64,000 nucleotides of DNA, taken from positions 16,207,025 through 16,271,024 of the forward strand of contig NC_060108.1 of the NCBI RefSeq assembly GCF_021155765.1, given 5' to 3'. Shown in pieces: positions 1 through 64,000 of this stretch (position 1 is the stretch's first letter; the number at the start of each line of letters is the position of its first letter). This stretch comes from Diprion similis (Eukaryota > Arthropoda > Insecta > Hymenoptera > Diprionidae). The position numbers were made by a program, and so were the translations under genes. The notes beneath the pieces were generated by a model. The model was not told where the DNA came from. It made no database searches and saw nothing but the letters and a program-made list of their open reading frames with translations.

Positions 1-1514
1 ATTGTACATTAATTTAGGAATAAACATAATACTAACATCACGACAGCTGTTCCCTGCTCAGCTTTTCCTTCAGAGTTTCCATTTCACACTTTACAACGGA
101 GTTTTTCCTTCTTTTTTTTTTATCCATTACATGTATGATACAGTGAACCGTAAACACCTTTGTACATCAAATATACATGGAATGCTGATAAGATGAATAT
201 TTTCAGAAGCAAAGTTTAAGCTACCTTTTAAGACACTGAATTACAGGAAAAAAAGATGATTCATTGTGAACTCAACATCTCTTAAAAATAATTTTCCTTG
301 TGTGAAAATATATATTCTTTTCTAACGCTGTAAATTAAATTTGATTCAAATTATTTCAACAAACAAACACAATTCAAATACTCAATTTTAACGTCGGACT
401 TATTGTGCTTGATCTAAACATACTTCTTTCGTACTTGTTGTATTGCGTAGTAATTTACTTAACTCAACATTTTATATTATACGAGCTCTCGATTATGCAA
501 ATTCGAACATAAATCTAATGTGCGCCATTATTTGGCTTGAGTATAGTAACAATTTTTACAAAACATAACGACAAGTTTTATACATCAAAAAGTTTCCCTT
601 GTAATTTAATTCATGAATGAAAACATTTACTGCCAAGTATAAATAACAATTTGTAAAAGAAAATATTAAAGATTAAGATTTCGAAATGAATTAAACAAAT
701 GATCTCAATTTCATTCAAGAATTGCTGATAATATTCATTTCATATGCAACACACAATATCCAACAAATATTGAGCAACACGCAAGATCATGTATACTACG
801 ATTGAGAGATTGAAAACGTTACGACCTAAGTAAAACTATCAGTTACGGGAGATTTGTATTCCCTTCCCTCACGATCATTTCATCAGTTAAAAGGACATAT
901 GGATATAGATTTATAACACGAAGTTCCACTACGGTATGTGATTCGACTATCCATGAATATTTATAAATTTCAAAGGAGAACTTGGTTTTTGTTTCACCTC
1001 CAAATTTTTTGTGAGTCAAGACGCATTGTTGTAACTATTAAATCACAAGGATTTATACACATACTGCAATTACCTGTACGTCAAGTACATAGCAACTACA
1101 AATTTTAAACAGCACAACAGTTTTCTATGAGCTGTTCAGAAAGTATATAGTTTAAAAATCCGCAATTAGAACTCAGAACTCAGTTTATAATTTTGATTTC
1201 GACATATTTACTGTGTTGCACCTCTGATTGTTTATTATTTGAATAAAGTGTGAAAAATCTCTTCATATACTAGTATGTTCATGGAATTACACAATAAACA
1301 CGACTACATTTTTAAGAGACAGATCTATCCTCTGAATGTTTACATCGCTTGGAAAAAGGTGAAAAGACTTTTAAGCTCAGTATAAAAAATCTGGCAAAAT
1401 ATTCTTCAAAGTCTCGAATAATCTTGTTGACCAAACAATGAACTCAAATCTAAGATGCGAAGAGAACATTGGGTTGCTTATCAACATTTATAAAAATGTT
1501 TCAACCCTTTCAAA
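1..1514. other. PPP1R11 3' UTR (right part) and gene-free sequence
   Basis: AT-rich sequence with no convincing coding frame on either strand. The right-hand part should be the 3' UTR of the minus-strand PPP1R11 gene: a minus-strand AATAAA (TTTATT on plus) lies at 1231-1236, about 280 nt beyond its stop. Left of about 1200 I see nothing definable. Confidence 0.5.
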
Positions 1515-4382
1515 TTAGGTAGATCCTGTAGCAATTGGTTCTGAAACAGAACGTTTAATGTAAATGGATAATTTTCTGTATATCCTGTAACAGATGATAA
1601 AAATCATACAACGTAAAAAAATACAAAAAATGTACCTGGTTGAGACTGTATGGCTTCTTGAGGTGCCTCACTTCCATTCGAGTTATTCTTATGATGAATA
1701 TCTTTGTGTCCATGACAGTGCTCGCACTCATCATCGCTGTCTTCTGAGCTACTCTCTCCAAATTCTTTTGGTTTTTCATATATACAGCAGCCTGTAGATT
1801 AAAAATTATGTTAGAAAAGCGAGGCAGGTTTCAATTATGATTCAATATACATCTATTAATGGTGGAAATTTACACTTAGATTTCTTTTTATTCATATGCT
1901 CATTATCGACAGTTCCTTGGGTCCACTGAACTTTTTTACTAGATTTCGGCTTGCGTAAACATAATCTCATAGTTGGTACATCCTGAAACAAAGAAATTGA
2001 TCACAGAAGATTAATCTGTGATCGAATAAAATCAGGTTCTATTTTTTCCGTATATAAAATACTGGTAGTATATATGTGTACCTATTACTCATAATCTTGA
2101 ATAATGGGTTGAAACAATACTAGCGTGCGACAATTTTTGTGTGATACATATTAAACCGGATAAATTCTTATCACCATTAAACTTGTCGATGAAAAATGAA
2201 TGAATTTAACAACACAGAGCTTAAGATAAGAAAGGAAACGAATATACAGAACAACATATGTCATAAAGCCGTTTATTAGTATCACTATCTGCTGCTCAGA
2301 CAATACTTGTTAAGATCTTGTTTCCTCCATTCAAACGTCTAGAATCAATACGAGTTCATAATGCTAAAGTAATACAAAAGTCTAAGAATACTGTTTAATT
2401 TTTACTTGTGCTCGCAATACTGAAAATCTTGAAAAAGTTTCATATTTCAATTGAATTTTCCAGCGCATTTATTTACTGAATTATTTTCTCAGCCACTAGT
2501 CTTGATATTTTCTCATCTGAATAGTTTAAAACGTTTTTTAAAACTTCATTGGTGTGCTGTCCCAAAATTGGAGGTGGCGATCTAACAGAATTGTCAGCAT
2601 AGCTGTAGCTCACTGGTGGACCGACAACTTTCACCTTTCCTATGCTTGGATGGGTCATTTCTTTGACCAACTTTATGTGCTTAATGTGTGGGTCGTCAAA
2701 GACCTGGAAAATTGAATTATAACACACGAGTTACCAGAGACCTAAGAATTGATCACATTGAAGAGAACGTCAATAAACCAAGGATTATTTGAAAAATCTG
2801 TATAAAGATATCCAGTTCTCTTGCCGTAAGGGCTTACCTGGCCGATGCTATTGATACGTCCATTTGGAAAGGGAGCATCTCGAAAAATTTCAGACCATTC
2901 ATCACTGGTTTTAGTCTTAAACTTATCTCTTAGTATGCTGATAAGTTCTACCCTGTGTTTTACTCGATCGATATTCGTTGTGAATTTGGGATCTTTCTCC
3001 AAGTTAGTTAGATTCATCATTTTTAACAGGGCTAAAAACTGTATGTCACTGCCGGCTCCCACAGAAATAAATCCATCCTTAGTAGGGAATGCTTCATAAG
3101 GTACAATACTCTCATGTGCCGTACCCCACCTTGAGGCTTCCTTACCAGCGTTCAAGTAATTAGAAGCAATATTAACTAGGCTGGCAACCTGCGTAGAGAG
3201 TAAATTACATTGGATCCACTGTCCTCTGTTGGTTTTGAACCTTTGGAGTAGTGCAGCCATTATTGCTCCGTGAGCATACAAACCGGTGGCCATATCAGTA
3301 ACGGCGACCCCTACTTTGCACGGCTCTCCGTCTTTGGGACCTGTTATATTAACAAGCCCACCCAGGGAAGCTGCAATCACATCGTAGCCTGGGCGAGTTG
3401 CATACGGACCCTCAGAGCCATAGCCAGTTATCGAACAATAGATCAGACCTGGTGCAGCTTCGCTCAAAGACTCATAGTCTAAGCCCATTTCGGCTAGCTT
3501 GCCAGGGATATAGTTCTCAATGAATACATCGGACTTCTTTGCTAGATCATAGATAATGTCCTTGCCTTTCTTTATATCGATACAAAGACTTTTTTTGTTG
3601 CGATTTACACTGGCGAAGTATGTCGATTCTTTCGTGCCTTGAAAAAAGGGTGGGCCCCACTTACGCGTCTCGTCACCCACTAACGGACGCTCAATCTTCA
3701 AAATTTCAGCTCCCAAGTCTCCTAAGATCATCGTACAATATGGTCCAGCCAGAATACGCGTCAGATCTAAGACTCTGATGCCAGAAAGTGGTGATGTTTC
3801 TTCGACAGATGTAGAGAAGGGCTTAAAACTAGTCTTCATAAAATTATTCTTAGCCTTCTTTTGATTGAATACTTTGACTACAGCCGATGATCTTATCACT
3901 CTGGACATGATGATAGATCTACTCCTTGATACGATCTCTAGAAGTATCTCACGTTACAATTTAAGGCACGATTACAGCTGATATTAAATTTCAAGTGCAG
4001 ATATCCAGAACAAACGTAATTTGGAATACGCAACGTCTTCCTTGCTTTGTAAAAGTATCGAGTCACCTTTAGTTAACATTAACGTATTTCTAATCGACCA
4101 CCACTCAGTTGATTACCAGTAACGTCAAAAATCCGCACACCTACTGATGCTCTCGCAAAGTTATTTCGATCTGCTTAAATTCTACATTGAAACGGAGGAA
4201 TGAGGGGTGAAAAGTGGACGAAACACGAATCTAGGTAAGTGACACGTTGCGATAATGAACAAACCGAGTGATTATGATATTACGTAATGTTATTGTCGTT
4301 TATCATTTACCTGAGCCCCATCGATGATATCTTTTTCGGAAAGTGTTTCTGTTTGGGTTTGAGACGATGATTGTCCAGCCAT
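1515..4382 (-). CDS. PPP1R11: PPP1R11 (protein phosphatase 1 inhibitor-3) homologue, 120 aa
   Basis: Four coding exons on the minus strand: 4382-4311, 1982-1874, 1791-1636 and 1540-1515. All junctions are GT-AG and phases agree; the product is 120 aa. Seen in sequence: an Asp/Val-rich stretch leading to KKVQW (residues 40-44), which matches the RVxF-type PP1-docking site of the family. It is followed by TVDNEHM, the CCCIYEKP block (61-68), an acidic Ser-rich patch and a His/Cys-rich stretch (CEHCHGH, 83-89). The family (inhibitor-3) binds and inhibits PP1 catalytic subunit in nucleus and cytoplasm, and the vertebrate protein is also described as an E3 ubiquitin ligase. Human PPP1R11 is about the same length. 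Intron 1 (4310-1983, 2.3 kb) contains the whole SUGCT gene on the same strand. The last exon codes only nine residues. Confidence 0.92.
2473..3908 (-). CDS. SUGCT: Succinyl-CoA:glutarate CoA-transferase (CaiB/BaiF family III), 433 aa
   Basis: Two coding exons, 3908-2838 and 2703-2473, joined CAG|GTC in phase 0; product 433 aa (human SUGCT about 445). The first ~35 residues are rich in Arg, Lys and Ser with almost no acids, as in a mitochondrial presequence. The family III CoA-transferase core follows: [18 protein letters not shown] (residues 43-60), NRNKKSL, ENYIPG and the [10 protein letters not shown] block, whose Asp205 is the expected catalytic residue that carries the acyl-CoA anhydride. 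The known family role is conversion of glutarate to glutaryl-CoA in mitochondrial lysine/tryptophan breakdown. A minus-strand AATAAA at 2272-2277 would end the transcript before PPP1R11 exon 2, so the gene sits wholly inside PPP1R11 intron 1. Its own promoter must lie between 3909 and about 4310. Confidence 0.93.
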
Positions 4383-6089
4383 TTTGGCCGAAACTTTAGT
4401 TACTTTGAAGAGAGAAATATGCACTTCGTAGATATTGATGACAGCTTTCTCGAGGGATTGGCTCGTGTTTACATTAGACTGTACACACACGTAAGTAGAT
4501 ACATGTGCCGTTTAGGATTGAGTAACCATCTATGAACACGCACTATTCCAACAGGACAGAGTCGTTATCACTGCGTTGGACGTTACTGAACGACGTCATT
4601 CTACGAAACGAATTCAGACTCGTAAACGCGCTATCGTTCAATTCTGCCTGTTATCTCAACTAAAAATTCATTGGTAAACTCGTCTGTGACTCAAACTCGT
4701 ATGCGAGAAAACTCGCGAAGATTGCAGGGAAGTGGGAGCTGGGAGATATAGGTAGGTGTGTCATAGGTTCAAGTAATTAATAATTAATTGATCGCATCAT
4801 CGGCCATCTTTAATTAGACTGCGCCGTGCCAGTAGGCAACTGAACATACCGCTAACCAAACAGCTCGAGGCTAGCTAGCTAGCGTCGTGCAAAGAATCCT
4901 CTTTGGCGCGCAGGTGAATCAACAACAGCCACGTGAACTAAATCACACGGAACGTGTTGATAAGAGAAACGGACTTTCCACGCCGATAGCTTCAGTTACA
5001 ACAAGACTCGGAATATACAAAGAGCTGGAACTCAAAAATAGTTTTTATTCATTCGTTGACTAAGCGAGTGACGCCACACGGCAGGCAATTCGTGTCGCAG
5101 TCACGTTCTCCGTGCGCTCGATCCTCACGATCTCATCGACCTCCATTTACATCGAAGTGTTCTTGTGGATAGCTGCTATGTGCGATACGGACAGCAAAGT
5201 AGAATAAAACCGCAAAATATAAAAGAATTTTTCCGCTTTGCATCTGGAACATGATAAATCCGAATCCGTTGAGAAATCTACTGGAACGTTCCGCAAACGT
5301 AGAACCACACACGGTAACCGAAGCAACTGTTAACGTTATCGTGTACATATACTCTGTACAAGGCACGCTTCCTTAAACATGAACACCCATTAAATAAAAG
5401 TTATGAGTCCGCATTCTTCTAGAATGGTTTCATATGTGAAAACCAATTGGAAACAACCTGTACTCAACACATTAATCATCAATGAATTATTAAGATCATA
5501 TACCAACGCCAGAATTGTTGAGCGAGTGAGTTCTCGGACTCATATCTCCCGCGCCTGCGTGCGCAGATGTGCTAGGGAGAACGACGAGGAGAAATGTACC
5601 CACTTCTGAGGTAGCCCTGCGGTCGCTGAAAAAACTGGAAGAGCATGGAAGAGTCAGTCGGTACTTGTCATACGTTGAGTTGAGACGAGAAGCTCTTGTA
5701 TGCCAAGCGTTAAATAAAGTTTATTGTTCTGTATTTTTCTCATCCCATGTAATCGTGTGTTTACCTTAATTTTCGAACCATCGCCTAGAGTCCACTGGCA
5801 ACGAAGTAAAACTCTACAAGAATAAATTCGTTTGTTTATCGCATGTTCTTATCGCTCTCGACGCCAACGCGTTACATTATTGCGTGAAAACGATGTGAAT
5901 AACCTTGGTTTTCACCAAGGTCATAGCCCTATACTGCGCAATTAGAATGTCCTTATCTTGTTTGCTACTAAAATATCGATAACGGCAACGGTGTTAGTCG
6001 AGTCAGCGCAGTCGTCCGAATCGCAAAATAATGAAGAACAAGTTTTGAAGCAGAGCGTCGCTATCGAAATAGCGCACAAACCCAAAGCC
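4383..6089. other. Intergenic, promoter of PPP1R11 on the left
   Basis: The left edge holds the 5' UTR and promoter of the minus-strand PPP1R11 gene. The rest is moderately GC-rich and contains no recognisable gene. The frame of the orphan gene at 6090 is already open from 5946 with coding-like composition but lacks an in-frame ATG, so an upstream exon could lie here; an acceptor-like CAG ends at about 6010. Confidence 0.4.
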
Positions 6090-6983
6090 ATGTCTTCCGA
6101 TAAGCCAGACGACAAAAAGAAACGCCAATATAAGAAAAAACAGCAGCACAAGCAGCAGCAGCCAAAAGCAGAGTTGCCGCAACTAACCAACGAACCATCA
6201 TCGAGCCGAAAGATGCATGGTCCATGCGAAGATGGAGCCTGTGCTGGAACATCTGCCTGTGACGACACAGGATCTGTGGGGTCAACCAAACAATGCTCCG
6301 ACCAGAAATTCTGGCAAGAAGAATTGACAAAGAGTTTCAATAAGTGCGAGTACAGCAAGGTACTGCAAGGTACCGAGTTTACAAAAGAACAAAGTGAAAT
6401 ACTGCAACAGTCATTTGCCCAATTGTCTCGAAAGATGTCTTGCATTGTTGCAAACAGCGATCGTTTCCTGAAAACGCACAAGTGCCAACGCTGCGGGTTC
6501 TTTGTATCACATCAATGCATGCCCCTTGATATCATCCGATCTGTTCCGTTCGGCGTTGAGCTCATGGATCAAGCATACATGGCACCAGGTCAGACAGTTG
6601 TATGCGACTGTGGTTTCGGCTTCTCTCACGCACATCTTAAAAGAACGCGAAACCCAGTGGAGCAAGATTATGTGGCGAAGGTCACGCCTCACTTGAAAAT
6701 ATACAACCGTTCTGCGGTCTTCAGTTGCCCCAAATGTTATGCCGAAATCGTTATGAACAATTCAGCTGACAAAGTCTGCTGTGATCTGGCCACCTGGGAC
6801 TCTATCGCCGGTGTTGATCGTGAATCGTTCTATGCTAATATTCAAGGTAGTTTCTCCTATTCAGGAACAACCGCACCATCGTTGGATGAGTTTATTGCTT
6901 GCAGTAAGGGTTGCTGTCTCATATTTCATCGTTGCTCCGGAAAGGTCGAGGCTCCCGGCGCCAGCAGCTCATCACCCGATTGA
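6090..6983 (+). CDS. Orphan Cys/His-rich putative zinc-binding protein, 297 aa
   Basis: Single uninterrupted frame of 297 aa from the first in-frame ATG (6090); the frame is open from 5946, so the true N-terminus may be longer or come from another exon. The first ~30 residues are Lys/Gln-rich and basic (KKKQQHKQQQPK), then a Ser/Cys-rich linker. The C-terminal two thirds carries ordered Cys/His pairs: CQRC (132/135), C143, CDC (172/174), H180/H182, CPKC (213/216), CC (230/231), C271, CC (275/276), H280 and C282. This is consistent with several zinc sites. I do not recognise the family. It has no visible introns in an intron-rich neighbourhood and is more GC-rich than flanking DNA. A recently arrived gene (retrocopy, transposon-derived or virus-derived) and a fast-evolving host gene are both possible; nothing in the sequence settles this. 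Confidence 0.55.
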   Translation: MSSDKPDDKKKRQYKKKQQHKQQQPKAELPQLTNEPSSSRKMHGPCEDGACAGTSACDDTGSVGSTKQCSDQKFWQEELTKSFNKCEYSKVLQGTEFTKEQSEILQQSFAQLSRKMSCIVANSDRFLKTHKCQRCGFFVSHQCMPLDIIRSVPFGVELMDQAYMAPGQTVVCDCGFGFSHAHLKRTRNPVEQDYVAKVTPHLKIYNRSAVFSCPKCYAEIVMNNSADKVCCDLATWDSIAGVDRESFYANIQGSFSYSGTTAPSLDEFIACSKGCCLIFHRCSGKVEAPGASSSSPD

Positions 6984-7378
6984 CTATGTTCATCGACACC
7001 ATCCCATTGACATTCGTCGTTCTGGTGAATAAGTGCAAACAATATCATCCGATCCACCACTGAGCTGAGAGTTCGAGCGCTACTGGAGGCGCTGAGACCG
7101 ACTCTTGGCATCCAAGAATATTTTTGCTAGGAATTATATGTATCATCATCATTCAGAGCAAATGTTGTTCGGAGAAACCATTTTCCTTCCTTATGATAAA
7201 AATGTTAACCGTAATACGTGGCACCGCATGAGGCTTGTTTTCCTTATCACACGGGAACACGGGGCTTCCAGTTGTTCAGAATGATGAAGTGGAGGAAATA
7301 AATGCACATATTCGATGTTGTCGACATTCGAGAAACATTTTGTTTCATTGTATCCTTTTTATAAAAAAGTCACCGGAC

Positions 7379-7397
7379 TTGACGTCACAATGGCGGA
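7379..7397 (+). promoter_or_regulatory. CRE-like palindrome next to a YY1/Pho-like site
   Basis: TTGACGTCACAATGGCGGA: a full ATF/CREB-type TGACGTCA abuts an ATGGCGG, the core of YY1/Pleiohomeotic sites often found at animal promoters. No gene start is evident within 100 bp, so it may be a distal element of RBM18 (ATG at 8012) or an unannotated start. Motif match only. Confidence 0.3.
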
Positions 7398-7591
7398 GTT
7401 TTAATTTTTTTTTTTTTTTAAATCTCAGAAATTTCTCTTTGAATGTGTATCTATAAGACAGAAAAAAGTTTGAATTAAATAAATAATTTTTTATATGGAA
7501 AAAAAATTATCAAAATAGGCCTTTTTTTACCCGACGAAACCCATGCAACCCCTGAAATTCTATTGTTTCGAATTCCTTTCGAATCATCCAA

Positions 7592-7618
7592 CCCCCCCCC
7601 CCCCCCCCCCCCCCCCCC
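7592..7618 (+). repeat. Poly(C) tract, 27 bases
   Basis: An uninterrupted run of C from 7592 to 7618 in AT-rich DNA. The minus strand (G27) could form a G-quadruplex. Length is likely unstable or imprecisely assembled. Confidence 0.9.
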
Positions 7619-8011
7619 AATTACGCGAATTTATTAATGTTACCCATTTCACGTTAGTGATTAGTCGGTATTGGCGACCCACACTACTGACTGTACGTCC
7701 CAGTTCATTTTCGATTCAATTTCGAATCTAACTCTTAATTTGTCCGGAATTGACCGTTAGGACGTCACAGTCGGGCCGTACGTCCCGTGACGTCCGACTG
7801 ACGTCCCGTCGTCTTCTCGAATTACGTCTTGCACTCTTATTCCCCGTCATCCCCACGATATGTACGGAGAGTCGTTTCTTCGACGGTAATTATTGAGGAA
7901 TTTAAATGAATTTAAACGCGACTGAATCAATAATCCGTCGTAGAGCTTCCTAGGTTATTTTTGTACGGTTTTAATCTGACTGCAGAGACCGTTGAGTCAC
8001 TTGGAGTCGCT

Positions 8012-9017
8012 ATGGACGTAAGTGTGTACATACAATGCTCTTCGTGGTTTGTTCTTAGCTTTGATTTTCGGCCAGGGATCCGTAAATAGATCTGGCTATT
8101 TTGTATCTTGCGTTTAGACTAACTGAATAATTTTACTGTTTAGACCGGACTTCAAATTCCTCTACCCTTGGATTCTGCTAAATCTAATAACCTGGAGGAC
8201 AAAAGATTATGGGTTGGAAATTTAGATCCCAGAATTAATGAGTAAGTAATAAAATGTAATTTTAACATACGAGATTTTCTGCCAAAAATATTACACAATG
8301 AACCAGAAAAATTAACTGTCTATTTGTCAACTGGTACCAACTCCTGAAACTCGTTCAAAAACATGGAAAAATCGAAAAGTTTGACCTCCTATTCCACCGT
8401 TCTGGGCCACAAGCTGGCCAACCCAGAGGATATGCGTTCGTAACTTACGAGACGAGCTACGACGCGGAAAAAGCCAAAGATGCTCTTCACAACATTAAAA
8501 TTGGAGCGAAGACCATCGTTGTGAGATGGGCGCACAGTGTCAATGAGGTGTGTACAATATCTTGTAATACAGAATCCATAGGAATGAACAAAAATCGTAA
8601 AACGTAGAACAACAATATCTTGTTCTAGAACGATATGGAGAAACCAAAACCAAAGATAGATATTCCAGCACTGGCAGGTGCCAAGAAAGAAGACAAGAAA
8701 GTGAGGTATGCACAAAGTATCAATTTCTAAGTTCGCTAGCATGAAAAGTAAGAGAATTATTCGATAACTAACAAGTTGTTTGACGATGAATTTCTAGTAG
8801 AGAAACGGCGATCCAAGCAATCGAGGCCAAACTAAAGATGATGAATGAGTCTGAGGAGGAATTTGAACTCGACAAACCGTTAGTTGGAACTCCAATTCTT
8901 CAACAGTACCAGAGACCTGAAAATATGAAGCCGTCCACCTCTAATCGATATCACAATCATAGGGGTTCACGATATCAGAGTAATAAGCCGTATAGTCGAC
9001 CTCGACCAAGGAGATAA
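8012..9017 (+). CDS. RBM18: RNA-binding protein 18 homologue, 203 aa
   Basis: Five coding exons: 8012-8017, 8144-8241, 8334-8547, 8629-8705, 8801-9017; product 203 aa (human RBM18 190). A single RRM: RNP2 LWVGNL at residues 24-29 and RNP1 RGYAFVTY at 66-73, followed by a conserved EAKLKMM helix and an Arg/Tyr/Ser-rich basic tail. Likely an RNA-binding protein of unknown target. Oddities: exon 1 codes only Met-Asp. Intron 2 has a good GTAAGT donor at 8242, but the exon-3 start that keeps the conserved RRM needs a TG 3' end (8332-8333). The only nearby AG (8305-8306) stays in frame but inserts nine residues between beta-1 and alpha-1. Exon 5 has a TAGTAG tandem acceptor (exon start 8798 or 8801, plus or minus one Ser). 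A polyadenylation signal AATAAA is at 9531-9536. Confidence 0.9.
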
Positions 9018-9765
9018 TCAATCCTACAATGAGAACAACTCATTTGAGATATTTGATGCTGTTAATTGCTGGGTTGTTGCAAACCTGGCTAATCAGTGAA
9101 AGTCAGGGAATTCTCATGCAACGTGAATCTTGAAAACTGATTGCACAATCATCGATGAATTGTAATTCAGAGGCATAATGTATTATCACATACTGTGTAA
9201 AAACATTATTGAAATCGTATGGAAGGAATGAAGTTTCAATGGGGATAATCTGGCGAAGCAAGGGAATTCAAATAACGAAAATTTGTAACAACCTTGAATT
9301 TGTCTTGATTGACGAATTACTATACAGATAAGTTTTAGTTAATACTGTCATCCATTAGCATAATAGTCACTCATTTATTTATTTTCTCGACCTGTGTGAA
9401 TGAAATCATAAATCACAAAATCAGGATAAGGTCTGCCATTGTTATATGTAATGTGAATTGAGAAATTCATTTTTCTTTTCAATCCTTCCACGATTAAGAG
9501 ATCTTAATCGCTGCAAATGATTCCTATGCTAATAAAGTCTTTCAAGGCAAGTGTTATAAGTACAAGTATTTCCATTGAATACTGACTTTGTGTATCATAT
9601 TTGACGTACATGTATTTTCCTACAGTGTATTATGACATTTTTACAGTAAAACAAATATATACAAGAATAACCAAATTGCATTTTCTAATTCACATACTTT
9701 ACAGCTATACTTTTAGGTTACGATATTGTAGTAGAACAACTAAACTCCAATTCTTAATAATAATC
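9018..9765. other. Convergent 3' UTRs of RBM18 and MRPS25
   Basis: Tail-to-tail intergenic DNA. The plus-strand AATAAA at 9531-9536 would end RBM18. A minus-strand AATAAA (TTTATT at about 9374-9379) is the best candidate end for MRPS25, so the two 3' UTRs may overlap by about 150 bp. Confidence 0.45.
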
Positions 9766-10423
9766 CTAGTCTACACGGTTCTTGTGTTTGCCCCGCATTG
9801 TAAGTGGCAGGGGAATCAATCCCGGGCAAGGCAACTGTCCTGGTATTTCGCAGATGCAACTTTTTTCGCAGCCTATGCCAAAGTTAGCAGGATTATCCTT
9901 TTTCACCGCAATGATTGCTTCCTCAGCTAATTGTTTCTGAGATTTTCCAACTACAGAGATGAGATGTTCTAGCACATCTGCTTTGGGGGTATTGTCTATA
10001 TCTATCAGCATGTGTCTTCCATCATCTAAAAGGGTTCAATAATTATTAATATGCAACGAATGATTGTGGCTAAGGTGATAAAACATTTAAAACCCACCGT
10101 AGTAGCACTTGATAAATGGCGATGGAGTCATGTTCTTAAACGTTACAATCTGAACGTCCGGATTTTTATACTGTAGCTGGGGCAAATGCCAAAATACGAA
10201 GTCCCTGTACATAATCAAAGTTCGGATTGCTTAAAAAATGTGTTATCACTGGAATACAGAACAACTCATAACCTCAAAGTAGCTACCTGGCACCGTGATG
10301 AGTTTCTCCGGTCGTGTTGTAGTTTATCGATAATATCTTTATTTTGTTTTTAAGGACCAATCTACCGCTCTCCAAGTATTTTATGGTCCTTCTTATAGGT
10401 GCCGGTCCTTTCATAAAAGGCAT
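9766..10423 (-). CDS. MRPS25: Mitochondrial small-subunit ribosomal protein mS25, 167 aa
   Basis: Three coding exons on the minus strand: 10423-10287, 10204-10098, 10025-9766; GT-AG, phases 2 and 1; product 167 aa (human MRPS25 173). Family signatures in order: [13 protein letters not shown] at the N-terminus, the YKNPDVQ and [10 protein letters not shown] block in exon 2, and the C-terminal HPANFG-like NPANFG. These are followed by a Cys pair (C-x-C), then [20 protein letters not shown], matching the C-terminal conserved tail. The thioredoxin-like L51/S25 fold protein is a structural part of the mitochondrial 28S subunit. It is head-to-head with AARS1 and tail-to-tail with RBM18. Confidence 0.93.
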
Positions 10424-11099
10424 TTTTCTAGATTTTAATCACCAAGTAACCTCAAAGTTCCAAACACAACACCGTTTACCGTCAGCTAATTCCGGCTAGT
10501 GACGCAATCAAAATCGGAACAGAGTACCGGTTCCGACGAATTTCAGGTTACAGAATTGTACTCTTTACTGCCGATAAAAATAATCGCCGATCATACTTAG
10601 TTCGAAAAAAATTCAATACGGTAATTTACGCGTGCTTCGCGTACAACCAAAGGCGTTTCCGTCGAAAAAAATCAAACTTTGCTCCAGTTTTTTTTTGCCT
10701 TTCACTCTGAGTTCAGTCTAACGTCCACAGCATTTATTCATTTCGACGTCCAGCCACGTGTATGGTGCAATGCAAGCTGGACCGATTCCGAAGAGATCAC
10801 AGTAGATGGAATAAGTAAGTAACAATAGTGAATGGCATCTGGTGGTTTGATAAGAGTGAATGCCTCTCATTGATAATTAGGTAAATGAATACACAAGCCT
10901 AACCCGTGCTAAAAAATGATTTCATTCTGAAGTATAGAAACACGAGCTTACTTTGATTGACCTATCATCTACTTGCATTTCTTAATATGGCAATTCATTC
11001 CACCCCTAAACCATATGGATGGATATAAATTACTCAGTAATTATTTGATTGTACTTTGAGTAGAGTTAAAGTTTTTCTAATCATTCAATTTGTCTTCAG
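10424..11099. promoter_or_regulatory. Divergent promoter of MRPS25 and AARS1, with AARS1 leader exon
   Basis: About 290 bp separates the MRPS25 start codon (10423, minus) from a likely AARS1 transcription start. A TCAGTC initiator at 10713-10718 fits, giving a noncoding exon 1 to 10814 with GTAAGT donor at 10815 and acceptor before 11100. The leader contains two overlapping upstream ORFs: ATG 10762, which runs across the splice to a TGA at 11104-11106 (19 codons), and ATG 10770, which stops at 10803-10805 (11 codons). Transcription start is inferred from motif and spacing only. Confidence 0.5.
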
Positions 11100-11128
11100 G
11101 AAGTGAAATAAAAATTAGATACGGCAAG

Positions 11129-14100
11129 ATGAACACAGTAATGACAGCTAAAGAGATTCGTCAGGCTTTTATAGATTTTTTCAAATCGAAAAATCATGAA
11201 TATATTCACTCCAGCGCAACGATACCTCATGACGATCCAACATTATTGTTTGCCAATGCCGGGATGAATCAGGTAAAATGAATTTTTCTCACACTTACTA
11301 ATGGATGTGAAGAATGTATGATATAATTTTTAAATTCTATCAACGTCATTTTGTATTTGATTGCTAATTTCAAATAAAATTTAAGCACTCAAACTCAACT
11401 CTCCTACGTAATAAAATCGTAATTACATTTTCTTTCTTTAGTTCAAGCCGATATTTCTTGGCACTGTTGATCCTAATAGCGATATGGCTAAATGGGTCCG
11501 TGTGGTGAATACACAAAAATGTATTAGGGCCGGAGGTAAACACAATGACTTGGACGATGTCGGAAAAGACGTATATCATCATACTTTCTTTGAAATGATG
11601 GGAAACTGGTCTTTTGGTGATTATTTCAAGGTAAGACTTTCTCCAAAGTTCAGTGACGCTTGGTACCGAGCATTTCATGCATGTAGTTCTCAGTAAAATG
11701 GTGCTTTTAACCATTAACAGAAAGAGATTTGTGCCTGGGCTTGGGAACTACTTACAGAGGTTTTCAACTTGCCTAGCGATCGCTTATATGTTACTTATTT
11801 TGGCGGCGATGAGCAGTCTGGGCTTAAGCCTGACGAAGAATGTAAACAGATCTGGCTCTCACTTGGGTAACTAAATTGAAACACTTTGATTATTTACATG
11901 TATTTTATCCAATTACCAAACACTCAGAAAGAAGTATTGTATCAGTTAAATCACACAGCATATACAATGAATTTTTTTTGGAAACATCAGCAGATGAAAA
12001 ACTAATTTAAATCTTGTACATCAGATAACCTTATTTCGATTCAAGAAATCATTTACTCACAAATATTCAGGGTTCCACCTTCACATGTTCTACCTGGCAA
12101 TATGAAGGACAATTTTTGGGAAATGGGAGAGACTGGGCCTTGCGGTCCGTGCAGTGAGTTACACTTCGATCGTATCGGCGGTCGGGAAGTTCCTCATCTC
12201 GTCAATATGGATGATCCAGATGTTTTGGAAATATGGAATCTTGTCTTTATACAATTCAATAGGTAAACTGTCTAAAGGATCATGCAAATACGTCGTCTAA
12301 TCATCACATGACTAGAATGACTGTATGTACATACGTTTCAGAGAGTCGGACAGTAGCCTTCGTCCCTTACCTAAAAAACACATAGATTGTGGACTTGGTC
12401 TGGAGCGTCTTGTTTCTGTGATTCAAGGGAAGAGAGCTAATTACGATACTGACTTGTTCATGCCGCTCTTTGACATGATTCAAAAGGGAACTGGAGCTCG
12501 TGATTATCAGGGTAAAGTAGGCAGTGAGGATACAGATGGCATCGATATGGCTTACAGAGTATTAGCAGATCACGCCAGAACTATTACAATTGCCTTGGCG
12601 GATGGCGGCATGCCTGACAATACGGGCAGAGGGTAGATCAAATATATACTAAATAATATAACCAACCAAAATCACAAATAATTAATGGCCTGTATTATGC
12701 TGTTCCGTATGCAGATATGTATTGAGAAGAATTCTTAGACGAGCTGTTCGATATGCAACTGAAAAGCTAAATGCTAAACCTGGTTTCTTTGGTTCTTTGG
12801 TGAATACTGTCGTTGATCTGCTTGGTAAATTTGATTGAGTGTAATAGCTATCTATTAGTAGCTGAAAGTATTCGTTTAGAGCTCATTGACTACTTTCACG
12901 TTGTATTATTGTAGGTGACGTATTTCCGGAAGTTAAAAAGGACCCCCAATCAATAATTGATGTGATCAACGAGGAAGAGCAACAATTTCTAAAAACTTTA
13001 TCCAGAGGAAGAAATCTGCTAAACAGAACAATGGCAAAACTCGAAGCTACCAACGTTGTTCCAGGTGACGTTGCCTGGCGTCTTTATGATACTTATGGAT
13101 TTCCAGTTGACTTGACGCAGCTTATGACAGAGGAAAAAGGCCTGACTATAGATATGAAGGGCTACGAAGAAGCCAAGAAGCAAGCACAGGCAAATGAAAA
13201 TTATAATTTTAGTAACTGTACCGATTGTGAATATATTCTAGCTTCCCTATCCAGACATAAAATGTAATTATTAAATCACCATTAATTTGTAGCTGCTGTC
13301 TCAAGGCAAAGCTGGAGGAGTAGACGATCAAATCAATCTGGATGTCCATGCTATCACAGAATTACAAAATCAAGGGGTAAAGCCAACCAATGATAGCCAC
13401 AAGTATAACTACAAAGCAAAATCTTCTGACAAAAATTCTGAATATGAGTTTGCGCCATGTATTGGTACAGTAATTGCGCTCCGATTTGCCAAAAAGTTTG
13501 CTGAGCAAGTGACTTCAGGTCAAGAAGTTGGAGTTCTGCTTGATCAGACCAACTTCTATGCTGAACAAGGTGGACAAATATACGATGAAGGATTTTTAGT
13601 AAAAGTCGGAGATGAGGTGGGGATGATTCGATAAATAGCTAAACATTTGCTTGCTGTGACTAGGAAAACCTTTTAAACATAATTAAATGTCATGCAGAGT
13701 ACTGAAGTCTGCATAAAAAATGTCCAAGTTAGAGGTGGCTATGTTCTGCACATTGGTACTGTGGGTGAAGGCATCCTGAAGAAGGGTGATAAAGTCAACT
13801 TGAATGTTGACACGGCCAGGAGGAGATTGATTATGAGTAATCACACTGGAACTCATGTACTTAACTATGCCCTCCGTACCGTCTTAGGATGGGAAGCTGA
13901 TCAAAAAGGATCTCTCGTAGCACCAGATAGATTACGCTTTGATTTTACCAACAAAGGCGAGTAGAATTTCACTTTGTACTTTTTCTGAATTTAAGTTAAC
14001 AGTACATATGATAATAACGTGTAAACATTAGGTGCTATGACTGTCGAGCAAGTTAAACAAACGGAGATCAACACAAAGCAGCTGATTCAACGCAATGACC

Positions 14101-15926
14101 CAATCTATGCAAAGGAAAGTGGTTTGGCAATTGCAAAAACTATTCAAGGACTACGTGCTATGTTTGAAGAGACATATCCTGATCCTGTCAGAATTATCAG
14201 TATTGGAATACCTGTAGAAGAGTTGGAAAAAAATCCTCTAAGCAGTGCTGGTACTAAAACTAGTGTTGAATTCTGCGGAGGAACGTAGGTGTTCAGTTTA
14301 TTGAAAAAAATTTTAGCAGCCAAATATTTTTGTCAATGATTGAGTAAATTTGTTTTAGTCATTTACATCGTGCCGGACATATTGGTGACTTTGTAATCGC
14401 AAGTGAAGAAGCCATTGCTAAGGGAATTAGAAGAATTGTAGCTCTGACAGGCCCTGAAGCAACAAAAGCACTGAAGAAAGTTGAGCTCTTAGAAAATGAG
14501 TTGAAAAAAATAAAATCAATTGTTGAAGCAGATAAAACTGGAGCAAAATCTAAAGAGCATGTAAAAGCAATTGTTGATTTGACAGAAGATGTGTCACATG
14601 CGATTATTCCTTACTGGAAAAAGGTAGGTCTGTCAAACACCCATTTGATTGATTAATTCGGATTCAAAAATGTGATCATTTTCTCTAGGACGAGATGAGG
14701 AACACTTTAAAGACTCTCAAGAAATCCATCGATGATAAAGAACGTGCAGCCAAAGCTGCTGTAGCTAATTTAGTAGTTCAGAAAACTGCAGATCTCATTA
14801 AACAAAACGTTGGAATCCCTATTCTAGTTGAAGTATTGGAAGCTTACAGTAACACAAAAGCGCTCGACTCAGCTTTAAAACAAGTCAAAACTTTATCTCC
14901 AGAAACTAGTGCTCTTTTCTTCAGTGTGGACAATGATGCTAAAAAGATTTTTGCTCTAAGTGCTGTGCCAAAGGTAGGAAACTTTTTTCTTTACATTTTG
15001 GAAGGAAAAAAAACACTTCAATCATAAAATCATTACACTTAAAAACTAATTGCAATCCTCTATTTCTACAGTCTGCAGTAGCCAAAGGACTGAAAGCTAA
15101 TGAATGGATACAAGCAGTAGCTCCGTTAATGCAAGGAAAGGGCGGGGGCAAACCTGAGTCAGCTCAAGCTTCAGGCCCAAATTTGTCGTGTCTAAATAAA
15201 GCATTGGAAACTGCAAAGTCTTTTGCAAATTCGAAACTGGGCATCCCAACTAGCGGTACTGGGCCAATAAAAAAAGATACATTTATCAGTAATATCGAAG
15301 GACCAACACTTTATGCAAACAGTGGAAGTATTAAAAGCTACCGAGGTCAAATAGCTGCTAGATACAGTGGCAAAAAAATTACTGTTGAATCTGTCACGAC
15401 AAAAGATAAGGTTGATGTAGTTCTAAAAGATAATAGCGTAACTCTCCGAGATGCTAACGCAATTGCTTTGTATTTGTCGAATGATCAGTTAAAAGGTGCG
15501 AAGAATGTGTTTACTGAAAGTGAAGTGATCCAATGGATGAGCTACGCTGATAATCATATCTTGACAGCAGTATTGGGATGGGTTTTACCAAGTATCGATT
15601 CGTCTGTATCCGCGAATTCGAACAAGCTATCTAAGATTGCTCAAGAAGATTGTAAAAAAATGCTGAACAGTCTAAACATCATTCTGCAAACAAGGACGTA
15701 TTTAGTTGGGGAAAAAATTACATTGGCTGATATCGCAGTGTTTACATCATTTTTGCCACTCTATGAACACGTCTTTGATCCAGAGTCCAGAAAACCGTAT
15801 CAAAATGTCAACCGATGGTTTCTCACTATTTTACATCAACCTGAAGTACAAGAGATTATTAAAAGCTTCAAGATTTGTGATAAGGTCGTAAAGAAGCACG
15901 GTGATTCTAAAAAAAGAAATGATTAA
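11129..15926 (+). CDS. AARS1: Cytoplasmic alanyl-tRNA synthetase with C-terminal GST-like domain, 1195 aa
   Basis: Thirteen coding exons: 11129-11272, 11442-11630, 11721-11866, 12071-12262, 12342-12632, 12715-12824, 12915-13189, 13293-13616, 13698-13956, 14032-14284, 14359-14623, 14689-14973, 15072-15926. Phases agree throughout; product 1195 aa. It charges tRNA-Ala in the cytosol. Class II catalytic core and tRNA-recognition region fill the first half ([58 protein letters not shown]). The editing domain has H606-x3-H610 (NHTGTH) and C725-x3-H729 (CGGTH), and C-Ala with its GKGGGK motif ends near residue 967. The final exon then runs on into a GST-like domain (about 988-1180), giving some 225 residues beyond human AARS1 (968). 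Introns 13190-13292 and 13957-14031 use GC donors. The alternative, a misassembly joining two genes, is unlikely because the junction lies inside one open exon. Confidence 0.95.
15300..15890 (+). other. GST-like (eEF1B-gamma type) domain fused to AARS1
   Basis: Domain-level entry for residues ~988-1180 of the AARS1 product. An N-terminal thioredoxin-like half starts [20 protein letters not shown] and includes [16 protein letters not shown]. It is followed by an all-helical half with [26 protein letters not shown] and [14 protein letters not shown]. The TLAD motif (1128-1131) is the N-capping box typical of GST C-domains. The order and spacing closely follow the GST half of eEF1B-gamma (NAIAYYVSN, VQWVSFAD, TRTFLVGE, LADI, NRWFLT, QP). 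The eEF1B-gamma C-terminal domain is absent. The catalytic Tyr/Ser of active GSTs is not obvious, so a binding role is more likely. No intron interrupts this part. Confidence 0.88.
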
Positions 15927-16233
15927 AGTAAATTCAACATTTCATTTGAAACAGAGTTTTTGAATGTTTATTTTTCATACTGATCATTGAACGCTATTTA
16001 TTAAAGTTAGCTTTTATTTTTGTACTCAAGTATGGTACAAGCTTTCACCCAGAGTGGTTGATATTTCTTAGTGGACTCTAAACAGTCGTATTATGGAAAT
16101 ATATGTTATATTGTTGAAAAGACATTTCATCGGTGAGTAAGGATTACCGATAGTGCAATCTGATGAAATTTGTCAAAGAGTTGTGAACTTACAATAAAAT
16201 GTTTATTAAACACCATCCAACGTTACAAATTTT
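15927..16233. other. Convergent AARS1/MTG2 3' ends with paired poly(A) signals
   Basis: Plus-strand AATAAA at 16193-16198 (AARS1) and minus-strand AATAAA at 16207-16202 (MTG2) are separated by three bases. Cleavage 10-30 nt downstream of each would make the two mRNAs overlap antisense at their 3' ends. The MTG2 3' UTR would be only about 45 nt. Confidence 0.6.
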
Positions 16234-17931
16234 TTACACTATTTCATCTTCGTCTCGTTTATTTTTATCTTGTCCGTAAAAATCTTTCCCTAGTTCATTG
16301 TTGTATAACATCCTCATCTCTGCTACTAGTGTTGAGAGATTTTGACCCATTTTTGCGGATATTGGAACGATTTGAAGCTTAGTCTTTTCTTTAAGCACGT
16401 TTAGGTTTTCCTGCAATAACAGTCACATAAGTATACATGCAATAATTACTTATAAACAAAATATTATACATCAAACAAATGTCAGCTAATTAATGATGGG
16501 ATTACCCGAGCTTCAGGTAGATCCATTTTATTGGCTATGACAACCACTGGTCTATCAGCTAATTCCTTGCTAAACTGTCGAAGCTCATACTTTAAAAGTT
16601 CTAAATCTTCCCAAGGCTCTTCCACTGACATATCCAAAACAATCAATAAAGCTGCACATCGCTCAGCGTGTTTCAAAAACGTTATACCCAATCCTCTATT
16701 TTTATGCGAATCTGCTATGAGTCCTGGCAAGTCTGCGACTGTTGTTAAGAATTTTCTGTGTAAATTTATTGACACTCACGTTTTCTTAGAAATCAGAACA
16801 TCACATGGAAAGAATATTATTTACCAGCAACTTGTTCATAATCATTATACTGCACCATTCCGACATGGGGTTTCAATGTTGTAAACGGATAAGGCGCAAC
16901 TTTTGGTCTAGCTCTTGATATAGCACGAAGTAGTGTACTTTTTCCAGCATTTGGTAAGCCAATCTGAAGAACATTGAATTTTTTTGATTGAATTATATAT
17001 AATGAAATTCGTTATTGTTTACAGAAGTTTAGTTTACCAATCCGATATTGGCCATGCTTCTCAACTCTAGTAAATACTGAAAGCTTTCCCCCTTAGCTCC
17101 ATATTCACAAATCTTTGGTGATTGTTCAATGTCAGATTTAAAGAAAGCATTCCCATGCCCTCCTGCACCACCTCTAGCTGCTATAAACATCATTCCAACG
17201 TTGCCCAGATCGGCTACGATTTTTCCATCTAAAGAACGCACTATTGTTCCAATAGGAACCTTGATTACAAAATTGTCAGCGTTCTTGCCAAAACAGTCTT
17301 TGTTCTGTCCTTTCTCACCATGAGGCGCAGATACAATAGTTTTTACATGACTTAAGTTGTTCACATCTGTAGAAGCCTGAAAAGATATATATTTGCCTAG
17401 TGTCAAGAGATAAATCGACCAGACTGATAATTCGGTATTTGAAAAATTTGATCCTTTGTGAAATAAGAAAATTACTTGAAAAATAACGTGACCTCCGCTA
17501 CCTCCATCACCACCATCTGGCCCAGCAAATTCATTAGCCCAAAGACGCAAAAAAGAAATATTGCCATCTCCTCCGTTGCCAGCTATTACTGTGACCTATT
17601 TTGAGATACGACACAAAAATTGTACACATAAATTTAGACAAAGTTTCGGAAATTACAGCCTGGTAATGAAATTTGAATACACTTTACGTGCCTGTTTCAT
17701 GTCTATAAAATATTGACTTGTGGCCCCCTGTGCTTTGGGTTTTCTGTGTCTCAAAGCTACAGCAGGTTGGCCATTATACAGGCAGCTGGGACTATGAAAG
17801 GATCTGTTTGTAATCTCGTATGCAATGGAAGGATCAAGTATATGCACTGCCTGACAAGACGGTAGAATGTCTTGTATTCTGAGTATAGTCCGAAGCACGG
17901 AAGATGTTCCTAGCCTTCTTAGAGACTGCAT
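16234..17931 (-). CDS. MTG2: Mitochondrial Obg-family GTPase MTG2 (GTPBP5), 418 aa
   Basis: Six coding exons on the minus strand: 17931-17683, 17595-17476, 17376-17038, 16963-16825, 16738-16506, 16410-16234; product 418 aa (human 406). The N-terminus is basic and Ser-rich, as in a mitochondrial presequence. The glycine-rich Obg fold follows ([36 protein letters not shown]). The GTPase domain has G1 GLPNAGKS (238-245), G3 DLPG (285-288), G4 NKMD (352-355) and G5 SAK (378-380). The family acts in late assembly of the mitochondrial large ribosomal subunit. Exon 1 must end AAA|GTGTAT (17683) to keep phase; the stronger-looking GTAAAG donor five bases earlier would break the frame. The gene lies 190 bp downstream of the FDXACB1-like gene on the same strand and converges on AARS1. 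Confidence 0.93.
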
Positions 17932-18120
17932 GGTGTGTCGTTAACTGTAAGACCATAAATAGCAAACATGGTTGAAGAGGAAATCAATATTTTCAAAAAT
18001 AACGACTGTAAGATATGGAAAAGTTTATATTTATTCACCCCTTAATATTTGTTTTTTTTATCAATACTTCCAATCTTAACTGTATAACAAGCAATGTCGC
18101 AAACCCTAAAATCATTCGTA

Positions 18121-19224
18121 TTATTTGGTTACAGTGACATTTAAATGGTCTTCCAAGATATTAGTCACAACATTTTGATGAATATCGATTACGCGAGCTC
18201 TATACAATGGGAAGTAAGGGGATCGGTAGCCTATCCTATATGATCTAGTAACTTTAGCAGACTCTGAAAATTCGTACGCGCCTAGAAAATCAACAATCTC
18301 AATCAGGTTACCTGCAAATCGATACAGCGTGAGGTAAAAATTCAACTCAGTAAATTCTGGGCCTACAGAAAATGTAATATCGAAGACATATCTCAACGGA
18401 TATATGGATGAAATACTAGGCCTATAAAACATATTTTTCTCAGAAAGTCTAGCTGTCATTTGTCTCCAATTTACAGTACCTTTAAATTCCATCAGATCTT
18501 GAAAATTCAAATCAGATATCAATGCTATGTTAAATGAGTCTGGTTTTTCTGCCTTTTGGAAAATATGAACTAACAGATTTTCAGTACCAAAGCCTTTTTC
18601 TAAGCTACGATAACCAACGCTTGTATAGCCAGGGAATTCATCACGTGAAAATGGTTGTACGCCTGTCAATAAAAAATTTCCATATGCAGCCATCTCTACA
18701 ATTTGCCATGAATCATCCCAACGTCTTTGAGGACTGTCTGCAGGTGTGCCACCTTGCCCATTGCATAAAGACACCAATATAGATCCGGTTCGTTTAATCA
18801 GATTTTCAGCCGAGATGAAAAACTCCCTTAGTAATTTTCTGTTTCGACTTATCTTCATTTTACCTCCCGTGTGAGGGAAGTTGAATATTATTTTATCAAA
18901 CTCTTCAGACACCAGCGGAAAGTATTCTCCTAATTTTGTCGCATCTACACCTAATAATACTCGAGCCCCTGAATAAATAAAAGTAATCAAAGTTTGGGAT
19001 TGAAATAAATTTTCAAATGAGCTGACATATGCTTTTTCACACCTACCATGATTTCTCAAGTATTCTGCATTTTTTTTCGCTGATTCAAAGACGATAGGCG
19101 ATTCATAACAAGTTGCAGTTAGGCTGATACTCTGATCAAGTTTACTCAGACAAACGCCGAATGAAAAATTACCCTCGCCAACTAGTAGCACCTTCTCATT
19201 TGAATGAAAAAGCGAAGTCTTCAT
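18121..19224 (-). CDS. FDXACB1: FDXACB1-like protein: Rossmann methyltransferase-like plus FDX-ACB domain, 341 aa
   Basis: Two coding exons, 19224-19047 and 18968-18121, splice to 341 aa. The N-terminal half is the DUF2431/BMT5-like fold: LLVGEGNFSFG (residues 13-23) as the nucleotide/SAM-binding loop and NFPHTGG (89-95), with RKLLREFF and an SILVSLCNGQGGTPAD strand. Yeast BMT5 of this family methylates a uridine in 25S rRNA. The C-terminal ~95 residues form a ferredoxin-fold anticodon-binding (FDX-ACB) domain, as at the end of phenylalanyl-tRNA synthetases (RYVFDITFSV, then SYRIGYRSP). The intron (19046-18969) is 78 bp, a multiple of three without stop, so retention would give 367 aa; splicing restores GARVLLGVDATKLG. 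Minus-strand AATAAA is at 18030-18035. The exact substrate is unknown. Confidence 0.85.
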   Translation of the reverse strand: MKTSLFHSNEKVLLVGEGNFSFGVCLSKLDQSISLTATCYESPIVFESAKKNAEYLRNHGRCEKAYVSSFENLFQSQTLITFIYSGARVLLGVDATKLGEYFPLVSEEFDKIIFNFPHTGGKMKISRNRKLLREFFISAENLIKRTGSILVSLCNGQGGTPADSPQRRWDDSWQIVEMAAYGNFLLTGVQPFSRDEFPGYTSVGYRSLEKGFGTENLLVHIFQKAEKPDSFNIALISDLNFQDLMEFKGTVNWRQMTARLSEKNMFYRPSISSIYPLRYVFDITFSVGPEFTELNFYLTLYRFAGNLIEIVDFLGAYEFSESAKVTRSYRIGYRSPYFPLYRARVIDIHQNVVTNILEDHLNVTVTK

Positions 19225-19983
19225 AGCTCCTGAAGAATGGATACGTATTTTACAGGCTAGTATATTAAAGTATTATTTTCTTATTTTATTTAAGAATCTA
19301 CTTTATTTTTATAAAATTAATTAACAGAGTTCAGTAGGTGACGATTTAGATAATTACTTATTATTCAAAACATTTTGTTAAATAGTTCCCGGGTGAAACA
19401 ACACATAAAGTCTCAAAGAGATATATCGAATTTTAGGTTATATTAGGTTAGGTTACCAAAATCGTACCGAAAGCACAGATAAACGAGTTATACCTGGATT
19501 AGGGTTGTATTCAGCTACCAGATCTCATTTGGTAATCGTATTGAATAATACGTCCGTCTAACGTACTTTGTGCATCAAAAATTACTTTTGTTTATTATGG
19601 GGCCACAGTCATATTCGACCATAGACGTATTTTGCAGTATTTTGGATTTGCAATTCGCTGGCTGAGCCTCCTGGCTCCCCCTGCCTACCTATAAGGCTAT
19701 AAGGAGTTGTAACGTAACTCGTAAGGCTCGTAAGTGACTGTGATCGACAATCGATCGACCGTGACTCGCTGGGCAACGCGATTCGATAATAAAATGGCAG
19801 CGCAGTGCTCGAGATTAGGATGTTATTAGTCACCCAACTGTATTTGTGATTAAATATCAGCTGGATGCGTAGCAAAACGTAAACGGAAAACTTGTGATAC
19901 TGAACGGTACGGTTCCGCAGTTGCGTGACGTCTGCGTGATAATCAACTTGCCATTAATATAGAATTAAACGAACTACGAAACA
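19225..19983. promoter_or_regulatory. Divergent promoter region between FDXACB1-like gene and STAM
   Basis: About 760 bp between two head-to-head start codons. TTAGG-like tracts lie at 19433-19440 and 19443-19455 (TTAGGTTAGGTTA). A GC-richer segment at about 19740-19960 probably holds the STAM 5' UTR. No coding sequence seen. Confidence 0.5.
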
Positions 19984-22900
19984 ATGGGGCTTTTCTCAAA
20001 TTCACCGTTTGACGCTGACGTTGGTAAGAGTTCATCTACCCCTCCCAAACTTAATTTAACTTTCCTTGGACGTTAATCATATATATCGCATTTAGAAGCA
20101 CTACTTTTCCTTGCAAGATATTCCACGTGACTCGTTTCTATCGCTAAAACGCTATTATTGCGTACGAGCATCAAACGCCTCAATAAATCCATCTGATTTC
20201 TCCCCCTTTTGCATTCAATCAGTTATTAGTCAATCGAGTTCGTTGATCAACTATTTTCCTTAATGTGTCGAAACTCGGTGAAAATTTTTCATTATATAGA
20301 CTCTAATAGCGTCCCTAATCACTTATGTTTTCCATAGCAAACAAAAAATACCAGATGATTCGGTGAAATGCAATAGTTAATCTGTATTTGTTAATATCAT
20401 GTTGCATTGCAGAGAAGGCAACCAATGAGAAAAATACGTCTGAAGAATGGGGATTGATAATGGATATATGCGACAAAGTAGGCAACTCTAGCCAGAACGC
20501 TAAAGATTGTCTTCGCTCCATTGTCAGGAGGTTAAATGCTCAAGATCCACACATTGTTATGCAAGCTGTAACTGTTAGTATCCGTTCTTTCTAAATAAGT
20601 ACCAAAGAACAATATATATTTCAGATTATCTAGGGAACACGAATATACCTTTCATAATTTTAAATCTTTGAACTTTATTATAAAAAATAGCTGTTGGATG
20701 CTTGCGCGAGCAACTGTGGAAAGACATTTCACTTGGAAATAGCATCCAGAGATTTTGAAGGCGAATTGAGAAGGTTGATAGCCCGTTGTCAACCAAAAGT
20801 AGCGGAAAAGCTAAAATCACTATTGAAGAAATGGGCTGAAGGAGATTTTAAGACGGATCCACAACTTAATTTGATTCCTAGTTTATACAACAAATTAAAG
20901 AGCGAGGGCTTGGATTTCTCATCTGTCCCAGATATGGTGAGAAACATTATAGCTTAAGATCACATTTACTAACTTGACTTTGGAGACCTGGTTATGAAGT
21001 TGTGTGATGCATACTACAATGTACACTGATAATTAATGACAAAAGCAGTATTGAGAAAAGGTTTTATCTTTGTGGATTTACGTGTGTACTGAGAGTTCAA
21101 TTTCATTAGATAACATATCTGTATAACGAATGAAGCATATTTTTATTTTTGCAGCTGATTTGAATTCTGAACTAATTGATCGGTTTTATTTGTTTTCAAT
21201 TTTCACATAACATAAATGTAATATATAAATTATTCATCCAGATGCACTGAAATATAAGTACACACAGATATATAAGCCGACAGTAAATGTTGCGTACTTA
21301 CAACTGATAATATTATACATACATTGAAATTGACATCGCTTTGAAACTGCTTAAGCTATTCAAACCTATTTGGTGTCAATAATACGGAACGATCATAACT
21401 GGCAGATCACATTTTTTTTTAACTACAAACATTCATACGTAATTAAAATCTTTCAGCCTAAACAGACCGTTATCAGTAGAGATCCGAACGTTGTAACAAA
21501 TTCTCAGGAAGAAGAAGATATTGCAAAAGGTAAGTAATAGTTGTATTGGTCATAGCAGAACAGTTGCATATCACTATTTTCCTAATTTATCATTACTTTT
21601 TTGAAATAAAAATTAATCATAACTCTTATTACATGTTTTTTTGTCTTCGTTTTTTACTACCAGCAATAGAACTTTCGTTAAAAGAGAACAAACAACATCA
21701 TCATTCTACCATCTCGCACAGTTCACCATCGGCAAAGAAGTCTAGCAGTTTATATCCCAGTGTCAGTACAGCGTTGAGTTCAGCTAGTAGTACAGATGGA
21801 AGAAAAGTTCGAGCTCTGTACGATTTTGAGGCAGCTGAAGATAATGAGCTCACATTTCTAGCTGGGGAAATAAGTAGGTATCCTTAAGCTTGATTCATAT
21901 TTCAATGAAAGTTCTTTGTTGATTGTTATTCTGACTCTCTTACAGTTCACATTCTCGATGATACCGATCCGAATTGGTGGAAAGGAACAAATCACAGAGG
22001 AGAAGGCTTGTTTCCATCTAATTTTGTCACAGCGGATTTATCCGTTGAACCTGAACAATTTACAAGTAAGAAACACCCTGAATCAAGATCACAGAGAAAC
22101 CATTGCTGATTTGCTGTTAATACTTTCAACTTTATCTTTATAGAACTGGAACACGGCAATAAAAAGTCCGTGCAATTTGCGGAGGAAGTTGAAGTGAAGA
22201 CGGTCAAACATGAGCCAGAGATAATCGAGGTTGAAATTGATGAACCTAAAATGGACCGACTTCTCCACCTGCTGCATGAGGCTGACCCTGAGTGCGATTC
22301 GACTGACACGCAGGAAATGTTAGATTTGGAAGGTGCAGAAGTTGTCTACAATATTTTTCACTTCATTCTCATATTAATAATTTTTTAAACATCGAATGTT
22401 TTGCATCTTTTCCAGAACAAGTTACAGCTATGGGACCACTTATAGATGCAGCTCTGGAGAAGGTCGATAGGCGACATGCCCAACTAACGCAATTAAGCTC
22501 GGACCTGGTGGATGCTCTCAATCTGTATCACACGTTAATGAGGGAACCGCCACCCCCGACCCCGACGAATTACACGTTACCAAAAATGCCTCCAACCCAC
22601 GTCAATGCTTACCAATTTCCAAACCAAGGACCGCCTCCACCTCTCGTTAGTATCTCATCCTCAATCGCAGTTTTCTCTTTCAATACTTAACTGCTATGAA
22701 GACATACTGAGAAGGTTGAAACGTCCTATTGTCAAATGAAAACCGGTGAATGCAAAAAGGAGCTGCTTACCTGCGCAATTAATAATATTCATCTAGCACT
22801 TGACTTCACTAATTTACATTTTGTAGATGTACAATGGCATGCCTCAGCAGCCTTCATTCAACACAGCGGGTATGCCTCCAGGAGCATATCCACCTGGTAT

Positions 22901-23288
22901 ACCCGGGAACGAATACATGGGTCCCGGAAACATGGGAAACGTGAATTTACCGCGTTTTCACATGCAGCCTGGCCCGCCACCGTCTGGTCATCCTCAGGGC
23001 CCACCACCACCTGGGCCTGATCGAACAAATCTACCTTATCCTCAACAAGGGTAATATAATACTCTCTTTTTTCCTAATATTTTCTGTACATGAATTGTGC
23101 GAATTCTAAAGTTTTCGTGTAATTTCTTGGTAGTATCATTTTGCCATCTGTGTATACTTACAAAAAATTTCCCAAACAGCTTTCCACCACAAGGAGGTCC
23201 TGCAGGAGGTTCTTATGCTGGGCCACCAGGGCCTCCAGTCAATCAACAACCTCAATATGCTCCTCCAAATGGACAGCATATGATGTAA
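19984..23288 (+). CDS. Stam: Signal-transducing adaptor molecule (ESCRT-0 subunit), 533 aa
   Basis: Ten coding exons: 19984-20023, 20413-20573, 20691-20936, 21457-21529, 21664-21873, 21946-22065, 22144-22332, 22416-22645, 22827-23050, 23180-23288; product 533 aa. Domains in order: VHS (1 to about 140: [27 protein letters not shown]), a ubiquitin-interacting motif ([12 protein letters not shown], about 169-181) and SH3 (about 220-275: [28 protein letters not shown]). A coiled-coil/GAT region that pairs with Hrs follows, then a long Pro/Gly/Gln-rich tail. The family forms ESCRT-0 with Hrs on endosomes and sorts ubiquitinated receptors. A long 3' UTR follows. Confidence 0.95.
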
Positions 23289-26200
23289 GCAAAGATGTAA
23301 TACGACGTTCCAAAAAAATTCCCTCGTACTCTACTCAAGTTGTATAATATTATTATCATGAAGATTATTATTATTATTACTATCATTATTACCATTATTT
23401 AAATACGTGCGCCCAATGTAGTCAGAAAGCCTGGGTTTCGATATTCAAATCAAAGACTTATATGTTGATTTTGTTTTCGTATTTTGTTGCCTTAAGATTT
23501 TAGTTCAGGTTCCGTTTTAAAATGTCTGACTTTGTGTTTTTTTAATAAATGCATATTGCATTAGTTATGTATCTGCCTATTACTGTATACATTAGATTTT
23601 GGCTTAAACTTATAATTATTTTTATTTGCAACATCAAATTTACAACACCACGTACATTATTGTCGGAACTGTGAAGAATAATATTTTCGAATATTTTGAA
23701 TACAAAGTGAACCGTTTCGGAAGACAATGGCGGTAATACTATACCTAATTAATTTCAAATGCGAACAAATAGACCTTGAAGATCATACCGATACCTAATT
23801 TATCCCACGGTCCTATGTGATATGAAAATTGTCATAGGCAGGAAACTGAAGTAAACGACAGAAGTTAAATACGTTGAACGGACGAATAATTATTATTTAA
23901 CTTCGTATGTTGCTGTAATTTATTAATACTATTATTATAATTATGTTCCATATTAAAAAATAGGAGATGAAAGTTGGTAAAGCTTCTGTTGCTTACTTAA
24001 GTTAGTTTTAAAGCGTATACAAACCACAAGAGGCTTGGTCGCCTGATACTGTATAAAAAAAAATTATGTAATAATCAATATATTAAAATGGATTGATGGC
24101 AGTTATGTGGAAATGTATGCTGGTTGCGTCTAGTCTGAAGTTTGTCCGATGCTTAATCTTTTTTTTCTTTGTGATAATGTACAATCGTCGCGGTGAACGC
24201 TTGGCTGGAATTGTTTACGATCTATCTGAGAGGGTATAACACAATGATGACAGTGAAATCGATTAATTAAAAATGGAAACTAAGACAAAGACTGAACTAT
24301 CTTTTATCGAGAGTTTCCTTGCAAACATCAAAGCCAGTCAGCCAAGTCAAGTGATTGCAATTTCAGCTAATAGATAATATATGCATTTCCTATTGTAAGA
24401 AAAGAGCCTGTTGCAATAAAATGAAGCTAGTTCAAGTGCAGAAATCTCACTTTAAAGTAACAATCACACATGCATACACACATACATACATATATATATT
24501 TTGAGAAAATTACGACTTTGGTGTAAGTGTCGTGTTTTTGTAAGTACTTGGTATAATATGTAAATTATAAATAAAAAACAGTGAACATAAGTCCTTATAA
24601 GTTACAAGTTAATGTAAACGATACTATAAAATGTATACCTATGTTACGTTGCCATTGAATTACAATTATTTACGTAAATCTTTTCACATCTATTTCCTTT
24701 GAACAGATTTCCGCCGTGTTAGTTATTATCTGAACTTTTCAAATGCCTAATCTCCCCGATCTCCCTTGCGGTTATGAATAATGAATGATTAGACAATACT
24801 ATTGTTGCCCACAGAATAATAACAAACACTTTATCTCGACAATGACATTTATGTATTTGATTCATCCTATTATTTGCCCTTGGCATTTGCTGTAAAGACG
24901 TCAGAAAGGATTCATCGCTATTGCAATACGGATTTTGATGATAAAATCACCAGATTTTCGAATCATCGAAATTCGTTGTAAATTATATAATACGTAGAAA
25001 AAAATATTCAATCACTGTAAAAACCATATAGCGTGGTTATGCTGAATATGTATATAACGTGAGTGATACCGTGGGTAATTGAAATGCTTGATATATCACA
25101 TACACCTGAACTCTCGATTATATTGTTAATTGGGAAATTTGCGACTATTTTATGAGGTGTTTTAAATGCACCTGACCTTCACGAGTATTATTTACATATT
25201 TATATCCATCACGAGGTAGAAACTGATGCAACCACGTAATATCGTCCATCTCGGTGAAAGTGGGAATTCAATCGAACAGAAATAAGACTCTTCAAATTTA
25301 GTTAACTAAACATCTCAACAGCAGTGTAATGCGAATAAAAGTTCAGCGTTTCTTTCGATTACGAAATCATTTCAATGCAATGAATTATACGCGGCTGCTC
25401 GACCTTAGTACCTTGAAATTTAAGTAAGTTTTCAAGTAATATTGTATAGAACATCGTGTTATCGACGCACGCACCATGGACTGAATGTAAATATTTTCAT
25501 ACACATCTTGATTCGAACATTCGAACATTTTGTTCTGAACAAACGCTATCTACTGGATCGTTCAAGGTACACCTTGACATTTGTTTTGCTCCAATGATCA
25601 ATGCCAACCGATCATCATTCCCGGAGATCTGGACCGGGTCTTCAAAACCCGAATGAATTGCCCAACTCGTGATCATCGCTGCACACACGCGTACGTATTC
25701 AAATTTCACATTCAAACGTTGAACGCTGCGTATAGATACGTGTGTAGATCGTTGCATAACGATCTATAAAGATCAAGTAAACAGGTTCAAGTCGATATAT
25801 CCGCGAACACAGGTAGAAAATTTTAACGTCTTCCAACATTCGCATGAATTTGGGAATGTAAATTATTGTAGTAGAAATATTTCATCTAAACACAGCGAAA
25901 AAACGTCGCATTTCTTTAAGTTGTACAGATTGAGAATTTTTTGGTACAGAATTACTTGCAATCAAAAATCTTACAAACTTTCGAACAACCTTCGAGAAAC
26001 CTTCTGTATCATCAATATTCCCAAACGAATGTAGGTAATTCTATAGAATTCTCTTAACTAATGAGATATGTACAAAAATTATCTGCAAGTGTTCCGTTTG
26101 TGTTCTATTAGATCGTCGAGACGGTTAAATTTCAACCGAAATTACTCTGTCGATATGAACATGAAGTAATTTAATCTCCTAATTCCTTTTAATCGAATAG

Positions 26201-29200
26201 CAGCAGAATCGAGGCCCTTGGATTTCAAGGCGGCTCCAGATATTTCGCAGAAACATTTTGGACAAACACTGATTTCAAACTTGCGGCACATTCGTGTATA
26301 CGTATACGTATCCCTATACCCGTTAAAAGCATTACGAATGTGTGTAAGTTCGAGACGATTTATATCAAGTATTGAGAAATATATGAACAGATTTATATTC
26401 AAAATAGTCATATGCATAGCCTAGATGACGTCTCTGGCGCCTGTAATAAACGCCGTATATCGGCACCCTTTCGCAAAGAATGTGGGCTGAGCAAGGATTG
26501 GGTTACTGATTTGAAAACGAAAAAAGAGAATAAAAAAACGATCGTGTCAATAAAATGCGGTCGTAACTCGAACGACTGTGGCACAATTGGTTTGAATGAA
26601 TATTCTAGGGCTGCATTATGACTAGGCGATAGGAATTCAGACAGCAAGAAAGGAAAGGGAAGGCAACCGGACTCGTAAGTTTAAACACAGGACTCAAGGC
26701 GTCTCACGCAATATCGAAATATTTAGGCAGGAAAAAAGCGAAATCTTCCATATTCATACGAACGTACAGTGTAAGGTATAACGTATGATAATTGCAGGTA
26801 TTGCATTGCGCCGAAAATGATGATGAACTTGTCAAAATTCCATGTCCATCCCTGTTTACAAGAGTAAAAAAAACGAGAATGGCTGCAATTTTTATCTACG
26901 CTACACCAACGATATAGGCAATGCTATACTGGCTGAGATGATGTGAATTTTTATTCCTAATTTCTCACGTGCTAGTCTGAAGCATTCACGACCTTCTCTC
27001 ATCCAATCGCTACGCATTTCAGCTCTAAGGTTGCGAAGCTGACGATGTATTTATTACGGCCTTTTTCTCATTCTCACTTGCAATGCTTAATGACCGTTTG
27101 TATCACAGATGTAAAGTGCACTTCGGGAGCCCTGACCTCCCTCGCCGCGATAGTTGCACCATCACATGAATCACAATAGTGTACAATCTTGATTTTCGTT
27201 GTCTACGATTTTCTCGAGATATACCGCAGATTAAATAATTGTCAAGTACATGGAACGGAAAAAAATTTCACATTGCAAGGAAAACCAAGTTTTTAATCAT
27301 GTCCGGAACATCTCAAAATCGGTCAAAAAGTATTTCTTTACTTAAATAAGGGCATTTTGAGTAAATATTTCCATTTTAAAGTGAACGGGTTAACGTGCTA
27401 ATGTGTTTCATTCAAACCCAATGCAAGTACTTGTGCTGCCGTGGATTTTTCCACGTAGATCATTTATTTTCCAAAACAAATCCGAAAATCTAAAAACATT
27501 TTCGGTCCCATCTGTCACGTCTTTTAATATTTGTCGTTTGCAGTTAATTATACGTGTACACAAACGTTTCTATGAATAAGTCTTCCGTGTTTATCGATTA
27601 TAAAAGCATTATAATCACAGGTCGTGTTCACTGATGTAAATTTGTCGTTTCGAGATACAAAGTCAACAAGAATTATAGCCTCTAGTGGTTTGTTCAATAA
27701 TTTAAAGTAGCAGTGTTCTACACCGTATTTAAATTGTCTTCCTTGCTGTACTTAAATATAAAATAATAATATTTACCCAATGAAATAAAATCCAAACGGA
27801 AACTTATACCGTAGTACGAAAATTACAAGAGTGGATAACGAAATAAATTCAGATGGAAGACACCTCTGTGAATGCTTGCGTGTCTTCAGTCGCGCTTCGT
27901 CATTGGCTTCGAATTTCTCTCCAAGTTGTAGATATTTACATGTTAAATTCTTCTCTAATCGTATACACGTAATGACCCAAAAGATGTATGAAAAAAAAAA
28001 AAAAATCTCGCGTGTTTCTACGAAGCGTTTTATGTCACTTTACGATCCTCCTCATCACGATACTGCAGACTCTTTCCTCAAACTCATTTCAAATTCAAGG
28101 GCACAATTTAAGCACGGATTCACTCATTTTCGGTCTTTGGTCTCCGGCCTCCGGATCTCAAAACGTTTTGACCTTCGCGGATGATTCGCGCGTGTTCGCG
28201 AGAGGTAATTATCTGTCTCAATTCAGAGATCAATTATAGTTTCACGGTAATGCCCTCCTCCTCGTTTATATCCCTAAACGAAGAGAAAAAATAACACGAG
28301 GAAGAATGGAGGAATAAAAAATGGTCATTCGGCATAAAAATGAGAAATAATCGATCGAGAATATGAGAAGCCGAATGAAGATAGAGAGCGTTGACCAGGT
28401 ACGAGTGTAAAAAATATGTTTACAGGTGGAATGAAAAGTTTAAAGAGCGGCTTGATGTGTCGGAACTTTGATAATTGAGGAAGATGAGAAAAAAAAAAAC
28501 AGAACGCCCGAGGCAAATGTGCACCCACGTGAAGTAAAAAGAAAATTTTTGGACCTTGACTGAACAAGCTATACCTATAGATATTGATTGCGCAGCATTC
28601 TTGAATGTTTTTCCAAAGTTTTTGAGATTTTATTTATACATCCCCGAATGCCGAATGACTCTTGCAGCCCGGGTATATAACATGTGTATGTGGTACAGGT
28701 ACATACATAACGTATCATGTACTGTAAGATCGCGTGACCAGATTTAAGATTTTATTATAGAAATATATATCATAGTCACTGAGAGCCTTGGGATCATCAG
28801 GTGGCTCGGAGTCAGGAATGAAACGAATCTTTAACGTCGTCCTTAAAACCGAAAATTGCAAAACACTCGAACCGAGACCGATCTATATAAAACACACGTC
28901 GACATACACATTGTATATGTTACGTGCACCATTCTGCACTAATTCCCACCGTTGAAACTATGTATCTATAACGACTTGTTACTTTATCTCAAGGCTGATC
29001 GAAATATCAAATTCGACGTGTAGGCATTTTGTGATGCGTCTAGACGAGGCCTGCTCGGTATAAGTGCAATTAGGTAAGAAGGCACCCGCCTATATCCTTG
29101 ACCGATCAAATCAGTAAGACGGATTTGATACATTGAAAGTACCGAAATTTAGATCAATGAGACGGACTCGATACGTCTAACGTGAGGTATAAGATAAAAA

Positions 29201-32200
29201 TTTAGTCCAGTCAAAACAGATGAGGTAATAATAGCTGGGTGGCTTGTCGACATATTTCTTTTCAACTAACAATCAGATCAAGCCCTTTTACGCCCGCAGT
29301 GCCGATTACAGAATAATAAAGTCATTAAATGAATTTCAATGCCTTGATATAGAATGTCCGGATCAGAAATAGTTCATTGAAAATCAACGCCTATTGCGAT
29401 AAATCATAAATAGATCCCTAAAACGCTCGCAATTAACTTTAAATTTTATTATAAGTATATCCTACAGGTTGCACACGGGGTATGAGAGTATTACCAGCTC
29501 ATCTTGCCTACGAGTTTCGTTCATTCTCGTTTCGCAATTCCACACAACGAACGTGCGACTTCTCTTGAGCAATTTTCACGTGATGCATGCATACGTACAC
29601 GGTTACCGTGTACATATAAATAATGTAACTCTGTACGACGTACCGGCAGAATTATTCACTATTTATCCGAATGTAAAAATTATTCCACCTCCGCAATACC
29701 GCCGTGTGAAACGGTCGCAATATAATGTCAAATGCAAGAGTTATTTGCACAAAGAAAATAATATTTATACGTATAGCTCGTGGATACACACATATATATA
29801 ATGAATATCTATTATCTATGGATGGGTATCTTTAAAACAAAAGCGGTGATATATCGTTCTTTGAAATATCAATATATTACGATGGTAGAAGCAAAGAATG
29901 GAAAAGGAAACACTCACACGTCGACTGAGGCGCATTCAATTTCTCTGCCAGTGCAAACCTGCTGGCAAAAATGAATAATAAGACTGAAAGAACTTGGATC
30001 AGAAGTCAGTCCGAAAAAATAGCATAATGAATATTAAAGTCGTTCGTATAAATACACATACCCGAAAGATCGATAGCGATGATTGGAGAACTGCGAGTGA
30101 CCCGTGGAGATGATAAATGGGGACAAGCGAACTGCAGGCTAGGATCGCGTGAAAGATCAAAAACACTTTGCATTGTAGCCAATTAAATCCAGCTGCACCT
30201 CGGCAGCTCGTCACACTATCATTCTCGGCGATTATTCTTACCCTCGTGCAACACGATATACATTAGACCTATATTATTCACCGGCAATTAAGGTGACATC
30301 CTTTTCCTCGTGTAACGACATCATACGTATTATATATGATATAGCTACCACTTTGCCGTCTACGATGTTGATTTCATTCTACAACGATGGGAATTCCGAG
30401 ACTCAAAAATGTCATATGAGAAACTTTTTTTTTTACCCACCGTCTTTGCACAAGTGCAAGAAAAGTCAGTGTGGAGTAAAAATTTTATTTGCAATCCGAC
30501 GCCATAAAGTTAATGTATAAGTAAAAGCCACTCATACTTTTTTTTCTTGATTCATCTCAAATTTTTTTCACCTACGATCCAAACGGTATGTTATTGAACA
30601 GAAGAGATGTTACGATACTTTGAAAATTTTTAAAAGTTGAACGCCCATCTTCGTAGGCACTATACCCATGTGACTTCAATGAAATCAAGAGTGCATTTTT
30701 CGAATAAATTGGGATCATCAACCCCTTAAGCAGTGAGAAAAATTCCACTGTTGTGCGTTGTTGCGTTGATACAGAAAAGATCAAACGTCATGCGGTGTTA
30801 TGAATTTGAGTAATTTGCGAGTACAAAAATGGAAAACTATAGAGCTGTAACGGATAGGCGGGTGGTTGACATTGGGTATACTATACCCGACTAGCTGTTC
30901 GGCTTAAATCACGCATACTGGTTAGTATGAATGGTGAAAGTTGAGTTAGCGCATCCTCAAGGTTACAAAAGTGCCTTAGAGGTGATTATATCTACGCTAT
31001 TATAATATGACGCCTTCGCGAAGCAAATTCTACATGCGGATCAACCTGATCCTACGTCCTTAGGAGGTATATCCGCAGGATATAACTATCAGGAAAGATC
31101 GCTGCATAATGAGGGAAAATATCGAGAGTCTCGATGCAGGTTTGTGCCATCTGCATATTGATCGGCGTTGCATGATAATCGGTTACCGTGCTTTCTTATG
31201 ACTGCGAAATTTTCGCGAATGCACATTTTATCACCGAAATTTCACAGGTGTGCAAACGGATCAATTACACGGTGTTATATCGACGTGTGCGTACAAGTTA
31301 CGCGTAAAAATGTACACATCAATTACGCACGCGCATTATTACGCCTTTGCAAACATTCCATGCCTTGCGCTTGAACCAAAGAAGGTTTAAATTTATTCTG
31401 CACATTTTTTTGTCATTTTTTTCTCCACCCGCAGCTGCACGGAGTGAATTGATGTCACCAACTTCGGAGTAGGTATTACACGAAATTAAATATTCAAAAA
31501 AGGCAAGAGCAATAATAACGGCATCGTTTCGTTCGTGCCGCGCTTATAATCAAACTTATCTTATATTCTCAGATTATATATCTTGCGGTTTTTATTTAAT
31601 ATTATTTACCGGCCTGTGTATATATATAGGTGATAAAGCATATAACATATGTGCACATTCGGGACTGCATCATACCTATACGTGATATTAGAGGCGTGTG
31701 TTTTGCAGAACAGCTATTACAATTAGTCTTCGATTTTCTAGATTACTACTTGCACTCTGAATCTCCATACTATAAACTTTTTTTTTTCAATCATTAATAA
31801 ACAGTATCTGCAGGAGAAGCGAGTAACTAACATATTCGTTAATCAAAATTCTGCAAGAAGTGACGCGTAGATACGGTTGCAAAATTTTCAACCGGATAAA
31901 AATGATCGTAACCGGTTGTATACTTCAAAAACATGAACTGCAAATTTGGATCTCAATTTGAAAATCCATGGTATTTTCACGATAAGATCAAGGTTGTATA
32001 TACGGATAATTCTAATCCTACGGTTAAATTTCCCATACAACACGCTTTAAGAATTGGAAAATTTTTAGTTCAAGCTTATACTTGAACAATAAGATCAGCT
32101 GGATCTGAAGATCAGTGATCCGCACGGTGAATTACGTAGGTATGTATGTACACCCAAGATTCGAGACAATCGTGAATTTCTATAATCCATCTTGTATATA

Positions 32201-34411
32201 CGAGCTGGACCGCAGGTAACGTGGCAGAATAAATATAAGTTGAAGCACCTGAACAATTAGCAGGATGGACTTTTTAAGTGCCGACCGTCACCGTCTCGCT
32301 GAATAAAATCGTTACAAGTTGACGTAATTTTTGGCTTTACCGTGTAACGCAGGTGACTCTGGAGGACGGAGGTGTTCCTATTAGGCAGCGTGCGTGCATG
32401 CGAGTCGGATCCCCGTCCGTGGCGTGTACTTGTAGAGACTTTGAAGCGAGAGGTGTAGTTGAAAACGAAAGTTCCTTGACCATCTTATTCACAGACGAAC
32501 TGACACAGGCACGTGACGTTCCTGCAGAAACGCAACATAAACGCGAATCGGACACTTGAAAGAAACATGCGCGTAATATCAAGTCTCTCGTCGCTTATGT
32601 TGCAGGTTCAGCCAGTATAACACGCCTTCCCTTCCCCGGGAAATCTGGGCCAAATACACGCCGTTGACACACTCAGAGTGGACGCACCTCTCGAGATAAA
32701 TCACAACATCAACAAATTGCAGCTACCTCGCATTATAACGTATACATATACGCCTATACACATGTATACATATATACCCACACACATATATAACGAGTTT
32801 CACTTTATTCGTTATCGACCGTTTAATACCCACGCTCTAACTATTATGTGTTCTCCGACATTTTTCAACGTTTATTATTAGGTGTTTTGGCGAACGGGAT
32901 TCGGAGGAAGAAGAAGCCCGTTCTCGAATGGTTAAAACAGGATTGATATCGCAGGTCCTAAATACCTCTACAGTTGACATGGTTTTCCTCTTAATTCTAT
33001 ACAAGTAGATACTGCAATATTCAATAAAACTCAAACTTCGATAATACCTTGCGTTTACTATAGCGTGTAATTTGCACGTAGAAGCAAATATGGAATCCCA
33101 AACTTGAGCCTCGTGTCGAGAAGACTCAAAATGGGTAATGAAGATCTTTGATATCTAAATTTATACAAGATCCATATTTATCTCGCGACGACAGGGGGGT
33201 ATGATCCTAAAAATAGTCTCACCATTGCTGCATGCCGCTTTCTTTCGGCTTAAGTCCGTTTGATACGTGCCTAGATATGACAGAGAAAATCCCCATTAAC
33301 GATGAGAAGAAGGTTTAATTCGGATTGACGGCTCGCGCCCGAGGGAAAGCGTCCTGAGCGTTGTTACCAACCGGTAATCGTTACAATCCGTTTTTGAAAA
33401 GAATGTTTTTCCTTCTCGCCGAGTCGACCTCGCTGCGAAGATCGACGTAGAGTTTCGAATTAGGGCATCGCCGTAAGTAATTTTCTTTCGACACTGGGCA
33501 TCCCCGACCTTAGAACCCAGTGACGCCAAGCTCGTTACAGAACAATCCAAATTCTTTTCGGAATGAAATGTAGTAGCCCTGCAGGTGCAGCCTACGATGG
33601 TTCAATTTTTTTTATCTTTTTTATCGTTTTAACAAGGCGCCAGTCGAAAAATTTGTGACGAATACTAAACAAAAAAAAAAAAAACTTGTCTTAAAACCTG
33701 GAAAAAGTAGGAAAATATTTAGAGGTCTAAATATTTTATGTATTGGCTTTTATTCTTCTTCTTTTTTATCGTGGTCCAATTATTTCTTCACCAAAAAACA
33801 ACAAATTGCGACTAACAATCCCGCAGTTGGCTGTGCTGGTCTTTTACCCGACAGATTAATAATCTCGGAAAAATTTGGATAGCAATTTTTGTTTATTACC
33901 AAAAAAAGAGTATGACATCACCCTCATTTCTCTATTTCGTTTTCAGTACTGATTTTTGTAAACAATTATAAATTTGACCACTATACGAAAGAAATAAATT
34001 AATATATACAGATATATACACATACGTGATGCATTAAATAATTTTTAAGAAATTGAAATATATTACAATAATTGGTATCGATCTCTAAATATTTTCCCAC
34101 TTCTTCCAGGTTTTACGACAATCTTTTTATCAGTATCTGTCACAAGTTTTTCCAGTGGCAGTGTAAAGAAAAAATTAAAAAAAAGAGCCACCCCAGCACA
34201 GCCGCGAAGCAGGTCCGGGTAATTCACTGGAATCGGAGCCTCGTCTTAAGGTCACCGCAAATCGCATCCCGTCGCATTGCATTCGAGGGAAAAAAAGGCA
34301 AGGCGATGTTCGTCGACGGAAGGTGGGACGTACTTGGCTGGTTCCCGAGTTCCGAACTATCCCGCAATCCGCGGTGGGAGATGAGCGGTGATTGGAGAGG
34401 GTAACTTTTTC
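23289..34411. other. STAM 3' UTR, then about 10 kb without recognisable genes
   Basis: The first ~1.1 kb is likely STAM 3' UTR, with an AATAAA at about 24416. From there to 34.4 kb the DNA is AT-rich, with scattered short open frames that show no family resemblance, no consistent splice structure and no coding-like composition. Short palindromic TACGTATACGTA (about 26297-26308) and TA/CA simple repeats (about 32740-32795) occur. It may hold enhancers or noncoding transcripts, which cannot be judged here. Confidence 0.5.
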
Positions 34412-34533
34412 TATATAACCTGTCGCTCGGCCGGCAGTCTCTTCATAATCTAACAGTTATATATACAGTACGAAACACATTCACGGTGCAGTTTTCGTCG
34501 AGGAATCAGTTGCTTACTCATCCCTTGAACAAG
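34412..34533 (+). promoter_or_regulatory. TATA promoter and noncoding exon 1 of the C-type lectin gene
   Basis: TATATAA at 34412-34418 is followed 20-25 bp later by an initiator-like GGCAGTC (CAGT at 34435-34438). A leader exon would run to the AAG|GTAACC donor at 34533/34534. The next acceptor (TTCTTTCAG) ends at 34769, immediately before the start codon. A TATA box fits a regulated, tissue- or stage-specific secreted product. Inferred from motifs and spacing. Confidence 0.6.
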
Positions 34534-34769
34534 GTAACCTGCAGTATTTTAACTCGAGAACTTTCACTAGCCGCTTTCGTTACCCGGCGTTAAACTCCCC
34601 GTTTTACGTATATATATATAATATCACACGATTCTCTGCACAGTCGTATTAAGGATAGTCAAAGTATCGTTGTTACCATCTTTCAATCGACGCTCTCGCC
34701 TCTGTTCGATTTCGAACGACAGTTTTTTTTTCCAATCCTTGGTTTCCCCTTTTCACAATTTTCTTTCAG

Positions 34770-37700
34770 ATGATCTTGGCACCCATCGGCCTGGTGGTGA
34801 TCCTTGCGGCCCTGGTCGCCGCGGATCCAGCGATCAGCGAGGCTCGACCTCACAGCAATCGTCCCGGCAGATTTCTTTCTCTACCCGTGCCGCAAAAATG
34901 CGCGAATCGTGAGTAAATCATTATTGGCAAATAAATACGACGATCAAAGGGGAAACGTATAAGCGATCATGCGGATGAGCCGAACGTTGTACGCTTATAA
35001 ATCAATTTACACAGTACCTGATCGGTCAATTATAATTCTAATAGTAATAAAAGTCACTGTCGTAAGCATTTAATGACTTACTATTTCGGTGGAGTTACGA
35101 ACTTTACTCACGATTGAAGGTGTTCAAAAACCGTTGACTCAAGTCACAACGCTCAGCAATCAGACGTGCGAGCTACCCGATGTTTGAATTTTCACCAAAT
35201 GACAAGGCTTTCAAAAATGGAATTCGTGAAAGTGCAGCCGCGTCGTTAGTCGAATAACACACACATACGGCGCATTCTACAATTAAGTGCGAACAGCGCC
35301 AAGTGTTTTTGAATTTATGTATAAATATATATATATATGTGCGTATATACATATATGTATGTAGATATGTGTGTAAACAAAAATTTAAAATATATACACG
35401 ACTATGTCTGAAGATATCATCAAAAGAAAGTTTCAAGTGTCTCATACGATGTCCTGACACTAATAAAACAGTAAAATATGTACATAATTCGCTTTTTCAT
35501 TTTTTTTTCATCGTTTGTAGTTGATTAGGTTGAAACGAAAAAAAGCACAGAATTTCTATATCCCACGTAGATGTTTTACGAACGTATAAAATGGCGGGCT
35601 GCACGCATTCTTCCGCGGTGTATTCTTTTTTCTCTAATTCAATAAGTAATAAGCCTTTTTCGAGACGCAACAGCAACGAACTTCGGTTATTATTACTATC
35701 ATTGTTATTATATTCCCATTTTTATTGTCGTAATGACATATCGCAAAAATATGTAGCGCCTATAAAAAATGTTTTTGTAGCTGATTGAAGTACTACGTTA
35801 CATTACATCGCGGGTACATTCCTTCACTTTCTAATGTGTCACCCTTGATGGCTCGTTAGATACTCAGCGCGAGGAAAAGAATAATATTACTTGGAAGTAT
35901 TATTGCTGAACATTGTGACAATGAAATTAATCTTACATACGTACAACCGGCGTGTACTTTTGTGGATAATGCATAAACACGTATGCATGTATAAGATAAG
36001 GAAGATTTGGAACACGGCGGGAGGAAAGTTCGAATCGTCTCGTTTGGAAATACATATTTACCAAGAAATATAAATGAGCTAATTGTCCAATTAGTATAAT
36101 TTTTCGATACATAAATTTCGTGTCCAGAATTTCATAAGCAGCATCTATAGATAAGATGACTCGGTTCGTACTAAATGGAATTTCCAGTTTCCAAGCGATA
36201 TTTGAAATGCAAAAATGTCGCGAATCAAGGATAATCTCATGCCCCAGATTTGCGGGAAATCGTTCCTTTCGCATCATCAATAATATATCCCCTCAAACAC
36301 ACACTTACTTATTCACCTTTTGCCACCTTTTATCCCTCGCGGTAGATTATATTCAAGGCTTTCAACGTACATATACCGCAGCAGCAACATCAGCAACAGC
36401 ACCGCGACGAATCTTCGCGTAAAAACGAAGCCTCTGCATCTTTGAACCGCGCAGTTTACTATTAACATCGAAACAAAACGCGCATATAAATTCATCTGCG
36501 AAATGCCCTATGCGCTACAGTCGTGTCGAGGGAAGAAATGCATTCGAGAGAAGATGCATTTCATAACGATATCGCAACACGTTCTTGCGCAATATGCAAC
36601 GATCGTGCAGCACCACACGATATTATGCTGCACTTGAGCGCAAAGGAAATGCAAAATGCAGCCTCAACGACGAATCGCTCGTCCGACTCTCGATTCTAAC
36701 TCATCTGAGTTGGCAAGTAGCAAAGAACCGAAGCGCATCGCATCGCATTGCAGCGCGGGTGTTGCAATTCATCGCAAAAGCCGGTGAACCAGGTCGCATC
36801 CTGCGGCAAACGGGAGTCCTAGAGCAAAATAAATCTGCACGAGTTCTCCTTTTTCATCTCATTCTCATCTCGTTGCACAAATTATATTCTCCGACTGTCA
36901 CTAACGAACCGATGCGTTCGCGCGCTTTCAAAGCGATCGGCATTCGACGATAGAACGATGCTGATGGTGGTGGTAGATGAGATGTGAGCCCAATTTAATT
37001 CCTGTACAAGTTGACGGATCGCGAAGTCTTGCAGCGAGCTGCGGTTCGTACTTTTTGCTCCATATCACCTTTGGGTGTACATACTTACTTTCTATCCGCG
37101 TTCAGATGCAATCCCGCATCATGCCTCGGCGTTAGAACTGCAAAAATTATTGCCCCGGGGGAATACCTTACGAGACCCGATTGAATAATACGACTTATAT
37201 ACGTGTGTAAAACCGCAATTTCAGTTTTGGATATCCAGTTTGCAAATTTCACGTACCTACCTACCAACCTACATACATAGGCTTTGGTAATTCATATTGA
37301 ACACACGTAACCCGACGCAGAGAAATAACTCGGCGGGCAGTAATTCGTTACAAACATCAGAATGCAAATCTCTATTCGGAGTATGTAATCTGCACTGTTC
37401 GATCTGACTAATTAAAATCCTCACGCTATTACGAAACTTACTTGTACAAATTTTATAATTTTTTCCGTTCCTCTCCCGCGTCTTAGATATATAGGTATGT
37501 AATATGTAATACCTAGTTGAAGTCGGTTGCTCAATTTTATATTTTTAAATTGTAATTGGTATTGTACAAGTATATAATGACGGTGTAGTACAAGTGAAGA
37601 AAGACGAAGGATCAAAGGGTCAAGATGTAACCGCTAGCTTCGAAGCGAGCGGGGACGCCGTTCTCTAAGATCGGTATTTACCACTGCACATTTTAGTCGG

Positions 37701-40700
37701 TTAAACATTATATATTGTATATACTCTCTGCTTTTTAAACGAGCCCCGATGATTTACCGCTGATTTACCACATCCTCGACATCTTTTCATCTGAAATTAC
37801 GCAACGTCTTAATCGCGTGGGCATGTGAGTGCAAACATTTGCAATTCAACCGATTAGCGAGCTATTGCTGCACGTATATAATCGGAATCGATTTGCAGGA
37901 TCGATTAACCGTACAAATTTCAAAGTCAAAATAATCCTCTACCGCAGCCCAGCGATTTTTTTCCATATTTCATTATTTATAATATCTTTGCAACGAAGTA
38001 GTAAGTATGTGTACACATATGTATGTATAAAATACCTTTTAGACATCAGCTGACTTTGACAGGCGTGAGTGCGGTCAGCTAAAGCTGTATAAATAATACT
38101 CCAGAGAGACGAGTATTGAATGCAGAGGAATTTTGAGAGAGTGCGTTGCATTATATTGTGTATTAAAATACGTATATATCGCGTCGTCAGCGTGAAAGTC
38201 TGGAGGTGGGTCACTTGTACGCGCGACGTATAAGAGACGACGGAATATAAAGAACTAGCATACATACTATAATACGCAACCTGCGAGACGCGATTGCAGG
38301 TACGTAAAAATACGATATCAGGTCGGGGCGCGGCGCCGAACGTCGCGTCGCGTCGCGTCGCGTCGCGTCCAGCATCGAGAATTTCGACGCTCGCAAAGGT
38401 GTTTCTGGATCTGTATGCCTGATGTATCGTAAAGGGGATATACCTACAGAACTACATACACGCCTATACCTACACCGAATTGCCTTCGATCGCTACCGAA
38501 ATAACAGCTGCTTACATAATGCCGGCAACAAATTACGCACAAACTCGATATGTGGTAGAGACGTAGGTAGGTATAATATAGGTATACATACCAGATATAT
38601 CGTGGTCTATCAATTCTTTCCGTGTCGTGACACAGATTTTAGCTCTAGCGGCGTCAACTTATTTCGAAAGCTTGAAATTTCATATTCGCACGCGCAAAAA
38701 AAAACGAAAGAAAAGAAAAAAGATACAATTTTGCAAACGTCTAGGCTCATTTTTATACTCGCCAATTGTCACTAGTTTGTTACTACTTGATAAATTTCTA
38801 TATCTACCCAGTTTTAGAAATTTTTTCGGGATTACCTTCCAATTTATACCATTTCATAATAGAATGAAATTAACTTAATTATAGAGAGTTGTGTTGTATA
38901 AATTCGAAGAATATTTAAAAAGGAAAAAACCGAGAGAATAATGTAAAATAGACGATGCGGGATACTGGAATTTCATTTCAAATTATATCATTTGCACCCA
39001 CCGTCACATATGCATCGGTGAACAATCAACGTAATATGAATACTGAAAAATCGTTTGAATTCTCATCCTTTCGCAATGTACAAGCTAAGAGTTTTCGAGT
39101 TAGACGCGAAGAATTGTTTTAAATATATTTTCCCGGTGATGGACGGCCGATGGCGAATTTTCGAGGACATTTAATTAATGAACACGAGAACGCCGATAGG
39201 AGAAACGTATTCGCATCAATTACACGCGGTGATTGCACAGACTCGTCAGTATATTACGTTCGTATACCTGCACAGAATCTGATTATACTGACTCGTTACA
39301 CCTACTTCTTTGATCTCATGCAACACAAAGGCGGCTGCAGAAACCTTGTCATTATTCTCAGGTTGTTTCGAATAGCTGATCTCTCTCATAGTTAGCCTAG
39401 TTTTCCCAAGAATCATGGACGTACACGTTGTATATACGCATTGTGCGAAGTCACGAGCATTGTTACAAACCGCATGAACATTAGAATAATTGTTGTCTCC
39501 TCGAAATAAAATCTCCGACGTATAGATGAAGATTGTGTCTTTTTGTGCATGCATTTATATAATAAAATTATTGTTTCATTTTCCGTCTAGTTTTTCCATG
39601 CGAATTCAATTACGTACAGAGAATTCAAGAATTAAGCACAAAGGACAAAACACTAAGAAATTACTAAACTAACTGTGGGCTAGAAAGTTCTCCGGAAACT
39701 TGAGCTCAAGATAATTCTGGTGGTTGGGAAAAAATTTCTCTGTCTCGAAATAATGGGGCTGGACGGTTGTAATAACGACGGTTCCAATGCGCGGAATGTT
39801 AATGCGTATGCACGTCTGTTATCCCCTATACCGCAATCCTAGATTAGTGATTACGACCCGGGTCACGGACAAGCCCTGCGGTCGCACAATTTTCAGTCTT
39901 CTCTTGTATCCTCTTATTTCTGGCCGCACGACTCTCTATACGAGGCGTCGAATCTTTTTCGAATGCATTTCTGTGTCACTTCGCTCAACGGAATATTAAG
40001 AGTAGTAGCTGAATACTCATGGAAATAGGACTGATATTTGCACAATTTCCATGCACAATTTATCCTCGAAGCGTTTCAAGGAATGAACAAAATAACTCCG
40101 ACCACGTGTGCACGTTTTCAAACGACTATTCAGCGTCGATTGAAGAGGAGGATTAAAAGAGGCTGTAAGCGCCAAATATTTTTTTTTTCGTTTGTTTCAT
40201 CTTTTTCTAAATTAATCATTTTTTTCCTCTAGAAAGTATGAATCTCTTATAAATAGCGAAACAGGAATCGAATGAAAAAAAGTGAAATAAAGTGTACCAG
40301 CAGCAATTTTTAATCTCCCCCTTAAATTTTAATCATAATCCTCAGACATACAATATAGGTATATACGTCTCTCTTACGTTCAGGATACATCTCTCTTTCC
40401 GTATAATCAACGTTGCATGATACTAGCCCATGTGATCCATGTATAGATGTTCTTTGAAAGGTTATTGACCTTGACGCGGCAGTAATAGAAAACTCGTTAA
40501 ATACTTGAGCGGTAGTACTTGACCTCCTTATGATATCTCTTAGGACATTCACAGCTGTATCTATGGGGACATTTTTTTACGAATCGTTTTTCTCCTATGT
40601 CTATAATGGGGCTTTTGTCTACTGCAATACACATGTGGTTCACACATTTTATGCAAGGCATCGCGACTGCTGATCGCATAATGCGAATAACTAATTTCAC

Positions 40701-42466
40701 CGCTCTGCAGGCTAACTTACGTTAGTTGTGTATATCGCGTACTTGTTATTATATATATATTACACACACGCACACACACACACACGCACCATATATACTC
40801 GTATTGCAATATAGTTGGAATTGAAGAGAGAAATGGGATAATAGAAAATGGTGTACAGGCATTGCTCAACCCACTGTATTTATTCGTAAGCATTATAGGT
40901 ACACGGATGCCAGTCTGCCTACGTCTGTCTAACATCTCGCATTCCGATCCCTGATTCTTATCTCCTGGATCTTTTTCAGGCTTACAGCGAAGCCAAACAA
41001 GGCTTGTAGGATAAAGATATACAATGGATCACTGCTCGTTAAAACCGCGAATGACATTTTCATTGCTGAATCAAATCCGCGGACTATCGCAAATTCTAAT
41101 CGAACCGAAGTTTGATGCAATTATTACCTGTCTTAATTGTCGACATTATATACAACCATTCCGGGTAAATCCAATTTATATAACGTGGAGTAACCCACGC
41201 TCACTTTTTTCGATTAAAAGAACATTCTATTTTAGAAATCCTCATATTAATATCTATGCAAAATGGAGCCTCGAATTTCTTAATTTGTCAAATTTTAGTA
41301 GTGTGTACGGTTGCTGTGTCAACCAGTATACTGTGAAAACGGTCTATCTCTAGACTTTAACAGGAATATACGTAGTCGAATTACATCCTTTTTCCAGTCA
41401 ATTATTTTTTACTGTGTGACTTCTTCGGCTTAACGTTCGTTCGGGATGCACAGAGGACGCTTTTATTTCGTCAGGCCCCATCTCAGACGGCCTTCTATTA
41501 CAATGTAATGCAGGTGAATTCCGAAAGATAAGGACTGCAGTAGTCACTTGATTCTAGGGGTCATCTATACGCTAATTCAGATCTTTAAAATTATTTGTTT
41601 TTTAGGACCAAAGGAGTTCCAATACAGAGGACACAATTACTTCTTCAGTGGCCACGTTCCAGCCCATTCAAATCAGAAAGTCGATTGGTTAGACGCTAGG
41701 AACATCTGCCGAGAATACTGCATGGATTTAGTGTCTATGGATACTCAGGAAGAGAACAATCTTGTCTTCCGACTTATACAGCAGAGTAAGTTTCGAGGGC
41801 GTCGCTCCAAAGCTTTCTCCTTCCTCCGAATTCCAGTGAAACTTCAAACGAAAACGTCTTCAACTCTCCCGGCTTGTTGGTTCCTTGTAACGATTTCCCT
41901 TCCTTCTCTAGTCTGCACGATTTCGCGACTTGTTGAGTTTCGCAGTAAAGGAAACGCAGAAAAACTTACAAGTACTTAAGTGAAGAAATAAAAAACAGAT
42001 TGCAGATTTTTTTAAATAATGTCATTCGTGTTAATTTGAAACTGAATGCCGGAAGTTTAATGACTTTTATCGATTTTCAACAGACAACGTGCCGTACATC
42101 TGGACTTCGGGTCGTCTCTGCGACTTCAAGGGGTGCGAAAACCGTCGTGATCTTGAGCCGAAAGCTTTGAACGGATGGTTCTGGTCGGCTAATCGCGACA
42201 AGATATCGCCTACGAGCCAAACGCCTAATGGTTGGGGCTACAATCCTTGGTCACAAACTGGTCACAAGAAAGTCCGTCAGCCCGACAACGCCGAGTTTGA
42301 CATAAACGGTACCAACGAGTCTTGCCTCTCGGTTCTTAACAACGTTTACAACGACGGAATAGCGTGGCACGACGTTGCTTGCTACCACGAGAAACCCTTC
42401 ATCTGCGAAGATTCGGAAGAACTTTTGAACTACGTCGCCAGCACCAGCCGTGGAATTCGTTTGTAA
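34770..42466 (+). CDS. Secreted C-type lectin-domain protein, 233 aa
   Basis: Three coding exons: 34770-34908, 41606-41785, 42084-42466; GT-AG, phase 1 at both junctions; product 233 aa. Residues 1 to about 24 are a signal peptide (hydrophobic ILAPIGLVVILAALVAA, likely cleaved after ISEA). The C-type lectin domain fills about 50-216: WLDARNICREYCMDLVSM, YIWTSGRLCDF, NGWFWS, QPD (172-174) in the long-loop position, ESCLSVLNN, WHD (201-203) and the final FIC. QPD in that loop is typical of galactose-type lectins; WHD replaces the usual WND, so calcium and sugar binding is uncertain. The layout resembles the insect lectin schlaff/Clect27, which acts in cuticle organisation; I did not assign the symbol. 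Joining exon 1 to the lectin exons rests on matching phase, signal peptide and strand. Confidence 0.82.
34909..41605 (+). other. 6.7 kb first coding intron of the lectin gene
   Basis: Donor GTGAGT at 34909 and acceptor TTTTTTAG before 41606. No convincing exon or nested gene seen on either strand. It contains simple repeats, including a CGTCG pentamer array at 38341-38365 and CA repeats at about 40760-40790. A more GC-rich patch lies at about 36560-36960 without a coding signature. Probably carries regulatory DNA. Confidence 0.55.
38341..38365 (+). repeat. CGTCG pentanucleotide microsatellite
   Basis: Five perfect CGTCG units followed by a degenerate CGTCC, in the lectin intron. CpG-dense and therefore unusual in this AT-rich region. 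Confidence 0.85.
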
Positions 42467-44560
42467 ATTGAAGGTGAATTTTATTGTCGGAAAGTTTGAT
42501 ACAACGGTAACGAATCAGTGACTCTTGTTGTCGTTACGACCACGAATGTTGTTCACATAAATATTCGCTAAATTTATTCTTACTTTCGTCACGGTATAGT
42601 AAATTTCACGTTAAGCTATTACTCGGTCATGTGTTTGTCGTTCTATGAAAGGAAGAGGTGATTTACTGATCGAAATACCATAGTTGTACACTATCACTTT
42701 TCACATTCACATAATAATATTACCATGTGATTATAAGCGAATCGTCATGACAATATATAATTCATTCTATTTTATTTTCATTTTTTCCATTCGATCAGTG
42801 TAAATGATACACGATTGGCGATTAATTCACCTGCAGCTGCTAATCGCAGTTCACCTTGTTACCTGTGTAGCCAGTTTTAATTAAATGTACTTTTCGTGTG
42901 ACTAAATTCGATGGCACGTAAGTTATGCATAACTGCATGGAGCTGCATAATTTCTTCATGACTATTTGATTATAATATTATTTTATATTTATTACGACGA
43001 ATTTGTCTGCGCGTGCATCTTTTACTGTACTTCTACATCAAATAAACTATAACAGACGTATCCATAATCGTTACCAGTGCTCTTGGGTTTCCATTCATCA
43101 CCTACTTCGAGCCCGCATTTCTATTGAATCTAACGCTTCTTTATTTTCCATAAAATGTAGATACCTACTGTACGTACATACGTATGCGTTAAAAGCTTAC
43201 AGATGCCATTAATAAGCAAAAAGAATTATAAGTGCGAAAAAAATAGCACATTCGTTTTTACCAATTAATTTCTATTCGTTTATATAAGCAGTTCGTTTGC
43301 AACTTTTCAGTTCATATGATCCAGTGATTGTTTATTATTAATGAAGGATAACTGTTTGAATAACGGATGAAGGATGATTGTCCTTATATTTCATAAGCGA
43401 ACGTCGAATGATTTTGGGTGTTCGCGTATAGATTTTCTTTGTCACGACGTATGAGATAATCACGAGAGTGGAGAACCTGGTGTACACTTAAAACTCGAAA
43501 AGTAAGAGTGAAAACACGATGTACTGTAAAACATCGGCATTCACACCTTATCGGAAAACGATACGGAAATCTACAAATAGACGGAAAAGGGGCGGAGAAA
43601 AATCATCACAGTCTACGACCACCAAAATACGAGAGAGCTATGTAATTCTGCAGTGAAAATAGTGAAATATTGCGGGGAACCCATACCAATTCTTTATTTC
43701 TGCGCCGAATGAAAGTGTATTTGAGTGTTGTTGTTCAGAATTACGTAAAGGATGAGGCTGTTAGGCCCTTTTTCGCGCTTGAGATACGTGGACTTGGATA
43801 TTTGGAGATAAACACATCAGCGTCGAAATAGACCAGGACACCCCCTTAAGTCGACGATATCCTAGCGTCATCTTTACAGATTTAATGCAGAATAATTTTC
43901 TGAGTAAAATACACGGTTCCAAAACAGTACATTATGTAAAACGCGGGAAAGAAGCGATTACAAGTGTGATGTGTGATGTCTTAAAACGGTAATCACATGA
44001 CTGAAATCACCTCCCGCCCATCATGCACACGATTTTTTTTTATCCTATTCCCTTTGAAAATTCGCCTTTCACACATAAGAAGCGGGTGCAAGAAATTGCT
44101 GTTTTCATGCGCACTTGTAGGCCATGGTATTCTAAAACTTTTAAGAAAAATACCTTGATTAAATTCACTGCTCTTGCATTATCTGAAAGCGAAGTCGCAG
44201 CTTTTGTTTTTCTTCTTCTTCTTCCAAATAGCTATCTCCAGGTAAGGACAAAGTCGGAGCTTACTGCTCGTGGCGATTTATACACGCGTGTGGTTACCGA
44301 ATTGCTATCGCTTGCAGCGTCAGGCGCATTATACACGCGTGTGCTTACCGAATTGCTATCGCGTGCAGCGTCAGGCGCATTATACTGGATACCCTAGTGG
44401 GAACTGTGGGAAAGTCATCCCTCTCCTAACTCTAATTCTACATCCGTAGCCGGCGGGTGTACATTTAGAGGTTAGGGTTCGCGCTCCTCTGTTGTTCAGC
44501 TGTTCGGAACAGTTGTGTGTATTTCATTACCACGTTCAGTCAACGTAACTATTCACTGAA
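42467..44560. other. Lectin 3' UTR and RPP30 upstream region
   Basis: AT-rich left part is probably lectin 3' UTR, with an AATAAA-like signal at about 43040. Right part leads to the RPP30 start and holds a 51-bp tandem duplication (44279-44380) and an AGGTTAGGGTT tract at about 44469. A 124-codon open frame at 44023-44397 spans the duplication but resembles nothing I know. Confidence 0.45.
44279..44380 (+). repeat. 51-bp tandem duplication, two units
   Basis: Two adjacent copies starting TATACACGCGTGTG at 44279 and 44330, differing at about two positions. It sits 180 bp upstream of the RPP30 start codon, each unit containing ACGCGT and GCAGCGTCAGGCGC. Likely a recent duplication in or near the RPP30 promoter. 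Confidence 0.85.
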
Positions 44561-46064
44561 ATGGGGACTGCTTTCGGGTTTTGCGACCTGTGCATAAATG
44601 TAGAAATTTTAGATAAAACAAGATGTCGTAAGGTGCTGGATAAATTATACGAAAGTATGTACGTATGAACAGAAATTCTTATTTCATTTGACGTAAATAA
44701 AAAACAAACGAAGATCAGTCAGAATCAACCACTGTGACATACAGTAATGTTTTCTCTTCTTTGATTATCACCAGTGGGCTATTCAACAGTAGCAATCAAC
44801 CGAACAATAGAAGAGACAGTTTTCGAAACTGAAAAGAAAAACAAGAAAAAAACCAGCGACAATGAAGCCCCGGGAGTTACTGTCCCAAGCCCTCCAGACA
44901 TCACTGATTTAGTTTCAGAATATGCAGGAAAGCTTCGTATTTTAAATCGTCTTACGTTCGTGTTCGGAGATCCCACAAGGACCCATACGCTGGTAAACAC
45001 GTTATAAAAGTCTGCAAAAAGTTTATCTGATATAATCTTAGCAATTCTAAGGCACTGAGAATGGGTGTTTTAAATTTACTTTATTTTTTTAAATTCAAGT
45101 ATTTTAAATGTTTCCAACATTTTCAGAATCAATCATCGAGTCTGAGGAAATATGACTTGTACGCTGTTGCACCTAAAACACAAGCAGCGTTTCAGGTACG
45201 ATTGTAAAATTTGTATAATGATTATCATATGAGTTTGATACTGCAGATTAATTCATGATTTTCTTGATACTTCTCTTCTTTTTTCCAGTTTGCTTGCTCC
45301 CAACTCAATACTGACATCATATTAGTAAACAGAAATTGTGTTGGGCTAAAACTGAGCAGGAAATTATATTTACAAGCTGCAGAGAGAGGGATTAATTTTG
45401 AAATCCAATACTGTGATGTTATCAGTAACGCGAACAGAAAATTTGCTATACATTACTCTCACCTGTTCCATATGTTTGGCAAAAGCAAAGTAATTTTTTC
45501 TTTCTATTGATGGATTGTCACCTACTTTTCGATATTTTTCAGCATGATGGTTATTCTTTCAGAACATCTTTATCAGTAGCGGAGCTTCAATGCCAACCCA
45601 AATTAGGAGTCCCTATGATATAATAAATTTGTATCCTTTGAAGAATTTATCAAGTATATTTGAATTCAATTGGATATCACAGTAGCCAATTTCTGTAGTA
45701 AGCTTGTTTAAATATTATTAAATGCTGATTTTACATCTGTTACATTCCTTACTAATTTTTATGCTAGAGCTTCTATTCTGGGATTGAATGAGACAAAAGC
45801 CAAAGCTTCAATCCTCTCGCAGAGTCGATATGTCATTTTGAGAGCAGGTGGGTCAATACCATTAAGATAGAAATTTTTAAATAAAAATAATGATACATTT
45901 TCACACTAAGTTTAGAAGGAAGACGCTATGGAAAAGCAGTTTTTCAAATACAAACATCTAGTACTGAAAGAAAAGAGATGGAATCGAAAATGGAAATAGA
46001 AACGGAGGAAGCAGATGATGAACATGGTCATACTTATACCGAAGCGAAAAAAATCAAACTGTGA
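44561..46064 (+). CDS. RPP30: RNase P/MRP protein subunit p30, 292 aa
   Basis: Seven coding exons: 44561-44654, 44775-44992, 45127-45195, 45289-45489, 45563-45630, 45768-45847, 45916-46064; all GT-AG and in phase; product 292 aa (human RPP30 268). Family features in order: FCDLCINV near the N-terminus and GYSTVAINR. Then come the ILNRLTFVFGDPTRTHTL strand, LYAVAPKTQAAFQ, ERGINFEI, NIFISSGA with RSPYDIINL, and LASILGLNETKAKASI. The tail is acidic, then Lys-rich (KKIKL). The TIM-barrel-like p30 fold binds the RNA of nuclear RNase P and RNase MRP, enzymes that mature tRNA and rRNA. The gene converges on the FAM122 gene. Confidence 0.94.
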
Positions 46065-47254
46065 TCAATCGGGAAAGAAATTCATGACAATAAGAGATAA
46101 TAAAAATAAAATAGGTCTGTACGATCTGAGTTGGCTATATTTAAAAAGATAAAGATTTGTTACATAACCAGTATTTCTTTCTACACAATAATAGGTACTT
46201 ATTTGTTGTTAATATTAGAAGGGAAAATAATTTACACGCTTATCCATTGGTATTTTACATCTGGTAGCTATATCTAAGATCTGTTATGATTAAATTAAAT
46301 CTATCTTAATTTAGCATCAACATATCAACGAAAGTTTTCTTAACGCAATTATCCACAGTTTTACATATCGTTGGAAAAATCTTTGTACTTAATGTACTTT
46401 ATAAAGAAAATAATAAAATCGATATTAGCATATTATACATTCCACAGACGAACACAGACTCGACTTTGTAAACAGGATGACGCAAAGAGGAAATTAAAAT
46501 GAGCAAAAGTAAACTTTTACTGTACGTTTATAGATTTTAATTGGTATCGGAAGATCCAAATTATTTATAGACTATTCTCCTTCTGAACACCTTTCAACTT
46601 CAGTCTTTGAAATAGGACACAACATACATATTCCCTTTGCTTGGTTATTGTAGAACAAGACAAGCTTTGTTGCACTTCTTGCAGTTAAAATTGAATCGTG
46701 ATCCAAGAAGAATTATATGTTCGTTCAATTTTAAATACAGTTCATTGCTAATTCACTAGATTTGTCCAGACTAGTTACATACATATATTTATTTTAAACT
46801 GCACAGTATTCAAACGTTTAGTTGAGGCTGAGACACAACAAGTTTCCTCAGTTTCGAGCGTATCATATCTACATTACACAATCATTAACTATCGATTGAT
46901 AAATACGTCTGAAAATTTACAACATCGAAAAAAACATTGTTCCTTGTTACAATGTGTGCAAAAAAATCTTATGATTTTATTGTTCATAATTGAAAATTTT
47001 TTATGCAAACTGATGGCAGCTGATAATTTAGTGTAATCAAAATCCATGCTCGAGACTGATAAATCTCGCATTACAGAATTAATTCATCTGCGTTCAGCTG
47101 TGGCACCTTTGGGCAAGTAGCGATCAGCATAGTATTTATCATTTCTACAAGATTACACAAAATTTTTAACGATCTACAGATCCTACTATATTACAAAACA
47201 TTGAAGTTGTAAAGTCGACGTGTTTATGTATAAATGGTAAGACACTAAATATAT
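46065..47254. other. Convergent 3' regions of RPP30 and FAM122/PABIR
   Basis: AT-rich tail-to-tail spacer with AATAAA signals on plus near 46105 and 46410, and no recognisable coding sequence. Confidence 0.45.
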
Positions 47255-48738
47255 TCACCTCTGATTATGCTGAGTGATATCATTTGATTGGACTTCATCG
47301 GAAGCTTTAGTTTGATCACCTGACGAATCGGACATTGGTTCGTCCCCACTTGACAAGATTCTCCCAGGGGATGGACTGTCGGCAGGTCGAAAAGAGAAGT
47401 TTGGCGAGTCTGCACTAGACAAAGATTCAGGTGTGCCCACAGAGCCAAGTGACCCTGGTAGTGGGCTGGATATTCCTTCGAGTCTATTTGAAAAGAGAAT
47501 AGAACGTTGAAATTCCTACCAATATTTACTAATCACTGATAGCTCTTTTACTATTATTTTTAACTTGTCGCAGCATTTTGCTTCAATCATCCCAAGATGT
47601 TATTGAATAATTACTGAACAAGTGGAATGTTTTTCACCTGTTAGAGTGCGAAATAACAAGACTTGATGTTCTCTTAGCTGGAGGTTGCAGATGTTGGTCT
47701 CCATTATTGTCATCTAATTCAAACTTTCTCTTAACTGGGCCGAGACAGCTTGCACGAATGGTGGCTATCGGGCTGAGACTACGCCTAAGAGAGATGATGC
47801 AAATTTAATTTCTTCAAGGACATCAATCATGCAAGAATTACCATCTTAATCGTCATATTTATCTTCCTAATCGTTGGACTTTACCTTGTTGCAAAAGCTT
47901 TTCTAGTGGGACTAGGAGAAAGATTATTTTTCCAAGTTATTTGAATTCCAGGTGAATAGCACTGTCGTTGTCCTAGTCCTGATCTAGTAGGTGACGGTGA
48001 GGAGCACAACGGTGGTCCAGCAGCAGTGAGGTTCAAAGTTAGAGGATCAATAGTTCGCTTGGCATTTTGTCGGTCTGATTTGTTTAACTGTTGACTAGGG
48101 GATTCTGAATCCTTGAAGGAGAGGCCTTCTGCATCCAGCCTGAGGTCCTCCCATGACTGAGACATTTGCATTGCACTGTGTATTTCTTTTTCATGTGCAG
48201 CTTCACGACCGGCTACATCTACACATTCTTCCTGTCGCAGCTGACTAACTCTTGGAGTAAGACGTGGTATACCACCACCCCCAGGACTCTGTTTCAAAAA
48301 TAAAATGGATAAAAATTTATCTAGCTCTGCTTGGCTAAGGCTTTGGTACGTTACTGATCCAATGCCTCGACTTCAAAATATGGCTCAGATTCTCCAGCTA
48401 ACTTGCAGTACGAAAAGATAAGTGAAGAGCTCAAAGACGATTTTGGTAAGCACGTTAATATGCAGGTTCTAATATGTAATATCAGACTGCTACTTACACT
48501 GGTACTAAAACGTCTTGTTCGTGGTGAATTTGAATACAAATTGAAAGGTGAGACAGCATCTCTGAAAAGTATTTCAATAATTTGTTAAGTAGAATTGAGG
48601 GAGACAGCACTAAAAATTTTGAACTTACCTCGGAGCAGAGGTAGACGTCGAGGTGGCAGACATAGTAGCACTGATCTCGTTAATCATCGGAGCACTGCTA
48701 GATCGTTTTAAGGTGATTACGGGACAGTCAACATCCAT
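47255..48738 (-). CDS. FAM122/PABIR family PP2A-inhibitor homologue, 317 aa
   Basis: Five coding exons on the minus strand: 48738-48629, 48561-48498, 48288-47885, 47784-47638, 47483-47255; product 317 aa (human FAM122A/PABIR1 about 287). Conserved points: LKRSSSAPMIN near the N-terminus (a 14-3-3/Ser-phosphorylation-type RSxSxP), RTRRFSTS, and LRQEECVDVAGREAAHEKEIHSAM with SQSWEDL, the helical PP2A-B55 binding region. SPSPTR repeats, RSLSPIATIR and GPVKRKFELD with a nuclear-localisation-like basic patch follow. The family inhibits PP2A-B55. I chose ATG 48738 for its GCCATGG context and match to family starts; in-frame ATGs at 48765 and 48837 are possible. Two nearby PP1/PP2A regulators (this and PPP1R11) are probably coincidence. 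Confidence 0.85.
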
Positions 48739-50668
48739 GGCTGTGACACTGCTGAGGACATTCATGGGCGCTTTTGTAGGCAGCGTCGACAGAAAATACA
48801 AACATTGGTGTTTGGTCGACACCACGCAGAGGGTCAAGATAAGCTTAAAGATTCAATCAAGTTTCCCCCAGCATTCACAATTAGCTGTTAGCTCTATAGT
48901 GGACAAGTAAATTATCCAAGTTATGACAAATGATGAATTTTATAACATGTGTTTCCCAAAATTATTGTCGTGCACATATAAGCCGGAATTTTTATGTCTT
49001 ATATATCATCCGTTATGGATTTATTCAAACACTATAACGCGACACTCCTATCCCTTAACATAGTCACACACGATGTAAAAAAAAAAGGAACAAATCTGTG
49101 GAGATGGAATCGGCACTCGTTTTGTCACAAAAATCAACTTTGGAGCTGTTCGATTGAGCGCTGAGCGCTCCGTGAAAATAGGGGACCGGGATTTGAGGTT
49201 GTGATTGGACAACTACTGCCTTTTTTCTCATGGACAGGCTACGACTTTGGGGTGCTGCTTTCAGGGGCCATCTTTTAGGTGCTTTTAAGCGAAGAGAAGG
49301 CCTCTCCGTTGTTTACTGGTGCAACAGTCGTGTTTGGTCTATTCGTCTAGGTGCCTCGATGCCTTCGCTATTACCAAAAATACAATCGACCATTGTGGCG
49401 TTGACCAAACGGCTGCGAGATATAATGACGCTCTCGAGGAGATTTTACCCTATCAATCGGCCTCTGGCACAGGATAAGTTGTCATAATTCATCATGCATG
49501 CATTCGAAATACCAAAGAATTCATTCAAAATCACATTAAGGACTTCTATAAACAATCTTCTGCGTGCAACAATTAATGCAGAGGAAACTCACTACTCGGG
49601 GGTTAGAAATCAAGGAGTGTCCGTGCACTTAGGTTAGTTTGAGAAATTCAAATTTACGCCTGACGCGGCAATCATCAGCAACCTAACATACCCGCGTCTC
49701 CCGCATGCGCACAAGTATCGCGAATGCTTCAATAAACGGTGCGTGACTTTCAAATTCGTTCGAAACACTCGAAACTCAAATGATAGAGATTTTAAAAGAT
49801 AATGATACCTTGAAGTACAACTTTCACCGCACACATGAATAAAACTTTGTATAACATTTAATTTTGAAATTATTTATGTTCAGATATACTCCTCCCTTGA
49901 TGCGGTACAATTTCAAACATTTGGCGCCATTGGAACTGGCTATCTATGAAGTTAGCCACTGATATGCAATGTGAAATACGGAAATCGGTAGAAATGTTGC
50001 CGTTTCCGTACTTACGCAGTCGTTATATTAGTTTGTATATGGTTGTGACGTGTGAAGAGCAGATAGCCTCTTTGGCCTTGATGTGAACACTTTTCTGAGT
50101 AAATAATTTCGAATTTCTTGAGGCCGTTGCAACGAACGAAATACCTCAATCAGATTGGATATCAAATTATGACAAACAATTGATACTCAAGTCTTTTTAC
50201 GAGACTGAAAAGCTGTTGAGTGGTAAAGTAATCACTGTTACTCAGATTTTTACATTTAAAGGTCTGCTCCTGAATTTTTTATGTATGTACATACAGTTGG
50301 ATAGTGGGCGTTTGGTATTCCCACTGATTTCATCCGTCCGCTTTAGACACTTTTTTCCCATTGCTGTCTGTTTTCCATTTCTATAATTCCAACGTAAACT
50401 ATACTAACCTATGAATTAACATTATAGAGTTGCATTATTGTCATTAAAATGTCACCGCATTTTTAACTTGTACTTCAAAATTCATTTTCACCGTCCGCTT
50501 TTATAATAATAAGTTTCTACATCTTTTTACTCCTCGATGTCAACGTGTTGTTCACCAAACAATTATTCACGGATCATTACAGCAGCTATTCTGTAGTGCC
50601 ATTTAAGTCTATGTCAATTCTAAAGCAAGTTTGTGTATGTTGCAGCTCGTTTAAAATTGCTATCACAG
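48739..50668. promoter_or_regulatory. Divergent region between FAM122/PABIR and the first GCHFR-like gene
   Basis: Contains 5' UTR of FAM122 (minus) on the left and leader exon(s) of the GCHFR-like gene on the right. A GC-richer stretch at about 49150-49460 holds an inverted GAGCGCTGAGCGCTC palindrome near 49155. An 85-codon open frame at 49230-49487 looks noncoding. No gene recognised. Confidence 0.4.
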
Positions 50669-51584
50669 ATGCCATACATTCTGGTTAGGGGTAACCTTGC
50701 TTCGTATAGTCACAGGTATCCCTGGAGAGTCCTTGTCTCGGGTCTTAAAGGTACGCGATAAATAATCACACAGGCATTAAAAGGATACAGTTGATCATTA
50801 GTACATATAATATTTCAAATTAGTTTAGTTGAGAGGTAATTTACTTTCATCCTCTACGCCTTCAATTTTTCGCTTGTAACATCATGCCTTAATTTTAAAA
50901 TCCTATCGCTTATGGTTGGATGGAAGTAGGTTCATTGTAGAATATTGAATTAAAATTAAATGCAAAATTCATTTTTCATTGAGTTTTCATCTGATCATGT
51001 GGCTTCTAAAAATTTATCTTATATGCTGTATTCGCAATTATTAAATCATTCATTTGGAGTCCCTTGAATTTCATACACTTTTAGATCCTATCAAGAAATT
51101 ACTAATACTCAACCTATCTTCAGATCTGGATAATAATATTCAATAAATATGGTTTTATTGTCTGAGTTGAAAAAAAAATTTCTCATTTATTGAGTCAATA
51201 AGTGAGGTAGTGCAAAATATTAGCTGAACACAAATCCTAATCAGCTTCATATTTATTATTATCGTAAATATGGTATTAAGATACCTTATCGCCAAGGTAT
51301 CAATTCAGAGAATTTTGCACATTTGTAATGTGACTCCAGCGAGCATTGATTTATTTTAGCTGCTGACATAGAACAATTAACTCGGTTTGCTTCTGGAGGG
51401 TACTGTGACGACTCCACTATCGTTTACCTGCAACATCCCTGCGTAATTTTAACTGCATTAGAAGTACTTGGTTACAAAGTTGTCGCATCCTCTAGTACCA
51501 GTGTCAAACAGGACTACAATGAGTACATGTGGACTATGAGAAAGGATTTTGCCGAGCCTGAACCTGAGCCACCAATTAAAACTG
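50669..51584 (+). CDS. GCHFR-like protein (GTP cyclohydrolase I feedback regulator), first copy, partial model
   Basis: Two coding exons are clear, 50669-50750 and 51360-51584 (phase 1), giving 102 residues. It starts MPYILVRG, like the MPYLLIST start of vertebrate GFRP. The core has YCDDSTIVYLQHPCVILTAL then LEVLGYKVVASS and YMWTMRK, matching the beta-strand pattern of the GFRP fold (IVLDKLERRGFRV, WCLHKE). A Glu/Pro-rich tail (AEPEPEPP) follows. The family forms pentamers that clamp GTP cyclohydrolase I and set tetrahydrobiopterin output. A GTATGT donor at 51585 implies another exon. Candidates are an acceptor with a strong pyrimidine tract ending at 52567 (short tail, then AATAAA at about 52671), or simple read-through adding 22 codons. 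A second copy lies 3 kb downstream. Confidence 0.72.
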
Positions 51585-52732
51585 GTATGTGGGTTACATT
51601 TTATTGCATTTTGTTATGTGGAAGATTTTTATTAATAAGCAAACTGTCGTAATGGAAATACTATCATTACTTGTTATATTTAACATAACTTCTAACAAGT
51701 AAGTGGGTAAATTCGTAAATACTTTCGACAATTACTCTTAGTATAAATTTAATATTAATGTTTTAATTGTTTCATTTTGGAAGACAAATTTTGATGTTTA
51801 AAAATGTTTATTCGCTTGATATTTTACCGTTGTTAATTTTTCTTTTTTTGTAATGTAAAAGTAATGGTTCGGAGTTTTACATTTTAAGATTTACTGAAAT
51901 ACCACGCTTATATATCTACGTCCTTACGAACTATCGAAACACCCCAAGTCGACGAGTTGAAATAGTCGTTCAAAAAATAATGACTCGAAAATTAAAATGA
52001 AAGTAAAAATTAAACACGATAAAAAAAATCGAATTTTCCCAGTACGAAACACTGTTTGTTTTGTATTTGATCCATGGCAATATGCCCTCCGATTTTCGGC
52101 TTCCCCTCTTGTTCCTGTTTATTCCAATTTCATCCCCATGCCCAGAGCGCCACCTTTTCTTATGTCTGTCAATGTCCGTATTTTGCGTAGCGTCAAGATC
52201 CGTGAATAAAATATGTATATAAAATTATACAAAATCGTTTGCCGTTTATTTCCGAATTCGAACGATTTCATCAACTTTGCATTTCTGATATGACGCGTAA
52301 AAGTATCTCGCCGCTTCTCCAATCTAATTTCTACCAGCATTACGATCTTTGGTGAAAGTTTGAGGTTACGTTACATCGGTTCTGACATTTGAATATTGTG
52401 ATGTATTTACATACGCGTATGAGCTGTCAAATATTATGAAACTTTTTTTATTCTGTACAATAAACGGTTAGAATAACTGAAAGAGAATTTGTTCGTTTGT
52501 CGTAATTTTATTTTTAAACTCCAAGTTTCTGAGAGTTGCAATTGCGCATTGTTTTTTTTTCTCTTAGTTTTTTATTTAGCAACTTTTGAAATTGAAAGCA
52601 ATGCATTAAATATATCGATTACTTACCAGAATGTATGTATGCTTATATGCGTACATACTTAATCTGAGAAAATAAAACTAAGGTGCTAAGGGTGTGTGTT
52701 TAAGTGTGAAAAAGAACAACTTTTTGCTCACA
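51585..52732. other. Intron or 3' region of first GCHFR-like gene
   Basis: AT-rich. Holds the possible last exon of the first GCHFR-like gene: TTTTTTTTCTCTTAG acceptor ending 52567 and AATAAA at about 52671. The leader of the BED-finger gene follows. The frame of the BED gene is open upstream to 52683, but no in-frame ATG precedes 52733. Confidence 0.4.
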
Positions 52733-53663
52733 ATGGTGAAAAAACGGAGTATTGTGTGGAACTATTACAACAAAAAGGTAGACGGAGCGCAGGTGATTGC
52801 ATTTTGCAAGTTCTGCGATCAATCTTACATTCAAAATGCAACACGGATGGAACGGCACATGGAACGTTGCCCAAAATGTCCCGAGGATGTAAGGCAACAG
52901 TTTATCCAAGTTGCAAACAGTAAAAAGAATAAAGGAACTATCCAGAGCATCAAGAAGACTGATACATGGTCCAATCAGGAAGCTTCAGCCCAACTTGAAC
53001 AAAGTAATATCACAGATACTGAGCTTGAAAATTTAGATGATTGGGGATACAAACAGCAAATTTACGCCGACGTCGCAAGCAACAATATTCCACCAAATAT
53101 TGAACTTGTGATGCAAACTGGAACGCAATGGGCCAATAGAGATGGCGATATACAAAGTAATGAGTCTGGTAGCAATGCTGGAACCAACAGGCAATGGGAT
53201 GGAAGTCGAGATGTGACAGAAACTGCTTCTGCGGGTAAACTTGATTATAAAAAATATTTCTTTTCTTTGAATCCTTTGATTTCATATTTCTTTGTGTTCT
53301 TAACGCAAATTGTTCCCAGCTGGATCTCAAGAACGCGGAACAACCAGTCACGAAAGAAAAACCTACGGCTCAAGAAGGATTTCTCCCTCTTCGTTAATTA
53401 CAAGGCATTCTCTGGGGCATTCTTCGCTGCAAAATAAAATTTACCAAGAACAGTTACTGGAGAAAAGAGCTGCTAGACGCACTGCTGAATTAGAACTCCG
53501 GCGCAAAACTTTGGAACTTGAAAGATTTCAATGGGAATATGAAAGGGATAAAGCTCACAGCGATTTACGCTGGGCTCATGAAACTCGGATGATGCAACTC
53601 AAGGAAGAACGTGAACGACAAGTCATCGATCAGAACAGAAGTAGACTGCCTCATGTTATATGA
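52733..53663 (+). CDS. BED-type zinc-finger protein with C-terminal coiled coil, 281 aa
   Basis: Two coding exons, 52733-53234 and 53320-53663 (GTAAAC donor, CCCAG acceptor, phase 1); product 281 aa. An N-terminal zf-BED: basic KKRSIVWNYYNKK, then C25-x2-C28, H42-x3-C46 with aromatic W9 and Y11. The middle (about 60-185) is polar and low-complexity. The C-terminus (about 205-275) is strongly helical and charged (LLEKRAARRTAELELRRKTLELER), a probable dimerising coiled coil. BED fingers bind DNA and are common in hAT-type transposases and host genes derived from them. No transposase catalytic core or hAT dimerisation domain is seen, and I found no terminal inverted repeats. It lies between two GCHFR-like genes. 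Probably a host chromatin/DNA-binding factor. Confidence 0.72.
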
Positions 53664-54326
53664 TACAGGGCTCCCGGGTGTTTGGAAGAAGCAACTAAGC
53701 TGTAAAATAATTGAATCACTTAGGGGTTCTTCAAATATTTTGTCCCGCTGTTTACCCTCCTTTCGTCGTTATGTGATCTACTCCGTTCTCGCACTGTGCC
53801 TCTTCCTTTGTACAATTGAAAATTTGTTAAAAATATGACGAATAATCTTAATTGTCCAATCAAAAACCAAATTACTGCGCGTAAATAAAAAACGAGACGT
53901 GACACTAGCAGTGTATTCCCCCCAAACTTCCTGTCACAGGTCATCACAGTGAAGCTGATGTGATATTTGAGTGGCCCCTTATGTCAGTTACTGAAGAAAA
54001 ATTCATTTACTTTGAGATGCGGCATCTAAGTCACGTCTAAATGGTGCTTGATCACATAAAGCAATCATTCAAAGACAAGGATTGATTAAGAATGTAATAC
54101 CATAAATGGTTGAATAAAGTTTTTATTCTTTTTTAGTCGGTTAATTTTTTTTCAATCCCTTACTTATACATCAAGAATTGTAGACAAGTTTGTTGAATTT
54201 TGTTTATTAGGTGAGTGTGTTTACCAAATTGGAACTTTAATAGCAATACCCTTTTGCATTCTAGAATTAAAAGACAACGTCATTTAAAGTTTTTCCACTA
54301 CCAGAGCTTTCAAGTATTCAGAAGTC
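53664..54326. other. Spacer between BED gene and second GCHFR-like gene
   Basis: Contains 3' UTR of the BED gene (AATAAA at about 54113) and the leader of the second GCHFR-like gene, with a TTTTCCACTACCAG acceptor ending at 54304. No coding sequence recognised. Confidence 0.4.
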
Positions 54327-54732
54327 ATGTCTGAAAAACTGGCTAGCATGATCAGCACGGAAAGTTATTCTTATGTTGCCGTGAAGGGTTCTCCTTTTGC
54401 GACTGATTGTGCAGTATTTGGTCTATCGAATGAGGAGACCGTGGCACTCACTAGACGCTTTCCAAACTCTGGCCAAAATGTGGTCAATGGCATAACAATC
54501 AAAGGTGACTATTTAGTGATAAAATTATTATGCTTTCTATATATGTTCAATTTAATAGATAATTTGCCACCTACTTCAAACTGCTGAAAAAATTTACTTA
54601 GTTTTCTTGTTTGTTTTTTACATTCAAGGACCACCAGTTCCTGTTATAAACGTTTTGGCGGAGCTTGGTTACAAGGTTGTTTCTAGTACAGGGGAAGCAG
54701 AAATACTTTGGACTCTGCAAAGAGAAATTTAA
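54327..54732 (+). CDS. GCHFR-like protein, second copy, 93 aa
   Basis: Two coding exons, 54327-54504 and 54629-54732 (GTGACT donor, CAAG acceptor, phase 1); product 93 aa, close to the 84 aa of vertebrate GFRP. The C-terminal third PVINVLAELGYKVVSSTGEA plus ILWTLQREI matches the GFRP ending (IVLDKLERRGFRVLS, then WCLHKE) and the first copy (ILTALEVLGYKVVASS). The N-terminal half has SYSYVAVKGSPFATDCAVFGL and a central NGITIKGPP turn. Likely regulates GTP cyclohydrolase I, or has diverged from that role. The intron position differs from that of the first copy, so the duplication is probably old. Confidence 0.75.
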
Positions 54733-56679
54733 GCTCTATTTGGACACTTAATGTATCAACTTCTAATATACATGTATAATCGAGCACCATTTGCACAATG
54801 AATGTAGTATGAAGCCACAAACCTTTTCGCTTGAATGAATGTCTCCGTGAAATGTTACCAAAAATCTGTGAAAATATATTGAAACAAATTGACGCCACGT
54901 GCGTTCAACGTGGACCAAAACTATCTCAGTGTAACTTATAATCTAAAATGCTACAAGATTCTGTGAACAGGTTTTTTTTTGTTCAAGTTGCCTTGATTTC
55001 AAACCTACGTTATAGTATCTGCAGTTCTAAAAATGGTGATAAAGGTATTCCTCTTGTAAGTAGCGTATTATTCTGAAACGAATTGTATTTTTTTAAAGCA
55101 ACCAGTATCAAAGATGCAACAGAACAAAAAAATTAGAATAGGTAGTTACCATTTAACATAGGAATATATAAATACTATTGGTGTATTGGACTAACTCAGC
55201 TTAAACTGGTATGTCGATTACAGAGAAGGAATTTCACAATATGAAAGTATTAAGTAATTGTCAATTTGGTTATTCTATTCCAAGTTTATATCGACAGTTT
55301 ATTTACGTATGAATTTATAAATATATAAATATATAAATATTTATATATTTATAAATAAATATATATATATATTTGAAGCAAAGGATTAATATTTCTTATG
55401 ACGAAATTATATTTCATCAATCTGTATACGGGCACAACGATCAATTTTTTTTTTTCATTAATTCTCATGGATTGTAGAAAATATGTATTTATGATTTGAA
55501 ATCTAGACTAAATAGCAGTACCACAACCTGTAACAACAGTGAATTATAAACGTAGACTGAACTCTTTCAACATTCTCTAGTTACACCTCAAGCTGATTAA
55601 ATTTCTGATCGTCAAACACAAAACCTGAATCAGTTGCATTATTGCAACAAAAGAAAACAAAAAAAATTATATCTTACTTAAGTAGTCTACGATGTATTGG
55701 TTAACTATTAGATTCTGCAACCAGTTACCTATTATTCCTCATAGGTAACACACCTGTCATGTAATATCTGTAGTCGATGTTTATACGTCCCAAGCGATTG
55801 ATATTTATAATATACTATGAATCTTGTGATGCCGGTAGAGTTGATAATTTTAATAATTTTTCAAACATGTCGTACTTAATTTCAATTCAATTTTTGAAAA
55901 CCGATGATAAGTTGTTTGTTGAATGTCTTGACAGTTTATTTAACTGTAAGCATTAAATATTTGAATCAATGTTTTATAGTGTGTTTTCAAAACAATTTAA
56001 AGTGCTTGAAAAGCTCCAATTTATTTAAAAACGTTTTCACTGGTTGAATGAACGTTTTTTTTTTTACTAAAAATTATTTATTTAACAATTTAACTTAACA
56101 CTAGCAAATACTTGCATATAGTTATGGAGTTTGGAACGCGTTTAGTGTCCACATCAAGATGTGAGGGTTTAAACATCCTTTTATTTGTAACTAAGCACCA
56201 CTTTTTTTTGCTGACAACTAATTCTGTGATCGTATTAGGATTTCAATGATCTATTATTTCATTTCTGACCAGTTTTTTATTACTGATTTTTTAATATACT
56301 ATACAAGGTGAAGGGAATAACTTTGTAAGTTATTTAATTGAATTTATGTTTCTTAACTGAGGGACACTATATAGTGTTTATTTTATAAACAAACTTGTAC
56401 CTAAGCAAAACTGTACCTCATACTGTTGTCTTACTGCTTGAAAAGTCACGAACTAATTTACTATACATTATTATCTGAGTCCCACATTCCATAATAATTG
56501 TATTTACTATATTACGTAATTGAATATAATAATATATGACAACCTGGTATTCTTATTTCGGCATCATAGCCCTGTTCATTATCATGTCAATGAAATAAAA
56601 TATATCAACAATATAATTGAATAATGGATTAACTTGTGTCGGTACGTTAAAAGAATGTACAAGTTTCAGGGAAACCAAT
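54733..56679. other. AT-rich intergenic region upstream of ANKRD39
   Basis: Nearly 2 kb of AT-rich DNA, including an AT-only tract at about 55313-55372 with a self-complementary ATAAATATTTATAT core. No coding frame supported. The ANKRD39 5' UTR occupies the right edge. Confidence 0.45.
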
Positions 56680-57301
56680 ATGGCACATCATAGCAAAGAT
56701 CATTCTTGCTCAGCTGAGGGGGCATCGTCAGTTAGACAAACATTAGAAGAAATGGATTTTGAGCGTGGGATCTGGTATGCAGGTAAATATTCACGCAGTA
56801 CTATTATATTAGTCTTTATTGAATCGATTTTTATTTACTGTAACATTCTTTCCAGCACAACAAAATGATCTAGATCGTGTCGAACAACTACTGAAGAAAG
56901 GAATTCTCATTGACAAAGAGGATTTGGCTGGTTACACAGCTCTGCATTACGCCGCTCGCAATGGTCATCTTTCGGTGTGTAAAATGCTATTGGAAAATGG
57001 CGCGTTCGTCGATGCTAAAACCCGATCAGGAAAAGCGACTGCCCTTCACAGAGCAGCAACCCAAGGGCACGTTGAAGTCGTTGAATACCTTCTGAAATCT
57101 AAAGCAGATCCAAATATCAAAGACGCGGATGGTTACACGGCTCTACATAGAGCAATTATAGCAGATTCGATCAGTGTTTGTCGAATTTTGGTTCCTCTAA
57201 TAGATCTCAAAATCACTGATAACGCAGGCCGAACACCTTTACAGCTCGCTGCGGACAAGGGAAACGAGAAGCTCGTCCGTTTGATGGAAGCAATTCGATA
57301 A
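56680..57301 (+). CDS. ANKRD39: Ankyrin repeat domain protein 39 homologue, 182 aa
   Basis: Two coding exons, 56680-56782 and 56856-57301 (phase 1); product 182 aa (human ANKRD39 183). The N-terminus carries the family-specific SVRQTLEEMDFERGIWYA. Four ankyrin repeats follow: DLDRVEQLLKKG, GYTALHYAARNGHLSVCKML, TALHRAATQGHVEVVEYLL and GYTALHRAIIADSISVC. A partial last unit ends GRTPLQLAADKGNEKLVRLM. Function of the family is poorly known. Upstream in-frame codons exist, but 56680 is the first ATG and fits the family length. Confidence 0.92.
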
Positions 57302-58499
57302 TATACATCTGGCAAAATAGTGAAATTTCTAATATTTTAAATTACAATTTCAGGCAGATGTTGGAGATGTTTTGAAGATGAGATTGGGACTGTATATTGT
57401 TTTCAGAAGAGTGCTTATGTAGTTTGAATTTTGATATGATGTTTTGATAGTTTACTTCATATGAACATGATTTACGTAAAATCTAAAACATCCTTTGTAG
57501 CCAGAAGAATGTCATTTAATTTATTATTATTCTCTATACCGTTATTATGTAGTGCATTTTTTATGTTACACACTTGTTGAATTTATTAAATTATCATTAC
57601 AGACGGTCATATAATTATAATCAATCGAGTATTACGTAATGTGTATAAGAGAGAAAGAGAGAGAGATTCATTTTCGGCAACTTATGAATTCTGCAGAGGG
57701 TTTGACAATAAGCAATTAATACTAGGTTATAATAACTGCACAGGTAATAATAATAACAATAATGATTCTGACGCAATTCAAAGACGTAGCTGGAATAAAA
57801 TCTAGTTAGTATCACTTATCATGACTGTACGTGCAAATCAGTTTTCATTTAACAGAAGGTTTCAAAAGGAAATTCCATAAGTATATGATATTTGATTCGA
57901 TAGAAAAACACACAATCTATGTATTAATGCATAAATTGTATTATTGTTCAAGGGTCCTGTTTTTGAACAACTGTTATTCCCACAATTTACAGTTGCTCCA
58001 AGTTTTTCTAATTTATTCTGGCAATTGGAATTATAACTTTACAAACATATTTTTTCTTTTCGTTTCATCGGTCGATAAAATCCGATGTTTGTCACAAATT
58101 AAGAAGTCAGCAATTAAAATCGCGTCTAATCTTGTAGTCGTATCGTTCTACTATTTTACCGTCTATATAGTATAACATTAATTTTATTGTTGTGCGTTGT
58201 TATTTCGTCAAACGGGGTAGAAAAAAACAATGTCTATCGTGATCTGATCTCTTATTATTATTATTCTGAAACAAAACATTTCTGGAATTATCAATTAATA
58301 AAATTTGGAATGTCGCATATGTGGATTTACAGTCTTAATAGGACATCAAGGTTTGGAATTTTTTAACGCGACTGTCCCTCAGATGTTACCTACTATAAAA
58401 TTTGCTAGAGCCCATAAGTAAAAGTTCGCCTGTAGCATGCAGGTCGTTTAGCGCGCTTTGTCGTACGCGCGCTAAATTCACAGTTATATTTATTAACTT

Positions 58500-58530
<31 letters not shown>

Positions 58531-59096
58531 GAGGAGGGGGGAATAGGAAAGAGAACGCGCAGCACAGTCTTCCGTGTATAAAGGAAAAGTCGGATGAACT
58601 TTGTTTATTCGTTTAAAACCTCACGCGCGCGATTATAAATACGATTTTAAGAGGTGACAAAATAATTATCTATTTCAGAATAGATCGAAAAACAATGAAA
58701 ATCTAATGATGATGAAAAAACAATAGAGGATCTGGTACCGCCGCGCTTGAAACAAACGATCACTTTTTTTTCGCTGTAGACTATCATAGGAATCTGATCA
58801 ACAAACTCATTGTAATTTAGAAATTAAATAAACACGATGTTATTCCACCGGTAGAAATACTGTTCAGAGAATCATGGGGCATGATTGGGTGCGAGGAGAT
58901 TTTGTTTCAACTTGACTAAAAACAAAAAAAGGAAAAGAAAAAAAGAATAACAGAAGAATATCGCAATCGGCACATGCTGGCTCTGTACGCGCGTATACCT
59001 GAACGGAGGGATGATAAAAAGAAGTGGAGAAATGTGAATAAAAATAGGAATCCGAAGAGAAATAGAATGGCGAATATGTAGGTCGTCTGGTCTAGT
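57302..59096. other. ANKRD39 3' UTR and AT-rich intergenic DNA
   Basis: No gene recognised. Includes GA-rich simple repeats at 57648-57666 and 58499-58535, then A-rich DNA at 58920-59060 whose reverse complement gives artefactual hydrophobic frames. Confidence 0.45.
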
Positions 59097-59270
59097 TTTC
59101 TGCGGCATGGATCATTGCCGACTCCGTGCACTTGGCGGTCTTGATATTGGTAGAGTGGCCCTCGTCGATCGTAAAGTTCTTGGTGTTCTTCGGCGTAACG
59201 TGAACGCGGCCGCCGGAGCCCCACGTAAGATAAACGTGCTGCCGCCTAGCGGATTCTGCCGTTGGTCTGC
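59097..59270 (-). CDS. Possible terminal coding exon of an unknown minus-strand gene
   Basis: In the minus frame ending at TAG 59099-59097, about 57 codons show strong C/G third positions and a protein-like sequence (HVYLTWGSGGRVHVTP, then FTIDEGHSTNIKTAKCTE). The frame has no start codon and is closed by a TGA upstream, so it would need a splice acceptor at about 59250-59290. A CAG or TAG is present, but without a pyrimidine tract. An adjacent minus frame (59246-59449) is also hydrophilic and coding-like (KPTWVYVKQLTQRNQLQARQ). The two could be one frame-disrupted coding sequence. I do not recognise either. Confidence 0.25.
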
Positions 59271-59449
59271 CGTGCTTGCAGTTGATTGCGTTGAGTCAGT
59301 TGTTTCACGTAAACCCAAGTGGGTTTGCGTATCGGCTGGTGCCCGGTTTTTCTATCGTATTTACGACGTTGTTTCAACTCCCCGCCGTATGACGTGGTAA
59401 AAAAAATATAAGGAAATTTCGTAACTATGCCATTTCTCGGACACCGCAA

Positions 59450-62354
59450 ATATCCAGCGACGACGGCGATTCGTCTGGTTATCGCGGCGACGTAAACAAC
59501 CCAGGAGAACCCAGACTTTGTGTGTGCGGTGTGCTGCGCCGCGGTGTGTCGTGCAAGTGCAAACGCGTCTGCTAAATAAGTGGGAAGAGAGTCGAGTCGA
59601 GTCGCTCTCGGCCAGTCGCGGCTGCTTGTTTCTCCGAAACTGGGATAGATTTTTAACCCGTGTGTGTGCGTGCTGTGTCAAGTGTGAAGTGTGCGACGGC
59701 AATCGACGACGTCGCAACACTTCGACTCGGTGATTTTGTATATATCAACGTCGTCGCCTCTATGCACCACCTATGCCTGGTGACAATCGCTAAGCAATGT
59801 AACCCTCATCGTGACGTCACGTACCTAATCAAGTGCACACACACACATAGGTAGACGCAACTAAGGACGGGAACAGCGCGCCTCTCTACACGTATTATTA
59901 CACCCGTGGACCGTGGATCGTGGTAATATACGCGCAACATTTGTTATTCCTCCACGTTGTTGGTGCCCCATTACTTACGCGACTTGGACCAGTCTTCTAG
60001 TTATTACCTTACATTACATTCTTTCTCTCTGCGAAAATTGTTCGCAGAGCGCAACGCGTATACCTCTAACGATGCAATATCATACTACATAACAAGTGTG
60101 TGGGAGTGATTTTTTGCAATACGTATGAATTTAATAATAATACTCGCGTGAGTTTGAGAAGGAATATCAGAAGTCGGAGGGATTAAAAATCGTGACGACG
60201 ACGATGTTGTTGGGAATAATAGAACCCGAGATATTGAGTAATGAAAATTGATGTCAACACGTAAACGTGCTTACTTCAATTTCATTTCTATTCAATTCCA
60301 GTCTGCGTCGGATTACCGCGGTGTCGTCAAGTAGACGTAAAAAAGAAGGGACAATTTTTACAACGCGGTTGTCAGTCTCGCGAAACCAGTCAGTTCGTGA
60401 CTCTTCGTCGTGTCTGTCTACGTTATCCTTTCCGCTCTTTCTAGCCTCTCGAGATTCTAGTTTCTAGTTCATACTTTCGGAAGCAGTCCGAACGACGCGG
60501 GCCGCTCGTACCTGCTACATATATACATATTTTGCATCGCGTATCCGCAGTTTCAAGTTAATATTCTCGAATTTTCGCACGTGCAACGGCTCCCCTAGAT
60601 CCGGTGTCGCGATCAACAAAACTTCGCAGTAAACTAAACCTTCTGCTGTGCTGACTCTGGTGACTGACCAACCTACTTCCTTCGTACTTATCTGCGTGCA
60701 TTACATGCACACTCACTCGACTAATTGCAAGCCCGAATGGAAAAAAATGTATTACGCGATGAGGCTTAACGAAACTGATTGCGAGCCAAAAAACGCACGT
60801 AACAGCCATTATTCGATATTGCCGGAGGACAATGCGGCGTAAATCTGTTCTCCTTCTCGTTGTTCTAAACTCCCTTCTTCTTTCAATCTCAGAACATCCA
60901 ACGGTCGTCGCCGATTTCGAATCGAGGAAAGTGTCGTCGTAGCATTGTCGATCCATGCGCGAATCGTATTGATAATAGATAAAAGAAACGAGTGTTATCG
61001 TGTCGAAATCCGAGCATTTTAAATTACCGGATATCTCTTTCGACATTTGACAACTATTACTCCGCTGTCAAATAAGAAATCAACCAAATGCTTGAAAAAC
61101 TCAACGATTTCCGTTTTCGTAAAAGTCATCATGATCCCTCCCTCGCTTCTCAAGTCGTCGTCACGTCATTTCAGCTGTTTTAAGTCCGTTTCAATCAACG
61201 CTCTCCGTTCTTACCAAACAGAGTGATTTGTGGTTTGTGAGGTTAGGGTTACGAAACCTCTACTCCTCAGTTTCTACACCATCAATCCGGTCGAAAGAAA
61301 CATATTTATGTAATTTTCATTCACTCCGCTTCTGACGTATGCTTCTTTATTTTACTATTAATTTTCGAAAATTTCATTCTTTTACCGATAAATTTCTGAT
61401 CATCGTTTTAAACCCCCCCCCCCCCCCCCCCCCCAACACTAATTTGTTATCGGTGTTTTTCTTTTATTCGACGAACATATTGGGTTTCTCTGTGCAGATT
61501 TGGGTCGACGACGACGACGACGACGTGAATATTGAATCTAGGTCGGATGTGACGTGTTTTCTCTGACCTCCACGGATTTATACACGTATTATTTAAAAAG
61601 ATCGACGACGATATTTGTCTAACAATCAGTGTGCGCGTGTGTCCCGTGTCTGTGTTATACTACCGTTGCTCTTGCCACCGCGACTGACGAAGTAAAAAGC
61701 AGTGATTATTACATGTATAAGCAAAATATATGTACATATAATACATACGTGTGACTCCTCTACCATTTGGTTTTCTACGATAAGGAAGAAGAATTAATTA
61801 TTTTCATTATCCATGTAACTTGAAAAATTTATTTATATAAATTTAAACGTGGTGGGTGAAGAAGAAGAAGAAGAAAAAATTTTGTGGAGAAGAAACGCAA
61901 GTTGTGTTGATGCGGATAACACGGAGAAAAGAAGAGTGAAATACTTACCTACATGTACGTGTGTCTTGTGTGTATATTGCTATAGAAGGGGATTTATAAA
62001 ATGGTTCGTGCCGAGGCTGACTAGTGATAGTGGTGTTGTTTTTATATTTATAAATAAAAAATATACGTGATATACATATATATATATATATATATGTATG
62101 TATATATATATATTCGTACATGATTGTTAAAAAATAAAAAAATACTATTGCGAGAAAAGGAAATTAATCGATACGCTAACGAAGCGTAAAATAGTAAAGT
62201 GTAATATTTAAAAACTACTACTGCTCGAAGAAGAAAAGAAAGAAAGAAAGAAAGAAAAAAATCAACGACGACGAGTGTGTTGATCAGTTTAGTTTATAAC
62301 GTACATCAGTGATCACGGATTTCTCTTCGCTCTATCATCTCTCGCCCAACCTCG
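59450..62354 (+). promoter_or_regulatory. GC-rich promoter and long 5' leader of a plus-strand gene
   Basis: CpG-rich stretch with an initiator-like CCAGTCGCGG near 59612 and many short upstream ATGs. A C22 tract (61413-61434), GAC/GAA triplet runs and TA repeats also occur before the first credible coding start at 62355. The length suggests one or more untranslated exons. The start site is not defined from sequence. Confidence 0.35.
61413..61434 (+). repeat. Poly(C) tract, 22 bases
   Basis: Uninterrupted C22 in the leader/promoter region of the right-hand gene. The complementary G22 can form a G-quadruplex. Second such tract in the window. Confidence 0.9.
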
Positions 62355-62397
62355 ATGAGAGGAGGCACATGTCAATTGCTGCTGCTGAAAATGCAGG
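62355..62397 (+). CDS. Possible first coding exon of a gene running off the window
   Basis: ATG at 62355 opens MRGGTCQLLLLKMQ and ends in a CAGG|GTGAGT donor (62398), phase 1. The downstream exon is not found before 64000, so the intron would exceed 1.6 kb. The identity cannot be told from 14 codons. A purely untranslated exon is the alternative. Confidence 0.35.
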
Positions 62398-62706
62398 GTG
62401 AGTTTTTTTCACTTTATTCATACTCAGTCAATATATCTCTCTGTCTTTTTTCGGTTACAACCGTTGCCATACCCTTGAAAATATTGTAAAAATTCCAATT
62501 GCCCGAAGTAGTAGTAATATATATATATATATCAGATATATAGATACACATATACGAGTACATGTTACATATTTCGCATTGTGTAACGGTCTCCAACGTC
62601 GTCATCGTCATCGTCGTCGTCGTCGTCGTCGTCCTTATCCATCGTCGTTTCAGATCATCTATATAATCTGTATTTTCTAGAACGATCACGGCCGCAAGTA
62701 TATGAA

Positions 62707-62710
<4 letters not shown>

Positions 62711-62737
<27 letters not shown>

Positions 62738-62747
62738 TGTATGTATG
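62711..62747 (+). repeat. GTAT tetranucleotide microsatellite
   Basis: About nine perfect GTAT units followed by GACGTCAT. Within the putative intron. Confidence 0.9.
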
Positions 62748-63034
62748 ACGTCATAGAGACTTCAACTTCGTAGGTATATATTAAGTTGGTCGGTTTTTTT
62801 TTTTTTTTTATTTATTTATTTTTTATTTCTCTTTTTTTCTTTCCGTACTACGACGACAAGTTCAATTGATTAATATTAATAGGCAATACACGATACAAAA
62901 GGATATCGACAGCAATTAGCCCGTGTAACTCAACGACGAGCGTTGATTTATTATACTAATATAATTCTACAAATATCTAGCAACCACCGACTTCTCTATT
63001 ACATCCTTCGAGGTATTCGATGATTCGTTACAGT

Positions 63035-63040
<6 letters not shown>

Positions 63041-63125
<85 letters not shown>
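63041..63125 (+). repeat. Poly(A) run of 85 bases
   Basis: Uninterrupted A from 63041 to 63125. No poly(A) signal or coding remnant just upstream points to a processed retrocopy, and no clear target-site duplication flanks it. Could be the tail of an unrecognised retroelement insertion, an expanded homopolymer or an assembly artefact. Confidence 0.9.
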
Positions 63126-63127
<2 letters not shown>

Positions 63128-64000
63128 GCATAAATTGTAGAGCGCGGTGTAAATTTGCATTAAACATACCTACACATGTAAATTTTTTTCTTTTAAATAC
63201 TCCGAGCACAAGTTGTCACTGCAAGCAGTTCACAAATAAGTGAATATTATCTAGCCGGCCAGTCTTATCAGTCTGTAACGACATCGTTGAATATGCTGAG
63301 AAAAGTCGCCGCCTCCTCCGCCTTCTCCTACCGTCGTTCCGACGACGACGACCGCGACGACAACGACGACTACTACTTTATATAAATATACGTACGTAGG
63401 TATGTATTATTATGTATTGTAGATATACGCGCGCAGGTAATTTTTGCTCGCTTGCTTTTTACTCGTTGCAAGTGCCAAGTCAACCTCGGTTCAGTTCCGA
63501 GCATGCGGCTGACAACGAATACGTGACCTTAACCATTTCTTGATCTCTTTTAATACCTTGCCAATCTTTGTACCGTTGAGATCGTTATCGCGATGGGTGA
63601 ATTTCATAAGTTTCTTTCTCTTTTATTTTTATATATTCTTTCGTCCCGTGATACGAGATGCATTTTTTCACTTTTCACGTTTTAAAATATCAATTTATTA
63701 TCAAGGTATATATATATACATATATATGTATATACTTTTTTCAACAACGTCGTTTGTTTATACTCTAATCATCGGTATTGGACAGACTGCGAATAAGCAT
63801 TCTCTTCGTCCTTCTTAGAGACAGTTAGTTATGAAAGTTTTCCTCATCACGATTTTACTGCGCAAGAAATAACTCTAGCGTTAAAAGATTGAGAGACGGT
63901 GATACGGAGAAAACCGACCTTGTGTGTTCAACAATGTACCAAACTGTCGCACGTTATTATATCCACTCGTTTTTAATTTAAATGTAAAAAACAAAAAAAA

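Follow-up and report, generated by a model that had tools for sequence, protein, structure and literature searches.

An alanyl-tRNA synthetase gene of Diprion similis with a C-terminal GST-like domain of the eEF1B-gamma type, and eEF1B-alpha-related exons in the ValRS and HisRS genes

The AARS1 gene and its last exon

The window, a stretch of 64,000 nucleotides from contig NC_060108.1 of Diprion similis, carries on its forward strand a gene for alanyl-tRNA synthetase (AlaRS), AARS1. We have modeled this gene by hand; the model has 13 exons between 11129 and 15926 with consistent phases and encodes 1195 amino acids. Exons 1-12 (11129..14973) encode the catalytic, tRNA-binding and editing domains and most of C-Ala. 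Along the protein, Pfam matches follow in the order tRNA-synt_2c (6.5e-221), tRNA_SAD (7.3e-12), DHHA1 (3.4e-14) and GST_C (1.8e-12, above the cut-off). The class II AlaRS core, the editing domain and C-Ala are all present, as judged by Pfam and, for C-Ala, by comparison with the AlaRS chain 5t5s, which we take to be human. The gene and its surroundings comprise the following features:

11129-11272, 11442-11630, 11721-11866, 12071-12262, 12342-12632, 12715-12824, 12915-13189, 13293-13616, 13698-13956, 14032-14284, 14359-14623 and 14689-14973, + strand: AARS1 exons 1-12 of the hand-made model
15072..15926, + strand: AARS1 exon 13 with the end of C-Ala, linker, GST-like domain and stop TAA; 285 codons including the stop, acceptor CTATTTCTACAG
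15072..15242, + strand: end of C-Ala, residues 912-968, closing with FANSKLG; phmmer match to residues 159-214 of 215 in 5t5s
15243..15305, + strand: linker of 21 codons, residues 969-989, the gap between the C-Ala and eEF1G matches
15306..15506, + strand: shortened thioredoxin-like half, from BLASTP against the D. similis eEF1G
15507..15923, + strand: all-helical C-terminal GST half of the eEF1B-gamma type with a lysine-rich tail, from the PDB match; Pfam GST_C at 15600-15842
16193..16198, + strand: AATAAA, a likely poly(A) signal behind the AARS1 stop, from the pattern alone

A preliminary description of this DNA had read 15072-15926 as one uninterrupted exon that starts with the end of C-Ala, followed by a linker of about 20 residues and a GST-like part. 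The 285-codon frame, the consistent gene model and the match to 5t5s bear this out, and the linker is accurate to within a residue or so. Exon 12 aligns to residues 63-156 of the cytoplasmic chain 5t5s and exon 13 takes up the alignment at 159-214; hence, the extra part begins right after C-Ala. AATAAA strings also occur within exon 13, at 15195 and 15266. A short gap past the AATAAA at 16193 separates AARS1 from a gene that reads as an Obg-like GTPase (16482-17940, - strand), so that the two lie tail to tail.

A profile search of the genome with PF01411 gave 13 scored matches (the best candidates), all of them in two genes, the one in the window and one on contig C7. From its sequence the C7 gene reads as the mitochondrial enzyme, and no GST was seen by eye in the stretch of it that was examined. 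AARS1 is therefore apparently the sole non-mitochondrial AlaRS of the genome among the PF01411 candidates scored. Two of the 12 AARS1 introns are of the GC-AG type (13190-13292, donor GCAAAT; 13957-14031, donor GCGAGT), and the frame requires both. A further GC-AG intron required by the frame lies in the region for the N-terminal domain of eEF1B-alpha (L045, donor GCAAGT). Such introns make up about 1% of animal introns, and the count here is higher.

Affinity, coding character and origin of the GST-like domain

In the PDB, the extra part is matched best by eEF1G (5dqs_A, 1.4e-34) over residues 116-273 of the query P0001, among the best 60 of 106 matches at E<=1. Within the same best 60 of 106 there follow C-Ala, for the other part of the query, eEF1G 1nhy (5.2e-11), the putative GST 5f8b (6.2e-11) and AIMP3 (7.9e-7), while GluProRS (1.3e-4) and other GSTs (at least 2e-4) match more weakly; we take 1nhy to be the yeast eEF1G and 5f8b to be a Coccidioides protein. 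When P0001 was searched against the D. similis genome (269 Mb, 60 contigs), two places were found, AARS1 itself and the eEF1G gene on contig C12 (54% identity over 85 residues). Conversely, the D. similis eEF1G as query found the AlaRS domain with 43% identity over query residues 1-213 and no third eEF1G-like copy in the genome; its next match, on C7 at 0.036, is a GluRS gene by reading. An assignment to the eEF1B-gamma type, already proposed in the preliminary description, thus holds up: among the best 60 of 106 PDB matches, eEF1G is nearer to the domain in sequence than any other GST-fold protein, and eEF1G is the only other place found for it in the genome. The EF1G C-terminal domain (PF00647) has two genomic matches, both at the eEF1G gene on C12, and therefore a separate eEF1G gene exists beside the fusion. 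Near the window there is no PF00647 match, and AARS1 does not have the full eEF1B-gamma architecture.

The two halves of the domain are unequally conserved. A BLASTP alignment with the D. similis eEF1G gives 38% identity over 221 columns with 20 gap positions, 15 of which fall near 15393-15434, where the AlaRS domain lacks about 15 residues relative to eEF1G. We take this shortened stretch to be the alpha2/cis-proline stretch. The start of the thioredoxin-like half matches 5dqs_A at 3.2 bits only. With these residues missing and so low a match, the complete GST-like fold of the preliminary description finds no support. The ESNAIAYY of eEF1G, which we take to be a glutathione-site motif, reads DANAIALY in the AlaRS domain. 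The helical C-terminal half is well kept and retains TLAD and RTYLVGE. A catalytic GST is marked by a complete thioredoxin-like half, the cis-proline and the E-S glutathione motif; the AlaRS domain lacks this set and is, by its sequence, probably non-catalytic rather than a working glutathione transferase.

Is the fused part a genuine coding sequence? We have simulated neutral drift of 200 codons of the D. similis eEF1G. At 41% identity, the value of the AlaRS domain to this eEF1G over 187 aligned residues, every one of 300 runs acquired a stop (6.5 on average), and at only 64% identity 295 of 300 still did. The codon-preference score was trained on eEF1G, an IleRS-like gene and the remaining AARS1 exons. 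For the GST part it amounts to +0.24 per codon in its reading frame and is negative in the other five frames; two intron controls were negative in 12 of 12 frames. Exon 12 as a control reached +0.43, being itself part of the training set. Both the open frame and the codon usage of the GST part indicate coding sequence under selection. The fused part continues the AlaRS frame, has the look of coding sequence and differs from the eEF1G gene elsewhere in the genome. An eEF1G assembly error at the junction, raised beforehand as a way in which the fusion could fail, does not fit: the D. similis eEF1G lies on another contig, bears introns and is about 41% identical, and since a chimera would be near identical (the observed values are 41-43%), the domain is no misplaced piece of eEF1G and no misjoin is apparent.

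In the D. similis eEF1G gene, three introns interrupt the matching part and another lies just ahead of it, while the GST part of AARS1 has none. This intron pattern fits the capture of an intronless eEF1G 5' copy, as had been suggested in terms of retroposition, but does not prove it, since intron loss after a genomic duplication would give the same picture. The divergence is too deep to expect a target-site duplication or a poly(A) trace. In a tree of five of the six alignment rows (the D. similis GluRS row was left out), the AlaRS domain groups with the D. similis eEF1G, though not firmly (support 72/79, not starred). Its branch measures 1.27 changes per column, compared with 0.21 for the D. 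similis eEF1G, 0.26 for the human eEF1G and 1.05 and 1.37 for the fungal rows. The tree does not date the fusion: an alternative topology with the D. similis and human eEF1G as a clade has a p-AU of 0.133, so that a fusion predating the split of the two is not rejected. A likeness to human VARS1 had prompted the idea of an origin from the GST of the organism's own ValRS; this was rejected, since its own ValRS seems to be without a GST and contig C3, which carries the ValRS gene, has no GST_C match. A foreign or ancient ValRS source is possible. Searches for relatives of the domain in phage, viral and prokaryote DNA gave no match in phages, and none of the pattern stretches in viral contigs (3) and genome contigs (24) was confirmed.

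Modules related to the N-terminal domain of eEF1B-alpha in the genes for ValRS and HisRS

Two further synthetase genes of the genome carry an additional exon:

L034 7428-7763 (G000:C3:1903927-1904262): extra exon in the middle of the ValRS gene, 336 bases, phase 0 on both sides
L044 4815-5126 (G000:C8:8542814-8543125): extra exon of the HisRS gene, 312 bases, phase 0 on both sides; taken from 4818 in the alignment, PDB, Pfam, codon, drift and splice-frame analyses

The gene on C3 is in our reading that of ValRS, from its sequence and from its match to the ValRS chain 1gax, presumably of T. thermophilus. PF10458 had no match in the genome, and TIGR00422 matched C3 and other synthetases, all below its cut-off. 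By reading, this ValRS has no N-terminal GST and starts with a lysine-rich stretch; there are no GST_C matches on C3. The best PDB match of the extra exon is 5dqs_D (4.6e-10), followed by AIMP3 at 0.09, and the D. similis eEF1B-alpha is 55% identical to it over 51 residues. Its flanks match 1gax at 547-596 (28.4 bits) and, behind the insert, at 594-650 (3.1 bits only), which places the insert in a loop, with the trailing flank weak. Codon preference is +0.26 in the reading frame and +0.03 in the next best. Its acceptor, GTCACGTTAG preceded by an AT-rich stretch, appears weak, and skipping the exon also keeps the frame open. Drifted neutrally to 42% identity, 34 of 300 runs were free of stops, so that lack of stops is weak evidence at such a length.

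The ValRS exon as query led to two further places, one on C8 (39%, 1.6e-7) and the D. similis eEF1B-alpha on C2 (9.1e-4). The C8 place is a HisRS gene, in which the following exons match the HisRS chain 4g85 at 2.6e-70. Here the extra exon sits in the intron that splits the WHEP hairpin, the first half of which matches at 4.4 bits only. In the PDB it, too, is closest to 5dqs_D (3.7e-6; next 0.068), the D. similis eEF1B-alpha is 39% identical to it over 56 residues, and its Pfam score of 22.1 lies under the cut-off of 27. Codon preference is +0.21 in the reading frame and negative in the others. After neutral drift to 33%, which is further than its 39% identity, 16 of 300 runs were stop-free, again weak evidence at this length. 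Should the donor stay unused, the reading frame would end after 13 further codons, near an AATAAA, and the exon could thus be an alternative last exon; it may be skipped or terminal. The HisRS gene (L044 3827-3922, 5875-5952, 6118 on; G000:C8) apparently has two first exons by reading, a cytosolic one and one with a mitochondrial-type leader (MFRLTRNNVILAIRQCRS).

Judged by sequence, a symmetric exon that keeps the frame and encodes a relative of the eEF1B-alpha N-terminal domain (alpha-N) is present in the ValRS gene and in the HisRS gene. Both exons are closest to eEF1B-alpha among solved chains, and 15 columns are invariant among the four aligned alpha-N sequences. With three protein queries against the organism's own genome (E<=10), the module was found in three genes, eEF1B-alpha, ValRS and HisRS, with one further match in L060 (E 0.39). 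Other carriers such as CysRS gave no match in the three queries, a weak absence given that PF21972, with 6 matches, missed even the D. similis eEF1B-alpha. Of the components of the usual multi-synthetase complex, a GluRS gene with a GST and AIMP3 are also present in the genome by reading. A sigma-like GST of the genome is in keeping with an insect. Beside the AIMP3 gene, a tandem array whose repeat unit measures, by eye, about 312 bases is open over 273 codons (L051, G000:C2, 2288-3106 of the reverse complement). Unlike the AlaRS, ValRS and HisRS genes with their many introns, an intronless open frame of 1272 codons that reads like cytosolic IleRS (L035 2613-6428, G000:C1) is possibly a retrogene that replaced its parent.

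A possible eEF1B-centred group of synthetases

The AlaRS domain matches chain A of 5dqs and the ValRS and HisRS exons match chain D of the same crystal, and we infer that the modules may use the same contact. We propose, with a probability of about 0.55, that the cytosolic AlaRS has gained an eEF1B-gamma-type GST-like domain that docks an alpha-N partner, within an eEF1B-centred group of synthetases to which ValRS and HisRS would contribute their modules. The AlaRS domain would hold an alpha-N type partner as eEF1B-gamma does, be it eEF1B-alpha or the modules of ValRS and HisRS, and the latter would bind a gamma-type GST, either of eEF1G or of AlaRS. Partners may thus be eEF1B subunits or the synthetases themselves. 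The outcome would be a group of AlaRS, ValRS and HisRS that passes aminoacyl-tRNA to eEF1A near its exchange factor. The alanine, valine and histidine enzymes lie outside the usual multi-synthetase complex. A more far-reaching version, in which the gamma/alpha handshake is split over the synthetases (gamma-type GST on AlaRS, alpha-N on ValRS and HisRS) and these bind each other as well as eEF1B in a second complex, tied to eEF1A recycling and of an evolutionary origin separate from that of the vertebrate ValRS-eEF1H, is tentative. All genomic evidence for these proposals comes from the sequence of one genome.

Partner docking and dimerization had both been named as possible roles of the domain. 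Docking is favored by the presence of alpha-N-type exons in the genes for ValRS and HisRS. Alternatively, the domain might dimerize AlaRS or pair with eEF1G by the ordinary GST-GST face; the ValRS and HisRS exons would then serve to bind eEF1G alone and be unrelated to AlaRS. The loss of about 15 residues from the thioredoxin-like half, in a stretch that we take to feed the classic dimer face, weakens classical dimerization, and we regard this explanation as rather unlikely. It does have a precedent, in that eEF1G crystals are described as classic GST homodimers, and homo- and heterodimers of EEF1G and VARS1 are predicted, in the accessible part of a survey of human GST-fold proteins (PMC10452860). 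A passive leftover of the fusion, kept in frame as harmless or as stabilizing the C-terminus, would account for the partly lost fold and for a branch of 1.27 against 0.21 and 0.26 in the D. similis and human eEF1G (fungal rows 1.05 and 1.37). We hold it to be improbable: despite roughly one change per residue, neither a stop nor a frame shift has arisen, codon choice is that of coding sequence, and the C-terminal half retains TLAD and RTYLVGE. An artefact, be it a chimeric assembly or transcripts without the GST part (skipped, or ended ahead of it as the AATAAA strings at 15195 and 15266 might allow), is very improbable given the 41-43% identity to the sole eEF1G found in the genome, the one open frame shared with C-Ala and the AATAAA at 16193 behind the stop.

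For the docking reading, several known systems offer comparisons. No AlaRS with a GST was reported in the literature searched, a weak absence because most subscription papers lay outside the search. The earlier statement that none was known to have been described agrees with the accessible parts of the sources: the AARS Online domain table gives GST for CysRS, GluRS-E, MetRS and ValRS, with AlaRS and HisRS not there (PMC11580382), no AlaRS stands among the human GST-fold proteins (PMC10452860), and a review likewise has none (PMC4394549). As far as that review is accessible, the GST of vertebrate ValRS is required for binding EF1B-beta, and the GST-borne ValRS link to eEF1 is possibly restricted to deuterostomes, with which the D. 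similis ValRS without GST agrees (PMC4394549). Vertebrate ValRS-eEF1H is alike in that a synthetase bears an eEF1-type GST-like domain. However, the GST is N-terminal on ValRS there and C-terminal on AlaRS here, where ValRS has an alpha-N-type exon in mid-protein; the proposed group would thus involve other enzymes and other attachment points. The human CARS1 splice form contains an elongation factor-linked insert in a synthetase, presumably resembling EF-1 beta. That insert inhibits EEF1G, according to the accessible text of PMC9166799 (its reference 25). It shares the tie to EEF1G, but arises by alternative splicing in CARS1, whereas the exons described here are in ValRS and HisRS and known from the genes alone. 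The N-terminal GST-like domain of eEF1G is closest by sequence to the AlaRS domain (41%); here the EF1G C-terminal domain is absent and the thioredoxin-like half shortened. The GST-homology domains of MetRS, GluProRS, AIMP2 and AIMP3 are synthetase docking domains in the part of the review available (PMC4394549) and would resemble the AlaRS domain in docking, but their sequence match to it is much weaker (AIMP3 7.9e-7, GluProRS 1.3e-4). GST and eEF1B modules on synthetases are therefore of a known kind, while what looks new against these partly accessible sources is which enzymes carry them, where they sit and that both halves occur together.

How aminoacyl-tRNA passes from synthetases to eEF1A is a long-standing question. 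A synthetase-elongation factor assembly of AlaRS, ValRS and HisRS, at which the genes hint, would be unrecorded. If true, three synthetase genes bearing relatives of both halves of the eEF1B contact, in an organism with a ValRS that lacks the GST, would represent an independent solution to eEF1 coupling.
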